Shown: piece after piece, positions 1 through 64,000 of the stretch
Numbering within the stretch: position 1 is the first letter of the stretch
Layout of the letters: every line of letters begins with the position of its first letter
Assembly: GCF_024273195.1 (NCBI RefSeq)
Contig: NZ_JAMZCU010000003.1
Location: 458,807-522,806 of the forward strand
Origin: Devosia ureilytica
GTDB taxonomy: Bacteria > Pseudomonadota > Alphaproteobacteria > Rhizobiales > Devosiaceae
Direction: 5' to 3'
Length of the DNA stretch: 64,000 nucleotides
Program-made: the position numbers and the translations under genes
Notes under the pieces: generated by a model
What the model was told of the DNA's origin: nothing
Database searches by the model: none
Seen by the model: only the letters and a program-made list of their open reading frames with translations

Positions 1-1209
1 CGCCGCGGCGCTGGCCAGCGCCGCTCCCACAAGGCCAAAGGCGGGCACAAAAACCATGGCCAGGGCCGCCGTTATCGCCAGAACACCCAGTCCCACCAGC
101 ACGCCCTCGCGCTGCCGGCCCATCACGATCAACACTTCGCCAGCCTGTCCCGACAGCGCCCGCGCGATCATCCCGGCGCCGAGCACCCACAAGACGCTCT
201 GCCCTGCCAGATAGTCCGGCCCAAACGCTGCCAGCAGTACTGGCCCCACCAGCAGCGTGGCGCCCACGGCGATGCTGGTCGCCCAAAAGGTCAGCCGCGT
301 GCTCTCGAGAATGCTGACCTGCAGGTCAGCGCGGGTTTTCCCAGCGAGGTCGAGAGCAAAGCGCCGGCCCGCAACCAGCGTCATCGCATAGGCAACAAAA
401 CCAGCCAACGCCAGGCTGCGCGCCGCCGCGAAATAGACACCCACCACATCGGGCTCGGCCAGCAGCGACAGCACCAGCACATCCGCATAGTTGGTCAGAT
501 CGTCCAGCCCCGAGAGCAGCAACAACGGCAGCGATGCCCTGAGCCAAAGTCTTTTTTGTTTTGGGGTCGAGGCCCTTTCCGCCCGCGTAATAGTTCGCAA
601 TCGCCGCGCCAGGAGCATCATCATGCCAATGGCCACCACCGCCATTGATCCGATCAGCACCGCCCCGACCAGCGGCAGGGTCAGACGCACCCCGCTTGCC
701 CAAAGTGTCAGACAGACCCCGCCGATCAACACAGGTCGCACGATGTAGACAGGCACCGCCGCCAGGCGGAACCACCCAAAGCTGCGCGCCACCCCTTCGA
801 GGTAATATTCGACCGCCAGGAACGGCAGACCAGCTGCCACCACCAGCACCGTCAGTCCGGGACCGTCTATTGCCCCCAGCCCAATGACAAGGCCGACGAC
901 AACCAGCGCCAGCGCCAGGCCAGCGCCGCTCACTACAAGCAGTCCAAAGGCCCAATACTGTCCTATGGCCGTCGCCCGTCCCCGCATCTGGTAGCGCGGC
1001 AGGAACCGCACGCTGGATTCGGCAAAGCCAAGCGACGCAAAGCTCCCCATCGCCAGCATCCAGGTCCACAAGGTCACAAAGCCACCATAGCCGTCGGGCG
1101 GCATCAGTCGGGCTAGCAGCACTTGCAATCCGAACACCAGCGCCGCGCTCGCCACCCGAATGACCAATGCCACAGCGGCATCCACCGCGCTGCCGCGCCC
1201 CTCAGACAT
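1..1209 (-). CDS. Polysaccharide/LPS flippase-like membrane protein (C-terminus cut by window edge)
   Basis: Integral membrane protein of the MATE/Wzx-type polysaccharide export superfamily, expected to move lipid-linked sugar units across the inner membrane. Reading on the minus strand from an ATG at 1209, the frame stays open to position 1 (about 403 residues), so the C-terminal end lies outside the window. The translation is a series of hydrophobic segments with short polar loops. The start overlaps the stop of the upstream GNAT/CelD gene by 8 bp, suggesting translational coupling in one polysaccharide operon. The family call rests on topology and composition plus context; the transported substrate is unknown. 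Confidence 0.75.
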   Translation of the reverse strand, partial: MSEGRGSAVDAAVALVIRVASAALVFGLQVLLARLMPPDGYGGFVTLWTWMLAMGSFASLGFAESSVRFLPRYQMRGRATAIGQYWAFGLLVVSGAGLALALVVVGLVIGLGAIDGPGLTVLVVAAGLPFLAVEYYLEGVARSFGWFRLAAVPVYIVRPVLIGGVCLTLWASGVRLTLPLVGAVLIGSMAVVAIGMMMLLARRLRTITRAERASTPKQKRLWLRASLPLLLLSGLDDLTNYADVLVLSLLAEPDVVGVYFAAARSLALAGFVAYAMTLVAGRRFALDLAGKTRADLQVSILESTRLTFWATSIAVGATLLVGPVLLAAFGPDYLAGQSVLWVLGAGMIARALSGQAGEVLIVMGRQREGVLVGLGVLAITAALAMVFVPAFGLVGAALASAAA

Positions 1210-2341
1210 AGAGTAACAGGCAGACGGCGGGCCGCAGGACACTGGTGATGCGATCGATCAGCGTCGGCAACCTGCCATGCAGGCTTTTGAGCGCAGGTCG
1301 CAAGGTGGGCAGCCAAGCCGAAGCATAGACATGCCCTTTCCATGTCAACGGCTGCGCGTGCGTTCGCACCACGACGCTCGTGTTTGTCCAACTGGCCTTG
1401 TAGTCAGCGGGATTTATCAGCAGATCATACGTCTTGATGCGGTTCTCGATCAGCCAGGCAATGGTCATTTCCATCTGCACCTTGCCCGGCGACAGATGGC
1501 GCAGCGCCCAGTCGAACCCACCCACATAGGCATAATAGTGCCGCTGCCGGATGAATCCGATCTCCAGTGACACCACCCGGCCGCCCGCACGCAGCATCGA
1601 CAGGCATGCGCCCTCTCCTGCCACCGGGTCGCCCGGCAATCCGGCAAGGAAGTCGTCGTAACCATCAATGGAGAAGCCGGCACTGTAGCGTCGGGTTTCC
1701 CTCAGCCATCGCCGCTTCATCTGCGTACAGTGCCGCGCCAGTTCAGCGAACCGTGGATCGTTCGGCCAGATGACTGCGAAGTCCAATGCACCCAGCCGCG
1801 CCAGATGATTCCGCCGCCGATTGCGGTTGCGCTTCTGCAGCTTGCCCAATCCGTTGGTGTAGTGCTCGACAGAAGCAAAAGCCGACAGGTCAAGCATCGA
1901 GGCGACATTATCCGCCCCGCGCACCTCAGGCTTGTCTGCCACGAAGCCCGCCAGCGCAGTCCCCTCCGGCACTGCCCGGCAAATCGTCACGTCGCACCCC
2001 GACTGCAGCGCCGCCGCCTCCAGCTTCTGCGCGATGCCGAGCTTGGGAGACGTTCCGCGCCGCACCAGGGCACCACAATACTGACTATGCGGCACACCCA
2101 GCGTTTCCAGCCGCCTGATGCCCGCCGCTTCGACGATCATCCGCGGCCACAGCGCCAGTAAAGTCTCTTCGCGCCACAGCGTGATCACATAGGGTCGACC
2201 GATGTCGCCGAACTGGCGCACCCAATTGCGGCACCAGTCATAGCTCTGAAAATAGGCCATCGGGTCGGCGCAGCTGACCTCGATCTCGCGCCATGCATCT
2301 GCACACGCTTCGATCTCGTCCAGCGTGCCCAGCACGCGCAT
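1202..2341 (-). CDS. GNAT-fold BcsL/CelD-type acetyltransferase, polysaccharide biosynthesis
   Basis: About 379 residues. It resembles the CelD/BcsL (Acetyltransf_6, FemAB-like fold) family often encoded in exopolysaccharide and cellulose clusters, where it is thought to acylate a sugar or peptide acceptor. Seen in the sequence: a central basic stretch (KRNRNRRRN) before the predicted GNAT half, and a late YDLLINPADYKASW segment typical of the family C-terminus. The ATG at 2341 is preferred because an AGAGGA ribosome site lies about 10 nt upstream. A frame extension to a TTG at 2437 exists but lacks such a site. The stop overlaps the flippase start. Confidence 0.72.
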   Translation of the reverse strand: MRVLGTLDEIEACADAWREIEVSCADPMAYFQSYDWCRNWVRQFGDIGRPYVITLWREETLLALWPRMIVEAAGIRRLETLGVPHSQYCGALVRRGTSPKLGIAQKLEAAALQSGCDVTICRAVPEGTALAGFVADKPEVRGADNVASMLDLSAFASVEHYTNGLGKLQKRNRNRRRNHLARLGALDFAVIWPNDPRFAELARHCTQMKRRWLRETRRYSAGFSIDGYDDFLAGLPGDPVAGEGACLSMLRAGGRVVSLEIGFIRQRHYYAYVGGFDWALRHLSPGKVQMEMTIAWLIENRIKTYDLLINPADYKASWTNTSVVVRTHAQPLTWKGHVYASAWLPTLRPALKSLHGRLPTLIDRITSVLRPAVCLLLYV

Positions 2342-2473
2342 GACTATGCTGTCCTCTGGCCGCACCGCTTCTCTCCCCTGTTCACCACAACGGTAGTGCT
2401 CACTTCTGAACATGCCGTTGCCGAGAATGTTGAACAAAAGACTATCGAGGCGAAATCTAAAGTATCGCCAATG

Positions 2474-3490
2474 CTAGAGAAAGAAACGATTGACGACGTC
2501 GAGCGCGCCGGCGACATCCTCGTCATCCACGTCCAGATGCGTGACCCAACGCTGTTGCCCATAGCGCCCGATCACGGCGATACCATTGTCGGCCAGATAG
2601 GTGTCGAACCGCTCGGCAATATCTGCATCGGCGTTGACCCAAAGGATATTGGTGTCCGGCATGTCGACCTTGAGGGCCGCATGCCGCGCCAATCCCTCCG
2701 CCAGTTGCCGCGCCCGGCGATGGTCATCGGCCAGCCGCGCCACATGGTGCTCCAGCGCATAAAGGCCGGCGGCGGCCAGAATGCCCGATTGGCGCAGACC
2801 CCCGCCCAGCATTTTGCGGTTGCGGCGCGCCTTTTCGATCAGGTCCGCCCGACCGACCAACACCGACCCAACCGGCGCCCCCAGCCCCTTGGACAGACAA
2901 ATCGACACCGTATCGAACGGCGTGACGAAGTCGGCAATGTCCATGCCCAACGCTACTGAGGCATTGAAGGCTCGCGCACCATCCAGATGCAGCCCCAGCC
3001 CATGTCGCTGCGCAATCCCGGCCACCGCCTGCATGTAGCCCATCGGTAGCACCCGCCCGCCAAAGGTGTTTTCCAGCGCAATCACCCGCGTGCGGGCATA
3101 GTGATTATCGTCCGGCTTGATGGCATCCTCGATGTCGCCAAGCGCCATCGTGCCATCGGGTTGATGTGCAATCGGTTGCGGCTGGATCGAGCCCAGCACG
3201 GCCGCGCCGCCAGCCTCGTTGACATACAGATGCGCCTTCTGACCGGCGATGAATTCGTCGCCGCGCCCGCAATGGCTCATCAATGCCAGAAGGTTCGACA
3301 TCGTGCCCGATGGCACGAATAGCGCCGCCTGCTTGTCCAGCATCGCCGCCATTCGCTGTTCCAGCCGGTTGACGCTCGGGTCGTCCCCAAACACGTCATC
3401 GCCAACCTCGGCCTCGGCCATGGCTGCGCGCATGCCAGCTCCCGGCTTGGTCACCGTGTCGGATCGAAAATCATGGCGAATGGCGTTCAT
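2474..3490 (-). CDS. ltaE: Low-specificity L-threonine aldolase
   Basis: Cytosolic PLP enzyme cleaving threonine or allo-threonine to glycine and acetaldehyde. At 338 residues it matches the usual family length. The N-terminal FRSDTVTKP segment, the GDDVFGDDPSVNRLE block, the LHLDGARAFNA strand and the CLSKGLGAPVGS motif holding the Schiff-base lysine are all visible. The start at 3490 (MNAIRHDFRSDT) is where family members begin; a 14-residue in-frame extension upstream is probably not translated. It lies downstream of the methyltransferase gene on the same strand, about 50 bp apart. Confidence 0.9.
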   Translation of the reverse strand: MNAIRHDFRSDTVTKPGAGMRAAMAEAEVGDDVFGDDPSVNRLEQRMAAMLDKQAALFVPSGTMSNLLALMSHCGRGDEFIAGQKAHLYVNEAGGAAVLGSIQPQPIAHQPDGTMALGDIEDAIKPDDNHYARTRVIALENTFGGRVLPMGYMQAVAGIAQRHGLGLHLDGARAFNASVALGMDIADFVTPFDTVSICLSKGLGAPVGSVLVGRADLIEKARRNRKMLGGGLRQSGILAAAGLYALEHHVARLADDHRRARQLAEGLARHAALKVDMPDTNILWVNADADIAERFDTYLADNGIAVIGRYGQQRWVTHLDVDDEDVAGALDVVNRFFL

Positions 3491-3540
3491 GGCAGGCTCC
3501 GAATGGGGAGAACCCTTCTGCCAAGCCCGCACAGAAATTG

Positions 3541-4641
3541 CTAGGCCGCGACGTCGCCGCCATCGACGCCGTCATTGGCGGCGGTCATTTCGACGGCGGG
3601 CTTGCGCGCCACCACCAGAATGCCGGTGATCGGCGCACCGCGATCAAACCGCAGCTGTGCCGTTTCAAAGCGCAGCACTTCGAGCCCCGCCACCACCAGC
3701 GCATCCCGCGCCGCGGCAACGCCATGCGCATAGCGCAGGCTCGGACGCAGGAACAGCGCTTCGTCTCCGTCATGGGCTTCGAGCGAAAACGCCACCAGAC
3801 CGCCCGGCCGGAGCGCGGGCACCAGCGCCGTCAGCACCGGCGGCAGCGCACCGCAGTAAATCAGCACGTCGGCGGCTGTCACCAGATCCGCATCAGCGCG
3901 GCGGGCATTGAGTGTCGCCACCAGTTCAGCCTTCTGCAGGCTGTCATAAATGCTTTTGCGCGCCGTTTCGGCGATCATCGCCGCCGAAATATCCACGCCT
4001 TCCAGATGCCCGACCTTGGCGCGCAGCCGCTCGCCCATCAGGCCCGTGCCGCACCCCAGGTCCAGTGCCCGTTCAAAGCTTGCAATGCCAAGCCGCGCCA
4101 TCTCTTCCTCGACCATGGCGTCGAGCAGGTCCGGCACGCGATAGCCCAGCTTGCCCACCAGCGCTGCCTCGAACTGCGGCGCATACTGGTCAAACAGCGC
4201 TTCCACATAGCCCACAGCCGTGCCTTCGCCCGCTGGCCCGGCATTGTGCGAGGCCAGTTTCAGCCGCGCGCCGAACACGCCTTCATCATCCAGCGCTTCC
4301 AGCTGCCGCCAGGCGGCGATGGCGTTTGAAACATTGCCTGCCTTTTCGTGATAGCCGCCCACCAGGTCCCAGCCGGCGGCCCAGTCCGGCACCAGCTCCA
4401 GCGCCTGCCCCATCAGCTCGGCCGCGGCCGCATGGTCACCCTGCTCGGCCAGCATGCGGGCATAGTCCGCGCGCCGGTCAGCGATCACATCGCCGGAAGA
4501 ATAGAACGCCTTGGTCAAGACGAGGAACTTTCGAGAAAACCGGCCCTTTTGGACGGCGCGCGGGATGTGCCGGAAAGCGTGGAAAAAGGCAAGCAAATTG
4601 CTGGTTATCCGGCGCAGGCCTGCCTGTGACCAATTGTTCAC
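3541..4641 (-). CDS. TPR-containing class I SAM methyltransferase
   Basis: A 366-residue protein with two parts. Residues about 55-115 are alanine-rich helices resembling tetratricopeptide repeats (YARMLAEQGDHAAAAELMGQAL). Residues about 185-300 form a class I methyltransferase with motif I ALDLGCGTGLMGERL. Family members methylate small molecules or proteins; the acceptor here cannot be read from sequence. Translation starts at a GTG at 4641, supported by GGGAGGA 7 nt upstream. The last 15 residues are low-complexity and acidic. Confidence 0.78.
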   Translation of the reverse strand: MNNWSQAGLRRITSNLLAFFHAFRHIPRAVQKGRFSRKFLVLTKAFYSSGDVIADRRADYARMLAEQGDHAAAAELMGQALELVPDWAAGWDLVGGYHEKAGNVSNAIAAWRQLEALDDEGVFGARLKLASHNAGPAGEGTAVGYVEALFDQYAPQFEAALVGKLGYRVPDLLDAMVEEEMARLGIASFERALDLGCGTGLMGERLRAKVGHLEGVDISAAMIAETARKSIYDSLQKAELVATLNARRADADLVTAADVLIYCGALPPVLTALVPALRPGGLVAFSLEAHDGDEALFLRPSLRYAHGVAAARDALVVAGLEVLRFETAQLRFDRGAPITGILVVARKPAVEMTAANDGVDGGDVAA

Positions 4642-5022
4642 TTTCCATCCTCCCAGACTTGTCTAGAATGGTAGTGGTCGATCCTCAGCCGAAACTTCGC
4701 CTGTCCGATTGACCGCCACGCCTGTTCGCCTCGGCCCGTCCGGGCCACTACGGCGCCGGATGCAAATAAGCCTAACGCGTTGCTGCCTCTGTGAAACTTC
4801 TGTTTTCGCCGAGCGATTTTGCACGCCTACACGACATATTGATACCTCGCCTTTTTCGAGCTAGGCTTCGCCCCATCGAATATTGCGGCCGACTGATCTG
4901 AAGACGCGAATTCCATTCGCAACTGCTGACGTCATCTTCCGATATTTCGATATCAACTAGGTTCCTGGCCAGGTGCATGGTCGGGGCCGATCCAGCAGCG
5001 ACTGCACGAGGGAACGCGCATC
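4642..5022. other. Intergenic region with the long 5' leader of the cold-shock gene
   Basis: 381 bp between the methyltransferase start (minus) and the cold-shock gene (plus). It is more AT-rich than its surroundings, as expected for divergent promoters plus the long structured leader typical of csp mRNAs. No convincing sigma-70 hexamer pair was found; a TTGCAC at about 4816 is the best -35 candidate. No small ORF or terminator stands out. Confidence 0.4.
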
Positions 5023-5232
5023 ATGGCAACTGGTACCGTTAAGTGGTTCAACGGCCAAAAAGGCTATGGCTTCATTCAGCCGGACGAGGGTGGGGCGGAC
5101 GTATTCGTCCACATTTCCGCCGTCCAGCGTTCGGGTCTCAATGGCCTGGATGAGGGCCAGAAGGTCAATTACGAGATCGTCAAGGACAAGCGGACCGGCA
5201 AGTCCGCCGCCGACAATCTCGAAGCCTCCTGA
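5023..5232 (+). CDS. Cold-shock domain protein
   Basis: A 69-residue single-domain nucleic-acid chaperone of the CspA family that binds single-stranded RNA and DNA and melts secondary structure. Both RNA-binding motifs are present: [15 protein letters not shown] (RNP1 KGYGFI) and DVFVHISAV (RNP2 VFVHI). A GAGGGAA ribosome site precedes the ATG. The gene is monocistronic, with a long upstream leader and a strong terminator 22 bp after the stop. Which cold-shock paralogue it corresponds to cannot be decided. Confidence 0.93.
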
Positions 5233-5254
5233 TCCACGACACATGTTATGATGG

Positions 5255-5285
5255 GGCGTGTTCCGCAGCGGAGCACGCCCTTTTT
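5255..5285 (+). terminator. Rho-independent terminator of the cold-shock gene
   Basis: An 11-bp stem (GGCGTGTTCCG paired with CGGAGCACGCC, one G-T wobble) with a 3-nt loop, followed by five T. It also separates the gene from the convergent sugar dehydrogenase ending at 5290. Confidence 0.85.
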
Positions 5286-5289
5286 AGGC

Positions 5290-6438
5290 CTAGTCGGCGG
5301 GCGCTATGCGGATCAAGCGCCCATTGCCCTCGTCGGTGAGCAGATAGATCGCGCCATCCGGCCCCACGCGCACATCGCGAATGCGGCCCAGCTGACCCTC
5401 GAATAGCCGCTCCTCCCCGACCACCGCGTCGCCCTCCATATCGAGCCGCACCAGCACCTGACCGCTGAGCCCGCCCAGCACCAGGTCGCCCGTCCAGTCC
5501 GCGAACAGATCGCCCTCGTAAAAATCGAGCCCCGACGGCGAAATCGAGGGGTCCCAATAGTGTAGCGGCTGCTCCATGCCTGCCTGCGCCTGCCCCACGC
5601 CTATGGCCGAACCGTCATAATCGGTGCCATAGGCGATTTCCGGCCAGCCATAATTCTTGCCCGCCTGGACCAAATTGACCTCGTCGCCGCCGCGCGCGCC
5701 ATGCTCCACCGCAAACAATGCGCCGTCGCTGTCCCGCAGCGTCGCCCCCTGTGGATTACGGTGGCCAATGCTCCAGAACTCGGGCGCCCAGCCCTCAATG
5801 TGCGGATTGTCCGCCGGCACACTGCCATCGGGAGCAATGCGCACCACCCCGCCCGCCAGGTCCGCCGGGTCCTGCGCCCGCGCGCCATTGCCCCGCTCTC
5901 CCAGCGTCACGAACAGATTGCCATCCTGCCCGATGACGATGCGCGACCCGAAATGTCGCGTCGATCCGTCAAACCGGTTCATGCGAAAAATCACGTCCTG
6001 CTCGACGAGTTGCCCACCATCGCCGTCCAGTTCCAGCCGCGCGGACATGACCGCCGTGCCGGTGACACTTTGCGCTCCGGCATCGGCCGCGCGCTCGGAA
6101 AAGCTGAGATAGAGCCGCCCCGTTTCGGCAAAATCGGGCGCCAGCACCACGTCGAGCAGCCCGCCCTGCCCCTGTGCCACCACCTGCGGCACACCCGCGA
6201 TCTCCGCCCCGACGCCATTGTCCGACACAAGGCGCATCTGCCCTGATCGCTCGGTCACGAGAAATCGGCCATCGGGCAGAAAAGCAAGCGCCCAGGGATG
6301 GTCGAGCCCCTCCGCCAGGACGCGCGCGGTAATTGCCCCCACACTGCTCTCAATGCTGCGCTCCTGCGCATGGGCCAACGGTGTGACAGCCAGCGCACCG
6401 AGCATCAGCGCGGCAATGGACTTCTTCACGTTTGACAT
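5290..6438 (-). CDS. Exported PQQ-dependent aldose sugar dehydrogenase (YliI/GDH-B type)
   Basis: A 382-residue periplasmic six-bladed beta-propeller of the soluble glucose/sorbosone dehydrogenase family. It oxidises aldoses with PQQ and passes electrons to the respiratory chain. Visible: a signal peptide (MSNVKKSIAALMLGALAVTP, cleavage near AHA-QE), the first blade HPWALAFLPDGRFLVTER, the GHRNPQG active-site region and EHGARGGDEVN. The ATG at 6438 is chosen because AGGA lies 8 nt upstream and the signal peptide begins there; the frame is open another 340 bp upstream but that stretch has no exported-protein character. No PQQ synthesis genes are in the window. Confidence 0.88.
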   Translation of the reverse strand: MSNVKKSIAALMLGALAVTPLAHAQERSIESSVGAITARVLAEGLDHPWALAFLPDGRFLVTERSGQMRLVSDNGVGAEIAGVPQVVAQGQGGLLDVVLAPDFAETGRLYLSFSERAADAGAQSVTGTAVMSARLELDGDGGQLVEQDVIFRMNRFDGSTRHFGSRIVIGQDGNLFVTLGERGNGARAQDPADLAGGVVRIAPDGSVPADNPHIEGWAPEFWSIGHRNPQGATLRDSDGALFAVEHGARGGDEVNLVQAGKNYGWPEIAYGTDYDGSAIGVGQAQAGMEQPLHYWDPSISPSGLDFYEGDLFADWTGDLVLGGLSGQVLVRLDMEGDAVVGEERLFEGQLGRIRDVRVGPDGAIYLLTDEGNGRLIRIAPAD

Positions 6439-6814
6439 GGGCATTCCTCGCTTGGACGGACCGTGCTCCTCCCAGATCGTCTGGGCATGGCAAGGGCAAG
6501 GCCGCAACGACAATGTGAACCGGCGGGCGGCCGCGAACCATATGCCCGCAGCTCTTGAACGGGCATGTGGACACCTTATCTGCTTGTTGCACACTGGCTT
6601 GACCGAACGGCGCGGCGCGGGCAATCTGGCCGGCATCTCCCTGAAAGACTTGTCGTGAAGCAGTTGCCGAACGGAGTTTGGCAGGGAGAAGCTTTGCCGG
6701 GCGCCGCACATTTGCGGCATGGCCCAACACCACACTCTGGACTGTCGCGGATCGGTATGAAGCCGGACGCGCGACAGCATTTGTTATGCCCAGCCCATTG
6801 GAGGCAGCACGATT
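6439..6814. other. Divergent intergenic region, sugar dehydrogenase / greA
   Basis: 376 bp between two divergently transcribed genes. It must carry both promoters, but no high-quality -35/-10 pair could be picked with confidence. No hairpin with a T-run and no short ORF with a ribosome site was seen. Confidence 0.3.
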
Positions 6815-7288
6815 ATGGACAAGGTTCCGATGACGATTCAGGGCCACAAGGCCCTTGCCGCGGAGTTCGAGCACCGCACCAGCAACGAGCGTCGTCGCAT
6901 CATCGACGCCATTGCCGAGGCCCGCGCCCACGGCGATTTGTCCGAAAACGCCGAATATTCGGCGGCCAAGGAACAGCAGAGCCTCAACGAAGGCCGCGTC
7001 AAGGAACTCGAGACCCTTCTCGCCCTGGCCGACGTTATCGATGTCAGCAAGTTGAGCGGCGACAAGGTCAAGTTCGGCGCCACGGTCACCTATATCGATG
7101 AGGACACCGAGGAAGAGAAAACCTATCAGGTCGTTGGCGATCCCGAGGCCGACGCCTCGGCGGGCCGCATTTCCATCTCCTCGCCCATCGCCCGCGCCAT
7201 GATCGGCAAGGAAGAAGGCGATTCGTTCGAAGTGGCAGCGCCTGGCGGCGCCCGCAGCTACGAGATCATCAAGATCCGTTACATCTGA
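6815..7288 (+). CDS. greA: Transcription elongation factor GreA
   Basis: 157 residues, the standard GreA length. It enters the RNA polymerase secondary channel and stimulates cleavage of backtracked transcripts. The N-terminal antiparallel coiled coil (about residues 10-75) ends in the LSENAEY tip region with the acidic catalytic residues Asp41 and Glu44 at the E. coli positions. The C-terminal FKBP-like domain carries the [14 protein letters not shown] block. GGAGGCAGC upstream is the ribosome site. The gene stands alone, followed 240 bp later by trxB on the same strand. Confidence 0.95.
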
Positions 7289-7295
7289 CTGCCCG

Positions 7296-7317
7296 AGAAT
7301 CGGCACGGTCCGATTCT
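7296..7317 (+). repeat. Short palindrome after greA
   Basis: Perfect 8-bp inverted repeat AGAATCGG/CCGATTCT with a 6-nt loop, 8 bp after the greA stop. No T-run follows, so it is not a classical terminator. A similar GAGAATCGG core occurs in the palindromic element near 51,195, so this is likely a small dispersed repeat. Confidence 0.4.
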
Positions 7318-7453
7318 TGCGCTGCAAACCCTGCTGATCGGCTGGATCGTCCATTCGCGACGGTCCAGCGCTCATTTTTTGAGCAGCACCCCAGATTCCT
7401 GTGTCTTTCCTGTCCACTCGCGCGAGCATCTGCCCCGCGAGAGTGACTTTGCC

Positions 7454-7483
7454 TTGAAACCATCCCCCTTCGCCCCTTAACTA
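7454..7483 (+). promoter_or_regulatory. Candidate sigma-70 promoter of trxB
   Basis: TTGAAA at 7454-7459 and TAACTA at 7478-7483 with an 18-bp spacer, 44 bp upstream of the trxB start. Predicted from motif only. Confidence 0.4.
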
Positions 7484-7526
7484 GGGACAGAGGGAGAATT
7501 CCTGACTCTATTGGAGAAGCGTCGCG

Positions 7527-8477
7527 ATGCACGCGAAAGTCATCATTATTGGCTCCGGTCCGGCCGGCTATACAGCTGCCATCTACGCGGCGCGCGCCAT
7601 GCTTGAACCGGTGATGATCCAGGGCCTGCAGCCCGGTGGCCAGCTCACCATCACCACCGATGTCGAGAACTATCCCGGCTTCGCTGATGTCATCCAGGGC
7701 CCCTGGCTCATGGAGCAGATGAAGGCTCAGGCCGAGCATGTCGGCACGCGCATCATCAATGACATTGTCACCTCGGTCGATTTCGATCAGCGCCCCTTCG
7801 TGCTCAACACCGATAGCGGCGAAACCCACACCGCTGACAGCCTGATCATCGCTACCGGTGCCCAGGCCAAGTGGCTTGGCATTCCGTCCGAACAGAAGTT
7901 CCAGGGCTTTGGCGTATCCGCTTGCGCCACCTGCGATGGCTTCTTTTATCGCGGCAAGCAGGTGCTGGTGGTCGGAGGCGGCAATACCGCCGTTGAGGAA
8001 GCCCTGTTTCTCACCAATTTCGCCGAAAAGGTTATCGTCGTGCACCGCCGCGACGAGTTCCGCGCCGAACGCATCCTGCAGGATCGCCTGTTCAAGAACC
8101 CCAAGATCGAAGTGCGCTGGAACACCGAGGTCGCCGAAGTTGGCGGCACGCCCATGCCACCCTCGGTCAACACCGTCACCCTGCGCAGCACCACTTCAGG
8201 CGAGACCTACGAGCAGCCCATCGATGGAATTTTCGTCGCAATCGGCCATGCGCCGGCGACCGCCATCTTTGCCGGCAAGCTCGACATGAAGCCCGGTGGT
8301 TATCTGCAGGTGAAGCCGGGGTCGACCGAAACCAATATTCCCGGCGTTTTTGCCGCCGGCGACGTGACCGACGACATCTACCGCCAGGCCGTGACTGCGG
8401 CAGGCATGGGCTGCATGGCGGCCCTCGATGCCGAGCGGTTCCTGGCCGAGCACGAACTGGCAGAGGCGGCCGAATAG
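7527..8477 (+). CDS. trxB: Thioredoxin-disulfide reductase
   Basis: A 316-residue FAD flavoenzyme that uses NADPH to reduce thioredoxin. The FAD-binding GSGPAG is at residues 9-14, the redox-active CATC at 133-136, the NADPH-binding VVGGGNTA near 148-155 and the late FAD motif GVFAAGDVTD near residue 280. Length and motif order are those of the low-molecular-weight bacterial enzyme. It is followed after 115 bp by a LysR regulator on the same strand, an arrangement known from other Hyphomicrobiales (trxB-lsrB). Confidence 0.96.
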   Translation: MHAKVIIIGSGPAGYTAAIYAARAMLEPVMIQGLQPGGQLTITTDVENYPGFADVIQGPWLMEQMKAQAEHVGTRIINDIVTSVDFDQRPFVLNTDSGETHTADSLIIATGAQAKWLGIPSEQKFQGFGVSACATCDGFFYRGKQVLVVGGGNTAVEEALFLTNFAEKVIVVHRRDEFRAERILQDRLFKNPKIEVRWNTEVAEVGGTPMPPSVNTVTLRSTTSGETYEQPIDGIFVAIGHAPATAIFAGKLDMKPGGYLQVKPGSTETNIPGVFAAGDVTDDIYRQAVTAAGMGCMAALDAERFLAEHELAEAAE

Positions 8478-8592
8478 ACGTGCAAATCACCCGGCCAAGT
8501 CACGCTGCTGTCACAATCATTGCCCCTCCCTCGCCACGGGATGGGACCAGTGTTCGACCTGGCTGAGAGTAAACAAAGAAAGCGTCACCAAC

Positions 8593-9486
8593 ATGCTCGA
8601 CTGGGACAAGCTACGGATTTTCCACACGGCCGCCGAGTCGGGCAGCTTCACTCATGCCGCTGAAAAGCTGGGCATGAGCCAGTCGGCGGTCAGCCGCCAG
8701 ATTTCTGCACTCGAGGATGATCTGGGCCTCAAGCTCTTCATTCGCCACGCCCGCGGCCTGGTGCTGACCGAGGTTGGCGAACAGCTCTTCCGCACCGCCC
8801 ATCGCATGCACTGGGAACTCCAGCAGGTCGAAACCCAGATGTCCGAAAGCCAGGACGTCCCCACCGGCCCGCTCATTGTCACTACCACCGTGGGTATCGG
8901 CTCAACCTGGCTGTCCTCGCGCCTCGACGAGTTTTTGAAGCTCTATCCGCTGATCCAGCTCGAAATCCGCCTCAACGACGCCGAACTGGACCTGGCCATG
9001 CGCGAGGCCGACGTGGCCATCCGCCTGCACCGGCCCAACCAGTCGGAAATGATCCAGCGCAAGCTGTTCACTGTCCACAACCACTTCTATGCCGCCGATA
9101 CCTATGTCGATGAGCATGGCATGCCAAAATCCCCTGAGGACCTCGACAACCATCGCATCATCAGCTTTGGCGAGCCGGTGCCCTCCTATCTGGGTGACAT
9201 CAACTATCTCGAACGCATGGGCCGGGCCGATTCCAGCCCGCGTCGCGCCGCCCTTCGCGTCAACGCCATCTATGGCATGATGCAGGCCTGCCGCGCCGGC
9301 ATCGGCATCGCCATGCTGCCCGACTATGTTACCGAAAAAGAAGACGGCCTGGTCCAGATCCTGCCCGAAATCGAACTGCCCCACTACGAGGCCTATTTCG
9401 TCTACCCCCCAGCCCTCAAGAACTCCAAGCGCGTCGGCGTCTTCCGCGACTTCCTCGTCTCCAAGGCCCGTGAGTGGTCGTTCTGA
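8593..9486 (+). CDS. LysR-type regulator, LsrB/VtlR-like by sequence context
   Basis: A 297-residue LysR-family regulator: winged helix at residues 5-62 (FHTAAESGSFTHAAEKLGMSQSAVSRQISALE) and a type 2 periplasmic-binding-like effector domain from about residue 95. In Sinorhizobium, Agrobacterium and Brucella the orthologue immediately downstream of trxB is LsrB/VtlR, which governs redox or envelope functions and small-RNA expression. Orthology here is inferred from gene order. I see a single cysteine (in QACRAGIG), so a multi-cysteine redox switch is not obvious. The ATG at 8593 is where the helix-turn-helix begins. Confidence 0.82.
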   Translation: MLDWDKLRIFHTAAESGSFTHAAEKLGMSQSAVSRQISALEDDLGLKLFIRHARGLVLTEVGEQLFRTAHRMHWELQQVETQMSESQDVPTGPLIVTTTVGIGSTWLSSRLDEFLKLYPLIQLEIRLNDAELDLAMREADVAIRLHRPNQSEMIQRKLFTVHNHFYAADTYVDEHGMPKSPEDLDNHRIISFGEPVPSYLGDINYLERMGRADSSPRRAALRVNAIYGMMQACRAGIGIAMLPDYVTEKEDGLVQILPEIELPHYEAYFVYPPALKNSKRVGVFRDFLVSKAREWSF

Positions 9487-9530
9487 CCCATCAATTCGGG
9501 GCACGTCGACCGCGGCGCCAATGCTCATCA

Positions 9531-9599
9531 CCTCCCTCCCCCTTGTGGGGAGGGTAGCGTCGCTAGACCCGCAGGGTCGTAGCAGAGCTGGGTGGGGGT
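9531..9599 (+). repeat. Dispersed 70-bp hairpin repeat, solitary copy
   Basis: A run of three short hairpins: CCCTCCC/GGGAGGG, TAGCG/CGCTA-like and GACCC/GGGTC, ending in GTAGCAGAGCTGGGTGGGGG. It is the same element that is tandemly repeated at 10.4-12.1 kb, here sitting just before the HAD gene. Confidence 0.85.
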
Positions 9600-9638
9600 A
9601 CTGATCCACCACGGCCTCCGCTTCCTGAAGAGCACCAA

Positions 9639-10346
9639 ATGCCCCGCATCACCACCATCGCCCTCGATGCCGATGACACGCTCTGGCAGAACGAGCAGTT
9701 TTTCCGCCTGACCGAGCAACGCTTTTCCGATCTCTTGCGCGACTATACCGATGCGCCCGACCTCACCGAGCGTCTGATCACCGCCACCGCTCGCAATCTC
9801 CAGTTCTACGGCTTTGGCGCCAAGGGCTTTGCCCTTTCCATGGTCGAAACCGCGCTTGAGGTCACCGAACATCGCGTCCCCGGCACCGTCATTGCCGAAA
9901 TTCTCGCCGCCGGTCGTGAACTGCTCGACTATCCGCTCGAAACCCTGCCTTATGTCGATGCGGCGCTCGAGCACCTGCAGCATCGCTACCGGCTGATCGT
10001 TATCACCAAGGGCGACATTTTCGATCAGGAGCGCAAGCTGGCCGCTTCGGGCCTGGCGGATTATTTCGCCGCCGTCGAAGTCGTGGCCGACAAGACCGAA
10101 GCCGTCTATCGCCGCATTTTCGCCCGCCACACCGAGGGGGCCGAACACACCATCATGGCCGGCAATTCCCTCAAGTCCGACATTCTTCCCGCCATAGCGG
10201 CAGGCGCCTTTGCCGCCCACGTGCCGCACGATCTCACCTGGTCCTACGAGCACGCCGAGGAACCCGCCGATCATCCGCGCTACACCCGCATCGCCCACCT
10301 GGGCGAGCTACAAGCTGCCATCGACCGCCTTGAGGCTTCGAACTAG
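9639..10346 (+). CDS. HAD-superfamily hydrolase (YjjG/phosphoglycolate phosphatase-like)
   Basis: A 235-residue HAD phosphatase, cytosolic, expected to hydrolyse a small phosphomonoester. Motif I is DADDTLW (nucleophile Asp10, acid/base Asp12), motif II VITKG, motif III lysine in the DKTE region and motif IV NSLKSDI. A helical cap of about 80 residues lies between motifs I and II. The substrate cannot be told. The last 50 bp of this gene recur, degenerated, in every unit of the downstream tandem array. Confidence 0.88.
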   Translation: MPRITTIALDADDTLWQNEQFFRLTEQRFSDLLRDYTDAPDLTERLITATARNLQFYGFGAKGFALSMVETALEVTEHRVPGTVIAEILAAGRELLDYPLETLPYVDAALEHLQHRYRLIVITKGDIFDQERKLAASGLADYFAAVEVVADKTEAVYRRIFARHTEGAEHTIMAGNSLKSDILPAIAAGAFAAHVPHDLTWSYEHAEEPADHPRYTRIAHLGELQAAIDRLEASN

Positions 10347-12085
10347 GCGGCCGGCTTATGCACTCAATCTAGGTTTGTCCCTCCCTCCCCCTTGTGGGGA
10401 GGGTAGCGACGCTAGACCCAACGGGTCGTAGCAGAGCTAGGGTGGGGGTGCCGGATTTGCCACCTCACGGGGCCAGGGTCGGTGCCGACGTCCGGCCCCC
10501 GGGCCCCTGCGGCCCCGAACCAGCCTCCCCGCAACCCACTGAACCCGGGTTTGTCCCTCCCTCCCCCCTGTGGGGAGGGTAGCGACGCTAGACCCAACGG
10601 GTCGTAGCAGAGCTAGGGTGGGGGTGCCGGATTTGCCACATCACGGGGCCAGGGTCTGTGCCGACGTCCGGCCCCCGGGCCCCTGCGGCCCCGAACCAGC
10701 CTCCCCGCAACACACTGAACCCGGGTTTGTCCCTCCCTCCCCCCTGTGGGGAGGGTAGCGACGCTAGACCCAACGGGTCGTAGCAGAGCTGGGGTGGGGG
10801 GGGGTGCCGGATTTGCCACCCCCGTAAGAAACCGCCTGGGCGAGCACAAGCCGCCATCGGCCGCCTTGCGGCGCCGAACCAGCCTCCCCGCTACACACTG
10901 AACCCGGGTTCGTCCCTCCCTCCCCCTTGTGGGGAGGGTAGCGACGCTGGACCCAAAGGGTCGTAGCAGAGCTGGGGTGGGGGTGCCGGATGTGCCCCCT
11001 CACGGCGCCAGGGGCGGTGCCCCCGTCCGGCCCCCGCGCCCCTGCGGCGCCGAACCAGCCTCCCCGCTACACACTGCACCCGGGTTCGTCCCCCCCTCCC
11101 CCTTGGGGGGAGGGTAGCGACGCTGGACCCACAGGGTCGTAGCAGAGCTGGGGTGGGGGGGGGTGCATGGAAAGCCACCCCCGTAAGAAACCGCCAGGGC
11201 GAGCTACAGGCCGCCATCAACCGCCTTGAGGCCCCGAACCAGGCTCCCGGCCATATACTGAACCCAGCTCCGTCCCTCCCTCCCCCTTGTGGGGAGGGTA
11301 GCGCCGCTAGACCCAACGGGTCGTAGCAGAGCTGGGGTGGGGGTGCCGGGATTTACCACCGCCCGTAAGACACCGACAGGGCGAGCACCAGGCCGCAAGC
11401 AACCGCCTTGAGGCCCCGAACCAGGCGCCCGGCCATATACTGAACCCAGCTCCGTCCCTCCCTCCCCCGGGTGGGGAGGGTAGCGCCGCTAGACCCAACG
11501 GGTCGTAGCAGAGCTGGGGTGGGGGTGCCGGATTTGCCACCCCCGCAAGAAACCGCCTGGGCGAGCACAAGCCGCCATCGACCGCCTTGAGGCCCCGAAC
11601 CAGCCTCCCCGCTACACACTGAACCCGGGTTTGTCCCTCCCTCCCCCCTGTGGGGAGGGTAGCGACGCTAGACCCAAAGGGTCATAGCAGAGCTGGGGTG
11701 GGGGTACCGGGATCTCCCACCGCCCGTAAGAACCGCCTGGGCGAGCTACAAGCTGCCATCGACCGCCTTGCGGCGCCGAACCAGCCTCCCCGCTACACAC
11801 TGAACCGGGGTTTGTCCCTCCCTCCCCCCTGTGGGGAGGGTAGCGCCGCTGGACCCAACGGGTCGTAGCAGAGCTGGGGTGGGGGTGCCGGATTTGCCAC
11901 CACCGCACGAAACCGCCTGGGCGCGCTACAAGCTGCCATCGACCGCCTTGCGGCGCCGAACCAGCCTCCCCGCTACACACTGACCCGGGGTTTGTCCCTC
12001 CCTCCCCCCGGTGGGGAGGGTAGCGCCGCTGGACCCAACGGGTCGTAGCAGAGCTGGGGTGGGGGTGCCGGATTTGCCACATCGC
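10298..12085 (+). repeat. Tandem array, about ten 178-182-bp units combining the HAD gene 3' end and the 70-bp hairpin repeat
   Basis: The hairpin repeat begins at about 10379, 10557, 10735, 10916, 11094, 11276, 11457, 11636, 11816 and 11996, a spacing of 178-182 bp. Between copies most units carry a degenerate copy of the end of the HAD gene: positions 11736-11770 are identical over 35 nt to 10298-10332 inside the gene. Units two and three carry a diverged linker rich in CGGCCCC instead. Because 180 is divisible by three, long spurious reading frames run through the array on both strands; none has a ribosome site or protein-like composition. Confidence 0.9.
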
Positions 12086-12271
12086 GGGGCCAGGGTATGT
12101 ACCGACGTCCCCAGGCCCTTGTGCCGCCTAAGCGCTGGCGACCCCAACGCCGCTCAAAAATCGCCCTGCACCCCTGTGGCAGCGGGTCGCATGCCCGCAC
12201 CCTCCATTGTTTTCATTGAATAAATCTCAACCACATGCACCAGCCGCATGGCTGGCATAACTTTAGTCGGA

Positions 12272-12300
12272 TTGGCGAACCGGGTGACCACCCCTATATG
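12272..12300 (+). promoter_or_regulatory. Predicted promoter of small RNA 1
   Basis: TTGGCG at 12272-12277 and TATATG at 12295-12300, exactly 17 bp apart. The predicted start of transcription is about 12307, just before the first hairpin. Confidence 0.6.
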
Positions 12301-12306
12301 CGCCTC

Positions 12307-12421
12307 ATCACAGCGGGTGTTTTCTCCTCCCTCCCTTGCGCCCGCTGCGTTCCCTCCTGACAGATCCTTGATCTGTCCCCCTTAGGGCTCCGCTCTCCCC
12401 TCGAGCGGGGCCTTTCTTTTT
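12307..12421 (+). ncRNA. Predicted small RNA 1 (pyrimidine-rich loop, about 115 nt)
   Basis: Bounded by the promoter above and a terminator. It folds as hairpin 1, CAGCGGG (12311-12317) with CCCGCTG (12341-12347), whose large loop holds CCTCCCTCCC, complementary to a ribosome binding site. Hairpin 2 is GACAGATC/GATCTGTC around 12359-12377, followed by the terminator hairpin. It resembles the alphaproteobacterial anti-Shine-Dalgarno small RNAs in general design but differs from the two neighbouring RNAs. Strand is set by the T-run of the terminator. Confidence 0.65.
12386..12421 (+). terminator. Terminator of small RNA 1
   Basis: 10-bp stem GGCTCCGCTC/GAGCGGGGCC (one wobble), 7-nt loop, then TTTCTTTTT. 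Confidence 0.8.
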
Positions 12422-12478
12422 GTTCTCCGGCATAACCGTCCCCTGCAAAAGCGCATAGCTGGCATGCCGCTTCTGGGA

Positions 12479-12507
12479 TTGTCTATCAAACCGGTAGAGT
12501 TCATATA
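12479..12507 (+). promoter_or_regulatory. Predicted promoter of small RNA 2
   Basis: TTGTCT at 12479-12484 and CATATA at 12502-12507 with 17 bp between; an alternative -10, TATATG, lies 2 bp further. Predicted start near 12514. Confidence 0.5.
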
Positions 12508-12513
12508 TGTCCT

Positions 12514-12708
12514 CGTTGCTGAGGCGCGCTCCGATCTCCTCCTCCCTTCGGACCCCGTATCGCAACACCGGACTAAGGATCATCTCCTCCTCCCTTGATC
12601 CAAGGTCCATGGCAGAGCGGCATACTCCTCCTCCCTTGCTCTCTGCCCCACTTTCGATTTGGCTTCGGCCCAGTCATCAGGCCCCATCCTCGGATGGGGC
12701 CTCTTTTT
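12514..12708 (+). ncRNA. Predicted small RNA 2, cuckoo-type with three CCUCCUCCC hairpins
   Basis: About 195 nt. Three successive hairpins each expose the identical nonamer CCTCCTCCC: stem TCCGA/TCGGA (motif 12538-12546), stem GGATCA/TGATCC (motif 12586-12594) and stem GGCAGAG/CTCTGCC (motif 12627-12635). A conserved tail (12649-12680) and a strong terminator follow. CCUCCUCCC in hairpin loops is the hallmark of the alphaproteobacterial cuckoo/CcsR small RNA family, Hfq-dependent stress RNAs. Known members mostly show two such loops; three here is notable. Paralogous to small RNA 3 through the tail. Confidence 0.75.
12680..12708 (+). terminator. Terminator of small RNA 2
   Basis: Perfect 9-bp stem GGCCCCATC/GATGGGGCC closed by a CTCG tetraloop, followed by TCTTTTTT. 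Confidence 0.9.
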
Positions 12709-12727
12709 TGCCCAAGAGCGCTTCTAG

Positions 12728-12750
12728 CAAAAGTGGCAACGGTTTTGCGG
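12728..12750 (+). repeat. Short dispersed inverted repeat (GCAAAA/TTTTGC type)
   Basis: GCAAAA and TTTTGC flank a GTGGCAACGG core. The same core occurs twice as a 60-bp tandem duplication at 17,226-17,345, so this is a small repeat family of the chromosome. Confidence 0.6.
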
Positions 12751-12773
12751 TTCAGAGCGCGACAAAACAAAGA

Positions 12774-12818
12774 CCTAGAGCATTTCAGCGTTTCAGCTAA
12801 ACGGTGAAATGCTCTAGG
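12774..12818 (+). repeat. Long palindrome between small RNAs 2 and 3
   Basis: Perfect 14-bp arms CCTAGAGCATTTCA (12774-12787) and TGAAATGCTCTAGG (12805-12818), with an inner CGTTT/AAACG stem. No T-run follows. It looks like a dispersed extragenic palindrome of the Hyphomicrobiales GAGCATTTC type. Confidence 0.75.
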
Positions 12819-12906
12819 CGCAACCTGTCACCAGCCTGTCGGTTTGCCTATTTGTTGGACAGATTGTCGCTGTGCCTAATGCATAGCAGTTATGACGACC
12901 CATGCA

Positions 12907-12935
12907 TTGCTGACCATCCGGTCAAAACCTATATT
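12907..12935 (+). promoter_or_regulatory. Predicted promoter of small RNA 3
   Basis: TTGCTG at 12907-12912 and TATATT at 12930-12935, spacer 17 bp. Predicted start near 12942. Confidence 0.6.
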
Positions 12936-12941
12936 GGCTTT

Positions 12942-13138
12942 GTCGCTGGTGAAGCCGCTCCGTATCCTCCTCCCTCGGACCCGCTTCTTGCGACACCGGA
13001 TCGAAACCGCATCCTCCTCCCGCGGCGACGATCCACCGGTCTGGTGCAAATCCTCCTCCCTTGCATCCGGGCCATCACTTGCGATTTGGCTTCGGCCCTA
13101 TCATCAGGCTCCAACTTCGGTTGGAGCCTCTTTTTTTT
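12942..13138 (+). ncRNA. Predicted small RNA 3, cuckoo-type with three CCUCCUCCC hairpins
   Basis: About 197 nt, nearly the size of small RNA 2. The nonamer CCTCCTCCC occurs at 12966-12974, 13013-13021 and 13052-13060. The second sits in a CCGC/GCGG hairpin and the third in a TGCAA/TTGCA hairpin; the first is bracketed by TCCG/CGGA. The tail GATTTGGCTTCGGCC...TCATCAGGC (13083-13109) matches small RNA 2 at 12656-12682, showing that the two arose by duplication, while the stems have changed with compensating bases. Confidence 0.76.
13107..13138 (+). terminator. Terminator of small RNA 3
   Basis: Perfect 9-bp stem GGCTCCAAC/GTTGGAGCC with a TTCG tetraloop and TCTTTTTTTT. Confidence 0.92.
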
Positions 13139-13218
13139 GCCATGATGTCCCCCGGCCGCGGCCCAATAGGCGCGGCAATGCTCATCGAATCTGCATGGCA
13201 GCATTTCCAATTGCGCGT

Positions 13219-13247
13219 TTGCGTGGCCAATGGCGGCGTCGGATAAT
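13219..13247 (+). promoter_or_regulatory. Predicted promoter of candidate small RNA 4
   Basis: TTGCGT at 13219-13224 and GATAAT at 13242-13247, 17-bp spacer. Confidence 0.5.
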
Positions 13248-13253
13248 GATTTC

Positions 13254-13348
13254 AACGACGGCACTCGTGGTGGCCGTCCCTCCAAGGTCAGCGGCTTCGG
13301 CCAAAGACCTCATGGCCCCGCCCATCCCCTCGGGCGGGGTCTTTTTTT
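13254..13348 (+). ncRNA. Candidate small RNA 4 (about 95 nt)
   Basis: Lies between a plausible promoter and a strong plus-strand terminator and contains no reading frame of note. An ACGGC/GCCGT hairpin is followed by the single-stranded stretch CCCTCCAAGG, which resembles but does not match the nonamer of its neighbours. The neighbouring protein gene is convergent (minus strand), so the terminator cannot belong to it. No known RNA family was recognised. Confidence 0.45.
13316..13348 (+). terminator. Terminator of candidate small RNA 4
   Basis: 8-bp stem CCCCGCCC/GGGCGGGG, 8-nt loop, then TCTTTTTTT. Confidence 0.85.
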
Positions 13349-13373
13349 GGCCTACGCCAGAAAACGCTGCGGT

Positions 13374-14597
<1,224 letters not shown>

Positions 14598-14656
14598 CTA
14601 TGGGCATGGGTTTTATCGGCCAGATCGGGAACTGCGAAGCGGTTTTTGCAGCCTGG

Positions 14657-15070
14657 CTAGATGCCAATGCCCGCGGTACTGCGCAGGACCACGCCTTGCA
14701 CCCGCCAACCCTCGTCGCGCTCGTCGGCCAATTGATAGATTGCCTCCCAAACGCGTCCGTCCGCATCCACGAACTCCACCTCCTGCACCACGGCGCCGGG
14801 CGCGACCGCGCGAAAAGCCCCGAAACTATGAGAACGCGAGCTTGCGATTGGCCCGTAGCCGGACCGCGTCACGTCATCCACGAATTTCTGCGGGTCTTGA
14901 TAGGCGGCCCGGAACCCGGCCCCGGCAAACCCGAGCGCGGCAATGCCATCGCCGCTGCGCAGCGCCTCGATCTGCCCCGTCACCGTTTCGCGCCAAGGCG
15001 TTTCATTGTCCTGCGCCGCCACTGGCACCAACATCAGAACACTCAGAACCATCATCCAGAATAAACGCAT
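14657..15070 (-). CDS. Exported DUF4864 protein
   Basis: 137 residues with a short N-terminal signal peptide (MRLFWMMVLSVLMLVPVAAQ). The mature part has the DUF4864 pattern: W near the start of a helix, IEALRSGDGIAALGFAG, then FVDDVTRSGYGPIASSRSHSFG and VWEAIYQLADERDEGWRVQGVVL, an NTF2-like cup fold. Function is unknown for the family. It is 80 bp downstream of the aminotransferase start in the minus direction of an independent unit. Confidence 0.78.
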   Translation of the reverse strand: MRLFWMMVLSVLMLVPVAAQDNETPWRETVTGQIEALRSGDGIAALGFAGAGFRAAYQDPQKFVDDVTRSGYGPIASSRSHSFGAFRAVAPGAVVQEVEFVDADGRVWEAIYQLADERDEGWRVQGVVLRSTAGIGI

Positions 15071-15217
15071 AGCTCGGCCTCCTCGGCATGGGGCGCTCAG
15101 GCGCCCGCCACAGTTCTGCCCTCAAATGGTCCCGTCCTGTCCCCCTTCGCTTCACAGTCGAACCGCTTTTGCGTGATTTTGTGACAGCATCGGAAACGAG
15201 GATACGACGTCGATCCC

Positions 15218-15517
15218 ATGCACATATCTACGTCCCCCAAGCGCAAAAGTTTCAGGTTTATGGCCGTTCTGGGCACATTTGGTGTCCTACTGGCTGCAAC
15301 CGGAGCGCTCATTCTTGGCGTGTCGCCGGCCCAGGCTGCCAATTTTGCCAATCAGCCCGATACCCAGATTGCGGTCTTCATGGTGCCCCTGACCCTTTTG
15401 GTTCTTGTCCTGCTTTTCGAGGTGGCGCGCTTTGCCTGGCGCGGCGCCCTTCCTGCCAAAACGCCCGCCCGCTCCCCGCGGCCCACTGACTGGGCCAGGC
15501 CGGCCGGCGGCCGTTGA
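15218..15517 (+). CDS. Small membrane protein of unknown function
   Basis: 99 residues with two predicted membrane segments, about residues 14-36 and 51-70, and a proline-rich basic tail. No family was recognised. The gene is supported as real by its own strong terminator 34 bp after the stop and by being the only open frame in the gap. A weaker possibility is that translation starts at the internal ATG at residue 15. Confidence 0.55.
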   Translation: MHISTSPKRKSFRFMAVLGTFGVLLAATGALILGVSPAQAANFANQPDTQIAVFMVPLTLLVLVLLFEVARFAWRGALPAKTPARSPRPTDWARPAGGR

Positions 15518-15550
15518 GTCCAGGCACTTTTTGACCCCCGACGACCCACT

Positions 15551-15578
15551 GGCCGGCGCTTGCGTCGGCCTTCTTTTT
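15551..15578 (+). terminator. Terminator of the small membrane protein gene
   Basis: 8-bp stem GGCCGGCG/CGTCGGCC (one wobble), CTTG loop, then TTCTTTTT. Confidence 0.8.
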
Positions 15579-15647
15579 GACCTTGTGCCTATTGCGGAGC
15601 CTTGGGGGCGGGTTCACACTGGGCTCGCCTATCAGGAGGACTGACCC

Positions 15648-16076
15648 ATGCATGTCGATACCATCCTGCAGACCAAGGGTGTCGCCGTTCACACCCTTTC
15701 CAAGTCCGGCACGCTGGCCGATGCCGTTGCCCTGCTCAATGCCCACAATATCGGCGCCGTCGTGATCGTTGAGGACAAGGGCCGCATTGTCGGCATTCTC
15801 TCTGAGCGCGACATCGTCCGCCAGCTCGGCAAGAGCCCCACTGGCGCCCTCTCGCTCTCCATTGCCGATTGCATGACCAAGGATGTCGTCACCGCCGAGC
15901 GCACCACCACCATTGACGACGTTATGGAACGCATGACCCGGCGGCGCATCCGCCACATGCCCATTGCTGACGATGGCGTGCTCGTGGGCATTATTTCCAT
16001 CGGCGACGTGGTCAAACTCAAGATTGCCGAAGTCGAGCACGAGGCCGAAGCCCTGCGCGAATATATCTCGAGCTGA
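15648..16076 (+). CDS. CBS-pair domain protein
   Basis: 142 residues made almost entirely of two CBS motifs (about 8-62 and 75-130), a nucleotide-sensing module. The blocks NIGAVVIVEDKGRIVGILSERDIVR and RRIRHMPIADDGVLVGIISIGDVVK are classic. Stand-alone CBS proteins of this length usually bind adenine nucleotides or NAD and modulate a partner, which cannot be named here. AGGAGG lies 5-10 nt upstream of the ATG. Convergent with the following GNAT gene, 5 bp apart. Confidence 0.9.
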   Translation: MHVDTILQTKGVAVHTLSKSGTLADAVALLNAHNIGAVVIVEDKGRIVGILSERDIVRQLGKSPTGALSLSIADCMTKDVVTAERTTTIDDVMERMTRRRIRHMPIADDGVLVGIISIGDVVKLKIAEVEHEAEALREYISS

Positions 16077-16081
16077 ACGCC

Positions 16082-16468
16082 TTACTGATCGAGCCGCATC
16101 AGGCCGGCCGCCGTCGGGCCAAATCCGCACGCACGGTAAAACCCCTCCAGATGCGGCTCGAAGTCGACGTGCAGCCAGTGTACCCCCTGGTTTCTGGCAA
16201 TTTCGGCGGCCCGACGCACCAGCGCTGACGCAATGCCTTGCCGCCGATAGTCCGGGTCCACCCCCGTATCGAGAATGAAGGCGTGCACACCCCCGTCCCA
16301 GGCCAGGTTGACGAACCCGACCAGCCTCTCGCCGTCGATAGCCGCCACATGTGCCAGGCTTCGCTCGAGCACGGCAGCGTAATTGCCCGGCGGTGGGTCC
16401 CCCCAGGCTCGACGCCAGAATGTCTCCAGCACGTCTGCTTGGGGGAATGGATTTATGCGCAATTCCAT
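16082..16468 (-). CDS. GNAT-family N-acetyltransferase
   Basis: About 128 residues, one GNAT domain. The acetyl-CoA-binding loop is VDPDYRRQGIASALVRRA, followed by HVDFEPHLEGFYRACGF. The acceptor is unknown. The frame is open to a GTG at 16480; the ATG at 16468 (MELRINPF) fits the usual domain start, but neither has a strong ribosome site. Confidence 0.8.
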   Translation of the reverse strand: MELRINPFPQADVLETFWRRAWGDPPPGNYAAVLERSLAHVAAIDGERLVGFVNLAWDGGVHAFILDTGVDPDYRRQGIASALVRRAAEIARNQGVHWLHVDFEPHLEGFYRACGFGPTAAGLMRLDQ

Positions 16469-16593
16469 CATCTCAGCCACATTACCAAACTCTCCAAATC
16501 TTCATCCCATCGCAAGGTCGTGAAGAGCTTGCCATCGCTAGGGTCGTCGTCATGCCGGTTACCGGCGATATCCCATGCAAAGGATGAACGACC

Positions 16594-17220
16594 ATGAAAA
16601 CCATTTCCACCTCTGCCATCGTGGCGCTGATGACGGCCACCATTGGCCTTGGCGCTTTGGCACCGACTCTGGCCCAGGAAACAGCGCCCGCGACCCAGTC
16701 TCAGCCAGCCGACACCAATCCTGCCGAACACGGCTTCCGCCATGGCGGTGGCATGCGCCAGGGCAGTATGGGCGGCGGCATGGGGGGCGGCATGGGCGGT
16801 TTCCTGAACATTGAGCGCGGCGCCGAAGCCATCGAGATCGCCATTGTGCGTCTCACCCACGCCATCGATCTCACCGATGAACAGTCCGTGCTGCTCGAAG
16901 ACCTCAAGTCCGATGCTCTCGCCGCTGCTGCCGCATTTGAGACGGCAACCGATGGCCTGCGCCCAACACCGCCCGCCGAGGGTGAAACGGCCGAGCGTCC
17001 CGACATGTCCGAGCGCTTCGGCAATCGCATCGCCATCCAGTCGGCACAGCTGGCTGCCCTTGAAGCCGTTCAGCCTGCTTTTGCAGCCTTCTTCGACAGC
17101 CTCACCGACGAGCAGCTGGCCGAGCTGATGCCGGAGCACGGCGAACGCGCCGCCGGGATGGGCAAGCACGGCGGTGGCCAGCACGGCGGCCAGCACCCCA
17201 TGGGTCCGGGCAACCGTTAA
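16594..17220 (+). CDS. Periplasmic Spy/CpxP-like LTXXQ protein
   Basis: 208 residues: signal peptide to about residue 27, a His/Gly/Met-rich linker (HGGGMRQGSMGGGMGGGMGG), then a helical region with two LTxxQ-type repeats (IDLTDEQSVLLEDL and DSLTDEQLAELM), the hallmark of Spy/CpxP envelope chaperones. The C-terminus is again His/Gly-rich, which could bind metal. It probably protects periplasmic proteins from aggregation. A terminator lies 200 bp downstream, beyond a 60-bp tandem duplication. Confidence 0.83.
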   Translation: MKTISTSAIVALMTATIGLGALAPTLAQETAPATQSQPADTNPAEHGFRHGGGMRQGSMGGGMGGGMGGFLNIERGAEAIEIAIVRLTHAIDLTDEQSVLLEDLKSDALAAAAAFETATDGLRPTPPAEGETAERPDMSERFGNRIAIQSAQLAALEAVQPAFAAFFDSLTDEQLAELMPEHGERAAGMGKHGGGQHGGQHPMGPGNR

Positions 17221-17225
17221 GCCGA

Positions 17226-17345
17226 GGGCCGCCAGCAAAAGTGGTGGCCGGTTTTGCGCCCGGCGGCCCGACCCAGGCATCAACCGGGCCGCCAGCAAAA
17301 GTGGTGGCCGGTTTTGCATCCGGCGGCCCGACCCAAAGACCAACC
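17226..17345 (+). repeat. 60-bp tandem duplication containing the GCAAAA/TTTTGC element
   Basis: Two copies, 17226-17285 and 17286-17345, in register over 60 bp with only a few differences near the end of each unit. Each contains an inverted repeat GCAAAA...TTTTGC. A single diverged copy of the core occurs at 12,728. Confidence 0.9.
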
Positions 17346-17415
17346 GGACCGGCCATCCTTCGTTGGCGGTCCGCTCAGCGGTGCCCACATGACCCTGTTG
17401 GCCTCGGCACCGCCG

Positions 17416-17450
17416 AACCCCGGCTCTCAACAGCCGGGGTTTGCTTTTGC
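17416..17450 (+). terminator. Rho-independent terminator
   Basis: 10-bp stem AACCCCGGCT/AGCCGGGGTT with a 6-nt loop, then TTTGCTTTT. It probably ends the Spy-like transcript. Confidence 0.8.
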
Positions 17451-17495
17451 CCGTGTCTGGACTACGAAATGGAGAACATTTCCGGCGGGCCCTTC

Positions 17496-18728
17496 ATGAC
17501 CAATCTCCCTCTCGATCTTGCGCGCATTCGCGCCCTGTTCCCTGCCTTTGCCGAACCCAGCCTTGCCGGACAGGCATTTTTTGAGAACGGCGGTGGGTCC
17601 TATACCGCGCAGACGACGCTCGACCGGCTCGATCATTATTATCGCGCCACCAAGGTGCAGCCCTATGGCGTCTATCCGGCCTCCGAAGCCGCCGGCCAGG
17701 CCATGGACAATGCCTATGCGCGTCTGGCGCAGGCCCTCAATGTCTCGACCGACTGGATCCACATCGGCCCATCCAGCTCCGCCAACACCTATGTGCTCGG
17801 CAATGCCTTCGGCGCCTGGCTCAAACCCGGCGACGCCATCGTCGTCACCAATCAGGATCACGAGGCCAATACCGGCAATTGGCGGCGCCTCGCTGCTCGC
17901 GGCATCGAAGTCCGCGAATGGCGCGTCGATCCAGAAACCGCCTGCCTCTCCCTCGCCACCCTCAATGCGCTGCTCGACGAAAAGGTAAAGCTCGTCACCG
18001 CCCCGCATTGCTCCAACATCGTCGGCGACATCAATCCGGTGGCCGAGATCGCCGCCCGCGCTCATGCTGTCGGCGCTGTGGTCGTCATCGACGGCGTCAG
18101 CTACGCCCCCCATGGCCTGCCCGACCTCACCGAACTGGGCGCCGACATTTACTTTTTCTCCGCCTACAAGACCTTTGGACCCCATCAGGGCGTGATGGCC
18201 ATTCGTCCAGAGCTGGCCAGTGCCCTGCCCAATCAGGGTCATTATTTCAACGACGCCAAGCTGCGCTACCGTCTGACGCCCGCTGGTCCCGACCATGCGC
18301 AGATTGCCGCCACTGCGGGCGTTGTCGACTATCTCGAACAGGTCGCCGCGCTGGCACCGCCGTCAATCGGGGGCGCAGATCCTTTCCGCCGCGCCCATAC
18401 CGCCATGCGCGCCCAGGAGATTGCCCTGGCGACACCGCTGCTCGATTATCTGCGCACCCGCAACGACATCCGCCTCATCGGCCCGTCCGATCCGGCCCGG
18501 CGTGCGCCCACTATTTCCGTCCTGCATGCCGAACCCGGCATCGCCCTCGCTCGCCGTCTGGCCAGCCACGGCATCATGGCCTCGGGCGGCAATTTCTACT
18601 CCGTGCGCCTGCTCGAAGCCTTGGGCATCGACCCGTACAACCACGGCGTCCTTCGTCTCTCCTTCGTGCACTACACCTCGCCCGAAGAAATCCAGCAGCT
18701 GATCAAGGCTCTCGACGCCGAACTCTAG
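17496..18728 (+). CDS. Cysteine desulfurase-like / class V aminotransferase
   Basis: A 410-residue PLP enzyme of the class V family, subgroup named cysteine desulfurase-like. The lysine that binds PLP is in FFSAYKTFGPHQG, the aspartate/histidine pair in VVIDGVSYAPHGLPD, and the C-terminal SGGNFYSVRLLEALG resembles the SufS/kynureninase end. No active-site cysteine loop of classical IscS is evident, so the substrate is open. The start at 17496 matches the family; an in-frame ATG at 17469 also exists and neither has a strong ribosome site. Confidence 0.82.
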   Translation: MTNLPLDLARIRALFPAFAEPSLAGQAFFENGGGSYTAQTTLDRLDHYYRATKVQPYGVYPASEAAGQAMDNAYARLAQALNVSTDWIHIGPSSSANTYVLGNAFGAWLKPGDAIVVTNQDHEANTGNWRRLAARGIEVREWRVDPETACLSLATLNALLDEKVKLVTAPHCSNIVGDINPVAEIAARAHAVGAVVVIDGVSYAPHGLPDLTELGADIYFFSAYKTFGPHQGVMAIRPELASALPNQGHYFNDAKLRYRLTPAGPDHAQIAATAGVVDYLEQVAALAPPSIGGADPFRRAHTAMRAQEIALATPLLDYLRTRNDIRLIGPSDPARRAPTISVLHAEPGIALARRLASHGIMASGGNFYSVRLLEALGIDPYNHGVLRLSFVHYTSPEEIQQLIKALDAEL

Positions 18729-18757
18729 CACCTCGTTTCGACCATCCACCGGCCCCG

Positions 18758-18838
18758 CCCTCCCCCTCGTGGGGAGGGACGCGAGATAGGGCTCGGCAAT
18801 TGCCAAGTCCGTTGAATCGAACAGGGCGGGGAATGACG
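18758..18838 (+). repeat. Degenerate copy of the dispersed hairpin repeat
   Basis: CCCTCCCC/GGGGAGGG hairpin followed by a diverged middle (AAGTCCGTTGAATCGAACAG) and CAGGGCGGGG. The middle matches the variant at 62,638 rather than the 10-kb array. Confidence 0.65.
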
Positions 18839-18866
18839 CCCACCACGCCTGCAGAAAAGCAAAAAA

Positions 18867-19772
18867 ATGTCCCGCCTCCTCGCCTCGCTCCTCCTCCTGC
18901 TGTGCACCATGTTCTGGGGCTTTGCCTTCATCGCCCAGAAATCGGCCATGGATGTCATGGGGCCACTCACCTTTTCCGGTGTCCGTTTCCTCATTGGCGG
19001 CCTGCTCATTCTGCCGCTGGCCCTGCATGAATTGCGCCGCAAGGCCGTCCGGCTCGGTGGCACGCAGTGGTTCTTCATCCTCGCCATGAGCACAGTGTTT
19101 TTCCTCGGCTCCTGGCTGCAACAGGCAGGCCTGCTCACCACCACCGTCACCAATGGCGGCTTCCTCACGGGGCTCTACGTGTTCTTCGTGCCGCTCCTGG
19201 GCTTCCTGCTGTTCCGCAGCCGCCCGCATCCGATCATCTTCATCGGCGTGCCGATGGCGCTGGTCGGCATCTATTTCCTCAATGGTGGCGGTCTCGACAG
19301 CTTCAACGGTGGGGATTGGCTGATCGTCGGCAGCGCCATCTTCTGGGCCCTGCACGTTATCCTGCTCAGCCATGTGGCACGCATGACCGGCCTGCCGATC
19401 TTTGTCTCGGCTGTCAGCTTCCTTTTTGCCGGCGTGGCGGCCAGCGCCCTGGCGCTCGGTACTGAAGCACCAAGCCTTGCGGCCATTTCGCTGGGCTGGG
19501 TCGAAATCGCCTACGCGGCCGTGCTCTCCACCGCCGTCGGCTTCACCCTTCAGGCCATCGGCCAGCAGCATGTGCCGCCAGCCAATGCTGCGATCATCCT
19601 CTCGGCCGAAAGCCTCTTCGCGGCTCTGGGCGGCGCTGTCATTCTTGGCGAACGCCTGCCCATGGTCGGCTATGCCGGCGCGGCGCTGATCTTTTCCGCC
19701 ATTCTGCTGGTGGAAGCCATTCCGGCTCTTTGGGCCCGTCGCAAGCCGCACGAGCCCCGTATCGTCAACTGA
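18867..19772 (+). CDS. EamA/DMT-superfamily transporter
   Basis: 301 residues, ten predicted membrane helices in two EamA repeats. The first begins MFWGFAFIAQKSAMDVMGPLTFSGVRF, the second around IFWALHVILLSHVARMTG. Members export amino acids, metabolites or drugs; the substrate is not predictable. The helix-end signature PANAAIILSAESLFAALGGAVILGE is typical. The ATG at 18867 is the first codon of helix 1. It stands alone, 140 bp after the class V gene. Confidence 0.88.
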   Translation: MSRLLASLLLLLCTMFWGFAFIAQKSAMDVMGPLTFSGVRFLIGGLLILPLALHELRRKAVRLGGTQWFFILAMSTVFFLGSWLQQAGLLTTTVTNGGFLTGLYVFFVPLLGFLLFRSRPHPIIFIGVPMALVGIYFLNGGGLDSFNGGDWLIVGSAIFWALHVILLSHVARMTGLPIFVSAVSFLFAGVAASALALGTEAPSLAAISLGWVEIAYAAVLSTAVGFTLQAIGQQHVPPANAAIILSAESLFAALGGAVILGERLPMVGYAGAALIFSAILLVEAIPALWARRKPHEPRIVN

Positions 19773-19776
19773 GGGC

Positions 19777-20166
19777 CTACTCCGCGTAGCGATACATCTG
19801 ATAGGTCTTGCAGATGATGAAGGCGACGCAGCCCGTGAGCGTGATCTGGTTGGCGCTGACCTGCGAGATGGTCCCCGCCGCCCGCTGCCCGTAGATATGC
19901 AACTCGCCCTTCCACTGCCCGGGCTTGGTCTGCCGGGCGTGATCGATCAGCAGCGTATTCATATAGGGCAGGTTCTCTGGGCTGTCGGCGCCATTGCCCA
20001 GCCAAACCAGTTCGGCGCACAATTGCGTGCCATCGCCGCATAGGCTCACGTCATAGCGCGAGTCCCGCATTTCGATTTCCCACATTCCGACCGGCGAAGC
20101 ACTGGCCGGCACAATCGCTGCCAGACCAAGCGCAAGTCCAAGGGCCAAATGGGCAAGTCGCTTCAT
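19777..20166 (-). CDS. Exported DUF2147-like protein
   Basis: 129 residues with a signal peptide (MKRLAHLALGLALGLAAIVP, cleaved near ASA-SP). The mature part shows the DUF2147 layout: GMWEIEMRDSRYDVSLCG, TQLCAELVWLG, a YMNTLLIDH stretch and the lipocalin-like end ITLTGCVAFIICKTYQMYR. Function is unknown. The start at 20166 has GGGAGA 6 nt upstream. A GTTCAG-N5-GTTCAG direct repeat 47 bp upstream is shared with SH3-family genes of this window. Confidence 0.75.
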   Translation of the reverse strand: MKRLAHLALGLALGLAAIVPASASPVGMWEIEMRDSRYDVSLCGDGTQLCAELVWLGNGADSPENLPYMNTLLIDHARQTKPGQWKGELHIYGQRAAGTISQVSANQITLTGCVAFIICKTYQMYRYAE

Positions 20167-20212
20167 GGTGTTCTCCCGCACAATACAATGCGTCATTTCT
20201 GGTTTCCCGTGC

Positions 20213-20229
20213 CTGAACCCAAGCTGAAC
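20213..20229 (-). promoter_or_regulatory. Direct-repeat regulator box upstream of the DUF2147 gene
   Basis: On the minus strand GTTCAG-CTTGG-GTTCAG, two perfect half-sites 11 bp apart, 47 bp before the start codon. Even the spacer matches the box at 51,259. Confidence 0.6.
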
Positions 20230-20521
20230 GGCTTTTGGTGGGCAATCTCTAAAATGAGGTCTGCACCGTCACTTACCCGTCATCTTGGACACATAGGGTC
20301 TGCGTGTCCCGGCGCCCCCATTGCCAGGACCTGCCGGTCCCGCGTCCCCAACGCCGCACCTGCATTGGAAGGCCCGGGCCGCCAACCCCCGGCTTTCCCG
20401 ACCGAACATTCGGTCCTGGCCGCCTTCGGGCGGCCTCTTTTTTTGTGGAGCGGGTCCGATTTCACCTCGCGCCCGTCTCCACCCTGCGCCAAAGCTTAAA
20501 GCCGTTATTTCAGGCGCGACC
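20230..20521 (+). other. Gap with an orphan terminator and hairpins upstream of tdk; possible small RNA
   Basis: No protein gene of quality is present. Inside are a GGCCCGGGCC palindrome, a GACCGA/TCGGTC hairpin near 20400-20415 and a strong plus-strand terminator at 20418-20444. No plus-strand gene lies upstream within range, so the terminator implies a short transcript starting in this gap. No clear promoter was found. Confidence 0.4.
20418..20444 (+). terminator. Orphan Rho-independent terminator
   Basis: 7-bp stem GGCCGCC/GGCGGCC with TTCG loop, then TCTTTTTTT, 78 bp before tdk. Confidence 0.88.
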
Positions 20522-21115
20522 ATGGCCAAGCTCTACTTTTCCTACGCAGCAATGAATGCCGGCAAATCCACCTTGCTGCTTCAGGCCGCCTATAATTATC
20601 GCGAGCGCGGCATGCGCCCGCTGCTCTTTACCTCCGCGCTCTATGCCGAGGGCGGGGTTGGCCTCATTACCTCGCGCATCGGCATTGCCGAACAGGCCGA
20701 GCTCTATGCGGCTGGCGACGACCTCTACCAGTCCGTCCGCGACTATCACGAGGAATCCAAGGTCGACTGCGTCTTCGTCGACGAAGCCCAGTTCCTCACG
20801 CGCGACCAGGTCTGGCAACTGGCCCGCGTGTCGGATCGGCTGGGCATTCCTGTCATGTGCTATGGTCTGCGCACCGATTTCCAGGGCAAGCTGTTCCCCG
20901 GTTCGATGGAACTGCTGGCCGTCGCCGACACGCTGCGCGAAATCCGCACCATCTGTACCTGCGGATCAAAGGCGACCATGGTCGTACGCCAGGACATGTC
21001 CGGCCGCGTCCTGACCGATGGCGACCAGGTCTCGATTGAAAAGTCCGTCTACCTTTCCCTCTGCCGCAAGCATTGGGAAGAAGCGGTGGGCCGCTGGCCC
21101 GTGAAAGGACCCTGA
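20522..21115 (+). CDS. tdk: Thymidine kinase
   Basis: 197 residues, type II thymidine kinase: phosphorylates thymidine with ATP in the salvage pathway. P-loop MNAGKST at residues 11-17, catalytic glutamate Glu89 in CVFVDEAQFL, lasso region ending at Glu-rich SMELLAVAD, and zinc ligands around Cys145, Cys147 and Cys181 (TICTCGSKAT). The first pair is CxC rather than the usual wider spacing. Translation starts at the ATG at 20522. The thioesterase gene follows after 3 bp, so both are probably co-transcribed. Confidence 0.93.
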   Translation: MAKLYFSYAAMNAGKSTLLLQAAYNYRERGMRPLLFTSALYAEGGVGLITSRIGIAEQAELYAAGDDLYQSVRDYHEESKVDCVFVDEAQFLTRDQVWQLARVSDRLGIPVMCYGLRTDFQGKLFPGSMELLAVADTLREIRTICTCGSKATMVVRQDMSGRVLTDGDQVSIEKSVYLSLCRKHWEEAVGRWPVKGP

Positions 21116-21118
21116 CCG

Positions 21119-21508
21119 ATGCACACTGACGCCACCGAACCAAAGGGCGCGCTCACCATCCGCACCCTCGCCATGCCCGCCGATACCAATCCGGCCGGGG
21201 ACATCTTTGGCGGCTGGGTCATGAGCCAGATGGATATTGCCGGCGCCATCGCTGCCGTCGAGCGGGTCAAGGGTCGCGTGGTTACCGTGGCGGTTGAGGC
21301 CATGACCTTCATCGCCCCGGTCAAGGTCGGTGATGTGCTCTGCGTCTACGCCTCGATTGAGCGGGTCGGCACCACCTCGATCACGGTGGGCCTTGAAGCC
21401 TGGGTCCGCCGTAATCGCCTTGATGACCGCACCAAGGTCACCGAGGCGCGCTTTGTCTATGTTTCGCTCGACGACAACGGCCAGAAGCGCCCCATCCCGA
21501 CCAGCTGA
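21119..21508 (+). CDS. Hotdog-fold acyl-CoA thioesterase (YciA-like)
   Basis: 129 residues, a single hotdog domain of the YciA/BACH family, which hydrolyses acyl-CoA to free acid and CoA. The family signature NPAGDIFGGWVMSQMDIAGAIAA holds the active-site Asp, and MTFIAPVKVGDVLCVYASIERVG the central strand. The ATG follows the tdk stop by 3 bp. Confidence 0.9.
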   Translation: MHTDATEPKGALTIRTLAMPADTNPAGDIFGGWVMSQMDIAGAIAAVERVKGRVVTVAVEAMTFIAPVKVGDVLCVYASIERVGTTSITVGLEAWVRRNRLDDRTKVTEARFVYVSLDDNGQKRPIPTS

Positions 21509-21516
21509 CCAGTTTC

Positions 21517-21533
21517 GTTCAGACTGCGTTCAG
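21517..21533 (+). promoter_or_regulatory. Direct-repeat regulator box upstream of SH3 protein 1
   Basis: GTTCAG-ACTGC-GTTCAG, two perfect half-sites 11 bp apart, 195 bp before the start codon. Confidence 0.5.
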
Positions 21534-21727
21534 CCAGGTCCTGCTTAAGTCATGCTCAAGACACTGGCCGGTGCTATGGTGTAACAAGTTGATTACGCCA
21601 ATAATGCTGTGCCGGAACTCTTTGCGCATCGACTCCGTTTCTGGAGTCATAATCAAAATGGCAAGGCTGCCGAAAAGCGTCGCCTCGGATGTCCGGGGCC
21701 GGAAAAGCCAGGCCGAGGGAGCATGAC

Positions 21728-22384
21728 ATGCATCGTCAAACACGTAAGAAACTTCTGAACCTGGCCACCGGCGTCGCTGTCGCCGCCGCTGCCGTCGTGG
21801 TTTTCCTGCCCGCCGCCCAGGCTGCACCGGGCACCGTGACCACCAATGTCAACGTGCGCTCCGGCCCTGGCACCAATTATGCCGTCGTCGATGTCGCCCG
21901 CGCCGGCCAGCAGGTCGATGTGCAGCAGTGCCAGGGTTCCTGGTGCTACGTTTCCAAGCCCGGTCCGGACGGCTGGGTATCATCGAGCTATCTCAGCGCC
22001 AGCGGCCGTCCGGTCAATCCGTCCAATCCGGGCATTTCCTTCGGCTTCACCATTGGTGGACCCAATGGCCCGCAGATCAGCATTGGCGTCGGCAACCAGC
22101 CGCAGCGCCCCGGCACGCGCCCCCCGGTCATCCAGCCGGTTGACGATGAAATCTGCTTCTATGATCGCACCCGCTTCCGCGGCAACAGCTTCTGCATGGA
22201 TCCGGGTGAATCGACCCGCGACCTGCGCAGCTGGGCCGACCGGATTTCCTCCATCGACAATCCCGGCGGCTATGAGGTCCAGGTCTGTTCGGAGCCCAAT
22301 TATCGCTCCTGCCGCACCTACACAACCAGCGCTTCCTCGCTGGGCGATTTCGACGACTACATCGTCTCGATCCGCACCCGCTGA
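21728..22384 (+). CDS. Exported SH3b plus beta/gamma-crystallin-like protein 1
   Basis: 218 residues. A signal peptide runs to about residue 33 (PAAQA-AP). The bacterial SH3 domain (VTTNVNVRSGPGTNYAVVDV to DGWVSSSYLS) is followed by a Gly/Pro/Asn-rich linker, then a C-terminal domain with ICFYDRTRFRGNSFCM and VCSEPNYRSCRTY, matching beta/gamma-crystallin or peptidase-inhibitor I36-like folds with paired cysteines. Probably binds the cell wall. GAGGGAG lies 9 nt upstream of the ATG. First of three consecutive paralogues. Confidence 0.82.
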   Translation: MHRQTRKKLLNLATGVAVAAAAVVVFLPAAQAAPGTVTTNVNVRSGPGTNYAVVDVARAGQQVDVQQCQGSWCYVSKPGPDGWVSSSYLSASGRPVNPSNPGISFGFTIGGPNGPQISIGVGNQPQRPGTRPPVIQPVDDEICFYDRTRFRGNSFCMDPGESTRDLRSWADRISSIDNPGGYEVQVCSEPNYRSCRTYTTSASSLGDFDDYIVSIRTR

Positions 22385-22417
22385 GTTCTGTACTCGGCCC
22401 AATCCAATCGGCTGCAA

Positions 22418-22448
22418 CGCCGCCCCTCACCGGGCGGCGCTTTGCTTT
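22418..22448 (+). terminator. Terminator after SH3 protein 1
   Basis: 8-bp stem CGCCGCCC/GGGCGGCG, 6-nt loop, CTTTGCTTT tail. Confidence 0.7.
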
Positions 22449-22502
22449 GCATCCGCCGCCGCACCGCGCTAACCTCCTGGCGCTTTCACAGATGGATTTG
22501 CC

Positions 22503-23075
22503 ATGCGCTCGTTGCTCGCCCTTGGACTAGCCCTCGCGTTCTGTCTTGTTCCCGCAGCTCCTGCCCTATCCGCCTCCGAAGCCGGCAGCCATGGCTGGAG
22601 CCGCGAAACACTGGTCCTGCGCGCCGGCCCCGGTGCCCATTATGACGTTGCTGGCGAAATTCCCGGCAAGGTCGCCATCAAGGTGCTGCGCTGCCAAAAA
22701 CTCCAGTGCCTGGTCGATGGCCCAGGTGGCCGCGGTTGGACCGGCAAGGCCGCCATCGATTTTGGCAAGGACCCGCATTGGCCCCTGCTGGACGCCGACA
22801 ACAACTGGCCCGATCTCGCCGGCGGCCAGATGTGCTTTTACGAAGGCACCAATTACACGGGCCGTTCCTTCTGCGCCGGCACCGGCGAGGTGTTTCTCGA
22901 TCTAGCCACCTGGGGCTGGGACAATCGCATCGCCTCGATCAAGGTGACGGTCCAGACCAGCGCCGCCATCTGCCGCGATCGCAACTTCCAGTCTTACTGC
23001 GAGCGTATTGCCGGCAGCCAGCCCAGGCTCGATCCGCTGCTGGCCCGCAAACTTTCTTCCATCCGCGTTTACTGA
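22503..23075 (+). CDS. Exported SH3b plus beta/gamma-crystallin-like protein 2
   Basis: 190 residues: signal peptide (MRSLLALGLALAFCLVPAAP), a more diverged SH3-like domain (ETLVLRAGPGAHYDVAGEIPGK to GRGWTGKAAI), short linker and the cysteine-containing crystallin-like domain (MCFYEGTNYTGRSFCAGTGE; ICRDRNFQSYCERI). It lacks the long low-complexity linker of its neighbours and lacks the upstream GTTCAG box, so it may be read from a different promoter. Confidence 0.8.
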   Translation: MRSLLALGLALAFCLVPAAPALSASEAGSHGWSRETLVLRAGPGAHYDVAGEIPGKVAIKVLRCQKLQCLVDGPGGRGWTGKAAIDFGKDPHWPLLDADNNWPDLAGGQMCFYEGTNYTGRSFCAGTGEVFLDLATWGWDNRIASIKVTVQTSAAICRDRNFQSYCERIAGSQPRLDPLLARKLSSIRVY

Positions 23076-23082
23076 GCGTTCT

Positions 23083-23104
23083 CCGTTCAGTTTGAACGGT
23101 CTTT
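23083..23104 (+). terminator. Terminator after SH3 protein 2
   Basis: 7-bp stem CCGTTCA/TGAACGG with a 3-nt loop and TCTTTG tail; weak T-run. Confidence 0.5.
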
Positions 23105-23149
23105 GCCGCCCGGTTTTCGGGCGCTTTGCCACGGCTGCCTAAATGCCCC

Positions 23150-23166
23150 ATTCAGCGCCGGTTCAG
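23150..23166 (+). promoter_or_regulatory. Direct-repeat regulator box upstream of SH3 protein 3
   Basis: ATTCAG-CGCCG-GTTCAG, half-sites 11 bp apart. A TATAGC -10-like hexamer lies 14 bp downstream (23181), so the second half-site overlaps the expected -35 region, as in PhoB-type promoters. Confidence 0.55.
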
Positions 23167-23240
23167 CGCCAGAAGCGCCTTATAGCCCTCAGAAACGAGC
23201 TGCCGCAGCGGCTTGTCACACAACAAATGAGGGAAACCAA

Positions 23241-23882
23241 ATGACCATCAAGCGCATCACGTTCGGCACCACCATTGCCGCTATCACCCTGCTCACCACC
23301 CTTGCCGCATCAGCCGCTCCCGGCGTTGCCACCGGCGCAGTCAATGTCCGCACCGGCCCCGGCACCGGCTATGCCAAGGTCGGCACCCTGGCCGCCGGCG
23401 AAGTGGTCGATGTCAAGCAGTGCCAGGGCTCCTGGTGCTTTGTGGACCGCAATTCGGGCACCGACGGCTGGGCCTCCAAGAACTACCTCGCACCCTATGA
23501 GGGCGGCGGCGGTGGCGGCGGCTCGGACGACACCGAAATTCCGTTCAACTTCGGCATGAGCGTCGGCCCTGGCGGCCCCAGCTTCTCCTTCGGCATCGGC
23601 GATGCCCCCCCGCCGCCTCCGCCGCCGCCCGCTCCGGCCAAGGTGTGCTTCTTCAAGGGCAACAATTTCTCCGGCGCCCAGTTCTGCGTCAGCGCTGGCA
23701 CCGACGACCCCAACCTGCCCGGCGGCTGGAATGACTCCATCTCGTCCATCAAGGTTCAGGGCGGGGCCCAGGTCACCGTGTGCAAGAACGTCTGGTATGG
23801 AGGCTTCTGCACCACCATCTCCACCGACAAGCCCGCACTGGGCAGCTACAACAACGCCATTTCGAGCTATCAGGCCTTCTGA
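23241..23882 (+). CDS. Exported SH3b plus beta/gamma-crystallin-like protein 3
   Basis: 213 residues. Signal peptide to ASA-AP, SH3b domain (GAVNVRTGPGTGYAKVGTL to DGWASKNYLAPY), a glycine run and an acidic GMSVGPGGPSFSFGIGD linker with eight consecutive prolines, then the C-terminal domain VCFFKGNNFSGAQFCV and VCKNVWYGGFCTTI with paired cysteines. Nearest in the window to protein 1. Own promoter box, own terminator. Confidence 0.83.
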   Translation: MTIKRITFGTTIAAITLLTTLAASAAPGVATGAVNVRTGPGTGYAKVGTLAAGEVVDVKQCQGSWCFVDRNSGTDGWASKNYLAPYEGGGGGGGSDDTEIPFNFGMSVGPGGPSFSFGIGDAPPPPPPPPAPAKVCFFKGNNFSGAQFCVSAGTDDPNLPGGWNDSISSIKVQGGAQVTVCKNVWYGGFCTTISTDKPALGSYNNAISSYQAF

Positions 23883-23904
23883 ATACGCTCCGCCAAGTGA
23901 TCAG

Positions 23905-23933
23905 GACGCCGCCCTTCGGGGCGGCGTCTTTTT
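23905..23933 (+). terminator. Terminator after SH3 protein 3
   Basis: Perfect 10-bp stem GACGCCGCCC/GGGCGGCGTC, TTCG loop, five T. Confidence 0.92.
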
Positions 23934-24049
23934 ACATTTGGTTCCCCAATATTCGCCCCGCTGTACCGGCCCGCGACGCAGCGCTACTCTCTCATTGTGC
24001 GCACGAATCGCCATCCTGGCGCCCGGCGCACCTTGGGGGGACTTTCAGC

Positions 24050-24424
24050 ATGCCAAATCTGGCACAGGTATACTTCCGCACGGCCATTCTGTTTCTCATC
24101 GCCGGCATCAGCATCGGCATCTACATGTCGATGAGCGGCAATCACAACGTCGTGGGCGCCCACGCGCATATCAACCTGCTGGGCTGGGTGACGAGCGCTC
24201 TGTTCGGCACCTATCTGGCGCTCAATCCGGCCAAGGCCAACGGCACGCTGCCGCGCCTGCAGTACTTTATCTATGTGATCGGCGTCATCGTCATGGGCGC
24301 GTCGCTCTATCTGATGCTCGACGGCAATACGGCCATGGTTCCGGTCGTTGCAGGCGCTTCGCTGGTCGCCTTTGCCGGTGTCCTGCTCTTTGCCGTCATC
24401 ATCTTCATGCCGGCTCGCAGCTAA
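24050..24424 (+). CDS. Four-helix membrane protein with HAHINLLGW motif (heme-copper oxidase subunit I-like)
   Basis: 124 residues, four predicted membrane helices. VGAHAHINLLGWVTSALFGTYLAL near residues 36-60 resembles the histidine-bearing helix of cbb3 oxidase/NO reductase subunit I, and such small proteins are commonly annotated as cytochrome oxidase-like. It is far too short to be an oxidase alone; two histidines could ligate a heme. No other oxidase subunit is nearby. Function unknown. Confidence 0.7.
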   Translation: MPNLAQVYFRTAILFLIAGISIGIYMSMSGNHNVVGAHAHINLLGWVTSALFGTYLALNPAKANGTLPRLQYFIYVIGVIVMGASLYLMLDGNTAMVPVVAGASLVAFAGVLLFAVIIFMPARS

Positions 24425-24451
24425 CCAGAATGCCCGACGCGCTGGCTTTGG

Positions 24452-24952
24452 TCAGCGCGCCGCCTTGGCCGTTGCGGCAACTCTGCCGATAACGCGGCTG
24501 GTCAGTCTTTCAAGGTCGCTGAGCAGGGGTTCAAAGGGCGCAAGGTCGCTCCCCCGGCACTGGTCCTGTTGTGCGAAGGCCAACGCATCAGCATAGCATG
24601 CCGCCTCTTTTGGGCGCATTTCGGCGCCGTCGATGACGACCGCGTCAAGGCAATCAAAACTATGCATCGCGACCTCGGTCAGCAGGTGCAATCCGGCAAG
24701 CCCAGCCAGGTCACGCGTCAGCGCCGCCCAGGTGCACCCCTGTGCCGCCTGGCCCACATCCCAGTTTCTCAGCAAGGCCAGCAGCGCGGACACTGCTGTT
24801 GTGATCTGCTTTTCGACGTCCGCCTTCATCGCGCGAACGGATCGATCCGAAGCCATATTGGCGCCGCTGCGGTTGATGCCGCCGGGTCGCACCGCCTCGC
24901 GATAAAACTTGGTCTTGACCGCCACCAGGCGACCGTTTTCCTCATTCGGCAT
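24452..24952 (-). CDS. Conserved helical protein paired with a response regulator (function unknown)
   Basis: 166 residues, mostly helical, no signal peptide or membrane segment. No domain recognised. The start overlaps the end of the response-regulator gene by 11 bp, so the two are translationally coupled and likely act together. It could be an output or phosphotransfer partner, which is inference from the coupling only. Confidence 0.6.
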   Translation of the reverse strand: MPNEENGRLVAVKTKFYREAVRPGGINRSGANMASDRSVRAMKADVEKQITTAVSALLALLRNWDVGQAAQGCTWAALTRDLAGLAGLHLLTEVAMHSFDCLDAVVIDGAEMRPKEAACYADALAFAQQDQCRGSDLAPFEPLLSDLERLTSRVIGRVAATAKAAR

Positions 24953-25517
24953 CGTCGGCCTCCAGATCGCCGTCTGTGCTTTCGGTATCGCCCTGCCGAC
25001 GCTTCGGGGTGCCGCCACGTTCGTCTTCTCGAAACCGGCGATCCGGGCCGAAATAGGTGGCGCTGTCCCAGAACGGGCGCGGCTTTCGGGCGATCCAGTT
25101 GATGCGATCATAGAGCACAACCGGTGCCACTGGCTTGGACAGCACGAAATTGGCGCCGCAATCACGGGCTTGTCCGACGCTGATGCGCCGCGCCGTACCC
25201 ATTGTGATCACCATCGGAATGGCACGCCTCGGATGTTTGGTGTCGAGCCGTATGGCCCGCACGAAATCGAGCCCATTGCTGGCGCGACGATCCTTGTTCG
25301 CGGGACCCGCAAGATCGACTGCGCAAATCATGAAATCCACTTCGCGGTCGGTTAGCAACCGGGCCGCAGTCTGGGCATTGGTGGCTTCGTGTACAGTCTT
25401 GGCGCCAAAGCCGAACAGCAGACGGCGGAACAACTCACGATACAAATCACTGGGGTCGGCGACCAGAAAACCGACCTCCGAGAGATTGACTGAATCTTCC
25501 GCGAACTTGAGCGCCAT
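24942..25517 (-). CDS. Single-domain response-regulator (CheY-like receiver)
   Basis: 191 residues. The receiver fold spans residues 15-145: GFLVADPSDLYRELFRRLLFGFG, VDFMICAVDLAG with the probable phosphoacceptor Asp, and the conserved LSKPV lysine. The typical acidic pair after strand 1 is reduced to one Asp (VADPSD), so phosphorylation could be atypical. A charged, hydrophilic tail of about 40 residues follows. No sensor kinase in the window. Confidence 0.8.
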   Translation of the reverse strand: MALKFAEDSVNLSEVGFLVADPSDLYRELFRRLLFGFGAKTVHEATNAQTAARLLTDREVDFMICAVDLAGPANKDRRASNGLDFVRAIRLDTKHPRRAIPMVITMGTARRISVGQARDCGANFVLSKPVAPVVLYDRINWIARKPRPFWDSATYFGPDRRFREDERGGTPKRRQGDTESTDGDLEADDAE

Positions 25518-25553
25518 GAAGGCAATGCTTAGCGCAAAACTCCTGACGCACCC

Positions 25554-26303
25554 TTAAACGCCAGGCCTGTTCTGATCGCCAGCGCTCTTCACGCCATCCA
25601 TTTCGCCGAACGTATTGAACCCGTGGTTGAGGTGGAATTTCAGCGCATATTGATAGCCAATCCGGTCGCGCGCCCTTAGCGCGTCGATAATGGCGGCGTG
25701 CTGCTCAAAGGTCGATGTGCGGAAATCCTGACGCGACTTCCCCTTCTCCATGATGCGGATGATGATCGGCTTCATGATCCTGTAGGTCTCGTCGAGCGCG
25801 GCATTGTCAAGCACGCGCACCAGCCGCATGTGAAACGCAAAATCGGCCTCCGACGCCTCCGGGATCGTCAGCGCATCCCGCATCGCCTCATTGGCCGCTG
25901 TCAGGTCCACCAGATCGACTTCCCGCAGCAGATCCATGACGGAGTCCACCGAATTGACCTCGATGAGGGATCGATATCCCTGGATATCGGAAAAGGTTTT
26001 GCGCGAGATTTCGAGCGTATTGAACGTGAACAGGTCCATTGCCCGCGCCATGCGGTTGTCGATGATCGTCGCGCCGACCTTGGGCCGCACGTCCACCACG
26101 CCATAGGCCTTGAGCATGCGCATGGCTTCGCGCACCGTGTTTCGGCTGGTGGAGAACCGCTCGCACAACTCGCGCTCAGATGGCAGGGCATCGCCCACGC
26201 TCAGCGTCTGCTGGTCGATCATGGCCCTGATCTCGCGCACCAATGTCTCGACCGCCGAGGACTTTTCACCTTTGCCGGTCTCCATCTCCTCGCCGCCTGT
26301 CAT
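25554..26303 (-). CDS. FadR-subfamily GntR regulator (FCD domain)
   Basis: 249 residues. Winged helix at about 20-85 (GDALPSERELCERFSTSRNTVREAMRMLKAYGVVDVRPKVGATI) and an FCD effector domain with helices carrying metal-ligand candidates (EADFAFHMRLVRVL, FEQHAAIIDAL, FHLNH). The start at 26303 has a GGGAGGGGG ribosome site 10 nt upstream; the frame is open a further 51 codons. Divergent from the TRAP operon, so it is the likely local repressor responding to the transported acid. Confidence 0.87.
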   Translation of the reverse strand: MTGGEEMETGKGEKSSAVETLVREIRAMIDQQTLSVGDALPSERELCERFSTSRNTVREAMRMLKAYGVVDVRPKVGATIIDNRMARAMDLFTFNTLEISRKTFSDIQGYRSLIEVNSVDSVMDLLREVDLVDLTAANEAMRDALTIPEASEADFAFHMRLVRVLDNAALDETYRIMKPIIIRIMEKGKSRQDFRTSTFEQHAAIIDALRARDRIGYQYALKFHLNHGFNTFGEMDGVKSAGDQNRPGV

Positions 26304-26523
26304 CGTCAGCCCCCTCCCGAACCCTCGGCATTTTGTAGGACCACGCATCGCCAGAATGCAAAGTATTTCGCGGGATAGGCCCGATTGCTGGTGAAAATGT
26401 ATCGATTTCATTGAAACTGGTTGGGCAAAAAAGCGAAAACGCCGGACCTTGCCCATTGATCATACTTTTAATCCATGCAAGTTCTGGCGCGCTGCGACGT
26501 CGGGAGTCATCGCACAATCAATC

Positions 26524-26535
26524 AGACGTACGTCT
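26524..26535 (+). promoter_or_regulatory. Palindromic operator candidate for the FadR-type regulator
   Basis: Perfect 12-bp palindrome AGACGTACGTCT, between the two divergent genes and 5 bp before the GGAGGA ribosome site of dctP. The GT/AC core fits FadR-subfamily half-sites with no spacer. Its position just ahead of the ribosome site suits repression. Confidence 0.5.
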
Positions 26536-26550
26536 CAATGGGAGGAAAGC

Positions 26551-27576
26551 ATGGGGATTTTTAATCACCTGTCGAAATTCGCCGCCGTAACCGTTTCGCT
26601 GGTCGCCATGAGCGGTGCAGCGCTGGCCGCTGACTACAACTGGACATTCCAGACCTCTGAAACTGCCGGTGAACCGGGTTTCGTCAACAAGACCAAGTGG
26701 GCTGCCGACGTCGGCGTGCTCTCCGGTGGTCGCATTGCCATCGAAGTTCTGCCCATCGGCTCGGTTGTTCCGCACACCGATACGCTCGACGCTGTCGGCG
26801 CCGGCATTCTGCAGGGCCACCTGACCGACCCGAGCTACTTCTCCGGCAAGGATCCCGCCTTCGCCATGATGGGCAACCTCGTCGGCGCCTGGAGCGATCC
26901 CTTCGAGCTGCTCGGTTTCATGCAGTCGGGCGGCGGCAATGAACTCTATGCCGAACTGGTCGAGCCCTATGGCGTCCACTTCATCGGCGCAGCAGCCACT
27001 GAGCCGGAAGCCTTTGTTGCCGGCGTGCCGATCCGCACCGTCGAAGACCTCAAGGGCGTCAAGCTCCGCGCGCCTGAAGGCATGGTCTTCGAGATTTTCT
27101 CCAAGGCTGGCGCCGCCCCTGTGTCGCTGCCCGGTTCGGAAATCTTCTCGGCGCTCGACAAGGGCGTTGTGGACGCGGCCGACAACACCGTCTTCGCGAC
27201 CAATCAGGCTCTGGGCATGAACGACATTGCCCCCTATCCGCTCTATCCCGGCTTCCACTCGCTGCCGCTCATCGACATTTCGATGAACAAGGAAATCTGG
27301 GATGGTCTGCCGGAAGACCTGCAGGCAATCCTGACCGCCTCGGTCAGGCAGTTCAGCTTCAACCACATCTATTCGGTGCGTCAGCTCGACGCCGCTGCTG
27401 TCACTGAAGCCAAGGCCAATCCTGAGATCGAGATCATCAACTGGTCGGGTGACGAACGCGCCAAGTTCCGTCGCATCGCGCAGGAAGAATGGCAGAACTG
27501 GGCTTCGCGCAGCGAGATGACCCAGCGCTACTACGACACGGTCACTGCCTATCTCACGGGCCGCAACCTGCTCTAG
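26551..27576 (+). CDS. TRAP transporter substrate-binding protein, DctP family
   Basis: 341 residues: signal peptide (MGIFNHLSKFAAVTVSLVAM, cleaved near ALA-AD) and a DctP fold. Family landmarks: RTVEDLKGVKLRAPEGMVFEIFSKAGAAPVSLPGSEIFSALDKGVVDAAD, where the arginine of KLRAPEG would grip a carboxylate. Captures an organic acid in the periplasm for the DctQM permease. GGAGGAAAG gives a strong ribosome site. A hairpin separates it from dctQ. The ligand is not predictable; the FCD regulator suggests a sugar acid or similar carboxylate. Confidence 0.9.
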   Translation: MGIFNHLSKFAAVTVSLVAMSGAALAADYNWTFQTSETAGEPGFVNKTKWAADVGVLSGGRIAIEVLPIGSVVPHTDTLDAVGAGILQGHLTDPSYFSGKDPAFAMMGNLVGAWSDPFELLGFMQSGGGNELYAELVEPYGVHFIGAAATEPEAFVAGVPIRTVEDLKGVKLRAPEGMVFEIFSKAGAAPVSLPGSEIFSALDKGVVDAADNTVFATNQALGMNDIAPYPLYPGFHSLPLIDISMNKEIWDGLPEDLQAILTASVRQFSFNHIYSVRQLDAAAVTEAKANPEIEIINWSGDERAKFRRIAQEEWQNWASRSEMTQRYYDTVTAYLTGRNLL

Positions 27577-27599
27577 TACCGCTCACTGTCGGAGATAAG

Positions 27600-27629
27600 C
27601 TGCGCCCGGCGACCTTTCGTCGGGCGCAG
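27600..27629 (+). other. Intercistronic stem-loop between dctP and dctQ
   Basis: 12-bp stem CTGCGCCCGGCG/CGTCGGGCGCAG (one wobble) with a short loop and no T-run. It lies 23 bp after the dctP stop. Such hairpins typically protect the upstream message, giving more binding protein than permease. Confidence 0.7.
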
Positions 27630-27648
27630 ATGTATCGGGGAGGAAATC

Positions 27649-28227
27649 ATGACCAAAGAAGCTGAGATCATTGCCGCTGTGGAGGACGGGGACGCCGAAA
27701 TCCGCACCGGTTTCGACCGTGTGATCGCAGGGTCGAGCAATATTCTGGCATGGGCGATCTTTGCCGCCTTTGTCATCACCGTCGTCGAAGTCATTGCGCG
27801 CTACGTGTTCGACAGCCCGACCTTCTGGGCCCACGAAAGCACCACCTTCCTGATCGCGGCGACCTTCCTGATTGGCGGTCCCATCGCCCTGGCCCGCGAC
27901 AAGCATATTCGCGTCCGCATGTTCTACGACGCCGTCACCCCGGCCCGCCGCCGCCTCCTCGACATCGTCAATTCGGTCATCGCGCTCGTCTTCTTTGCCG
28001 GCCTGGCCTATGCGGGCTGGATCATGGTTGGCAAATCCTGGTTCTCACCCATTGGTGAACTGCGCCTTGAAGGCACTGGCACGTCCTGGAACCCACCCAC
28101 CCCGGCCCTCCTCAAAATGCTCGTCCTGGTCGCCGTTGGGGTGATGTTTGTCCAGACCCTGCTGCACCTGATTGCGGCCATTCGGCGCGATGTGTCGTCG
28201 CCGTCCACGACCGCCGGGGAGAAATAA
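27649..28227 (+). CDS. TRAP transporter small permease, DctQ family
   Basis: 192 residues with four predicted membrane helices; the second carries FVITVVEVIARYVFDSPTFWAHESTTFLI and the loop GGPIALARDKHIRVRMFYDAV, typical of DctQ. Acidic N-terminus. Forms the membrane unit with DctM; 2 bp before the dctM start. Confidence 0.9.
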   Translation: MTKEAEIIAAVEDGDAEIRTGFDRVIAGSSNILAWAIFAAFVITVVEVIARYVFDSPTFWAHESTTFLIAATFLIGGPIALARDKHIRVRMFYDAVTPARRRLLDIVNSVIALVFFAGLAYAGWIMVGKSWFSPIGELRLEGTGTSWNPPTPALLKMLVLVAVGVMFVQTLLHLIAAIRRDVSSPSTTAGEK

Positions 28228-28229
28228 TC

Positions 28230-29543
28230 ATGGGCCTGAGCGCTCTCGGTATTGAATTCGGCTCCTATGTTCTGGTCGCCGCCATCTTTCTGCTGCTGCT
28301 GACCGGCCAGCCCCTGGCCTGGGTCACCGGGCTTGTCGCCCTGATCTTCACCTTCGGCTGGTTTGGCGGCATGGCCCTGCCGCTGGTGACCTCGCGCATT
28401 TTCGGTTTCATCACCGAATATTCGCTCGTCGCCATTCCCATGTTCATTCTCATGGCCGCACTCCTCGACCGCTCCGGCATCGCCAGATCGCTGTTCAGCG
28501 GCATGCGGATCCTGGCCGGTCGTTTGCCCGGCGGCGTTGCCGTGCAAACGCTCATCGTCGCCATCCTGATGGCCGCCATGTCCGGCGTCATCGGCGGTGA
28601 AATCGTGCTCCTCGGCATCCTGGCCCTGCCCCAGATGCTGCGCCTGGGCTATGATCGCAACCTGTCCATCGGCGTCGTCTGTGCGGGCGGCTCGCTGGGC
28701 ACCATGATGCCGCCCTCCATCGTGCTCATCATCTATGGCCTCGTCGCCAGCGTCTCGATTGCCGACCTCTTTGTGGCTGCGGTCACTCCGGCGCTGCTGC
28801 TGCTGGCCTTCTATGTCGCCTATGTGCTGTTCATCTGCTGGCGCAACCCCACGCTTGGCCCGCCGATGACCAAGGAGGAGATGTCCCAGGAATCCCTGGG
28901 CTCCGCCCTCAAGTCCCTGGCAGCGCCCCTGTTCATCGTGCTGGTCGTTCTGGGCTCGATCTATGGGGGCATCGCCTCCATCACCGAGGCTGCCGCGCTT
29001 GGCGTGTCCGCCGTGCTGCTCATCTCGCTGTTCCGGCGCGAACTGACCTTCAAGATGCTGCAGGACAGTCTCGTCCACACGCTTGAAACCTGCGGCATGA
29101 TCATCTGGATCGGCATCGCGGCCGCTGTGCTGGTGGGGGTTTATAACCTCATGGGCGGCAATCGCTTCGTTGCCGACGCCATTCTGGGCATCGACGCAGC
29201 GCCTGTGGTCATCATCATGGTGATGATGCTCATCCTCCTGGTCCTGGGCATGTTCCTGGACTGGATCGGCATTGCCCTTTTGACCCTGCCCATCTTCGTG
29301 CCCATCGTCATCCAGCTCGGCTACGACCCGATCTGGTTCGGCATCCTGTTCGCGGTCAATATGCAGGTCTCCTACCTGACCCCGCCCTTCGGCCCTGCCG
29401 CTTTCTATCTCAAGAGCGTGGCCCCGAGGGAAATCACCCTCAAGCACATCTACACCGCGTTGCTGCCCTTCATCGCGCTGCAACTGGTGGTGCTGGCCAT
29501 CATCCTTTTCTTCCCCCCCATCGCCACCTGGGCGGTCAACTAA
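28230..29543 (+). CDS. TRAP transporter large permease, DctM family
   Basis: 437 residues, twelve or so membrane helices, sodium-coupled importer component. Visible are PMFILMAALLDRSGIARSLFSGMR, the GGSLGTMMPPSIVLIIYGLV re-entrant region and the mirrored C-terminal LTLPIFVPIVIQLGYDPIWFGI. Last gene of the dctPQM unit, followed by a terminator. Confidence 0.92.
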   Translation: MGLSALGIEFGSYVLVAAIFLLLLTGQPLAWVTGLVALIFTFGWFGGMALPLVTSRIFGFITEYSLVAIPMFILMAALLDRSGIARSLFSGMRILAGRLPGGVAVQTLIVAILMAAMSGVIGGEIVLLGILALPQMLRLGYDRNLSIGVVCAGGSLGTMMPPSIVLIIYGLVASVSIADLFVAAVTPALLLLAFYVAYVLFICWRNPTLGPPMTKEEMSQESLGSALKSLAAPLFIVLVVLGSIYGGIASITEAAALGVSAVLLISLFRRELTFKMLQDSLVHTLETCGMIIWIGIAAAVLVGVYNLMGGNRFVADAILGIDAAPVVIIMVMMLILLVLGMFLDWIGIALLTLPIFVPIVIQLGYDPIWFGILFAVNMQVSYLTPPFGPAAFYLKSVAPREITLKHIYTALLPFIALQLVVLAIILFFPPIATWAVN

Positions 29544-29548
29544 ACCTG

Positions 29549-29577
29549 AAAAGGCCGGGCGATCTGCCCGGCCTTTT
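29549..29577 (+). terminator. Bidirectional terminator of the TRAP operon and DoxX gene
   Basis: Perfect 12-bp stem AAAAGGCCGGGC/GCCCGGCCTTTT with a GATCT loop. A and T tails serve both convergent transcripts. Confidence 0.9.
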
Positions 29578-29588
29578 GCTTTGGGCCA

Positions 29589-29960
29589 TCACCGCACAAG
29601 CGGAAACACCGCCCGCACCTTCTCCTCGCGCAGCCAAAGCGCCAGCCACACCGCGATCCCCAGATAGATCGAAAACAGCGTGTGACTGAACAGCGGATTG
29701 TCGACCCGCAGATTGGCCGCCAGCGACCCGCCCAGCAATCCGGTGGTCAGCGCCGCGCCCAGCAGCGCCGTGCGTGGAATGAGGAACAGAACCATGCAGA
29801 CCACCTCGATTGCGCCGATCAGCACCAGATATTTCATCGGCCACCCCACCACCTCCATGGTGGAGGTCGCCGCCTCGATCCCCATGAATTTCGGCGCCGC
29901 CGAGGCCCCTGCCAGAAACAGCGCGATCAACACGCTCAACACCCAACCTGCAATTTTCAT
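29589..29960 (-). CDS. DoxX-like membrane protein
   Basis: 123 residues, four helices. The DoxX/DoxX-like pattern is seen in KFMGIEAATSTMEVVGWPMKYLVLIGAIEVVCMVLFLIPRTALLGAAL. Function in this subfamily is unknown. The ATG at 29960 begins the first helix; the frame is open 240 bp further upstream without membrane or coding character. Confidence 0.83.
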   Translation of the reverse strand: MKIAGWVLSVLIALFLAGASAAPKFMGIEAATSTMEVVGWPMKYLVLIGAIEVVCMVLFLIPRTALLGAALTTGLLGGSLAANLRVDNPLFSHTLFSIYLGIAVWLALWLREEKVRAVFPLVR

Positions 29961-30140
29961 TTCACTTGTCCCCGTGGCGAACCCTTCGCCTTCTGCCAAC
30001 GCGACGTTGGGCTCGCCCCATTTTCGACCGCGTCTATCGAAAATTTGACCCTTTCCCGCAACGCATGCTGATCGTCTCGCCCCCGCTCGGGCTGTGCAAC
30101 ATCTGGACAATTGTGGACGCGTCGCTCCAGCAGGCTTGAC

Positions 30141-30183
30141 CTCCCTGCTCCTCCCCCTATCAGGAAGAAGCCGGGTGGGGGTA
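30141..30183 (+). repeat. Degenerate fragment of the dispersed hairpin repeat
   Basis: CCTCCCTGCTCCTCCCCCTATCAGG-type start cut short and ending in GGGTGGGGGT, 30 bp before the spermidine synthase-like gene. Confidence 0.5.
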
Positions 30184-30211
30184 ACCTTGGCCCAACACAT
30201 AAGGACACCCC

Positions 30212-30886
30212 ATGATCCCTTGGCAAAAACTCGGCGAGACCACCATGCCCGGCGGCGGCCCGATGACGCTGATGCAGCGCGGTACCGAGTTCTCCGTTAT
30301 GTCCGGCGTCATCACCCTGATGAACAGCCGCATGAGCAATTCCGAGGAGCAACTCGCCAGCATGTCGGCCTCCCGCATCGGATCGCGGTCCGCTGCGCGC
30401 GTCCTCATTGGTGGCCTCGGTCTGGGCTTCACCCTGCGCGCCGCGCTCAAATGCTTTGCCGCTGACAGCGAGATTGTGGTGGCCGAGCTGGTGCCCGAAA
30501 TCGTCGAATGGGCGCGTGGCCCCCTTTCGCCGCTCCACGGCGATAGCCTCGACGATCCACGCGTCCGCATTCACCTGGGCGATGTGTCGACGGCCATCAG
30601 TGCCGGCAAGCCGTTCGACGCCATCCTGCTCGACGTTGACAATGGCCCCGACGGCCTGTTCCGCCCTGCCAATGATCGCCTCTACAATGCCGCCGGCCTC
30701 GCCGCCGCCCGCGCCGCGCTGACGCCGGGCGGTCATCTGGCGATATGGTCATCCCACCCCGACGCCCGCTTCACCAAACGCCTCAAGCAGACCGGCATGC
30801 AGGTTGACGAAGTCACCGTCCGCGCCCGCAACAACGGCAAGGGCGACCGCCACACCCTTTGGTTTGCGACCAAGGCGGGCGGCTGA
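30212..30886 (+). CDS. Spermidine synthase-like SAM-fold protein
   Basis: 224 residues with a Rossmann-type SAM-binding fold: motif I VLIGGLGLGFTLRAAL, acidic strand 2 IVVAELVPEIVEWARG, and FDAILLDVDNGPDGL. Similar proteins are annotated as spermidine synthase-like, but the polyamine-site aspartates are not clearly conserved, so the reaction is uncertain. Convergent with the large glycosyltransferase gene, whose stop is 2 bp away. Confidence 0.75.
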   Translation: MIPWQKLGETTMPGGGPMTLMQRGTEFSVMSGVITLMNSRMSNSEEQLASMSASRIGSRSAARVLIGGLGLGFTLRAALKCFAADSEIVVAELVPEIVEWARGPLSPLHGDSLDDPRVRIHLGDVSTAISAGKPFDAILLDVDNGPDGLFRPANDRLYNAAGLAAARAALTPGGHLAIWSSHPDARFTKRLKQTGMQVDEVTVRARNNGKGDRHTLWFATKAGG

Positions 30887-30888
30887 CC

Positions 30889-33800
30889 TCAGGCCTTGCG
30901 ATACTGCACGCCGGCCGAACCAAGCGCCGGAACGCTGGCGGAGCGCTGCAAATTGCCCCATCCCACCATCGTCCCGCGCACTGCCGTCAATGTGGCCTTG
31001 ATCGCCACCAGGTAAAGCAGCTGCCGGTAGTAGAAGCGCTGCGGCAGGAGCCAGGGCAGCAGGCGCCAGTCCTCGCGCCGTTCGTGCCAGAAGGCGACGG
31101 CGGCGGCCAACAGGTCAAGCAGAATGAAGGCTCCGAACAGCGCCAGGAAGATCAGCGCCTCGGTCAGCCCGATCACGCTTGATCCCGTAATCATCTGCGC
31201 GCCCAGCCCGATCAGGATGCCCAGGGCCACCAGATCGGCGAGCGGCGCCAGAAGGGGGAAGACAATCTGGAACAACAGGATATTGGGCATGCCGATCAGG
31301 GCGAATGCCTTGGAATCCCGCAGAGCCAGGGCGCCGCGATGCTTCTGGGTCACTTGCAACATGCCGAACATCCAACGGAAACGCTGCTTGAACAGCTGAT
31401 GTGTCGTTTCCGGTGCTTCAGTTAGCGCAATGGCGCCCTCTTCATAGGTCACCTTGTATCCCGCGCGCAGAATGCGGATCGTCAGGTCGGCATCTTCTGC
31501 CAGCGTATCGGTACTGTAACCGCCCAGTTCGATCACCGTATCCCGCCACCAGGCCCCCACGGCGCCTGGAACCACGGTGATGCAATTGAGCAGGTCAAAG
31601 GCTCGCCGGTCCAGGTTTTGCGCGGTGATATATTCCAGCGCCTGCCAACGAGTGAGCATATTGAGGCGATTGCCGACCTTGGCATTGCCGGCAACGGCGA
31701 CAACGCGATCATCGTGGAAATGACCCACAAGCCTGGAAATCGTGTCCGGCATGAAAATGGTATCGGCATCGAGCGCCACGACGACGTCGACATCGAGCAT
31801 CCTGAAGCCGAAATTGAGCGCTGCCGCCTTGCCGCCATTGGGTTTGGTGACCACTTCGACGCGCGGCTCCTCAGCAAAGGCATCGCGGCAGATCGCATAT
31901 GTCTGATCCTTGGACCCGTCGTCCACAACCAGAATCTTGAGGTTACTATAGTCGGACTGAAGCAGGGACTGCACCGTCTTGAGAACAACCTTTTCTTCGT
32001 TGTAGGCGGGCACGATCACACCCACGCGCAGGCCGTCCTGCGCTGGCGGCAAGCGGCGATGCGGACGCCGGAAAGCGGCCAGCGTAATCAGGATCACCGA
32101 GCGGGCAATGCCCAGCCCAATGGCCAGCAGGAACAGCCCCACAATGAGTTTTTCGCCTTCGCGCAACAGGGCAAATCCCAGCGTCTGCGCTAGCGTCTGC
32201 CAACCAAGGTCGGCCGGCGCGTAAGGCATGACCTCGTCGGCGCTCAGGCCGATCAGCTCGGAGACCGCGACAAATCGATACCCGCGTGCCTGCAACGTCT
32301 CGATAATCTCGGGAAGAGCATCGACTGTGGCTTGGCGGGGTCCACCACCGTCATGCAAGAGGACAATATTGCCGCCACCCTCAAGAATGCCGTCCACCGT
32401 ATCCGAGACGATGCGATCTTTGTTGGGAAGCCACCAGTCAACCGGATCGATATTCATGTTGACCGTGACATAGCCCATGGCGCCAACGGTCTCCAAAGGC
32501 GCGATTTGCGAGGGCGTGATCGGATTTGCGTCCACCGCATAGGGCGCGCGGAACATCGCCATTTGCCGGCCGGTTATGCTTTCGAACACACGCTGCGTCG
32601 CATTGAGGTCCAGGCGCAGCATATCCGCACTCATGGTCGAAATATTGACATGCGAGTAGGTGTGGCTGCCCACTTCATGGCCTTCCGCCACGACACGTTC
32701 AACCAGCTCGGGATGCCGCAGCATCTGCGCGCCAACGGCAAAGAATGTGGCCGAGACGTCATAGCGCGCCAGAATATCAAGGACTTGCGGGGTGAAGGTC
32801 GGATCTGGCCCGTCATCGAAAGTCAGCGCAACCAGTTTGGCGTCGCTGGCTCCCCAGTGATCGATTTCATAGGCGCGCGGGATAAGATCGACCTTGGCTG
32901 CGCGGATCAGCCCCGCCTCAAGGCTCAGCGACCGCCTGCCCGTGCGCGGCAAATCAACGAGCTTGATGACTTCGCCAACGCCATTTCGGGCGATCTGATA
33001 TTTGTAGTCGATCTGTTCCAGCGCCGCGGCACTGGCCCCATAGGGGTCGGACAGGATCTGCCAGATGCTCGCATCTTCAGTTCCCAGTCGGTTCAGTGCA
33101 ATGCCGTGCGGCGCCACCGCCGCCAGGCTCCTCATCTGGTTGAAGGCGCTGACCCCATCGAGCATCCAGACGGTATGCCTGCCGTCCTCCGCTGTGTAGG
33201 TGAAGCGGTTGTTGAGGGCCTCGACGTCCAGGGCAATCTCGCCCCCTGCCCATTCGGCGCGTCGAAAGGCCTCGAGCACGGAGATCGCTTCTGCCGTTTC
33301 GCCGTCCTTCCAGTCCAGTGCAAAATTGGCAATGGCAAAGACCAGCTTGTCCGCCGATATGCGCCGCCGCCAGGAGGCCAAGCGCTCTTCGAACCAGAGC
33401 TGAGAAGCCATCGGGCCCGGTGACCCGGCCATGGTCGTCTGGCCCTGGATTTCAACGATGAGCACATCGACAAGATCAGCAAAAAGCGTCGCGTCCAACG
33501 CGCCGCCTTCAATGTTGACCACATGCTGCAACCGCAGCCCCTCGGCTTCAAGCAATGGCTTGAGCAGGCGAAGGAAGCGGAGATGATCCGCCCGGTCATC
33601 CACCGCCAGGCCTACAAAGCGAAGTGTTAGACCATCGAAATCGTTATCGACCAGATAGGCGATGACCGATGCAGCAAGCCTGTTCGCTGCCTCCGGTGAG
33701 CGTAGGACTGACCGCAGGCGCTCTGCCTGCCATGCGCCGTCTGCAAAATTGGTCAGAACCGGCATGATCTGAAGGTCGGGATGAGCATCATCGCGCAGCG

Positions 33801-34662
33801 CCAGCGTTTGCTGTGTGCGCTGTCCTCGCTCAACAGTCACCGCACCCTGTTCGTCCCGCAGTGTGATCCACTCGGGCAGCAGAATATCGATATTGCGAAT
33901 GTGCTCAGCCAGCGAAGACGCGCTGGCCTGATCCCAGTTGACGTGAAACGCCTGAATTTCAGGATCGACCGGCGATGCTGTGAACTCCTGTGCGGCCACC
34001 GGCGGCGCCAGCACGGCAAATAAAGTACCGAGGACAGTGTCGAGCAGTGTCGGCTCGACAGCGCCCAGGTCCATGTCATCGGACTGAGGGCGTCCCAGGG
34101 TCACGAAGGAACCGCTCGTGCCCAACGTGACCGTAGTCCCGCCATTCCCGCCGCCGAGCGTCGTAAAGCTGGGGCTGGATAGACTGGCCGGCGGCGGCGG
34201 CTGCCTTTGATGCTGGTCTGCGAGCACCAGTTGAAGGGGGGCTACTGCCGGGCGCGGACGCGGCAAGGGTGGCGTGGCGACGGCGATTTCCGCCAAGGAA
34301 ATCGGGTCCGGCACTGCCTCAACCACTGCATCGACCGTGCTTTCGCCCTGCGTCGAGGCCATCACGACAGTTGCAGTGACAGCCAATGGCATTTGGGCTG
34401 GCCGCCGCACAAGGGCGCCCGTATCGACGCTCGGCTCGTTCGGCAGGCTGGCGACAGCAGCAACCGGACTTGCGAGCGGCACGGGACGAATGGTGGGAGT
34501 CTCGACGATGGCCAGGCCCAGCATGCCCAGCAAAACGGCGACAAAAATACCCAAGGCGCTGGAGACCAACGAAAAGCCGAACCAGCGCCGACGCGAAGCA
34601 TCGTAGAAAATCGGGACGCTTCCGTGACCCGCCTGATCTGTATTTACCGCCGCAATACTCAT
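30889..34662 (-). CDS. Tri-domain GH18-like / polysaccharide deacetylase / family 2 glycosyltransferase
   Basis: 1257 residues. A cytoplasmic start and membrane helix at about 31-53 precede a proline-rich linker, a GH18-like domain (about 245-560), a NodB/CE4 deacetylase (about 605-810) with TFDDGPDP and SHTYSH metal motifs, a second membrane helix (about 845-870), a processive GT2 domain (about 880-1110) with PAYNEE, ALDADT, LAEDADLT and QRFRW, and three or four C-terminal helices. It could polymerise, export and deacetylate a beta-linked aminosugar polymer in one chain. ATG at 34662 has GGGAG 11 nt upstream. Confidence 0.88.
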   Translation of the reverse strand: MSIAAVNTDQAGHGSVPIFYDASRRRWFGFSLVSSALGIFVAVLLGMLGLAIVETPTIRPVPLASPVAAVASLPNEPSVDTGALVRRPAQMPLAVTATVVMASTQGESTVDAVVEAVPDPISLAEIAVATPPLPRPRPAVAPLQLVLADQHQRQPPPPASLSSPSFTTLGGGNGGTTVTLGTSGSFVTLGRPQSDDMDLGAVEPTLLDTVLGTLFAVLAPPVAAQEFTASPVDPEIQAFHVNWDQASASSLAEHIRNIDILLPEWITLRDEQGAVTVERGQRTQQTLALRDDAHPDLQIMPVLTNFADGAWQAERLRSVLRSPEAANRLAASVIAYLVDNDFDGLTLRFVGLAVDDRADHLRFLRLLKPLLEAEGLRLQHVVNIEGGALDATLFADLVDVLIVEIQGQTTMAGSPGPMASQLWFEERLASWRRRISADKLVFAIANFALDWKDGETAEAISVLEAFRRAEWAGGEIALDVEALNNRFTYTAEDGRHTVWMLDGVSAFNQMRSLAAVAPHGIALNRLGTEDASIWQILSDPYGASAAALEQIDYKYQIARNGVGEVIKLVDLPRTGRRSLSLEAGLIRAAKVDLIPRAYEIDHWGASDAKLVALTFDDGPDPTFTPQVLDILARYDVSATFFAVGAQMLRHPELVERVVAEGHEVGSHTYSHVNISTMSADMLRLDLNATQRVFESITGRQMAMFRAPYAVDANPITPSQIAPLETVGAMGYVTVNMNIDPVDWWLPNKDRIVSDTVDGILEGGGNIVLLHDGGGPRQATVDALPEIIETLQARGYRFVAVSELIGLSADEVMPYAPADLGWQTLAQTLGFALLREGEKLIVGLFLLAIGLGIARSVILITLAAFRRPHRRLPPAQDGLRVGVIVPAYNEEKVVLKTVQSLLQSDYSNLKILVVDDGSKDQTYAICRDAFAEEPRVEVVTKPNGGKAAALNFGFRMLDVDVVVALDADTIFMPDTISRLVGHFHDDRVVAVAGNAKVGNRLNMLTRWQALEYITAQNLDRRAFDLLNCITVVPGAVGAWWRDTVIELGGYSTDTLAEDADLTIRILRAGYKVTYEEGAIALTEAPETTHQLFKQRFRWMFGMLQVTQKHRGALALRDSKAFALIGMPNILLFQIVFPLLAPLADLVALGILIGLGAQMITGSSVIGLTEALIFLALFGAFILLDLLAAAVAFWHERREDWRLLPWLLPQRFYYRQLLYLVAIKATLTAVRGTMVGWGNLQRSASVPALGSAGVQYRKA

Positions 34663-35099
34663 CCGCCACAATCTCCCGCATGATCGGCGCGACACCCGCC
34701 TGCATGCTTAAGGAAATGTTAATAAGGAAGAGGCGTCGGTATCTACAAGGTTAACAAAGCGTTACAGTAAACAGCCGTGGAGTTCATTAAAATTGAATGG
34801 AAATATCTCCGCGTGATTTCCGCACCTGCAGACCGTTCAACTGACCTGAGGCCAGCTATTGTCTGGCCACTTGCTGCCACCCAAAACTCAGGAGTATTGA
34901 CCGGCCCGATCCCCAATTGTCGCGCCATGATTGCGCGCGCCGCGGTGCGGCCTGTTAGCGCTCTGTTCGCCTCGTGCTAAGACCAATCGGCATTCAGCTC
35001 AGGCTCAGCCGAAAATGTCGGTTTTCGAGAACCGGAGCGCAGCCGCATTTGGGTACGTGAGTGCCGGATGCGCAGAAAACTGCTGTTTGCAGGCCAGCA
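34663..35099. other. AT-richer intergenic region upstream of the tri-domain gene
   Basis: 437 bp, clearly richer in A and T than the neighbours, presumably the promoter region of the minus-strand gene at its left. ATTCAG-N5-GCTCAG at 34992-35008 resembles the GTTCAG boxes but faces no gene. No credible small gene or terminator was found. Confidence 0.4.
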
Positions 35100-36227
35100 T
35101 CAGTTGAATGTCGATTGATCCTGACGCCGCCCCGCGTTCCCGGGTCTTTGACGCTCGACTGCCAGCATGACCATCGCAGCAGGTATCGCAAAAACCAGGC
35201 CGCCCAGGGACACCTTGTTGCGACGTCGATGAGCCTTTGGAGAGACATCCTCGCCCGGCCACGGCGCCCCGACATGGTCGGCCACATAGGCGCCGCGCTG
35301 ACCCAGGGGCTCCCATGCGCCAGTCGTCGAATCCTGCGCCGTCTGGTGCTCGATTTCCGCATTGGCCATGGCGCCCACGATGATCACCGTTGCCGATATC
35401 CAAAGCCATGTCATCAGGCCGATCACCGCCCCCAGCGACCCGTAGGCTGCGTTGTCGTCGGAGAAATTGGCGACATACCACGAAAAGCCGACCGACCCAG
35501 CACCCAGGGCGACCACCGCCAGCACGACGCCGGGCGTGATCCAGCGCCACTTGGCCTGCTGGCGGCTCGGGCCCCAGCGATAAAGAGCGGCAATCATCAA
35601 GGACAGAAGCAGGAGCATGGCGAGATAGCTCGCGATGCGCACTGTCCATTCCAGGCCCGCGCCCATGGGAAGGAGGCTGACGATGAGGGGCATCACCAAC
35701 ACAACCGATACGATCAGCACCGCAGCCACTGCGCCGCCCAGCGTGAACAACAGCGATAATGCAATGATATGAAAGAAATTGCGGCGCTCTTGTTCGCGAT
35801 AAGCCACGTTCATGGCCTCGAACAGCGCCTTTACCCCGGCGCTGGCGCTCCACAGGGCAATGCCGAGGGACACAATCAAAGTCCACCCAAGGGTGTCATT
35901 GCTTTCCGAGGTGAGGCGCGTCAATTGCTCGGTAACGACGGACAGAGCACCCGGCGGCACGATGCCCCGCAACAGCTCTACTTGATCGAGCACGCTGGCA
36001 CGGTCGTTGAACAGGCCATAAATGGACACAAAGGCTGTCAATGTCGGGACCAGCGACAGCAGCAGGTAAAAACTGACCCCCGCCGCCGTGAGCAGGATGT
36101 GGTTCTGGCCAATGGCCCTGGCCAGCCGCCCGGCAATGTCCTTCCATCCGGTCCTCGGAATTTCTTTCGGCTCGTCGGCCTGCCTGCCGCGGCCCTCCGT
36201 CCAAGCGGGATCATTCGGGGGTGCCAT
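35100..36227 (-). CDS. YihY/BrkB-family membrane protein
   Basis: 375 residues with six membrane helices. Family blocks are ILLTAAGVSFYLLLSLVPTLTAFVSIYGLF, WTLIVSLGIALWSASAGVKALFEAMNVAY, RWGPSRQQAKWRWITPGV and YGSLGAVIGLMTWLWISATVIIVGA. Function is unproven; formerly miscalled ribonuclease BN. GAGG lies 8 nt before the ATG at 36227. Last of four same-strand genes (38.4 to 35.1 kb). Confidence 0.92.
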   Translation of the reverse strand: MAPPNDPAWTEGRGRQADEPKEIPRTGWKDIAGRLARAIGQNHILLTAAGVSFYLLLSLVPTLTAFVSIYGLFNDRASVLDQVELLRGIVPPGALSVVTEQLTRLTSESNDTLGWTLIVSLGIALWSASAGVKALFEAMNVAYREQERRNFFHIIALSLLFTLGGAVAAVLIVSVVLVMPLIVSLLPMGAGLEWTVRIASYLAMLLLLSLMIAALYRWGPSRQQAKWRWITPGVVLAVVALGAGSVGFSWYVANFSDDNAAYGSLGAVIGLMTWLWISATVIIVGAMANAEIEHQTAQDSTTGAWEPLGQRGAYVADHVGAPWPGEDVSPKAHRRRNKVSLGGLVFAIPAAMVMLAVERQRPGNAGRRQDQSTFN

Positions 36228-36280
36228 GTTCGCCTCAGAACAAGAAAGCTGCGGGCACATCGCACCCGCAGCCTGTATGG

Positions 36281-37312
36281 TCAGTGGTTTCCGTCGGTCG
36301 TGTCGTGGCCGGTTGAGCCCGTCAGGCTCTCCTTGGCGCGGTCATAGGTCCGACCGGCTTCGGTGGCAGCATTCTCGTAAAGCTCGACCGCCTTGTCTCG
36401 GCCCTGCTGATAGAGCCCTTCAGCCTGCTCGGCAGCCACGGATTTGAGACCGTCGGCGGTTTCGCCCATCAGCTCATCCTCCTGCTTGGTATGCGGCAGG
36501 GCCGAGCCGAAGGCAGCGCCGGCGGCAAAGGCCAGAGCACCTGCGACCAGTGGTTGATCGCGAAACTGGTGCATGATCGTCTGGTTGAGCGAGTTGAACT
36601 GCTCGCCAACCACCTGCCCGGCATGCTCGGCCTGGGCCCTACCTTTGGCCATGCCGTGGCTGACAGCCTCGCGAGCGCCATCGACCATGTCGTGCGCGCG
36701 CTGCCAGGTGTGAGAAGCCCAACCGCTCGCCTCGTCCAGCAGATTGCCTGCCTCATCGCGGAAGTGCTGGATCTGTTGACCTGCCTGATCGGTGAAGCCG
36801 CGATAGGTCTTGCCGGTTTCATCCATGAAATGCCCGGCCCGCCGACCCGCTTCATCGGACGCCGCACGGTACTTTTTGCCCGCGTCGTCGATGAACTCGC
36901 TGACATGGGCGCCGTGCTCGTCCTTCTGATGCGATACCCGCTGCATGCTGGTGCCCGAAATGATGGCCACCGGGTAGTCCTCATAGGGACCATGCGCGCC
37001 ATACCCGCGACGGGCATTGATGCTGTTGTCCCACTGCCGGTCAGTCTCGGCCGTTGTCGGAACGGGTTTGGCAATCAGCCAGGCCAGGCTGACGCCCAAC
37101 AGGGCAACCGGCAGCGGGTTATGGGTCACATTGCGCTGCAAGCCGGAGAAAAATTCTCCGCCGCCGCCCTTGGCATAGGCCAGGACCTCGTCCACCAGCT
37201 GCCCGGGCGACAGCCGTTCCTGGATAGTGTCCAGTCGATCTTCCAACTGGGCCCGTTGCTGTTCGACTTCGCGCTGCAACTGGGCGGAATTCTTTGTGTC
37301 ATCGTAAGCCAT
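36281..37312 (-). CDS. DUF3618 membrane-anchored protein with amphipathic repeats
   Basis: 343 residues. The N-terminal DUF3618 segment (SAQLQREVEQQRAQLEDRLDTIQERLSPGQLVDEVLAYAKGGG) is followed by a membrane helix (PLPVALLGVSLAWLIAKP), then 150 residues of amphipathic, apolipoprotein-like repeats with the recurring element DEAG/DETG, and a second short hydrophobic segment. Its ATG overlaps the stop of the upstream DUF1469 gene. Proteins of this set are common in stress-induced envelope operons of Hyphomicrobiales. Confidence 0.82.
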   Translation of the reverse strand: MAYDDTKNSAQLQREVEQQRAQLEDRLDTIQERLSPGQLVDEVLAYAKGGGGEFFSGLQRNVTHNPLPVALLGVSLAWLIAKPVPTTAETDRQWDNSINARRGYGAHGPYEDYPVAIISGTSMQRVSHQKDEHGAHVSEFIDDAGKKYRAASDEAGRRAGHFMDETGKTYRGFTDQAGQQIQHFRDEAGNLLDEASGWASHTWQRAHDMVDGAREAVSHGMAKGRAQAEHAGQVVGEQFNSLNQTIMHQFRDQPLVAGALAFAAGAAFGSALPHTKQEDELMGETADGLKSVAAEQAEGLYQQGRDKAVELYENAATEAGRTYDRAKESLTGSTGHDTTDGNH

Positions 37313-37728
37313 TAGAGCCTCTCCTTGACCATATCTGCGTCACGACCCAGAGAAGTCGTGGTCCGATTGAGATTGAGATTGGATGCCTTGAGCGTGTTCA
37401 AACCCTTGGAGATGAACATCCAGGCGATGATACCCACGACGATGGTGACGATGCCGGCCGCCAAGGCGTTCGACAGTGTGGGGTCCATGCCTTGGGCAAC
37501 GAACATCGACGCGACCAGGGTGACGATGGCGCTGAGCAATACGCCCAGGGCGCCAAGGGCCAGCACGCCCCCGATCAGCAAGGAGACTGCCCCGCCCATC
37601 ATCTCGCCGACCTTCTCGGAAGTCTCGGCCTTGGCCAACTGGATTTCCTTGCGGAACAGCCCGGAAATATCGCTCACCAGGCCAGACAGCAGCGTCGAAA
37701 GTGAGCTGTCCTGATTAACCTGAGACAT
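37312..37728 (-). CDS. Phage holin-like DUF1469 membrane protein
   Basis: 138 residues, two hydrophobic hairpin segments (VSLLIGGVLALGALGVLLSAIVTLVASMF and AAGIVTIVVGIIAWMFI) after a helical SDISGLFRKEIQLAKAETSEK start, the usual layout of the DUF1469/Phage_holin_3_6 family. Despite the name, chromosomal members sit in envelope operons and have no phage link. GGGAGG precedes the ATG at 37728. Overlaps both neighbours by a few bases. Confidence 0.85.
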   Translation of the reverse strand: MSQVNQDSSLSTLLSGLVSDISGLFRKEIQLAKAETSEKVGEMMGGAVSLLIGGVLALGALGVLLSAIVTLVASMFVAQGMDPTLSNALAAGIVTIVVGIIAWMFISKGLNTLKASNLNLNRTTTSLGRDADMVKERL

Positions 37729-38356
37729 TGCCACCTCCCGCATAGTTCCCGCTGGACTGGCCATAGGCAGATGAACCCGACGTGCCGGCGCCCCCGGCAT
37801 CGCTGGTGCCATAGCTCGCGCCCGAAGGGCTCACCGCGCCGGAATTGGTCCGACTGTCCGGGTTCTCTCGGCGCTGCGCCGAAGCGCCGGCAAAGCGGCT
37901 GGCCAGGAAGCCTGCCAGGGCCGCACCGCCCAGAAAGGCCAGCGGCTGCGAGCGGCCGAAGCGCTCTGCCTCACCGAACAGTTCGTCGACATTCTTGCCC
38001 TTCACCTGCTGGCCGAAGCGCTCGAGGCCGTTGGCGAGATCGCGCATGTAGCGCGCCGTTGTCGCCTGGTCGCCGTCAAGCTCGTCGGCAACCCGGGACA
38101 TCGCCGAGGCCACGCCTTCGACCTGTGTGGCGACGAAGTCTTTCTGGTCTGTGGCAAAGGTCTTCGCCTTCTCGGCAGCCTTGTCGACCTGATGCTGCGC
38201 CTCTTGCTTGAGGTTCTGCACGTCGTGAGCAGCCCGTTCACTCACGGCATCGAGATCGTGCTGAAGGCGGCTCGCCGCATCATTGGCGTCTTGCCGGGCC
38301 TTGTTCTCGGCATCAGACATGGGAAGTCCGTAGGTTTCCGGCTGATCGCTGTTCAT
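37715..38356 (-). CDS. Helical apolipoprotein/ElaB-like stress protein with glycine-serine tail
   Basis: 213 residues. Residues 10-110 form long amphipathic helices (AHDVQNLKQEAQHQVDKAAEKAKTF), a single membrane helix follows (PLAFLGGAALAGFLASRFAG), then a low-complexity Ser/Gly/Tyr tail. The pattern resembles ElaB/YqjD-type inner-membrane proteins. The ATG at 38356 has GAGGAG 7 nt upstream; another ATG 6 bp earlier sits directly on that site. First gene of the operon. Confidence 0.72.
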   Translation of the reverse strand: MNSDQPETYGLPMSDAENKARQDANDAASRLQHDLDAVSERAAHDVQNLKQEAQHQVDKAAEKAKTFATDQKDFVATQVEGVASAMSRVADELDGDQATTARYMRDLANGLERFGQQVKGKNVDELFGEAERFGRSQPLAFLGGAALAGFLASRFAGASAQRRENPDSRTNSGAVSPSGASYGTSDAGGAGTSGSSAYGQSSGNYAGGGNVSG

Positions 38357-38641
38357 TGTCATCTCCTCATAAGCTTGGGCGTTCAGCGCCCTTGTGGGAC
38401 ATCAATGGCGTGGCGCGGGCTCGGTTCCGGTCTCACGCATAATGTGTACGAAGCGACGGCTCCCGGTTGTCAGTTCGTCTCCGGTTCATCCGGCGTCACG
38501 ACGTCGCCCAGCCGCCTGTTCCCTCTCCGTTCGCCTCGTGCTAACACTCGTGATCCATTCCCCTGCTGACATTGCGTGACAGAGCGCCCATCTATGGGAT
38601 CATCTGTACCGCCCCCCTGTTGCTGATCTTGCGAGCGCGCC

Positions 38642-41275
<2,634 letters not shown>

Positions 41276-41299
41276 GCCACAGAACGCCCGGCTCCATGG

Positions 41300-41369
41300 C
41301 CTCCCTCCCCCTTGAGGGGAGGGTAGTGAAGCTGGCTGCGGAGCAGCCTAGCGCAACTAGGGTGGGGGT
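41300..41369 (+). repeat. Dispersed hairpin repeat, direct copy after uvrB
   Basis: Starts CTCCCTCCCCCTTGAGGGGA and ends CTAGGGTGGGGGTG; middle diverged (GCTGCGGAGCAGC hairpin). Confidence 0.8.
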
Positions 41370-41410
41370 GTCGGATTGTGCTGCAAATCTCGATGGTTGC
41401 CGGAGGCGCT

Positions 41411-41485
41411 GACACCCCCACCCGAGCGCCGCTAAGGTCCTGACGGACCTAAGCTCTGCTTGCCCTCCCCTCAAGGGGGAGGGAA
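41411..41485 (-). repeat. Dispersed hairpin repeat, inverted copy
   Basis: Same family as at 41,300 but in opposite orientation, so the two form a large inverted repeat between uvrB and the reverse transcriptase island. Confidence 0.8.
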
Positions 41486-41593
41486 GCCAGAACCGAAAGT
41501 CCCGCGGACGCCCCCCGCAGCCCTCATGGGGAGGCGCGCAGCGAAGCGAAGCCTCGAACCACGAGGGCACCGACCGCGTCCCAGGACACTCAA

Positions 41594-41669
41594 TTGTCAC
41601 CCCGGCGCAGACCCGGGGCCAATCCTGAACGCGGGTGATGGATACCGGATCAACGCCGGGATGACAGCC
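41594..41669 (+). repeat. Palindromic extragenic element left of the reverse transcriptase gene
   Basis: Arms TGTCACCCCGGCG and CGCCGGGATGACA (one mismatch) enclose a GC-rich centre. It marks the last host-like sequence before the AT-rich island starts near 41.7 kb. Confidence 0.65.
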
Positions 41670-41715
41670 GGTGGTTGCTGCTCTACCATGAGGATAGTCT
41701 TATGGGGGCCGGCGC

Positions 41716-43296
41716 GTGCAAGAATTTTTCAGAGCCGCAATTGAGAATATCTACAAACACGGGGACACCGATATCTTCCCGTTTCCGATAGAGAATAGAA
41801 TTCTCTACGATAAAATAGATAGCGTGCTGCCCCTTCTAGTCGAAGCGCATGAAAACTTCGATTCAAATTTTGCCGCTAATGCGCCGCAAGACATAAGTTC
41901 CCTCGTTCCCGCTGGGACATTTGGCTTCCGTCAAGGAACTCAACTGGACCCTTTTTGGAACGCATTTTTCTTGGGAAATGTCCTATCCGTAGCTGAGAAA
42001 ATAGAGGACGCCAGACTCTCTGACAAAGAGATTTTCTCGTATCGGCTATCCAGAGAAAACTACATGTCCGGAGACACATTCAGGAGGGACATTGGTTGGA
42101 TAGATTTCATGCGACGTTCGGCAGAAATAGCAGAACAACATGAATATATAGTCGTTTGCGACATTGCAGACTGTTACTCTAGGATAAGCCATCACAAAAT
42201 TGAGAATGCACTGCAGTTGATCGGCGCGGACCCAAAGGTACGAAAAAGCATCATGGGTTATCTGGGAAATTTAACACAGACCCGATCAAGCGGACTTCCC
42301 ATTGGCGGACCAGCATCCAGAATTTTGGCAGAACTGGCCCTAGTCAATTCAGACATATACATGAGAAGCAGCCAGATAAATTTCACAAGATATGCCGATG
42401 ATTACCATATATTCTGCACATCGAAGCATGAAGCTTATGCATCGCTCCTTAATGTATCTAAAATTCTTTCAAACGATAGTTTGTCCTTGCAGAAATCAAA
42501 AACGAGAATTCTCACAAGGGCAGAATTCATAGCAGTAAACAAGAATGTTTTGGTTGATGCCGGCGCGTCTGTGACACCTGTTCAAAGGTTAATGTCACTT
42601 ACCTTAAGATATGATCCGTATTCATCAAACGCTGAGCAAGACTACGAAGCTCTAAAATCCGAATTGAACTCAATCGACATTGTAGCTTTACTCAACGAGC
42701 AGTTGGCGCAAACCAGAGTTCATGTCGCGACGACAAAGAAGATAATTTCCGCACTCCGGCACGTATCGGAAAGTGCCCAGTTTGGTGCGGCAATTTCCAT
42801 GCTAGACAATATGGATGTCCTATACCCTATCGCCTCGAACGTTTTCATAGCAATTGCGTCATTCTTTAAAAACCTCAACTCCCAGTCCAGGTCTCAGATA
42901 TGCGATAGAATTAGAGATTTATATTCGGATAAGCACGAGGTATTGCAATCAGCAGCAAATTTGGCGTTCGCAAATCGTATCATTTCGATGGAAAAGAGTG
43001 CACTGAATCAGGAGCATCTACACAGATGCTACGACAACTCGACCGATTCAATCGTTCGTCGTGACGTGATTATTACGTTCGCCAACTGGCAGAACTTTGC
43101 TTGGATTTCGATGGAGAAGCAAAAATTTCAGACACTTAGCCTTTGGGAGCGACGCGCACTTATCCTAGCCTCATATTACCTAAATGATGAAGGTAAGCAT
43201 TGGCGAGGCTTTGCAAAGGATTGGTTCAATCCTTTCGAAAGTATCGTTCGCGATTGGCGAGCGGAGAAGCAGCCAGATTTCAAGTTGCCGCTATGA
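41716..43296 (+). CDS. Reverse transcriptase, probable phage-defence type (UG/Abi-like)
   Basis: 526 residues. N-terminal half is a reverse transcriptase: motif A VVCDIADCYSRI (about 147-158), motif B GLPIGGPASRILAELAL (about 194-210), motif C RYADDYHIFC (about 223-232) and LQKSKTRI. Residues about 330-480 are helical, HEAT-like. Not group II intron (no maturase X/HNH), not retron (no VTG tail) and not a diversity-generating element (motif B is LPIGGPAS). Starts at GTG 41716 behind GGGGG. Much lower GC than neighbours. Its stop overlaps the next start (ATGA). Confidence 0.85.
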   Translation: MQEFFRAAIENIYKHGDTDIFPFPIENRILYDKIDSVLPLLVEAHENFDSNFAANAPQDISSLVPAGTFGFRQGTQLDPFWNAFFLGNVLSVAEKIEDARLSDKEIFSYRLSRENYMSGDTFRRDIGWIDFMRRSAEIAEQHEYIVVCDIADCYSRISHHKIENALQLIGADPKVRKSIMGYLGNLTQTRSSGLPIGGPASRILAELALVNSDIYMRSSQINFTRYADDYHIFCTSKHEAYASLLNVSKILSNDSLSLQKSKTRILTRAEFIAVNKNVLVDAGASVTPVQRLMSLTLRYDPYSSNAEQDYEALKSELNSIDIVALLNEQLAQTRVHVATTKKIISALRHVSESAQFGAAISMLDNMDVLYPIASNVFIAIASFFKNLNSQSRSQICDRIRDLYSDKHEVLQSAANLAFANRIISMEKSALNQEHLHRCYDNSTDSIVRRDVIITFANWQNFAWISMEKQKFQTLSLWERRALILASYYLNDEGKHWRGFAKDWFNPFESIVRDWRAEKQPDFKLPL

Positions 43297-43988
43297 TCAA
43301 TGAGCGAACTTTTGCGCACAATTTCTCAGGTTTTTGGCGCTCTGCGCTCCCAAATTTGGAGGCAGTTCTTCGTACCCTCAACCTCGGCTATGAACGGTTG
43401 CAAACACCCCTTAAGACGAAATCGGAACCGTCAAGACGCGACTTGATTAGCGAAGTTGGCTTTCGATTGGCGGCGCTTGGCGACAAGCCGCCTATCGAAG
43501 AGAATTTAAGTGTCGCCTTTGACGAGGCCACCCGCTTCCTCTCAAGCGAGACAAGCTCAAATGCTTCCACGGATGGAATTAGACTCACGGCGCCTGAGTT
43601 GTCCGAAGTCACCTCAATCGCGCAACGCATAACAGAGCTTTGTAGGTCAGTCGGTGGAAAAGACGTCACGTTTTTCCCCGAATTTCGCGGTTTAGGAATG
43701 CTAGAAAAATGCCAAGGGGACATTCGGGTAGATGATACAATAATAGAAATAAAATATGTTGATCGATCGTTTAGAAGTACAGACTTCAGACAAGCTCTAA
43801 CTTATGCGACTCTGGCAAACTTGGGGGGGGATAATGGAATAGATAGAATAATTCTATACAATCCTCTTCGAGGAACTTACGTGGACACCACGCTTGAAGA
43901 GCTCATATTCAGCTCCAGCGGACGATCGGTTGAGGAATTTGAATTTGAATTTTTGAGCGTTTTAGATGGATCAGGTGTGTCTCGCTGA
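43293..43988 (+). CDS. PD-(D/E)XK nuclease-like partner of the reverse transcriptase
   Basis: 231 residues, no family recognised with certainty. The C-terminal half has a PD-(D/E)XK-type core: GDIRVDDTIIEIKYV (Asp, then Glu-Ile-Lys) followed by a helix with FRQALTYATLANLG and a strand IDRIILYNPLRGTYVDT. The N-terminal half is helical. It is translationally coupled (ATGA) to the reverse transcriptase and shares its low GC content, so both form one unit. It could be the toxic effector or could process the RT template; both are inference. Confidence 0.68.
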   Translation: MINERTFAHNFSGFWRSALPNLEAVLRTLNLGYERLQTPLKTKSEPSRRDLISEVGFRLAALGDKPPIEENLSVAFDEATRFLSSETSSNASTDGIRLTAPELSEVTSIAQRITELCRSVGGKDVTFFPEFRGLGMLEKCQGDIRVDDTIIEIKYVDRSFRSTDFRQALTYATLANLGGDNGIDRIILYNPLRGTYVDTTLEELIFSSSGRSVEEFEFEFLSVLDGSGVSR

Positions 43989-44429
43989 TTCTTCTTGAGC
44001 GACATTGTGACCTTTCATGTTGAATCACCTAGCCCTATCCCCCCAATAAAAATCCTTCATTGGACACCAGAACCCTCCGGCGCCACACTCCCCTCATGCC
44101 ACCGCGTTTCTCTCCAACAGCGGCCCGCCGCTTGATGATGACGACACCTACACCCCGCCCAGCGGGCTTCGCAGGCCGTCCGGCATAGCCGGATGAAAGG
44201 CTCCGGTGGAGCCTTTCAAGCCAAGAAGGCCATGAGAGCTATGCGCGAGTGGCAGTCCTCGAAATCCTCGAACGCGGGCGGTATCTCGGCGCCAGCGACA
44301 CTCGCCATTCGAGCGTAGCTCTCATGGCCTTCTCACCTAAATTCGCTCCACCGGAGCGAATTTGCCTACGGCCCGGCTCGAAGATTGCGCAGATCGTGGC
44401 GAAGCGTGGGGTGAGGTACTAGCGAAAAC
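43989..44429. other. Gap after the RT island: dense inverted repeats, no gene
   Basis: The base composition returns to host GC by about 44.1 kb. Contains at least three perfect hairpins: AAAGGCTCC/GGAGCCTTT (44198-44218), the long inverted repeat 44224-44333 and AAATTCGCTCC/GGAGCGAATTT (44339-44363). No reading frame with coding character. Confidence 0.6.
44224..44333 (+). repeat. Long inverted repeat with perfect 18-bp arms
   Basis: Arms at 44224-44241 (begins AGAAGGCCATGAG) and 44316-44333 are perfectly complementary over 18 bp, with an inner GCGAGTG/CACTCGC stem. A single RNA or DNA strand would fold into a 110-nt hairpin. No T-run follows on either strand. Confidence 0.8.
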
Positions 44430-44606
44430 CCCACCCAACCTCCCCCTGAAACAGGGGGAGGAGCAGAGGGGGTCCACCGCAGGTCCGGCATACGGGAGCA
44501 GAGGGGGTCCACCGCAGGTCCGGCATGCGCCGGCGCGTCACCGCCCCCTGGAGGGGGGAGGCAAGCAAAGCTTGGCCGCAGGCCTTAGCGCAGCTAGGAG
44601 GGGGTG
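44430..44606 (+). repeat. Two hairpin-repeat copies around a 35-bp tandem duplication
   Basis: CCACCCAACCTCCCCCTG hairpin at 44430-44462; then a 32-nt sequence at 44460-44491 repeated identically at 44495-44526; then a GCCCCCTGGAGGGGGG-type copy with AAGCAAAGCTTGG at 44541-44606. Confidence 0.8.
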
Positions 44607-44716
44607 ACACGTCCACCCATGCCGCGCTCTGCACTGAAACGACACGCCCTCGGCCCAAGCCCGAGGGTGACGATCCGAGCAAGACGACGGCCCATGCGTA
44701 GCGACCTCGCCCGCCC

Positions 44717-45205
44717 CTAAGTCCCATCCCCATCGACCGGGCAGGCCTCAAACAGCCGCGCAAATTCGTCTCCCGCGCCCGCGGCCGAGTAGCGCCCCTG
44801 CTCCACGCCGTCGACTTCCACCGAGAATTGGCCCGAGAGGATGTCCATCACCTCCGGCGTGAACAGTGTCGTGCCGCCCGTCGAATAGCGCTCGTTGACC
44901 ACTCCGCTGACCGGGGACGCCATATCCACCCGCCGGTCACCCGCGACCACGCTCAGCACCTTCGGCTCGGTTTCGGGTTCGTCCATGAAGGCGGCAATGC
45001 TCACATCGGGCCAACCCTCCTGGCAGCTGATCTGCAGCACCTGTCCGCCCACCGCCGGGTCCAGCCAATAGAGATAGATATCGGTCAGGCCCGAACGCGC
45101 AAATTCTTCGAGAAACCAGCCCTCCGGCATTGCCTCCTGCGCCGCCGCCGCGCCGCCCATTGCCAGCGCCACGCCCAAAGCGACCCATCCAGCACCTTGC
45201 CTCAT
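44717..45205 (-). CDS. Exported hypothetical protein
   Basis: 162 residues with a signal peptide (MRQGAGWVALGVALAMGGAA, cleaved near AAA-QE). The mature part is acidic and beta-strand-rich, with two cysteines (QISCQEGWP and FEACPVDGDG) that could form a disulfide. No family recognised. ATG 45205 is supported by AGGAGG 6 nt upstream; the frame is open further. Confidence 0.68.
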   Translation of the reverse strand: MRQGAGWVALGVALAMGGAAAAQEAMPEGWFLEEFARSGLTDIYLYWLDPAVGGQVLQISCQEGWPDVSIAAFMDEPETEPKVLSVVAGDRRVDMASPVSGVVNERYSTGGTTLFTPEVMDILSGQFSVEVDGVEQGRYSAAGAGDEFARLFEACPVDGDGT

Positions 45206-45350
45206 CCACGCCTCCTGCTCCGATGTCATGATCCTACGCTGCGCAGCGCCGGGCGCGCCAGTGGTGCGACTGTGGCAGGGCAGGAAAGGACTTGTCCCCG
45301 CCCCCGATCCCCGCGCGCACAATGGCCCAAACCACTTTTGGAGATCCATC

Positions 45351-45713
45351 ATGCGCAAAGATTGGCGGCTGAATCACAGCTCCATTTCCTTTCACCAGCT
45401 CAACACCTTTCGGCATCTCGCCATCGAGATCGACCAGCTCGAAGCTCAGCTGCGGACCCTGCCCGACGCCGTTTCGCCATCGCCGCTGCTGGTCGAACTG
45501 GTGCGCCTGCTGCGGGCCGATCTCTATCGGCTGGTGTCGCGCGAAGTGGGCGCCCGCGCCCTCCGTCGTCCCCTGCCCGAGGCGCCCGGCAAGGCCACGC
45601 TGACCCAGAACCTCGACGAAGCGCGTCTGGCGCTCGCCCGCTTCCGCGAGGCCCATTCCGCCGCCTGGTCCGACCGCGACGACCGCTGGCTGGTGGACCG
45701 AGAGCCGTCCTGA
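45351..45713 (+). CDS. Small helical protein of unknown function
   Basis: 120 residues, predicted mostly helical with leucine-rich heptads (HLAIEIDQLEAQLRTLPD; LLVELVRLLRADLYRLVSREV). No family recognised. TTTGGAG lies about 10 nt before the ATG. Divergent from the exported protein gene. Confidence 0.55.
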   Translation: MRKDWRLNHSSISFHQLNTFRHLAIEIDQLEAQLRTLPDAVSPSPLLVELVRLLRADLYRLVSREVGARALRRPLPEAPGKATLTQNLDEARLALARFREAHSAAWSDRDDRWLVDREPS

Positions 45714-45785
45714 AGGGCAAATCTGAAAAGGCCATAAGACCTGTCGTCGAGTGGCGAGGGCCGCTGCTGTCCCACCGCATTGAAA

Positions 45786-45936
45786 CACCCCCACCCAACC
45801 TCCCCCTGAAAAGGGGGAGGGGTAGAATTGAGTTTCTCTGCTGATCCGGACGCCACCACCATGCGCTCCTCCCCCCCTGTCAGGGGGAGGCAAGCAAAGC
45901 TTGGCCGTCAGGCCGTAGCGAAGCTGGGTGGGGGTA
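45786..45936 (+). repeat. Two copies of the dispersed hairpin repeat
   Basis: Half-copy 45786-45823 (CCACCCAACCTCCCCCTG with GGGGGAGG) in one orientation and a fuller copy 45867-45936 (CTCCCCCCCTGTCAGGGGGA, AAGCAAAGCTTGG, GGGTGGGGGT). Confidence 0.75.
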
Positions 45937-46252
45937 TCCTCTTCAAAAAAAATCACAAATCCGAAAGTAATCCCCGCCCCATCCAGCGTCCCCCATACTG
46001 CCCTCGTTCCCGCCGATAACACGCGGCACTGACGAGGTGTCGGGCGGGAAGACTGGGCCGCACGGTGTCGACCGGGCGGAGGCGTGTATGCTGACCACCG
46101 GCCAGTTGTCGGCGGCACGGCTTGAGATCGGGACCAAGCGCCATCGCGAGGCCCCACCGGCAGACCACCGCCGGGCGTATCCATTCCGTGATCCGAGGCA
46201 ACAACCTGCAAGGGGGCCGCTCGATGCGTGCGTCCGAAATCCCGGGCGTGGG

Positions 46253-46302
46253 AAGCGGCTTTCGCCTCTTCTTTACTAAAACCTTCGGGGCGAAAGCCGC
46301 TT
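46253..46302 (+). repeat. Palindrome AAGCGGCTTTCGCC / GGCGAAAGCCGCTT
   Basis: Perfect 14-bp arms at 46253-46266 and 46289-46302 with a 22-nt loop and a short T tract. It could act as a weak terminator or be an extragenic palindrome. Confidence 0.65.
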
Positions 46303-46406
46303 TTCACCGTGTCACCGCACGCCGTAAGGCGAAGCGGCGATTCTGCACGTCTTGATGTCGCCATGCCGATCCCGCATGGATGGGAAAATTTCCTCAGGAG
46401 GCCCCC

Positions 46407-46775
46407 ATGCGCGCCCTCACCCGCCTTGCCATCGCTGCGCTCGCCGCCCTTGTGCTCGCCACGCCCGCGCTCGCGATCACCGTCACCGCCCGCGTGTCCG
46501 GCGGCACTATCGCCGTCCATGCCGGGCCCGATGCCCGCTTCGCCGTTCTCGGCCATGTCCGCGAGGGGCAGGAAATCCCCATCGACTATTGTACCCAGAC
46601 CGATGGCGACAGCGACCGCGGCACCTGGTTCGGCGACGCCGGCCACCCGCTCTGGCCCTCGGGCTCCACCCAATGGTGCCGCATCCCCGACTATGGCTGG
46701 GTGGAGCGCAGCTATATCGTGGGCCGGGGCCTGGTCAACGTCACCCCGCCCGATTTCGTCGGGCGCGGATGGTGA
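46407..46775 (+). CDS. Exported SH3-like protein
   Basis: 122 residues: signal peptide (MRALTRLAIAALAALVLATP, cleaved near ALA-IT), then an SH3-like domain (ISGGTIAVHAGPDARFAVLGHV-type strand run) with two cysteines flanking a WFGDAGHPLWP loop. It is a distant relative of the SH3 proteins at 21.7-23.9 and 51.3 kb but lacks the crystallin domain. AGGAGG sits 7 nt upstream of the ATG. No GTTCAG box. Confidence 0.7.
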   Translation: MRALTRLAIAALAALVLATPALAITVTARVSGGTIAVHAGPDARFAVLGHVREGQEIPIDYCTQTDGDSDRGTWFGDAGHPLWPSGSTQWCRIPDYGWVERSYIVGRGLVNVTPPDFVGRGW

Positions 46776-46793
46776 TGTCACGCCACCCTCATT

Positions 46794-46910
46794 CCCTCCC
46801 CATCAAGGGAGGGAGGCGCAGACCAAAACGCCGGTGTTCATCCCTCCCTCCCCCTTGTGGGGAGGGTAGCGTCGCTAGGCCAGGGGCCGTAGCACAGCTA
46901 GGGTGGGGGT
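46794..46910 (+). repeat. Hairpin and dispersed hairpin-repeat copy
   Basis: TCCCTCCC/GGGAGGGA hairpin at 46794-46816 and a full copy at 46841-46910, closest to the 9,531 and array copies (TAGCGTCGCTA). Confidence 0.8.
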
Positions 46911-46924
46911 AAACGAGGGGGAGG

Positions 46925-47947
46925 TCAAAGCCACCCCGCCAGTTCCCGCCGCACCATGGCTTCCACGAAGTCCATGCCGCCGGGCGAGGCATTCAGGCAC
47001 GGGATATAGGCGAACTTCTCCCCGCCCGCTTCCATGAAGCTATCCTTGCCGCCCATGGCGATCTCTTCGAGCGTCTCGATGCAATCGGCCGAAAAGGCCG
47101 GCGCCAGGATCGCCACCTTCTTCTTGCCCTGCCCCGGCAGCGCTTCGAGCGTCTTGTCGGTATAGGGCTGCAGCCATTCGGTCGGCCCGAACCGGCTCTG
47201 GAAGGTGACCATCAGCCGGTCCTTGTCCCAGCCCAGGTATTCGCGCAGCAGCCGCGTGGTCTTGTAGCACTGGCAATGGTAGGGGTCGCCGCGCTGCAGA
47301 TATTCCACCGGCATGCCGTGGTAGGAGGTGATCACCACATCCGGCTCGAAATCGAGCGCCGCGACACCATCCCGGATCGAATCGCCCAGGGCCTTGATAT
47401 AGGCCGGGTCGTCGAAATAGGCCGGCGCCGTCCGCACTGCCGGCTGCCAGCGCATGGTCTTGAGCACGTCGAACGCCTTGTCATTGGCCGTCGCCGTCGT
47501 CGTCGCCGAATATTGCGGATAAAGCGGCACCAGCAGGATCTTCTGGCACCCGGCAGCCTGCATTTTTTCGAGCACGCTCTGGGTCGATGGATTGCCATAG
47601 CGCATGGCGAATTCCACCACGATATCCTCGCCCTTGAGGCGCTGTGCTAAATTCTCCGTCTGCTCCCGCGTGATCACCCGCAATGGGCTTTCGTTCTTTT
47701 CCTTGTCCCAGATCTGGGCATAGGCATGCCCGCTCTTTTGCGGCCGGAAGGAGAGAATGACCAGATTGAGGATCGGCCACCAAAGGAACTTGTTGGTCTC
47801 GATCACCCGAGGATCGGAGAGGAATTCCTTCAGATACCGCCGCACGCTCCAATAATCAGTGCCATCAGGCGTACCCAGGTTGAGCAGCAGAACGCCGATT
47901 TTCTGCTTGGGCACGGGAGGATGGTCAGGGGGAAGCTGCGCGGACAT
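46925..47947 (-). CDS. hemH: Ferrochelatase
   Basis: 340 residues. Inserts iron into protoporphyrin IX, the last step of heme synthesis. The N-terminal VLLLNLGTPDGTDYWSVRRYLKEFLSDPRVIE, LVPLYPQYSATTTATAND, the catalytic histidine in ITSYHGMPVEYLQRGDPYHCQC, TFQSRFGPTEWLQPYT and APAFSADCIETLEEI are all diagnostic. Start at 47947 (MSAQLPPDHPP); an in-frame ATG at 47986 is possible and neither has a strong ribosome site. Confidence 0.95.
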   Translation of the reverse strand: MSAQLPPDHPPVPKQKIGVLLLNLGTPDGTDYWSVRRYLKEFLSDPRVIETNKFLWWPILNLVILSFRPQKSGHAYAQIWDKEKNESPLRVITREQTENLAQRLKGEDIVVEFAMRYGNPSTQSVLEKMQAAGCQKILLVPLYPQYSATTTATANDKAFDVLKTMRWQPAVRTAPAYFDDPAYIKALGDSIRDGVAALDFEPDVVITSYHGMPVEYLQRGDPYHCQCYKTTRLLREYLGWDKDRLMVTFQSRFGPTEWLQPYTDKTLEALPGQGKKKVAILAPAFSADCIETLEEIAMGGKDSFMEAGGEKFAYIPCLNASPGGMDFVEAMVRRELAGWL

Positions 47948-48045
47948 CAGGGACCAGTTTGGAAAAGTTCCAGGGTGACGCACCATAGCCTGTTACCGCA
48001 TGGCCGCAAGGCGGCGATGGGTCGCGCCGATCCGGGTGATCCAAC

Positions 48046-49626
48046 TCAGAAGCTGGCGATCAGCAGCAGCACCCCGAATGCCAGCACCGCAACTGCGCCC
48101 AGCAATTCGGCCCACCACACCAGCGCCCCGGCCAGCGCACTCTCGGCTCCGCCGATCCGCCCGGCCAGGCCCTTGGCCGTCGCCGCCAGGGTCGCCAGTG
48201 CCGCCACGGTAATCGCCGTCCCCAGCCCCATCAGCAGCACCGCCGCAATCCCGGCCGCCAGCAGGCCCTGCGATAATGCAAACACCAGCACCACCAGTGC
48301 CCCCGAACAGGGCCGCAGTCCCACCGCGAGAACCACGCCCAGCTGCTCGCGCCAATTGCCCCGAATATCCCCGGGGCCTACCGCGTGGTGCATACTATGC
48401 TCGTGATGCCCATGGTCGTGATCGTGATCGTGATGATGTTCAACATGGGAGTGATCATGGCTGTGCCCCCAGCCAAATATCTTGCGCGCTACCAGCCACA
48501 GCCCCAGCAGCGCCACCATGGCATAGCTGACGACGCCCACCCAGTGCGCCGCCTCGCCCAGCGCGGTGCTGGTCAGGTTCAGCGCGCCCGCCAGCACCAG
48601 CACGAAGCCGATCGCCACCAGCGACTGCATCAGCGCCGACAGCGCACTCAGCACGATGCCCTGGCGCAATTGCTGTTCATTGGCCAGCACATAGGACGAA
48701 ATGACCACCTTGCCGTGCCCCGGCCCGGCAGCGTGGAAAACGCCATAGAGAAAGCTCAGTCCGCCCAGCACCCAGAACGCCGTCCAGTCGGTGCGCAGCG
48801 CATCCAGCGCCGCCGTCAGGGCCGCATAAAATTCACGTTGCTGCGCCTGCAGCCAGCCGAAAAACCCGCTGCGCGGCAAGCTGATGCCCACTTCGGGCGG
48901 CGGCCCGCCAAAGGGCGCTGCTGGCCGGGCGGCGGCCACCTGCTCAACCGCCTCAATCGCGGTCGCGGCGACAGGTGCCGCACCGCAACTCACCACCACC
49001 AGCCCCTGCGTACCCCGCATGGCGGCGGCAAGATCGGGCGGCAGCTCCAGCACATCTGGTCCAAGCGAATAAAGCCGCTCCTCGACTTCGGGGGCCACTG
49101 GCACGGGCGGTTCAAGCCGCGCCGCGCAGCCCTCAGGCGCATTCTCCAGCGTCACATCGGCAGGCTCATTGACCGTGATCGCCACGTAGTATTCGGGGTC
49201 ATAGACACCCAGTTCAAACCGCTCGCCCACGGCCTGTGGTGTCGTCGCCGTAATGGTGAAATCCAGCGTCACCCGATTGTCGGCATAGACCATCTTCTGG
49301 TCCCCGACCGGGGCAAAATCCATGCCGTCCCCGGCATATGTATAAAACCCGTAGTCGGCCAGGCCGAGCATATTCTCGTTGGCCAGGTCCTGCATTTCCG
49401 CCGAGCTGACGGTGCCGTCGCCGTCCGTATCCAGTCCCTGCACCATCCACACCGAAAAGGCGGTGTCGAAGGTCCAGCTGTGGTGCAGCGCCGTGACCCG
49501 GCCTGCATCATCGAGACGAACCACCGCCCTGGCGTCGATCATGATGTGCGGATGCGCCAACGCGGGCTGCGCCAGCCCCAGTGTGATCAGTGCCACACCG
49601 ATCAATCGCGCCGAAAGTCTGGTCAA
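48046..49626 (-). CDS. Fused DUF1007 - NicO/RcnA nickel-cobalt exporter
   Basis: 526 residues. Signal peptide (cleaved near LAHP), exported DUF1007 domain to about residue 215 with an EF-hand-like DTDGDGTVSSAEM loop, a linker, then a six-helix NicO/RcnA-type channel from about residue 280. The motif GGLSFLYGVFHAAGPGHGKVVISSYVL holds the conserved HAxxPGHG. A His/Asp-rich cytoplasmic loop (HSHDHSHVEHHHDHDHDHG, near 405-425) can bind Ni or Co. In many relatives the two halves are separate adjacent genes. The stop of the LysR gene upstream is 9 bp away. Confidence 0.9.
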   Translation of the reverse strand: MTRLSARLIGVALITLGLAQPALAHPHIMIDARAVVRLDDAGRVTALHHSWTFDTAFSVWMVQGLDTDGDGTVSSAEMQDLANENMLGLADYGFYTYAGDGMDFAPVGDQKMVYADNRVTLDFTITATTPQAVGERFELGVYDPEYYVAITVNEPADVTLENAPEGCAARLEPPVPVAPEVEERLYSLGPDVLELPPDLAAAMRGTQGLVVVSCGAAPVAATAIEAVEQVAAARPAAPFGGPPPEVGISLPRSGFFGWLQAQQREFYAALTAALDALRTDWTAFWVLGGLSFLYGVFHAAGPGHGKVVISSYVLANEQQLRQGIVLSALSALMQSLVAIGFVLVLAGALNLTSTALGEAAHWVGVVSYAMVALLGLWLVARKIFGWGHSHDHSHVEHHHDHDHDHGHHEHSMHHAVGPGDIRGNWREQLGVVLAVGLRPCSGALVVLVFALSQGLLAAGIAAVLLMGLGTAITVAALATLAATAKGLAGRIGGAESALAGALVWWAELLGAVAVLAFGVLLLIASF

Positions 49627-49635
49627 GTCGGGCCT

Positions 49636-50535
49636 CTAGTGCACGGGATGGGTGGCGAACCACTCCACCAGATGATCGATCAGTGCCCGCACCTTGCCGG
49701 CCAGGTGTCGCCGGTGCGGATAAACGGCCTGCAGGGTTTGCCCGGTCGGCAGGAAATCCGCCAGCACCGGCACCAGGTCACCCTGCTGCACCGCCGGCTC
49801 GGCCAGATAGGAAGGCAATACGACAAAACCGAGGCCCATCACCGCCGCCGTGCGCGCCGCCAGCGGCGAGTTGACACGCAGCGGGCCGGTCACGGGCACC
49901 GAAATGGTCTTGCCATCCTCGGTAAAGCGCCAGTTCGACTGTCCCTGCAAGTTGACATCGACAATACAGGGCAGATGCCGCAGGTCCTCGGGATGCTTGG
50001 GCGTACCCACCTTGCCGATCAGTTTCGGCGCAGCGCCCACCACCACATGCATATCGGCGATCTTGCGGGCGATAAGCGAGGAATCGGCCAGCGTCGAAAT
50101 CCTGAGCGCAACATCGATCCCCTCGTCGACCAGATCGACATAGCGATCCTCCAGCCGCAGGTCGAGTGTCACCTTGGGAAACTTTTCGAGATAGGCAAAG
50201 ATCGCCGGCGCCAGCGTGCGTTCGCCGAAATTGCGCGGCGCCGACACCCGCAGCATGCCGCGTGGCTCGGTCGTCTGGTCGGCAATTGTCGCGTCCAGAT
50301 CGTCGAGTTGCTGCAACAGGCTCGAGGCTTCGCGGTAATAGGCCTCCCCCGCCTCGGTCAGGCTCAGCCGCCGGGTCGTGCGGTTCATCAGGCGCACGCC
50401 CAGGTAATCCTCGAGATCAGTGACATATTTGCTGAGCAGGGCTTTGGAGCGCCCGTGCTGCCGGGCAGCGGCCGAAAAACCGCCTGCGTCGAACACTTGC
50501 ACAAAGGCACGGATGCGGGAAATATCCTGCGACAT
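49636..50535 (-). CDS. LysR-type regulator (CrgA/DsdC-like group)
   Basis: 299 residues. Winged helix FVQVFDAGGFSAAARQHGRSKALLSKYVTDLEDYLG (residues 10-45), the RLMNRTTRRLSLTEAGEAYY wing, and an effector domain from residue 90. The NRTTR.LSLTE pattern places it in the large group with short effector domains acting on aromatic or redox-responsive genes. Located just upstream of the DUF1007-NicO gene on the same strand, so it may control metal export; the target could also be the divergent MarR-like gene. Confidence 0.87.
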   Translation of the reverse strand: MSQDISRIRAFVQVFDAGGFSAAARQHGRSKALLSKYVTDLEDYLGVRLMNRTTRRLSLTEAGEAYYREASSLLQQLDDLDATIADQTTEPRGMLRVSAPRNFGERTLAPAIFAYLEKFPKVTLDLRLEDRYVDLVDEGIDVALRISTLADSSLIARKIADMHVVVGAAPKLIGKVGTPKHPEDLRHLPCIVDVNLQGQSNWRFTEDGKTISVPVTGPLRVNSPLAARTAAVMGLGFVVLPSYLAEPAVQQGDLVPVLADFLPTGQTLQAVYPHRRHLAGKVRALIDHLVEWFATHPVH

Positions 50536-50727
50536 GACGGGTCCGTTCGATGACAGCGACAGCGTGGCGCGCTTGCGATTATGAGCAGGGAGCCGCCCAA
50601 TGGTGGTCAATCGACGCATAACTCATCTGCGCACAGTGAACAATAACGCCCCTTGGTCGTTGAGCGATTAACGATAGGATGGATGCGCAATCGACGGCGA
50701 CGAGGAGATCGGATTATTTTCCCGCCC

Positions 50728-51150
50728 ATGTCCAGACCCTCCCCCCGCTCCGCGCTCTATCGGCTCATCGAAGCCGGACAACTCGCGCACAAGGCGCTTC
50801 TGGTGCCTGTGGTCGAGAAGGGCCTCGAGCCGGGTGATGACGCCGTGCTGTTCGTGCTTGGCCGCTCCGGCACCACCGAGGCGGACCTGGCGCGTGAACT
50901 GGGCCTGTCTGCCGACATGCTCTCAAGCCGTCTCGAACGCCTCGCCAGCCGCGATTTCATCACCCGCCAGGCGGTTGGGCCGGAGCTGGAGCCGGGCCTG
51001 GCCCTGACCGAGCGCGGCGTGCGCATTCGCAATGCCCTGGCCGATCACTGGGCTCAGCTCGAAGAGGCGCTGATGGGCGAACTCAAGCCCAAGCACCGCA
51101 AGAAATTTGCCGACGCCCTGGGCCGCTTCGTCGACCTGCTGCGCTTCTAG
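50728..51150 (+). CDS. MarR-like winged-helix regulator
   Basis: 140 residues with a MarR-type helix-turn-helix (VLFVLGRSGTTEADLARELGLSADMLSSRLERLASRDFITRQ) and a C-terminal helix for dimerisation. Ligand unknown. The ATG at 50728 fits the domain, but a start 45 bp upstream cannot be excluded. A palindromic element follows the stop. Confidence 0.75.
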   Translation: MSRPSPRSALYRLIEAGQLAHKALLVPVVEKGLEPGDDAVLFVLGRSGTTEADLARELGLSADMLSSRLERLASRDFITRQAVGPELEPGLALTERGVRIRNALADHWAQLEEALMGELKPKHRKKFADALGRFVDLLRF

Positions 51151-51212
51151 AGCGTTTCCCGCAACGCGGTGCCGTTTTTGCGCCTCGGACTTGATCCGAG
51201 AATCGGAAACAC
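51149..51212 (+). repeat. AGAGCGTTTCC-type extragenic palindromic element
   Basis: Begins AGAGCGTTTCCCGC and contains CTCGGA/TCCGAG and GAATCGGAAAC. It is a Hyphomicrobiales-style dispersed element, distinct from the 70-bp hairpin repeats. Confidence 0.6.
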
Positions 51213-51258
51213 GACAACCAAACACCTGGATCACCGGCCACATCAGCCTTAACGCTTC

Positions 51259-51275
51259 GTTCAGCTTGGGTTCAT
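51259..51275 (+). promoter_or_regulatory. Direct-repeat regulator box upstream of SH3 protein 4
   Basis: GTTCAG-CTTGG-GTTCAT, half-sites 11 bp apart, 63 bp before the start codon. Confidence 0.5.
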
Positions 51276-51338
51276 GCGCAATGGGGTTCTCTGAGACCAA
51301 GGCATCAATGCCAACAGTACAGGGAAAGGACCTCCGCC

Positions 51339-51785
51339 ATGACCCTCAGGAAAAAACTCTTCGCCTCCGGTCTCGCGACCCTGGCCGTCATCGCCACCAC
51401 CATGGCCGCTTCCGCCGCACCCGCAGTCGCCACCGGCAATGTCAACGTTCGCACCGGCCCCGGAACCGGCTATCGCGTGGTCGATACGCTGCGCCGCGGC
51501 GAGCCTGTGAACGTCCAGCAATGCCGTGGCAGCTGGTGCTACGTCGAAAAGCGCGGCCCGGACGGTTGGGTTTCCGCAAACTATCTCAGCACTGGCCGCC
51601 CGCATTGGGACGACCGCTGGGATAACGATTGGGACAATGGTTGGGATAACGGCTGGGAGCGCCCGCGTCCGCCGCGCCCACCCCACTGGAACCCGCGCCC
51701 ACGCCCGCAGCCGACCTATCCGGGCCACTCCGGGGGCAGCGTCTGCTTCAATGGCCCCAATGGCTACTTCTGCATCGGCAACTGA
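51339..51785 (+). CDS. Exported SH3b protein 4 with Trp/Asp and Pro-rich tail
   Basis: 148 residues. Signal peptide (cleaved near ASA-AP) and SH3b domain (GNVNVRTGPGTGYRVVDTL to DGWVSANYLS) closely similar to SH3 protein 3; then a WDDRWDNDWDNGWDNGW repeat, a proline/arginine stretch and a short end VCFNGPNGYFCIGN with two cysteines, as if the crystallin-like domain were reduced to its first strand pair. Upstream GTTCAG box shared with proteins 1 and 3. Confidence 0.78.
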   Translation: MTLRKKLFASGLATLAVIATTMAASAAPAVATGNVNVRTGPGTGYRVVDTLRRGEPVNVQQCRGSWCYVEKRGPDGWVSANYLSTGRPHWDDRWDNDWDNGWDNGWERPRPPRPPHWNPRPRPQPTYPGHSGGSVCFNGPNGYFCIGN

Positions 51786-51833
51786 CCGATCCTGCGCCGC
51801 TCCCTCACTGGGGGCGGCGTCCTTGTCTGGAAC

Positions 51834-52274
51834 CTATTCGACCATCAACCGGTCGATATCGACGCCGCGCCGCTCCAATGGCGCGCGCATCCGGCGCGCC
51901 AGATATTCATTGGCGCCGTAAGTCACGATTGCGCCGATAGCAGCAACCGCACCAAAGCCCAGCCAGCCTTCCTGGCTGCCCACAACCGATGCGCCCAGCA
52001 CCGTTGCGATTGCCGTCCCCATCACAATCCAGCTCTTGCGCTGAGCAGCGATCTTGAGGTTTCGCGCACCGGAATGCAGCAAGTCGCGCAATTCAGTGTC
52101 GCTCATGGCCGCCAGCTCTGCCGAGCGACGTTCCCTGCGGATGGTTTCGATATAGGCATCAACCCGCCGCATGGTCAGCGCGTCGCGCTTGTCGCTCTGC
52201 TTTCCGCGCGTCAGCATGGTCCAGCCGCCACCAATCAGCAGCAACACCAGGGCAATCTCGATAAGCCAGATCAT
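51834..52274 (-). CDS. Small membrane protein of unknown function
   Basis: 146 residues: N-terminal membrane helix (WLIEIALVLLLIGGGWTML), a charged helical segment (RRVDAYIETIRRERRSAELAAMSDTELRDLL), then two further membrane helices and a charged end. No family recognised. GGGAGG precedes the ATG at 52274. Confidence 0.6.
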   Translation of the reverse strand: MIWLIEIALVLLLIGGGWTMLTRGKQSDKRDALTMRRVDAYIETIRRERRSAELAAMSDTELRDLLHSGARNLKIAAQRKSWIVMGTAIATVLGASVVGSQEGWLGFGAVAAIGAIVTYGANEYLARRMRAPLERRGVDIDRLMVE

Positions 52275-52357
52275 TGCGCGCCTCCCATGCCTGTCGGAGC
52301 GTCGTCGCTCAACACTGTGCACACATGCCCTTTGCGGTCCGCCAGTTCAAGACCGCC

Positions 52358-53281
52358 TTACTCGACGGCGGGCAGCGCTTCCTGCCCCACCTTTGGCACA
52401 CGCTTTGCCCGCTCACGCGCCATCACCACAAGGCCGGCCGCGACAATGACCGCAGCGCCAAGCAGCGAAATGGCATCGATCCACTGTCCGAACACCACGA
52501 CGCTGAGCACAATGGCCCAGGGCAGCGAGAAATAGTTGAAGGGCTGCAAAACGCTCGCCGGCGCCATGGTCAAGGCTATGGTCATCAGCCCGTGCCCGGC
52601 ACAGGTCGTCGCCATGATTACCACCACAAGCGCGACATCCGTCCAACCCATATTCTGCCAGAAGAACATGCCGACGATGCCCGACAAGACCAATCCCACA
52701 AGGGCAGCATAGGTCATGCTGGTCGCAGCACTATCGATCGCCGCAACCTTGCGCGTGACCACGATGTAGAGCGCATAAAGCGTCGCCGAGGCCAGGGCAA
52801 AGCCAGCGCCCCAGTCCAGCGGCACGCCACCGGGACGCATGATGATCAGTGCACCGATGAACCCGGCGCCAACCGCCGCAAACCGGAACAACCCGACTTT
52901 TTCGCCCAATATGGGAATGGCAAACACCGTCACCAGCAGCGGATAGACAATGACAATGGCCTGCAATTCGCCCAGCGGCACCGATTGCAAGGCCAGCGCG
53001 AAAAACCAGATATCAGCCATCAGCAGCACGCCGCGCAGCAATTGCAGCTTCGGCGTTCGCGAGCGCAGCGCTTGCCGCAACGGCGCCTGCCGTGCCACCA
53101 GAAACAGCGCGAACGCGGCAAAGCCCCAATAGCGCATCATGGTGATCTGGAACGGCGAATAATCCTGCACCAGCAGTTTGGCGACAGCATCCTGGATGCC
53201 GAAGACACCGATGGTGATGAGAGTCAGGACAATGGCGCGCCCCACCTGGTCAGCGCGCTCGACAGCAAAATTATGCGGCAT
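52358..53281 (-). CDS. EamA/DMT-superfamily transporter
   Basis: 307 residues, ten membrane helices in two EamA units, with DAVAKLLVQDYSPFQITMMRYWGF and GELQAIVIVYPLLVTVFAIPILGEKVG as landmarks. Likely an exporter of unknown substrate. The start at 53281 (MPHNFAVERADQ) precedes helix 1 directly. Confidence 0.87.
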   Translation of the reverse strand: MPHNFAVERADQVGRAIVLTLITIGVFGIQDAVAKLLVQDYSPFQITMMRYWGFAAFALFLVARQAPLRQALRSRTPKLQLLRGVLLMADIWFFALALQSVPLGELQAIVIVYPLLVTVFAIPILGEKVGLFRFAAVGAGFIGALIIMRPGGVPLDWGAGFALASATLYALYIVVTRKVAAIDSAATSMTYAALVGLVLSGIVGMFFWQNMGWTDVALVVVIMATTCAGHGLMTIALTMAPASVLQPFNYFSLPWAIVLSVVVFGQWIDAISLLGAAVIVAAGLVVMARERAKRVPKVGQEALPAVE

Positions 53282-53349
53282 GGAGAACTCGGACGTGAAC
53301 GCGCCCCGCAATGCAATGATCGCGGGGCGTGGGAAGCCTATTGCAAGCT

Positions 53350-53670
53350 TCAGCTCTTCGCCATGGCCGACTTGATGATCCCGGCGATGGCCGTCAGCAG
53401 GCCGCCTCCGACGAGGCCGGCAGCACCCTGGCCGGCCAGGGCGCCAAAGTCGAACGAACCGGCAGTGCCCGCTGCACCGGCGGCTGCACCCACCAATGTA
53501 TCGAGACCCGGTATCATGCCAGCCAGCCAGGTGCCTGCGAGCCCGCCAATGGCGCCGACAATAGAATTGCCAGCGGTGCCCAGATTAAGTTGCTTTGCCA
53601 ATTGACCGATGACATTGCCGCCGGCACCGCCAGCAATCAATTGCACCAGGATGGGCACGATTACGTCCAT
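53350..53670 (-). CDS. Glycine/alanine-rich hydrophobic protein
   Basis: 106 residues, almost half Gly and Ala, with several weakly hydrophobic helices and GxxxG packing motifs (GGAGGNVIGQL, GGLAGTWLAGMIPGLDTLVGAAAGAAG). The composition resembles membrane-inserting glycine-zipper proteins. No family assigned; ends 69 bp from the DMT start. Confidence 0.6.
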   Translation of the reverse strand: MDVIVPILVQLIAGGAGGNVIGQLAKQLNLGTAGNSIVGAIGGLAGTWLAGMIPGLDTLVGAAAGAAGTAGSFDFGALAGQGAAGLVGGGLLTAIAGIIKSAMAKS

Positions 53671-53849
53671 GCTAGTCCCCCTCTTCTTTGCGCGAAGCCT
53701 CCCGCTCCGCAACACCATGAGGCTACGCCCGTTTTAAGTTCGGACAAAGCACAAAACCTGCTGCCAAGGGGTGACAGGGGCTTTGTCTAGTTCTGCCGAG
53801 GATGCGGGCCTGCAGCAAGCCCGATTGAAGCCCGCCCCCGTTCCGGCCT

Positions 53850-54650
53850 ATGGTCCGCTCGATGTCCAAACCGCTCAAAATCCAGCCGAATCAGTCCACT
53901 GCCGTCGCTCTTGTCACCGGCGCCGGCGACCGCATCGGCGCTGCCATCGCCATGGCGCTGTCCAATGCCGGCCATGCCGTTATCATCCATTATCGTTCCG
54001 ACGCCGAGGGCGCCAAAACCCTGCGCTCGCGCATCCGGGCGGAGGGCGGCCAGGCCGAGATCCTGCGCGCCGATCTGGCCAAACGCCGCCAGCGCAGCAC
54101 GCTTGTTGCCCGCGCAGCGGCCCTCTTCGGCCCGCTGACAGTTCTCGTCAACAATGCGTCGGCCTTCGAGCCAGACAGCGCCCGCGATGTCGATGAAGCG
54201 CTCTGGGATGCCCACTTCGCTGTCCACGCTGAAGCGCCGGTGTTTCTCTCACGCGATTTTGCCGCCCAATTGCCCGAAGGCGCCCCGGGCAATATCGTCA
54301 ATATCATCGACGAACGCGTGCTCAATCCCAGCCCCGCCTATTTCAGCTATTTCCTGTCAAAATCCGTGCTCTGGACGGCCACCCAGACCCTGGCGCAAAC
54401 GCTGGCCCCCGCCATTCGCGTCAACGCCATCGGCCCCGGGCCCGTCCTGCCCAATGCCAGGCAAACCCAGGCCGAGTTCGACCTTTCGGTCGACAACCTG
54501 CCGCTCAGGCGCCATGCTGGCCCCGAAGCCATTGCTCAGGGCGTCCTCGCCATTCTCTCGATGCCGTCCTTCACCGGCCAGATGCTGGCGCTCGATGGCG
54601 GACAACACCTGACCTATCCGGCCAAGCGTGGCCCGACGCCTCGATCATGA
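53850..54650 (+). CDS. Short-chain dehydrogenase, FolM/pteridine reductase-like
   Basis: 266 residues, NADP(H)-type Rossmann SDR. Cofactor motif [16 protein letters not shown], and active-site YFLSK following [16 protein letters not shown]. The D-R at the catalytic serine position (NIIDE) and GDRIG resemble FolM/pteridine reductase rather than classical SDRs, suggesting reduction of dihydropterins. Overlaps uvrC by 4 bp (ATGA), a linkage seen in relatives. Confidence 0.8.
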
Positions 54651-56530
54651 CTGACATGACCAATCCGCCCCCGTCCGGCCCGGACGTCATCCGCGCCTTT
54701 GTCCGCACCCTCCCGGCTGCGCCCGGCGTCTATCGCATGCTCGATGCCGATGGTGGCGTCATCTATGTGGGCAAGGCGCGCAGCCTCAAGGCCCGCGTCA
54801 CCAACTATACCCGCCCCGAAGGCCTGCCCGTCCGCATCCAGCGCATGATCGCCGCCACGGTGAGCATGGAGTTCGTGCGCACCGAAACCGAATCCGAAGC
54901 GCTGCTGCTCGAAGCCAATCTCATCAAGCGGCTGAAGCCACGTTTCAACGTGCTGCTGCGCGACGACAAGAGCTTCCCCTATATCCTCATCACCGGCGAT
55001 CACGAAGCGCCCGAACTCACCAAGCATCGCGGTTCGCGGCGTCGCAAGGGTCACTATTTCGGCCCCTTCGCCTCGGCCGTCGCGGTCAGCCGCACCATTG
55101 CGAGCCTCCAGAAGGCGTTCCTCCTGCGCAATTGCTCGGACAGTTTCTACGCCGCCCGCACCCGCCCCTGCCTGCAATTCCAGATCAAGCGCTGCGCTGC
55201 CCCCTGCACGCGTGAGATCAGCCTTGAGGGCTATGCCGAACTGGTCGAGGACGCGCGCCTGTTCCTCTCGGGCAAATCGCAGACGGTCCGTGACCACCTG
55301 CAGCGCGACATGAACGCGGCCGCCGAAAATCTCGATTTCGAGCGCGCCGCCCTGATCCGCGACCGCCTGTCGGCGCTGGCCCTGATCCAGTCCCAGGGCG
55401 ATGCCACTGCCCGTTCCGTGGAGGAAGCCGACGTCTTCGCCATTCATCACGAAGGCGGTCAGTTCTGCGTGCAGGTCTTTTTCTTCCGTGCCTTCCAGAA
55501 CTGGGGCAACCACGCCTTCCGACCCAAGGCCGACGACAGTCTCACCGACGCCGAAGTGCTCGAAGCCTTCCTGGTACAGTTCTACGAGGATCGCAGCCCG
55601 CCCCGCCTGGTGCTGCTCAGCCACGACATGGCAGAGCCTGCCCTCATCGAAGAGGCGCTATCTTCCCGCGCCGGCCGCAAGGTGCGCCTCGAAACCCCGC
55701 AACGCGGTGAAAAGCGCGATCTGGTCAATCACGCCCTCAACAATGCCCGCGAAGCCCTTGGGCGCCAACTGGCCGAAGGCGCGTCAAACCGCACGCTGCT
55801 TGAAGGGGTGGCCGAAGTTTTCGCCCTCGAAGACGTTCCGCGCCGCATCGAGGTCTACGACAATTCCCACATCTCCGGCACCAATGCGGTGGGCGGCATG
55901 ATCGTCGCCGGCGAGGAAGGCTTTTCCAAAAAGCACTACCGGACCTTCAACATCAAATCGACCGACATCACCCCCGGCGACGACTTCGGCATGATGCGCG
56001 AAGTGCTCACGCGCCGCTTCTCGCGCCTCGCCGCCGAAAGCGACACCGACGCCGAGGACGAAAACACCGGCATGCCCGACTGGCCCGATGTCGTCTTTAT
56101 CGACGGCGGCGCCGGTCAGCTCAACGCCGTGCGCGAAGTGATTGCCGAGATGAACCTGCCCAAGGAGGTCACCTTCATCGGCATCGCCAAGGGCGAGGAT
56201 CGCGACGCCGGGCGCGAGAAATTCTTCATCGAGGGCCGCGACGCTTTCATGCTGCCCCACCGCGACCCGGTGCTCTACTATGTCCAGCGCCTGCGCGACG
56301 AAGCCCACCGCTTCGCCATCGGCACCCACCGCTCGCGCCGCAAAAAGGACGTGGTCAAGAACCCCCTCGACGAAATCGAAGGCATCGGCCCCACCCGCAA
56401 GCGCGCCCTGCTCAATCACTTCGGCTCCGCCAAAGCCGTCTCCCGCGCCTCGCTCGTTGATCTGCAGGCCGTCCCGACCATCTCCGCCGCCATGGCCCAG
56501 CTGATCTACGATCACTTCAATCGGACCTAG
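54647..56530 (+). CDS. uvrC: Excinuclease ABC subunit C
   Basis: 627 residues, the nuclease of nucleotide excision repair that makes both incisions. GIY-YIG domain ([28 protein letters not shown], about 25-55), cysteine-rich interior, UVR domain ([27 protein letters not shown], about 215-245), RNase H-like endonuclease ([31 protein letters not shown]) and a helix-hairpin-helix pair at the end ([21 protein letters not shown]). Length is normal. Confidence 0.96.
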
Positions 56531-56653
56531 GTGCTCGAACACCACTTGGCGCCGCGGGAAATATTTTACGCGGCGCGCGAACCGTTTTGGCCGTCCCTCT
56601 CCTCTTTACTTGCAGCTGCATCGCTGTGGTGCTGCATGAAACAGGAGAGAGCG

Positions 56654-56857
56654 ATGCTCTACCGCAAGAACATCTATGAATGGGAACAACGGTCCCGGGT
56701 CGCCGCCGGCATCGCCATGGCCGTCTGGGGATTTGCCTTCGCCCCCAACCCAATCTTGGGCTACACCATTGCCGTTGCGGGGATCGGACTGGCGATCACC
56801 GGAGTGTTTGGCTGGTGTCCGGCCTGCGCCATGATTGGCCGCCGCTTGAAGGATTGA
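56654..56857 (+). CDS. Small DUF2892/YgaP-type membrane protein
   Basis: 67 residues with two hydrophobic helices (AAGIAMAVWGFAFAPNPILGYTIAVAGIGLAITGV) and a CPAC pair at the cytoplasmic end (FGWCPACAMIGRR), the pattern of YgaP-like DUF2892 proteins. AGGAGAGAG precedes the ATG. Two bases separate it from the sigma factor gene, so they are co-translated. Confidence 0.75.
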   Translation: MLYRKNIYEWEQRSRVAAGIAMAVWGFAFAPNPILGYTIAVAGIGLAITGVFGWCPACAMIGRRLKD

Positions 56858-56859
56858 CG

Positions 56860-57393
56860 ATGTCCCAGGGCCGCATGGATGCACAATCAAGCACGGATCT
56901 CGTCATTCGCGCCCAGGCTGGCGATCATGCGGCCATCGTGGGCTTGCTCGAACATGCGCAGTCCGATGTCCGGCGTTACGCGCGGCGCAATTGCAAGCTG
57001 GAAGATGTCGATGACGCCGTGCAGGAGGCCATGACCGTGCTGGCGGGCGGGATCAAGGCGTTGCGCAGTCCGGCCGCCCTGGCGGGATGGCTGTTCACGG
57101 TCGTCAAGCGCGAATGTTCCCGCCTGGGGCACTGGGCCACCAGCACCTTGCGCAGCAGGGCCGCCGCCGAAAGCCTGGCCGCCATCGCGGCGCGCCCAGA
57201 CCCTGATCTGCGCTATGATCTCGGCATGGCCATCCAGTCACTGCCAGAGCACTACAGGGTGATAGTGATCAAGCGGGATTTGGAAGAGCGGACCATTGAG
57301 GAAATCGCCCAGGCCGAAGGTCTGTCGAGAGAAGCGGTCAAGGCCAGGCTACACCGGGCCCGGCTCATGATCAGGGAATATCTGACGCCCTAG
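56860..57393 (+). CDS. ECF-type RNA polymerase sigma factor
   Basis: 177 residues. Region 2 covers about 15-85 (YARRNCKLEDVDDAVQEAMTVL and AGWLFTVVKREC) and region 4 about 115-175 (SLPEHYRVIVIKRDLEERTIEEIAQAEGLSREAVKARLHRAR). No region 1.1 or 3, and no anti-sigma gene beside it; the only partner is the small membrane protein upstream. The DGPF protein follows 127 bp downstream. Confidence 0.88.
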   Translation: MSQGRMDAQSSTDLVIRAQAGDHAAIVGLLEHAQSDVRRYARRNCKLEDVDDAVQEAMTVLAGGIKALRSPAALAGWLFTVVKRECSRLGHWATSTLRSRAAAESLAAIAARPDPDLRYDLGMAIQSLPEHYRVIVIKRDLEERTIEEIAQAEGLSREAVKARLHRARLMIREYLTP

Positions 57394-57520
57394 GAGCCGA
57401 CCTCGCAATTCCGGCTTGCCCGCTACCGCGCAATCAGCAATTGCCGCGTTCAATGCCAAAAATGTCGAATTCCGCCCGCCCCAATCGTCGCCTCGGCATA
57501 ACCCCCAAGGGAGACCCACA

Positions 57521-57874
57521 ATGAAATTCATCACCATGGTCAAGACGCTCAATCCCGAGGTCGCCATCAATCCGCCGCCCGAATTGATGGGCGCCATCGT
57601 GCAGCTCGGCATGGAAGCGGGTGCGAAAATGACCGAGACCGGCGGCATGGCGCTGGCGGGCACCGTCACGACCCGCAAGGGTCAGATGATCACCGACGGA
57701 CCCTTTGCCGAGGCCAAGGAAATGGTCGGCGGCTACGCCATATACGAACTCGATACCGAAGCCGAAATCGTCCGCTGGACCGAGCGCTTCGTCGAACTGC
57801 ACCGTCAGCACTGGCCTGAATGGGACGGCGAAGTGAGCATCCTCCATCTGCAGCAGTTCAACATGGCCGGTTGA
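57521..57874 (+). CDS. YCII-related DGPF-domain protein
   Basis: 117 residues, dimeric alpha-beta barrel of the YCII/DGPF family (MKFITMVK, GTVTTRKGQMITDGPFAEAKEMVGGYAIYELDTEAEIVRWTERF). Function uncertain. Genes of this type frequently accompany ECF sigma factors of the ECF42 group, but the sigma factor here lacks the C-terminal extension of that group. Confidence 0.85.
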   Translation: MKFITMVKTLNPEVAINPPPELMGAIVQLGMEAGAKMTETGGMALAGTVTTRKGQMITDGPFAEAKEMVGGYAIYELDTEAEIVRWTERFVELHRQHWPEWDGEVSILHLQQFNMAG

Positions 57875-57937
57875 GCCAACGCGCTCACAGATCGCAAAGA
57901 ATCGGTTAGCCTCCTTTTCCCAAGGGGAGCTGACCCG

Positions 57938-58939
57938 ATGTCACCGATCATTTCCGCGACTGGCGTGGGCAAGACCTTCCGCCAGCTCAAGCGCCAATCC
58001 GGTTTCGGTGGCGCGCTGAAAAGCCTGTTCTCGCGCGATTACACCGACATCCGGGCCGTCGACGGCATCAGCTTTGCCATCAATGCTGGCGAGGCTGTCG
58101 GCTATCTCGGTCCCAATGGCGCCGGCAAGTCGACCATGATCAAGATGATGACCGGCATTCTCACGCCCAGCGCCGGTACCCTCTCGGTGCTCGGCCGCGA
58201 GCCGCATGCTCACCGCATGACCAATGCTGCTGAAATCGGCGTGGTCTTCGGCCAGCGCAGCCAGCTCTGGTGGGACCTGCCGGTGCGCGACAGCTTTGAT
58301 CTGAACCGTCACATCTACGACATTCCCCCGGCGCGCTTTGCCGACAACCTGCGCTATCTCACGGCCATGCTGGACATGGCCTCCTATCTCGATCGCCCGG
58401 TTCGCCAGCTCAGCCTTGGCCAGCGCATGCGCGCCGAAATCGCCATGGCGCTGCTGCACGATCCCAAGATCCTGTTCCTCGACGAACCCACGATCGGCCT
58501 CGATGTTGTTGCCAAGGACGCGGTGCGCAAATTCCTGGCAGAGATCAACCGCGAGCGCGGCACCACCATCATTCTCACCACCCACGATCTGGTCGATATC
58601 GAGGAGATCTGCCCGCGCCTCATCATGGTCGATGATGGCAAATTGCTGTTCGACGGCGAGTTGAACCGCCTGCGCGCCAGTCTCGGCTCCCGCCGCCGCC
58701 TGACCCTCGAATTTGCCACCGACCCCGGCCCCATCGCGTTGACCACGGCAACGCTGACCGCAGACGAGGGCGCCGCCAAGCATTTCGTGCTCGACGATGA
58801 AACCGTCTCCCTGCTCGACGTGCTGGGCGAACTCGGTCGCGGCCACGGCCTCAAGGACGTCAAGCTCGAGGAGCCCGACATCGAGGAGGTGATCCGCACC
58901 TTCTACCTGAACAAGCCAAATCTGGCGTCGGCGCCATGA
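57938..58939 (+). CDS. ABC-2-type exporter ATPase
   Basis: 333 residues. Walker A GPNGAGKST, Q-loop GQRSQLWWDLPV, signature LSLGQRMRAE, Walker B ILFLDEPTIGLD, H-loop THD. The C-terminal 80 residues form an extra domain common in ABC-2 exporters of this kind. The start of the first permease overlaps its stop by 4 bp (ATGA), so all three genes form one operon. Confidence 0.93.
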   Translation: MSPIISATGVGKTFRQLKRQSGFGGALKSLFSRDYTDIRAVDGISFAINAGEAVGYLGPNGAGKSTMIKMMTGILTPSAGTLSVLGREPHAHRMTNAAEIGVVFGQRSQLWWDLPVRDSFDLNRHIYDIPPARFADNLRYLTAMLDMASYLDRPVRQLSLGQRMRAEIAMALLHDPKILFLDEPTIGLDVVAKDAVRKFLAEINRERGTTIILTTHDLVDIEEICPRLIMVDDGKLLFDGELNRLRASLGSRRRLTLEFATDPGPIALTTATLTADEGAAKHFVLDDETVSLLDVLGELGRGHGLKDVKLEEPDIEEVIRTFYLNKPNLASAP

Positions 58940-59733
58940 AACTGAGCGCCTACCCCGCCTTCACCGCCACAGCCTTCACCTCGCGCCTGGCCTACCGCAA
59001 CCAGGTCTGGTCCGGCATGTTTGGCGAATTGGTCGCCACCTTTGCCTTCATCGCGGTCTGGACGGCAGCCTTTGTTGGCCGGGGCACGGTCGATGGCGTC
59101 ACCCTGCCCGACATGGTCACCTATGTGATCATCGCCGGGCCGCTGCTCAATTGGAACACCACCCGCTATATCCGCGAGGTCGGCGACGCCATCCGCACCG
59201 GCGACGTCACCACGTTTCTTTTGAAACCCCTTCACTATCCGGCCCTGCTGTTCTTCAACCAATTGGGCAACAACGCCTTCGAACAACTGAGCATCACTCT
59301 CCCCGTGGCCGTCATCGTCGCCCTCGCGGTTGGTCTGCTGCCTCCGGCCAGTGTCGCCCATGGCCTGCTTTTCCTGGCCTATTGGGTGGTGTCCTGGAGC
59401 ATGATGTTCCTTATTGCCACGCTGACCGCGATGCTGGCCTTCTGGCTCCTGACAGCCTTTGCGCTGGATTGGTTCCTGCGCGGCATCATGGCGGTCGCCT
59501 CGGGCGCCGTCGTGCCGCTCTGGTTCATGCCCGCGCCCCTGGCCGCGATCCTGGGCTATCTGCCCTTCGCCTGGGTCAGCTATTATCCAAGCGCCGTTTA
59601 TCTTGGAAAACTCGACCTGCCCGCTGCCAGCCTGCATCTCGCCATCGGCTGTATCTGGCTGGCCACGCTGGTCGGCATCTTGACCTGGCTCTGGTCCCGC
59701 ATGCGCCATCGCCTGATCGTGCAGGGAGGCTGA
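58936..59733 (+). CDS. ABC-2-type permease, first subunit
   Basis: 265 residues, six membrane helices (WTAAFVGRGTVDGVTLPDMVTYVIIAGPLLNWNTTRY; MFLIATLTAMLAFWLLTAFALDWFLRGIMAVASGAVVPLW). Matches the DUF990-type ABC-2 permeases. Paired with the next gene; substrate unknown. Confidence 0.87.
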   Translation: MKLSAYPAFTATAFTSRLAYRNQVWSGMFGELVATFAFIAVWTAAFVGRGTVDGVTLPDMVTYVIIAGPLLNWNTTRYIREVGDAIRTGDVTTFLLKPLHYPALLFFNQLGNNAFEQLSITLPVAVIVALAVGLLPPASVAHGLLFLAYWVVSWSMMFLIATLTAMLAFWLLTAFALDWFLRGIMAVASGAVVPLWFMPAPLAAILGYLPFAWVSYYPSAVYLGKLDLPAASLHLAIGCIWLATLVGILTWLWSRMRHRLIVQGG

Positions 59734-59735
59734 AC

Positions 59736-60536
59736 ATGTCCAGCATCCTCAGGGTCATCCCCCATCTGGTCGGCATCCATATTCGCACCCATATGGAATA
59801 TCGAGGCGCCCTGCTCATCGGCTGGATCGCCCAGGCCATTGGCTACGCCGGCATCTATGCCTCCATCGCCCTGCTGTTGGCGCGCTTTGAAAATCTTGGC
59901 GGCTGGACCTGGCCGCAAATGGCTCTGCTGCTCGCCTTCCACCTCCTCGCCTATGCCCTGGGCGCCGCCGTCAGCTTCGTGCAGTTTCGCGACATGGAGG
60001 AAAAGGTTCGGCTCGGCACCTTCGACGCCATCCTCGTCAAACCCATTGGCCCGTGGACCTTTCTCGCCTTTTCCGGTCTCAATATTGAATATGGCGGTCA
60101 CATTGCCTTGGCCATCGGCCTGATGGTCTGGTCGGTCTCCAGCCTCTCCATCGACTGGTCGCCCGGCCTCGTCCTCTATTTCCTCGCTGCCCTCATCAGC
60201 GCCGCCATGCTGACCGCCGCGCTCATGACCATGATTGGTGCGACCGCGCTCATCTGGGTGCGCTCGCGGCACCTGTTCGCGATCTATTTCGGCTTCTGGG
60301 AACTGGCGCGCTACCCGCTCAATATCTTTCCCCTGCCACTACAGGTGATGATGATCACCGTCGCGCCGCTCGGTTTCCTGGCCTTCATCCCCACCGCGGT
60401 AATGCTGGGCAAGCCCGTCCCCATTCTGGGCGATTTTGCGCCCCTCGCTTCCCTGCTTGTCGGCCCCCTGTTTGTCCTCATCGCAATGGCCCATTGGCGC
60501 CATTGCCTGCGCAACTACCAGGGCGCCGGCGGCTGA
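59736..60536 (+). CDS. ABC-2-type permease, second subunit
   Basis: 266 residues, six helices, similar in layout to the preceding gene (FRDMEEKVRLGTFDAILVKPIGPWTFLAFSGLN, typical of ABC-2 DUF990 permeases). GGGAGG lies upstream of the ATG, 2 bp after the preceding stop. Confidence 0.86.
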   Translation: MSSILRVIPHLVGIHIRTHMEYRGALLIGWIAQAIGYAGIYASIALLLARFENLGGWTWPQMALLLAFHLLAYALGAAVSFVQFRDMEEKVRLGTFDAILVKPIGPWTFLAFSGLNIEYGGHIALAIGLMVWSVSSLSIDWSPGLVLYFLAALISAAMLTAALMTMIGATALIWVRSRHLFAIYFGFWELARYPLNIFPLPLQVMMITVAPLGFLAFIPTAVMLGKPVPILGDFAPLASLLVGPLFVLIAMAHWRHCLRNYQGAGG

Positions 60537-60614
60537 TCGCAGAAGTGATGGCGTCGTCGGCAACCGGCGGCACACCGTTCCGTTCTCCTTCCACCGGTTT
60601 GAAGGAGTTCGGAC

Positions 60615-61118
60615 ATGACCGACGACAACAACGACCATCTCTCGCAAGACGAAGCAGTCGATCGCATCTGGAAGCTGGCTGAAAAGATCGATATCTGCAT
60701 GTTCACCACCTGGGATGGCGAGCAGCAGCGCAGCCGCCCCATGTCGGCGCGCGTCAGGCGCGACGAACACGCCATCTATTTCCTCACCGACCTGGAAGGC
60801 CACAAGCTCACCGAGATCGACAAGTTCCCCCATGTATCACTCGCCTGGGCTGACAATGGCGGCCACAAATATGTGGTCATTGCAGGCGAAGCCGAAGTGT
60901 CCAACGACCGCGACAAGATCCATGAACTCTGGGAAGCTTTCGACAGAGCCTGGTGGGACGATGAGCACGACCCCCGCATACGCCTCCTCAAGGTGACGCC
61001 GGACGACGGCGAAGTCTGGGATAGTCCCAACATGCTCGTCTCCGGCGCCAAAATGCTGGTCGCCGCGGCCACCGGCGCCAAGCCCGAGATGGGCGAAACC
61101 GGCAAGGCGGAGCTGTAG
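60615..61118 (+). CDS. Pyridoxamine 5'-phosphate oxidase-like general stress protein
   Basis: 167 residues, split-barrel FMN-binding fold of the general stress protein 26 group (KIDICMFTTWDGEQQRSRPMSARVRRDEHAIYFLTDLEGHKLTEI; VWDSPNMLVSGAKM). Likely binds a flavin or heme-like cofactor; reaction unknown. GAAGGAG gives the ribosome site. Confidence 0.85.
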   Translation: MTDDNNDHLSQDEAVDRIWKLAEKIDICMFTTWDGEQQRSRPMSARVRRDEHAIYFLTDLEGHKLTEIDKFPHVSLAWADNGGHKYVVIAGEAEVSNDRDKIHELWEAFDRAWWDDEHDPRIRLLKVTPDDGEVWDSPNMLVSGAKMLVAAATGAKPEMGETGKAEL

Positions 61119-61211
61119 GGCGCATCGTCCGTCAAACACCGTTCCGCCCTTGGGCCTGACCCGAGGGCCCGCCTTGGCGGGCAAGGTTTCAGCTCTGGGC
61201 AACCTGTGTCA

Positions 61212-61274
61212 GTCGGGGTGGTCTGCGGCTCAAGCCGAGGGCGGCAGGACGCCCAACCGTAATTCCACCCCGAC
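61212..61274 (+). repeat. Inverted repeat upstream of the aromatic leader
   Basis: Perfect 10-bp arms GTCGGGGTGG (61212-61221) and CCACCCCGAC (61265-61274). The second arm overlaps a further CCCGAC/GTCGGG hairpin. It precedes the predicted promoter, so it is probably not part of the attenuator transcript. Confidence 0.5.
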
Positions 61275-61286
61275 CAAAGTCGGGAC

Positions 61287-61315
61287 TCGACAAGCCTGCC
61301 ACTCGTCGCTAACAA
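61287..61315 (+). promoter_or_regulatory. Predicted promoter of the aromatic leader / DAHP synthase transcript
   Basis: TCGACA at 61287-61292 and TAACAA at 61310-61315, 17 bp apart. Transcription would start at or within 1-2 nt of the leader ATG at 61324, so the leader peptide mRNA would be leaderless. Confidence 0.5.
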
Positions 61316-61323
61316 TCGCCGCC

Positions 61324-61398
61324 ATGACCAACGCCGCGACCTTCTTTTGGTATTTTAGCTATCCGCTCCCGGCGGAGGCTATCGCGCGCGTGTTCTGA
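61324..61398 (+). CDS. Aromatic amino-acid leader peptide controlling DAHP synthase (attenuator)
   Basis: A 24-codon frame (ATG 61324, TGA 61396) with FFWYFSY at residues 7-13: three Phe, one Trp, two Tyr and one Ser in seven codons. It is followed by a terminator hairpin and then the DAHP synthase gene, the layout of a ribosome-stalling attenuator. There is no ribosome site before the ATG, in keeping with a leaderless start as described for rnTrpL in Sinorhizobium. Shortage of any aromatic amino acid would stall the ribosome and favour read-through. Confidence 0.8.
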   Translation: MTNAATFFWYFSYPLPAEAIARVF

Positions 61399-61456
61399 CC
61401 CCAGACCAAAACACCAAACCGCAAGCCAGCCGCCCGACTTCCGAGGCGGCTTTTTT
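61371..61456 (+). promoter_or_regulatory. Attenuator: antiterminator and terminator structures
   Basis: GGCGGAGGCT at 61371-61380, inside the leader frame, can pair with AGCCAGCCGCC at 61424-61434, which overlaps the 5' arm of the terminator stem. Thus the two foldings are mutually exclusive. A ribosome stalled on the aromatic codons (61342-61362) would leave the first segment free. Confidence 0.7.
61428..61456 (+). terminator. Attenuation terminator
   Basis: Perfect 7-bp stem AGCCGCC/GGCGGCT, 10-nt loop, then six T, 37 bp before the DAHP synthase start codon. Confidence 0.85.
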
Positions 61457-61492
61457 GTTGGCCGCTTCGAGCAACCCTCGAAAGACCGACAA

Positions 61493-62566
61493 ATGCTCAA
61501 ATCCACCGACGACCTGCGCATCGCTGAAATCAAACCGCTGCCCACGCCCATCGACGTGATGCGCACCCATCCGCGCACCGATGCTGCCACGCGCACCGTG
61601 ATCACCGCCCGCCACGACTTCCACAATATCCTGACCGGTGCCGATGACCGCCTCGCCGTCATTGTCGGACCCTGCTCCATCCACGATCCACAAGCGGCCA
61701 TGGACTACGCCCGCCGCCTTGCACCCCTCCGTGAAGAGCTGGGCGACCGCCTTGAAATCATCATGCGGGTCTATTTCGAAAAGCCCCGCACCACGGTGGG
61801 CTGGAAGGGGCTGATCAACGACCCCGATCTCGATGGCAGCTTCAACATCACCCAGGGGCTGCACACCGCCCGCACCTTGCTGCTCGATATCGCCAATCTC
61901 GGCCTGCCCGCCGCTTGTGAATTCCTCGATATGACCACGCCGCAATACCTGGCCGACCTCGTCGCCTGGGCCGCCATTGGCGCGCGGACAACCGAAAGCC
62001 AGATCCATCGCGAGCTGGCCTCGGGCCTTTCCTGCCCTGTCGGTTTCAAGAACGGCACCGACGGCAATGTGAAGATCGCCCTCGACGCCGTCCTCTCCGC
62101 TGCCCAGCCGCACCATTTCATGGCCGTCACCAAGGGCGGGCGCTCGGCGATTGCCGCCACCACCGGCAATGAGGACTGTCACATCATCCTGCGCGGCGGC
62201 AAAACCACCAATTACGACGCAGAAAGCGTCGATGCCGCCGCCATGGCCGCCAAGAAAGCCGGTCTCAACCCAGCCATCCTGATCGACGCCAGCCACGCGA
62301 ATTCGTCGAAAAACCCCGAAAACCAGCCCCTGGTCCTGGCCGACATCGGTGTTCAGCTGGCCAATGGCGACAAGCGCATCATCGGCGTCATGGTCGAATC
62401 CAATCTGGTTGCAGGCCGCCAAGATCTGGTCCCCGGCCAGGACCTTGTCTATGGCCAGTCCATCACCGACGGCTGCATCGACTGGGATACCACCGTCACG
62501 GCCCTCCGCGCCCTCGCCGAGGCCGTCGAACAGCGCCGCGCAGTCAACAGGAAGGCGGTTGCGTAA
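61493..62566 (+). CDS. aroG: 3-deoxy-7-phosphoheptulonate (DAHP) synthase, class I
   Basis: 357 residues, class I alpha (AroF/G/H) type. Condenses phosphoenolpyruvate and erythrose 4-phosphate, the first step of the shikimate pathway. VIVGPCSIHDPQAAMDYARRL, MRVYFEKPRTTVGWKG, GARTTESQIHRELASGLSCPVGFKNGTDG and DASHANSSKNPENQ are diagnostic. Regulation by transcription attenuation is predicted from the leader upstream; feedback isozyme type cannot be decided. Confidence 0.94.
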   Translation: MLKSTDDLRIAEIKPLPTPIDVMRTHPRTDAATRTVITARHDFHNILTGADDRLAVIVGPCSIHDPQAAMDYARRLAPLREELGDRLEIIMRVYFEKPRTTVGWKGLINDPDLDGSFNITQGLHTARTLLLDIANLGLPAACEFLDMTTPQYLADLVAWAAIGARTTESQIHRELASGLSCPVGFKNGTDGNVKIALDAVLSAAQPHHFMAVTKGGRSAIAATTGNEDCHIILRGGKTTNYDAESVDAAAMAAKKAGLNPAILIDASHANSSKNPENQPLVLADIGVQLANGDKRIIGVMVESNLVAGRQDLVPGQDLVYGQSITDGCIDWDTTVTALRALAEAVEQRRAVNRKAVA

Positions 62567-62776
62567 CACCCCCACCCTTGATCCCTCCTCACAAGGGGGT
62601 GAGAGGCGCAGGCTGCGGCGGTTCGGTTCTTTCTGCACCCTCCCCCCTGTGGGGAGGGAAGCTGAGCAGGACTTAGCTTGCTAAGTCCGTTGCAAAGCAG
62701 GGTGGGGGTGCCGCCGGCCTATCCCCAATCCCGATCAATCCCTCCCCCTATCAGGGGGAGGTTAGGTGGGGGTATC
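62567..62776 (+). repeat. Three hairpin-repeat copies between aroG and pgsA
   Basis: A degenerate start at 62567-62613, a full copy at 62638-62709 (with CTTAGCTTGCTAAG insert) and a half-copy at 62739-62774 (CCTCCCCCTATCAGGGGGAGG). They fill the gap; no gene is present. Confidence 0.75.
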
Positions 62777-62832
62777 CACTCAAGAAACACATCCCGCTTG
62801 ACCCCTCCCCCGCCATCCTGTTCTCTCGCGCC

Positions 62833-63399
62833 ATGAACCGGAACCCGCTCTTTCTCGTCCCCAATATCATCACCATCGCCCGCATTCTGGCGATCATCCC
62901 CATTGCCGCCCTGGTGATGTCCGGCGACACGACGGCGCGATCAGTCGCCCTGTTTCTCTACATTGTCGCGGCCACCAGTGACTGGGTTGACGGCTACCTC
63001 GCGCGCGCCTGGAACCAATATTCCGATCTCGGCCGCATGCTCGACCCCATTGCCGACAAGCTGCTGGTGGGCATTCTCATCGCCGCCTTCGCATGGGATG
63101 GCAGTCTTTCCGCGCTCGACATGATCCCGGCCATCGCCATTCTGTTGCGCGAATTCTTCATTCCCGGCCTGCGTGAATTTCTCGGCAACAAGACCGTCGT
63201 CCTGCCGGTCACTCAGCTCGCCAAGTGGAAAACCACCATCCAGCTGATCGCCTTGGGCCTGGTTCTCGCCGAACCCATCGTCCCTGGCCTGTCTTTCGTC
63301 TCGGACCTCGTGCTCTGGATCGCTGGCGCCATCACCCTCTGGACCGGATGGAATTATCTCCGTGCCTCCTGGCCGCATCTGTCGGGCGTGGGCAAATGA
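62833..63399 (+). CDS. pgsA: CDP-diacylglycerol-glycerol-3-phosphate 3-phosphatidyltransferase
   Basis: 188 residues, inner membrane enzyme of phosphatidylglycerol synthesis. The CDP-alcohol phosphotransferase signature is complete: DWVDGYLARAWNQYSDLGRMLDPIADK, and the protein has the usual four or five helices. The stop overlaps the moaD start (ATGA). Confidence 0.95.
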   Translation: MNRNPLFLVPNIITIARILAIIPIAALVMSGDTTARSVALFLYIVAATSDWVDGYLARAWNQYSDLGRMLDPIADKLLVGILIAAFAWDGSLSALDMIPAIAILLREFFIPGLREFLGNKTVVLPVTQLAKWKTTIQLIALGLVLAEPIVPGLSFVSDLVLWIAGAITLWTGWNYLRASWPHLSGVGK

Positions 63400-63647
63400 A
63401 AGTCCTCTACTTCGCTTGGCTGCGCGAGCGTCTCAACCGCGCCAGCGACGAGGTGTCCCCACCCCCCGACGTAAGAACCCTGGCCGATCTCGTCGCCTGG
63501 CTTCGGAGCCAGGACGACGCCCTCGACCACGCCATGGCCAATCCGGCAATTTTCAAGCTCTCCCGCGACGCCCGCATCGTTCCCTGGGACACCCCGCTTG
63601 CCGGCGCCCGCGAGGTGGCCATCCTGCCCCCCATGACCGGTGGCTAG
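63396..63647 (+). CDS. moaD: Molybdopterin synthase small subunit (MoaD)
   Basis: 83 residues, ubiquitin-like sulfur carrier ending in the required Gly-Gly (PPMTGG). Its C-terminal thiocarboxylate donates sulfur for molybdopterin. Starts at ATG 63396, overlapping the pgsA stop. Confidence 0.92.
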   Translation: MKVLYFAWLRERLNRASDEVSPPPDVRTLADLVAWLRSQDDALDHAMANPAIFKLSRDARIVPWDTPLAGAREVAILPPMTGG

Positions 63648-63649
63648 CC

Positions 63650-64000
63650 ATGATCCGCGTCACCGCCGACCCCTTTGATCCGGGTGCCGAGGCCAATGCC
63701 TTCCAGGCTTCCCATGTCGAAGCCGGCGCCATGGTCACCTTCACCGGCATCGTTCGCTCGCGGCCAGACGACCCGATCACCGCACTCATCCTCGAATGCT
63801 ATCCCGCGCTGGCTGAAAACGAACTCGCCGCCATCCGCAACACCGCCATGGTCCGCTTCGGCCTCATTGATGCGGGTATCATCCACCGCCACGGCCGCCT
63901 TGTGCCCGGCGAAACCATCATGATGGTGATGACCCTCGCTCCCCACCGCCAGGCCGCCTTCGACGGCGCGGCCTTCCTCATGGACTACCTCAAGACCGGC
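63650..64000 (+). CDS. moaE: Molybdopterin synthase catalytic subunit (MoaE), cut by window edge
   Basis: 117 residues visible, open at 64000; the C-terminal lysine region lies outside. GAMVTFTGIVR, LILECYPALAENELAAI, IIHRHGRLVPGETIMMVMT and HRQAAFDGAAFLMDYLKT match MoaE. It begins 2 bp after moaD. Confidence 0.93.
   Translation, partial: MIRVTADPFDPGAEANAFQASHVEAGAMVTFTGIVRSRPDDPITALILECYPALAENELAAIRNTAMVRFGLIDAGIIHRHGRLVPGETIMMVMTLAPHRQAAFDGAAFLMDYLKTG

Follow-up and report, generated by a model that had tools for sequence, protein, structure and literature searches.

Four plus-strand small RNA (sRNA) units, each with its own terminator, lie downstream of lsrB at 12.25-13.35 kb of the window, the whole 64-kb stretch of Devosia ureilytica DNA that was analysed. 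They probably form an LsrB-controlled array of anti-Shine-Dalgarno (anti-SD) RNAs, one AbcR-like, two αr14-like and one further, that represses transport and metabolic mRNAs. The parts are already known, and their linked arrangement seems to be new. The original prediction is supported for units 2 and 3, which are tandem, non-coding paralogs and anti-SD RNAs of αr14/cuckoo/CcsR type; it overlooked the four LsrB-type boxes, the position of lsrB upstream of them and the resemblance of unit 1 to AbcR in layout. LsrB and VtlR are taken here to be two names of one protein. The features are listed below, with the start sites of all four units being guesses from the -10 element.

7527-8477, + strand: trxB, thioredoxin reductase; open reading frame (ORF) with Pfam PF07992 (1.8e-56), directly upstream of lsrB
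8593-9486, + strand: lsrB/vtlR ortholog, LysR-type regulator (Pfam HTH_1 and LysR_substrate); proposed activator of the four sRNAs
12246-12258, + strand: LsrB/VtlR-type box of unit 1, GCATGGCTGGCAT, exact GCAT-N3-TG-N3-T
12306-12421, + strand: unit 1 sRNA, AbcR-like; -10 12295-12300, 5' hairpin 12311-12347, second hairpin 12359-12377, terminator 12384-12414
12453-12465, + strand: LsrB/VtlR-type box of unit 2, GCATAGCTGGCAT, a full match to the consensus, as in 62 of 68 orthologs
12514-12710, + strand: unit 2 sRNA; HP1 12515-12566, HP2 12570-12608, HP3 12611-12647, HP4 12656-12675, terminator 12679-12702
12881-12893, + strand: LsrB/VtlR-type box of unit 3, GCATAGCAGTTAT, one-base TG to AG variant
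12942-13139, + strand: unit 3 sRNA, paralog of unit 2; HP1 12942-12994, HP2 12998-13034, HP3 13038-13073, HP4 13083-13102, terminator 13106-13129
13193-13205, + strand: LsrB/VtlR-type box of unit 4, GCATGGCAGCATT, TG to AG variant
13253-13348, + strand: unit 4 sRNA; -10 GATAAT 13242-13247, 5' hairpin 13257-13278, CCCUCC 13278-13283, middle hairpin 13285-13310, terminator 13314-13341

Structure and conservation of the RNA units

Units 2 and 3 carry one CCUCCUCCC loop apiece in HP1, HP2 and HP3. The nonamer CCTCCTCCC occurs at six sites in the window, all on the plus strand and all within these two units (12538, 12586 and 12627 in unit 2; 12966, 13013 and 13052 in unit 3). Shuffled sequences had 0.94 on average and never as many as six in 100 trials. 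Genome-wide it stays at background (25 sites, with 23 for a reversed control), so its clustering and placement are what count. The pair of nonamers nearest the window (G000 C14:450520 and 450964), considered as further sRNAs, looks instead like the repeats that make up the 10.4-12.1 kb array. Fold prediction leaves all six loop motifs unpaired, with a mean probability of at least 0.999, and gives -78.5 kcal/mol for unit 2 and -76.6 kcal/mol for unit 3 (z -5.7 for each). Terminator-like sites on both strands number six, against a shuffle mean of 1.9. Sites, folds and terminators confirm the predicted tandem of units with three loops each.

The tandem pair is present in 68 of 75 genomes of the genus, with exactly three CCTCCTCC matches in unit 2 at 61 of the 68 loci and in unit 3 at 67. 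Both triple-motif copies are present on contigs of Devosia sp. Root436 and D. indica, for example, and two Devosiaceae genomes hold an extra triple-loop copy. Compensating changes reach 226 cells in unit 2, against a shuffle mean of 69.5 (not reached in any of 500 shuffles, with slid structures giving 58 at most), and 240 cells in unit 3, against 58.4 (slid structures at most 40). This covariation across 68 genomes agrees with the earlier description of stems that differ yet stay paired, and the shared tail of the two units holds as well, along with the terminator.

Unit 1 displays CUCCUCCC in its 5' hairpin loop (12324-12331, unpaired 1.0) and UUCCCUCCU in a linker (12350-12358, unpaired 0.99). 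Its fold (12305-12421) reaches -50.0 kcal/mol with z -7.45, and its both-changed cells number 111 against a shuffle mean of 49.4. A pattern recovers it in 60 of 68 loci; six of the eight misses are visible by eye, and those at L140 and L145 are not. The UUCCCUCCU stretch is nearly invariant in the 46 sequences of alignment A3, which, like alignment A4, was thinned by eye (46 of 60 and 46 of 59 extracted sequences, respectively). Unit 4 folds at -46.2 kcal/mol (z -2.5), shows 46 both-changed cells against a shuffle mean of 12.2, and is recovered by a pattern at 59 of 68 loci, with one of the nine misses (L102) at a contig end. A weak match of the unit 4 model at 23838-23933 is an ordinary gene terminator. 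Units 1 and 4 had been set apart as different RNAs; since both carry unpaired CU-rich anti-SD stretches, they differ less from units 2 and 3 than that description implied.

Regulatory boxes and linkage to lsrB

In all four units the distance from the box start is 26 bp to the -35 TTG and 49 bp to the -10. Among the boxes found across the genus, these two distances recur in 58 and 57 of 62 cases for unit 1, 68 and 68 of 68 for unit 2, 68 and 66 of 68 for unit 3, and 52 and 50 of 57 for unit 4. Such common phasing could partly reflect joint duplication of promoter and RNA. The 68 loci contain 166 plus-strand consensus matches, 160 inside the cluster and six in the 146,646 bases outside. A tighter form, GCAT[AG]GCTG[AG]CAT, has five genomic sites, which include units 1 and 2; the others are C1:35017, C14:410234 and C1:259358, the last at the start codon of an ORF that is presumably YajC-like. 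An E. coli-type promoter scan finds no promoter; the promoter calls rest instead on conservation and fixed phasing. The promoter layout credited to the first three units is shared by unit 4, and the interval proposed for the locus, 12272-13348, needs extending, because the unit 1 box begins at 12246. According to the accessible part of PMC8844928, the consensus GCAT-N3-TG-N3-T lies at -61 to -49 of PabcR1.

The window LsrB is the best own-genome match of the AbcR-adjacent LysR-type regulator of L193 (55% identity, E 5.7e-113; next such regulator 31%), and its ortholog assignment is a one-way best match combined with the trxB neighbour. In Rhizobiales, lsrB and trxB consistently share an operon, according to the text available for PMC11975290. 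The host itself is a soil bacterium related to rhizobia. Among the 75 genomes of the genus, lsrB is found in 69; wherever it and unit 2 are both found (67 of 67), they share contig and strand, with lsrB 276-3059 bp upstream of unit 2, and five genomes yielded neither lsrB nor the cluster. In the window, a HAD gene and the repeat array separate lsrB from unit 1. Box-bearing units also lie downstream of lsrB in five of six genomes from other Devosiaceae genera.

Beyond Devosiaceae, both lsrB and an ar15 (AbcR) match were located in eight genomes, and in seven of them the match follows lsrB on the same strand at a distance of 158-525 bp; four of these seven matches exceed the Rfam cut-off and three fall below it (29.9, 29.5 and 18.8 bits). 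Unit 1 occupies the corresponding place, downstream of lsrB on the same strand. No ar14 copy near lsrB appears among the matches listed for the 51 non-Devosiaceae genomes compared. Weak ar15 matches in Devosia genomes (E 0.03-0.8), mostly elsewhere, were treated as noise because eight of 14 control genomes were also positive at that cut-off. The window LsrB has Val at both places aligned to C144 and C273 of the redox switch, and the 12 readable Devosiaceae LsrB proteins (13 tried) carry no cysteine there, five of them having no cysteine at all. Since the conserved Agrobacterium redox-switch cysteines are missing, the signal sensed by LsrB may differ.

Proposed action and alternative explanations

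The 12.25-13.35 kb interval would be the Devosia version of the trxB-lsrB-AbcR locus, with four separately terminated sRNA genes. From the boxes, their phasing and the linkage, we infer that the LsrB/VtlR protein, whose gene lies 2.8 kb upstream, is most likely to bind the box about 61 bp before each start and to activate all four units. The putative seeds, all CU-rich and unpaired, are the loop and linker of unit 1, the three CCUCCUCCC loops of units 2 and 3, and the linker of unit 4. They would pair with GGAGG-rich ribosome-binding sites, the CCUCCUCCC loops with GGAGGAGG sites, and thereby block the translation of many mRNAs, mainly for transport and central metabolism if NfeR1 and AbcR are a guide. 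Several seeds per molecule and several genes may provide a higher dose and redundancy. Perfect GGGAGGAG Shine-Dalgarno sites precede candidate target genes, a TctC receptor and an ABC ATPase among them; there are 13 matches, and the four gene-like ORFs among them, which were examined with Pfam, are too few for a statistic. This model predicts transcription of the units, LsrB binding, help from Hfq or another chaperone, mRNA targets and a phenotype. A blanket Hfq-dependent label, as first proposed, is not supported; the accessible text of PMC8844928 describes Hfq binding by AbcR1/2, "unlike NfeR1".

Several observations were counted against the LsrB-array reading. Of the 57 boxes found for unit 4, just 14 are exact and 43 are AG variants; for unit 3 the exact form reaches 39 of 68 orthologs (23 AG variants). 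A box of the same kind precedes just 7 of 29 ar14 loci examined elsewhere, with the upstream stretch of L179 left out of the check. Rfam cut-offs are also unmet: at gathering cut-offs the 64 kb give no match. The ar14 model (RF02344, cut-off 58.8) scores 34.3 bits for unit 2, 23.9 bits for unit 3 and at best 45.2 bits in 20 orthologous loci, and it has no match at E 0.001 in the own genome; ar15 (RF02345, cut-off 40) gives unit 1 18.1 bits. The proposed search with cuckoo-type covariance models does return matches in the window and the 20 orthologous loci, all below the ar14 and CcsR1 cut-offs. The unit 1 model, in turn, fits AbcR loci weakly (15.8-23.9 bits in L193, L194 and L198; 10.4 bits in L195, away from its ar15 place) and the ar14 locus L167 about equally well (21.0 bits).

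It is unlikely, though the best of the alternatives, that the RNAs act on Shine-Dalgarno sequences as proposed while the boxes are read by a different regulator or reflect promoter structure, the proximity of lsrB having another cause. The AG variants in units 3 and 4, a second dyad that is conserved in the spacer of the unit 3 promoter and the absence of the known LsrB cysteines favour this, but the boxes match the published LsrB consensus and position (PMC8844928, accessible part), the linkage is complete in the 67 genomes while five genomes have neither partner found, and the same kind of box stands before those seven ar14 loci elsewhere. The RNAs might instead be decoys that cover Shine-Dalgarno sites and lower translation globally, or that titrate Hfq. 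About eight identical or near-identical, freely accessible seeds in one locus, which fit any strong Shine-Dalgarno site and which we take to be the sequence of the 16S anti-SD tail, would suit such a role. A pure decoy would hardly need the stems and pairing that are kept, however, and NfeR1 and AbcR have defined transport mRNA targets in the portions available of PMC10746234 and PMC8844928, making decoys rather improbable.

A stress cluster of the CcsR/CIN1 type, in which RpoH-driven RNAs mature from a DUF1127 precursor and act on C1 metabolism and oxidative stress, would share the CCUCCUCCC loops and tandem copies, and across 20 orthologous loci the CcsR1 model scores as high as 35.6 bits. 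That score stays short of the cut-off of 65.3, the units are each equipped with a separate terminator and a conserved promoter-like site, and the boxes are of the LsrB type. No DUF1127 gene lies near the cluster either: the genome's four DUF1127 matches are on contigs C1, C15, C11 and C17, with the cluster on C14, and no box precedes the DUF1127 reading frames scanned. We consider this origin very unlikely. A protein-coding locus deserves almost no weight. Both strands do contain ORFs (97-184 aa), among them minus-strand ORFs with GGGAGGAGG, and 58 of 68 genomes keep one plus frame of unit 2 free of stops, but no frame is open across the unit in all 68, and the covariation is RNA-like. The first-to-third loop spacing also varies modulo 3 (remainders 0, 1 and 2 in 9, 28 and 24 cases for unit 2, n=61; 24, 18 and 25 for unit 3, n=67).

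Beyond the LsrB-controlled array itself, a wider evolutionary scenario is conceivable, though we hold it only tentatively. The trxB-lsrB locus of Hyphomicrobiales may be an ancestral nursery of anti-SD sRNAs, with AbcR (αr15) and NfeR1 (αr14) derived from one LsrB-controlled tandem array, which Devosiaceae would have kept or rebuilt as a one-regulator riboregulon of about four RNAs under an LsrB that makes no use of the C144-C273 redox switch and answers a different signal. One small, genus-conserved locus joins AbcR and αr14/NfeR1, which have been studied separately, with their common regulator LsrB/VtlR. It allows the tuning of redundant anti-SD RNAs by a single LysR-type activator to be tested in a compact, natural system, bears on the reason for which one seed is retained in many copies in bacteria, and provides a testable account of cuckoo-type RNA multiplication through tandem duplication with the promoter included.

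Comparison with known systems

Cuckoo RNAs and CcsR1-4 of Rhodobacter sphaeroides (CIN1 loci) resemble units 2 and 3 in their CCUCCUCCC hairpin loops and tandem copies. The cuckoo RNA RS0680a has two loops per RNA rather than three (accessible part of PMC3927594), and CcsR1-4, as far as the text available for PMC10253847 goes, have an RpoHI/RpoHII promoter and a DUF1127 gene in the precursor, which the Devosia cluster lacks. Unit 4 aligns over its full length with MmgR/suhB (RF00519), with a similar tail and terminator, but was rejected as a member at 25.3 bits, below the cut-off of 41. The matches listed in literature searches, largely outside subscription journals, included no Devosia or VtlR-linked cluster of this kind.

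Unit 1 resembles AbcR (αr15) in layout and place. Its second seed is UUCCCUCCU, whereas aSD2 of AbcR, between the first and second hairpin, is UUCCCCUC; unit 1 adjoins αr14-like RNAs, whereas the neighbour of AbcR1 or AbcR2 is a second AbcR.

For units 2 and 3 the closest relatives are the αr14 RNAs, with NfeR1 of Sinorhizobium meliloti among them, which in the accessible descriptions have three hairpins whose stems vary while the CCUCCUCCC loops are identical, a CTATAT-like -10 and an LsrB site upstream of NfeR1. Units 2 and 3 likewise show three hairpins with unpaired CCUCCUCCC and variable stems with conserved pairing, and have an upstream LsrB-type site by sequence and position. That site follows the AbcR1-type consensus (AG variant at unit 3), whereas LsrB binds and activates the NfeR1 promoter via a TGCA-N6-GCAT motif in the available part of PMC10746234. 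They are also longer (about 196 nt against about 120 nt), form a tandem pair downstream of lsrB, and score below the family cut-off; tandem ar14 copies occur in other genomes too, for example G209, G142 and G334. The Rfam ar14 consensus places the third motif in the terminator loop, whereas units 2 and 3 follow their three motif hairpins with a fourth hairpin and a terminator whose loop, CUCG or UUCG, is motif-free. A four-motif copy at L258 (G200, same family), in which the last motif folds into the terminator loop, passes the cut-off with 62.2 bits and is an apparent link form. The three-loop form, once put forward as new, is already represented by αr14 RNAs with three CCUCCUCCC hairpins (PMC10746234) and, in the accessible part of PMC3927594, by the stress-related SmelA075 and SmelA099, which have three and four such hairpins and several copies per genome. 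The new point is instead the genomic context, with LsrB-type boxes and linkage to lsrB.

Architecture and folding of the locus

Gene order, based on open reading frames and Pfam, and the four predicted small-RNA genes (units 1-4) are as follows.

6815-7288, plus strand: greA
7527-8477, plus strand: trxB
8593-9486, plus strand: LsrB-type LysR regulator gene
9639-10346, plus strand: HAD hydrolase gene
12306-12421, plus strand: unit 1
12514-12710, plus strand: unit 2
12942-13139, plus strand: unit 3
13253-13348, plus strand: unit 4

After the HAD gene come about 1.7 kb of repeat array, then units 1-4, and beyond them aatA on the opposite strand; the aminotransferase beside the locus has a 94% identical counterpart in Devosia indica. 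Judged from the sequence and repeated ORF translations, the array (about 10394-12082, from the HAD gene to unit 1) is a mosaic repeat in several copies (GGGTTTGTCCCTCCCTCCCCCC...GGGTCGTAGCAGAGCTGGGGTGGGGGTGCC), and a similar copy lies at 450.5 kb on contig C14 of the same genome (G000). A long inverted repeat (CCTAGAGCATTTC...GAAATGCTCTAGG, 12774-12818) separates units 2 and 3, and the Rfam search placed Brucella sRNA CI27 over 12706-12862 at 22.3 bits, below its cut-off of 59.8.

In each of units 2 and 3, which are tandem paralogs, the three motif hairpins are followed by one of GGCUUCGGCC type and then by the terminator; the loop motifs are predicted to be unpaired. All six copies of the nonamer CCTCCTCCC in the 64-kb window fall within these two units, and its genome-wide frequency stays at background. 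In unit 1, the first hairpin presents CUCCUCCC in its CU-rich loop; UUCCCUCCU follows unpaired, and another hairpin and the terminator complete the fold. In unit 4, CCCUCC is mostly unpaired (0.82) and lies between the 5' hairpin and a middle hairpin, with the terminator last.

Conservation and covariation in Devosia

Of 75 same-genus genomes searched with unit 2 DNA, 68 gave a match, and the tandem two-copy arrangement is present in all 68 matched loci; in nine of these, the position of the second copy, or of a changed motif, was assigned manually. In two genomes (L144, L146) the tandem array numbers three triple-loop RNAs rather than the usual two. Across 68 aligned sequences per unit, the cells in which both partners of a pair have changed number 226 in unit 2 (shuffle mean 69.5; slid structures at most 58) and 240 in unit 3 (shuffle mean 58.4; slid structures at most 40); with 46 sequences each, the counts are 111 for unit 1 (shuffle 49.4) and 46 for unit 4 (shuffle 12.2). 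Because kinship alone can lift related sequences above shuffles, the slid control weighs most; it is clear in units 2, 3 and 4 and weaker in unit 1 (111 versus 65 at +1). Pairing occurs in only 64.6% of cells in the outer helix of unit 2 hairpin 2, partly through misalignment, and in only 58.9% in the second helix of unit 1, where one of five covariation measures fails to beat shuffles (208/500). Comparative sequence evidence indicates that the units are real RNA, and the feature noted in the original prediction stands as real and well made.

A protein-coding reading of the units is ruled out: loop spacing shifts modulo 3 among genomes and no reading frame is open across a unit in all of them, so the units are non-coding. 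The tree split between unit 2 and unit 3 holds for 132 of 136 sequences, and the duplication therefore predates most of the genus. In one genome (L156, G042) unit 3 is of unit 2-type sequence throughout, also in the tree, and in another (L137, G017) the third hairpin of unit 3 is unit 2-type by eye; both suggest exchange or gene conversion between the tandem copies.

A shared promoter plan linked to lsrB

All four units are preceded by the box GCAT-N3-TG-N3-T or its TG-to-AG variant. This consensus is described for LsrB binding at -61 to -49 of PabcR1 (PMC8844928), and the NfeR1 promoter is described as bound and activated by LsrB through TGCA-N6-GCAT (PMC10746234), a form also present at unit 1 of the window. 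From the box start, the -35 TTG begins at 26 bp and the -10 at 49 bp in all four window units, and this phasing extends across the genus.

Genus-wide promoter boxes (best score within a fixed interval; phasing counted on boxes found): TTG at 26 bp; -10 at 49 bp; exact consensus
Unit 1: 58/62; 57/62; 38/62
Unit 2: 68/68; 68/68; 62/68
Unit 3: 68/68; 66/68; 39/68
Unit 4: 52/57; 50/57; 14/57

The 68 loci contain 166 plus-strand consensus matches, and the 146,646 bases beyond the cluster account for just 6 of them. Within the promoter spacer of unit 3 there is also a genus-conserved dyad, TGACC-N4-GGTCA (12911-12924), that overlaps the -35 end and could be a second, repressor-type site; the corresponding place in unit 2 reads CTATC-N5-GGTAG.

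The regulator gene itself lies close by. Queried with the LysR-type regulator (LTTR) beside AbcR in locus L193, the genome returns window 8593-9486 as its best match (55% identity; next LTTR 31%), and this gene adjoins trxB, the neighbor described for lsrB (PMC11975290). lsrB is found in 69 of 75 same-genus genomes. Wherever both lsrB and the cluster were found (67 genomes), they share contig and strand, and the lsrB end is 276-3059 bp away from the unit 2 match. In the two lsrB-only genomes (L263, L264) the contig edge comes soon after lsrB, one still showing unit 1 and the next box, and the single genome with the cluster but no lsrB has it on a contig of 3.7 kb. Neither was found in five same-genus genomes, G044 (99% complete), G055 (91%), G056 (90%), G070 (74%) and G060 (55%); the first two suggest joint loss.

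In other Devosiaceae genera, box-bearing units lie downstream of lsrB in five of six genomes, with two multi-loop units each in L258, L259 (one loop changed) and L260 and one triple-loop unit each in L257 and L262; in the sixth, L261, units carry the motif but have no exact box. Among 51 non-Devosiaceae genomes with αr14 among the matches listed and a located lsrB, not one of the 121 listed αr14 matches shares a contig with lsrB at a distance of 186 kb or less (51/51 genomes). Taken together, the placement of αr14-type RNAs next to lsrB appears to be peculiar to Devosiaceae.

LsrB redox sensing is described as tied to cysteines, among them the conserved C144 and C273 (PMC11975290). Equivalents of Agrobacterium C144 and C273 are absent from the 12 Devosiaceae LsrB proteins read (window 8593-9486; L241-L246, L250-L254, L256), five of which contain no cysteine, so the C144-C273 thiol switch cannot be the sensing mode. 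In two LsrB proteins from a different family (L239, L240), no cysteine is seen either.

Proposed action and relation to known RNAs

LsrB most likely activates all four promoters, and the four RNAs would expose anti-Shine-Dalgarno seeds that may keep translation from starting on mRNAs whose ribosome-binding sites are rich in GGAGG. GGGAGGAG placed 4-9 bases before ATG has 13 own-genome matches versus 4 for the reversed control; one falls in unit 2, and four start Pfam-confirmed genes (TctC-type receptor, ABC ATPase, CoA transferase subunit, transhydrogenase subunit). Two of these four candidate targets concern transport, which agrees with the kinds of mRNA targeted by AbcR and NfeR1, although the number is much too small for testing. 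What seems new, and went unseen in the original prediction, is that four putative anti-Shine-Dalgarno RNAs share a single promoter plan in a conserved array linked to lsrB, which should be of good interest to riboregulation researchers of Devosia's order.

Unit 1 has an AbcR-like layout and, like matches to αr15 (the AbcR family) elsewhere, sits downstream of lsrB. αr15 was searched in nine non-Devosiaceae genomes and lsrB in eight of them; in seven of these eight, an αr15 match follows lsrB on its own strand at a distance of 158-525 bp, G131 being the exception. Four of these seven exceed the cut-off, and the others score 29.9, 29.5 and 18.8 bits. αr15 gives 18.1 bits on unit 1, below the cut-off of 40, and a unit 1 model gives 15.8-23.9 bits on AbcR loci and 21.0 on one αr14 locus. 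Unproven by sequence, homology of unit 1 to AbcR is plausible by place and layout. Hfq is described as bound by AbcR1/2, in contrast to NfeR1 (PMC8844928).

For units 2 and 3, the three-loop form had been put forward as a new point, but three-loop CCUCCUCCC RNAs are already described, in the αr14 family with NfeR1 (PMC10746234, PMC7143759) and as SmelA075 (PMC3927594). αr14 is the top Rfam match of both units (34.3 and 23.9 bits, cut-off 58.8); every match in 20 orthologous loci stays below the cut-off (best 45.2), and a search of the whole own genome gave no αr14 match at E 0.001. The Rfam consensus has its third motif within the terminator loop, whereas in units 2 and 3 the third motif hairpin precedes a motif-free terminator, a difference that likely explains the low scores. 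An LsrB-type box precedes 7 of the 29 αr14 loci of other genomes with the upstream region read (L163-L166, L182, L183, L186); it occurs in this family without being universal there. In another Devosiaceae genus (G200), a four-motif copy (L258:4686-4875) whose last motif folds into the terminator loop exceeds the cut-off with 62.2 bits and appears to link the canonical αr14 form to the Devosia form. Units 2 and 3 are a divergent αr14-type variant rather than formal members of the family.
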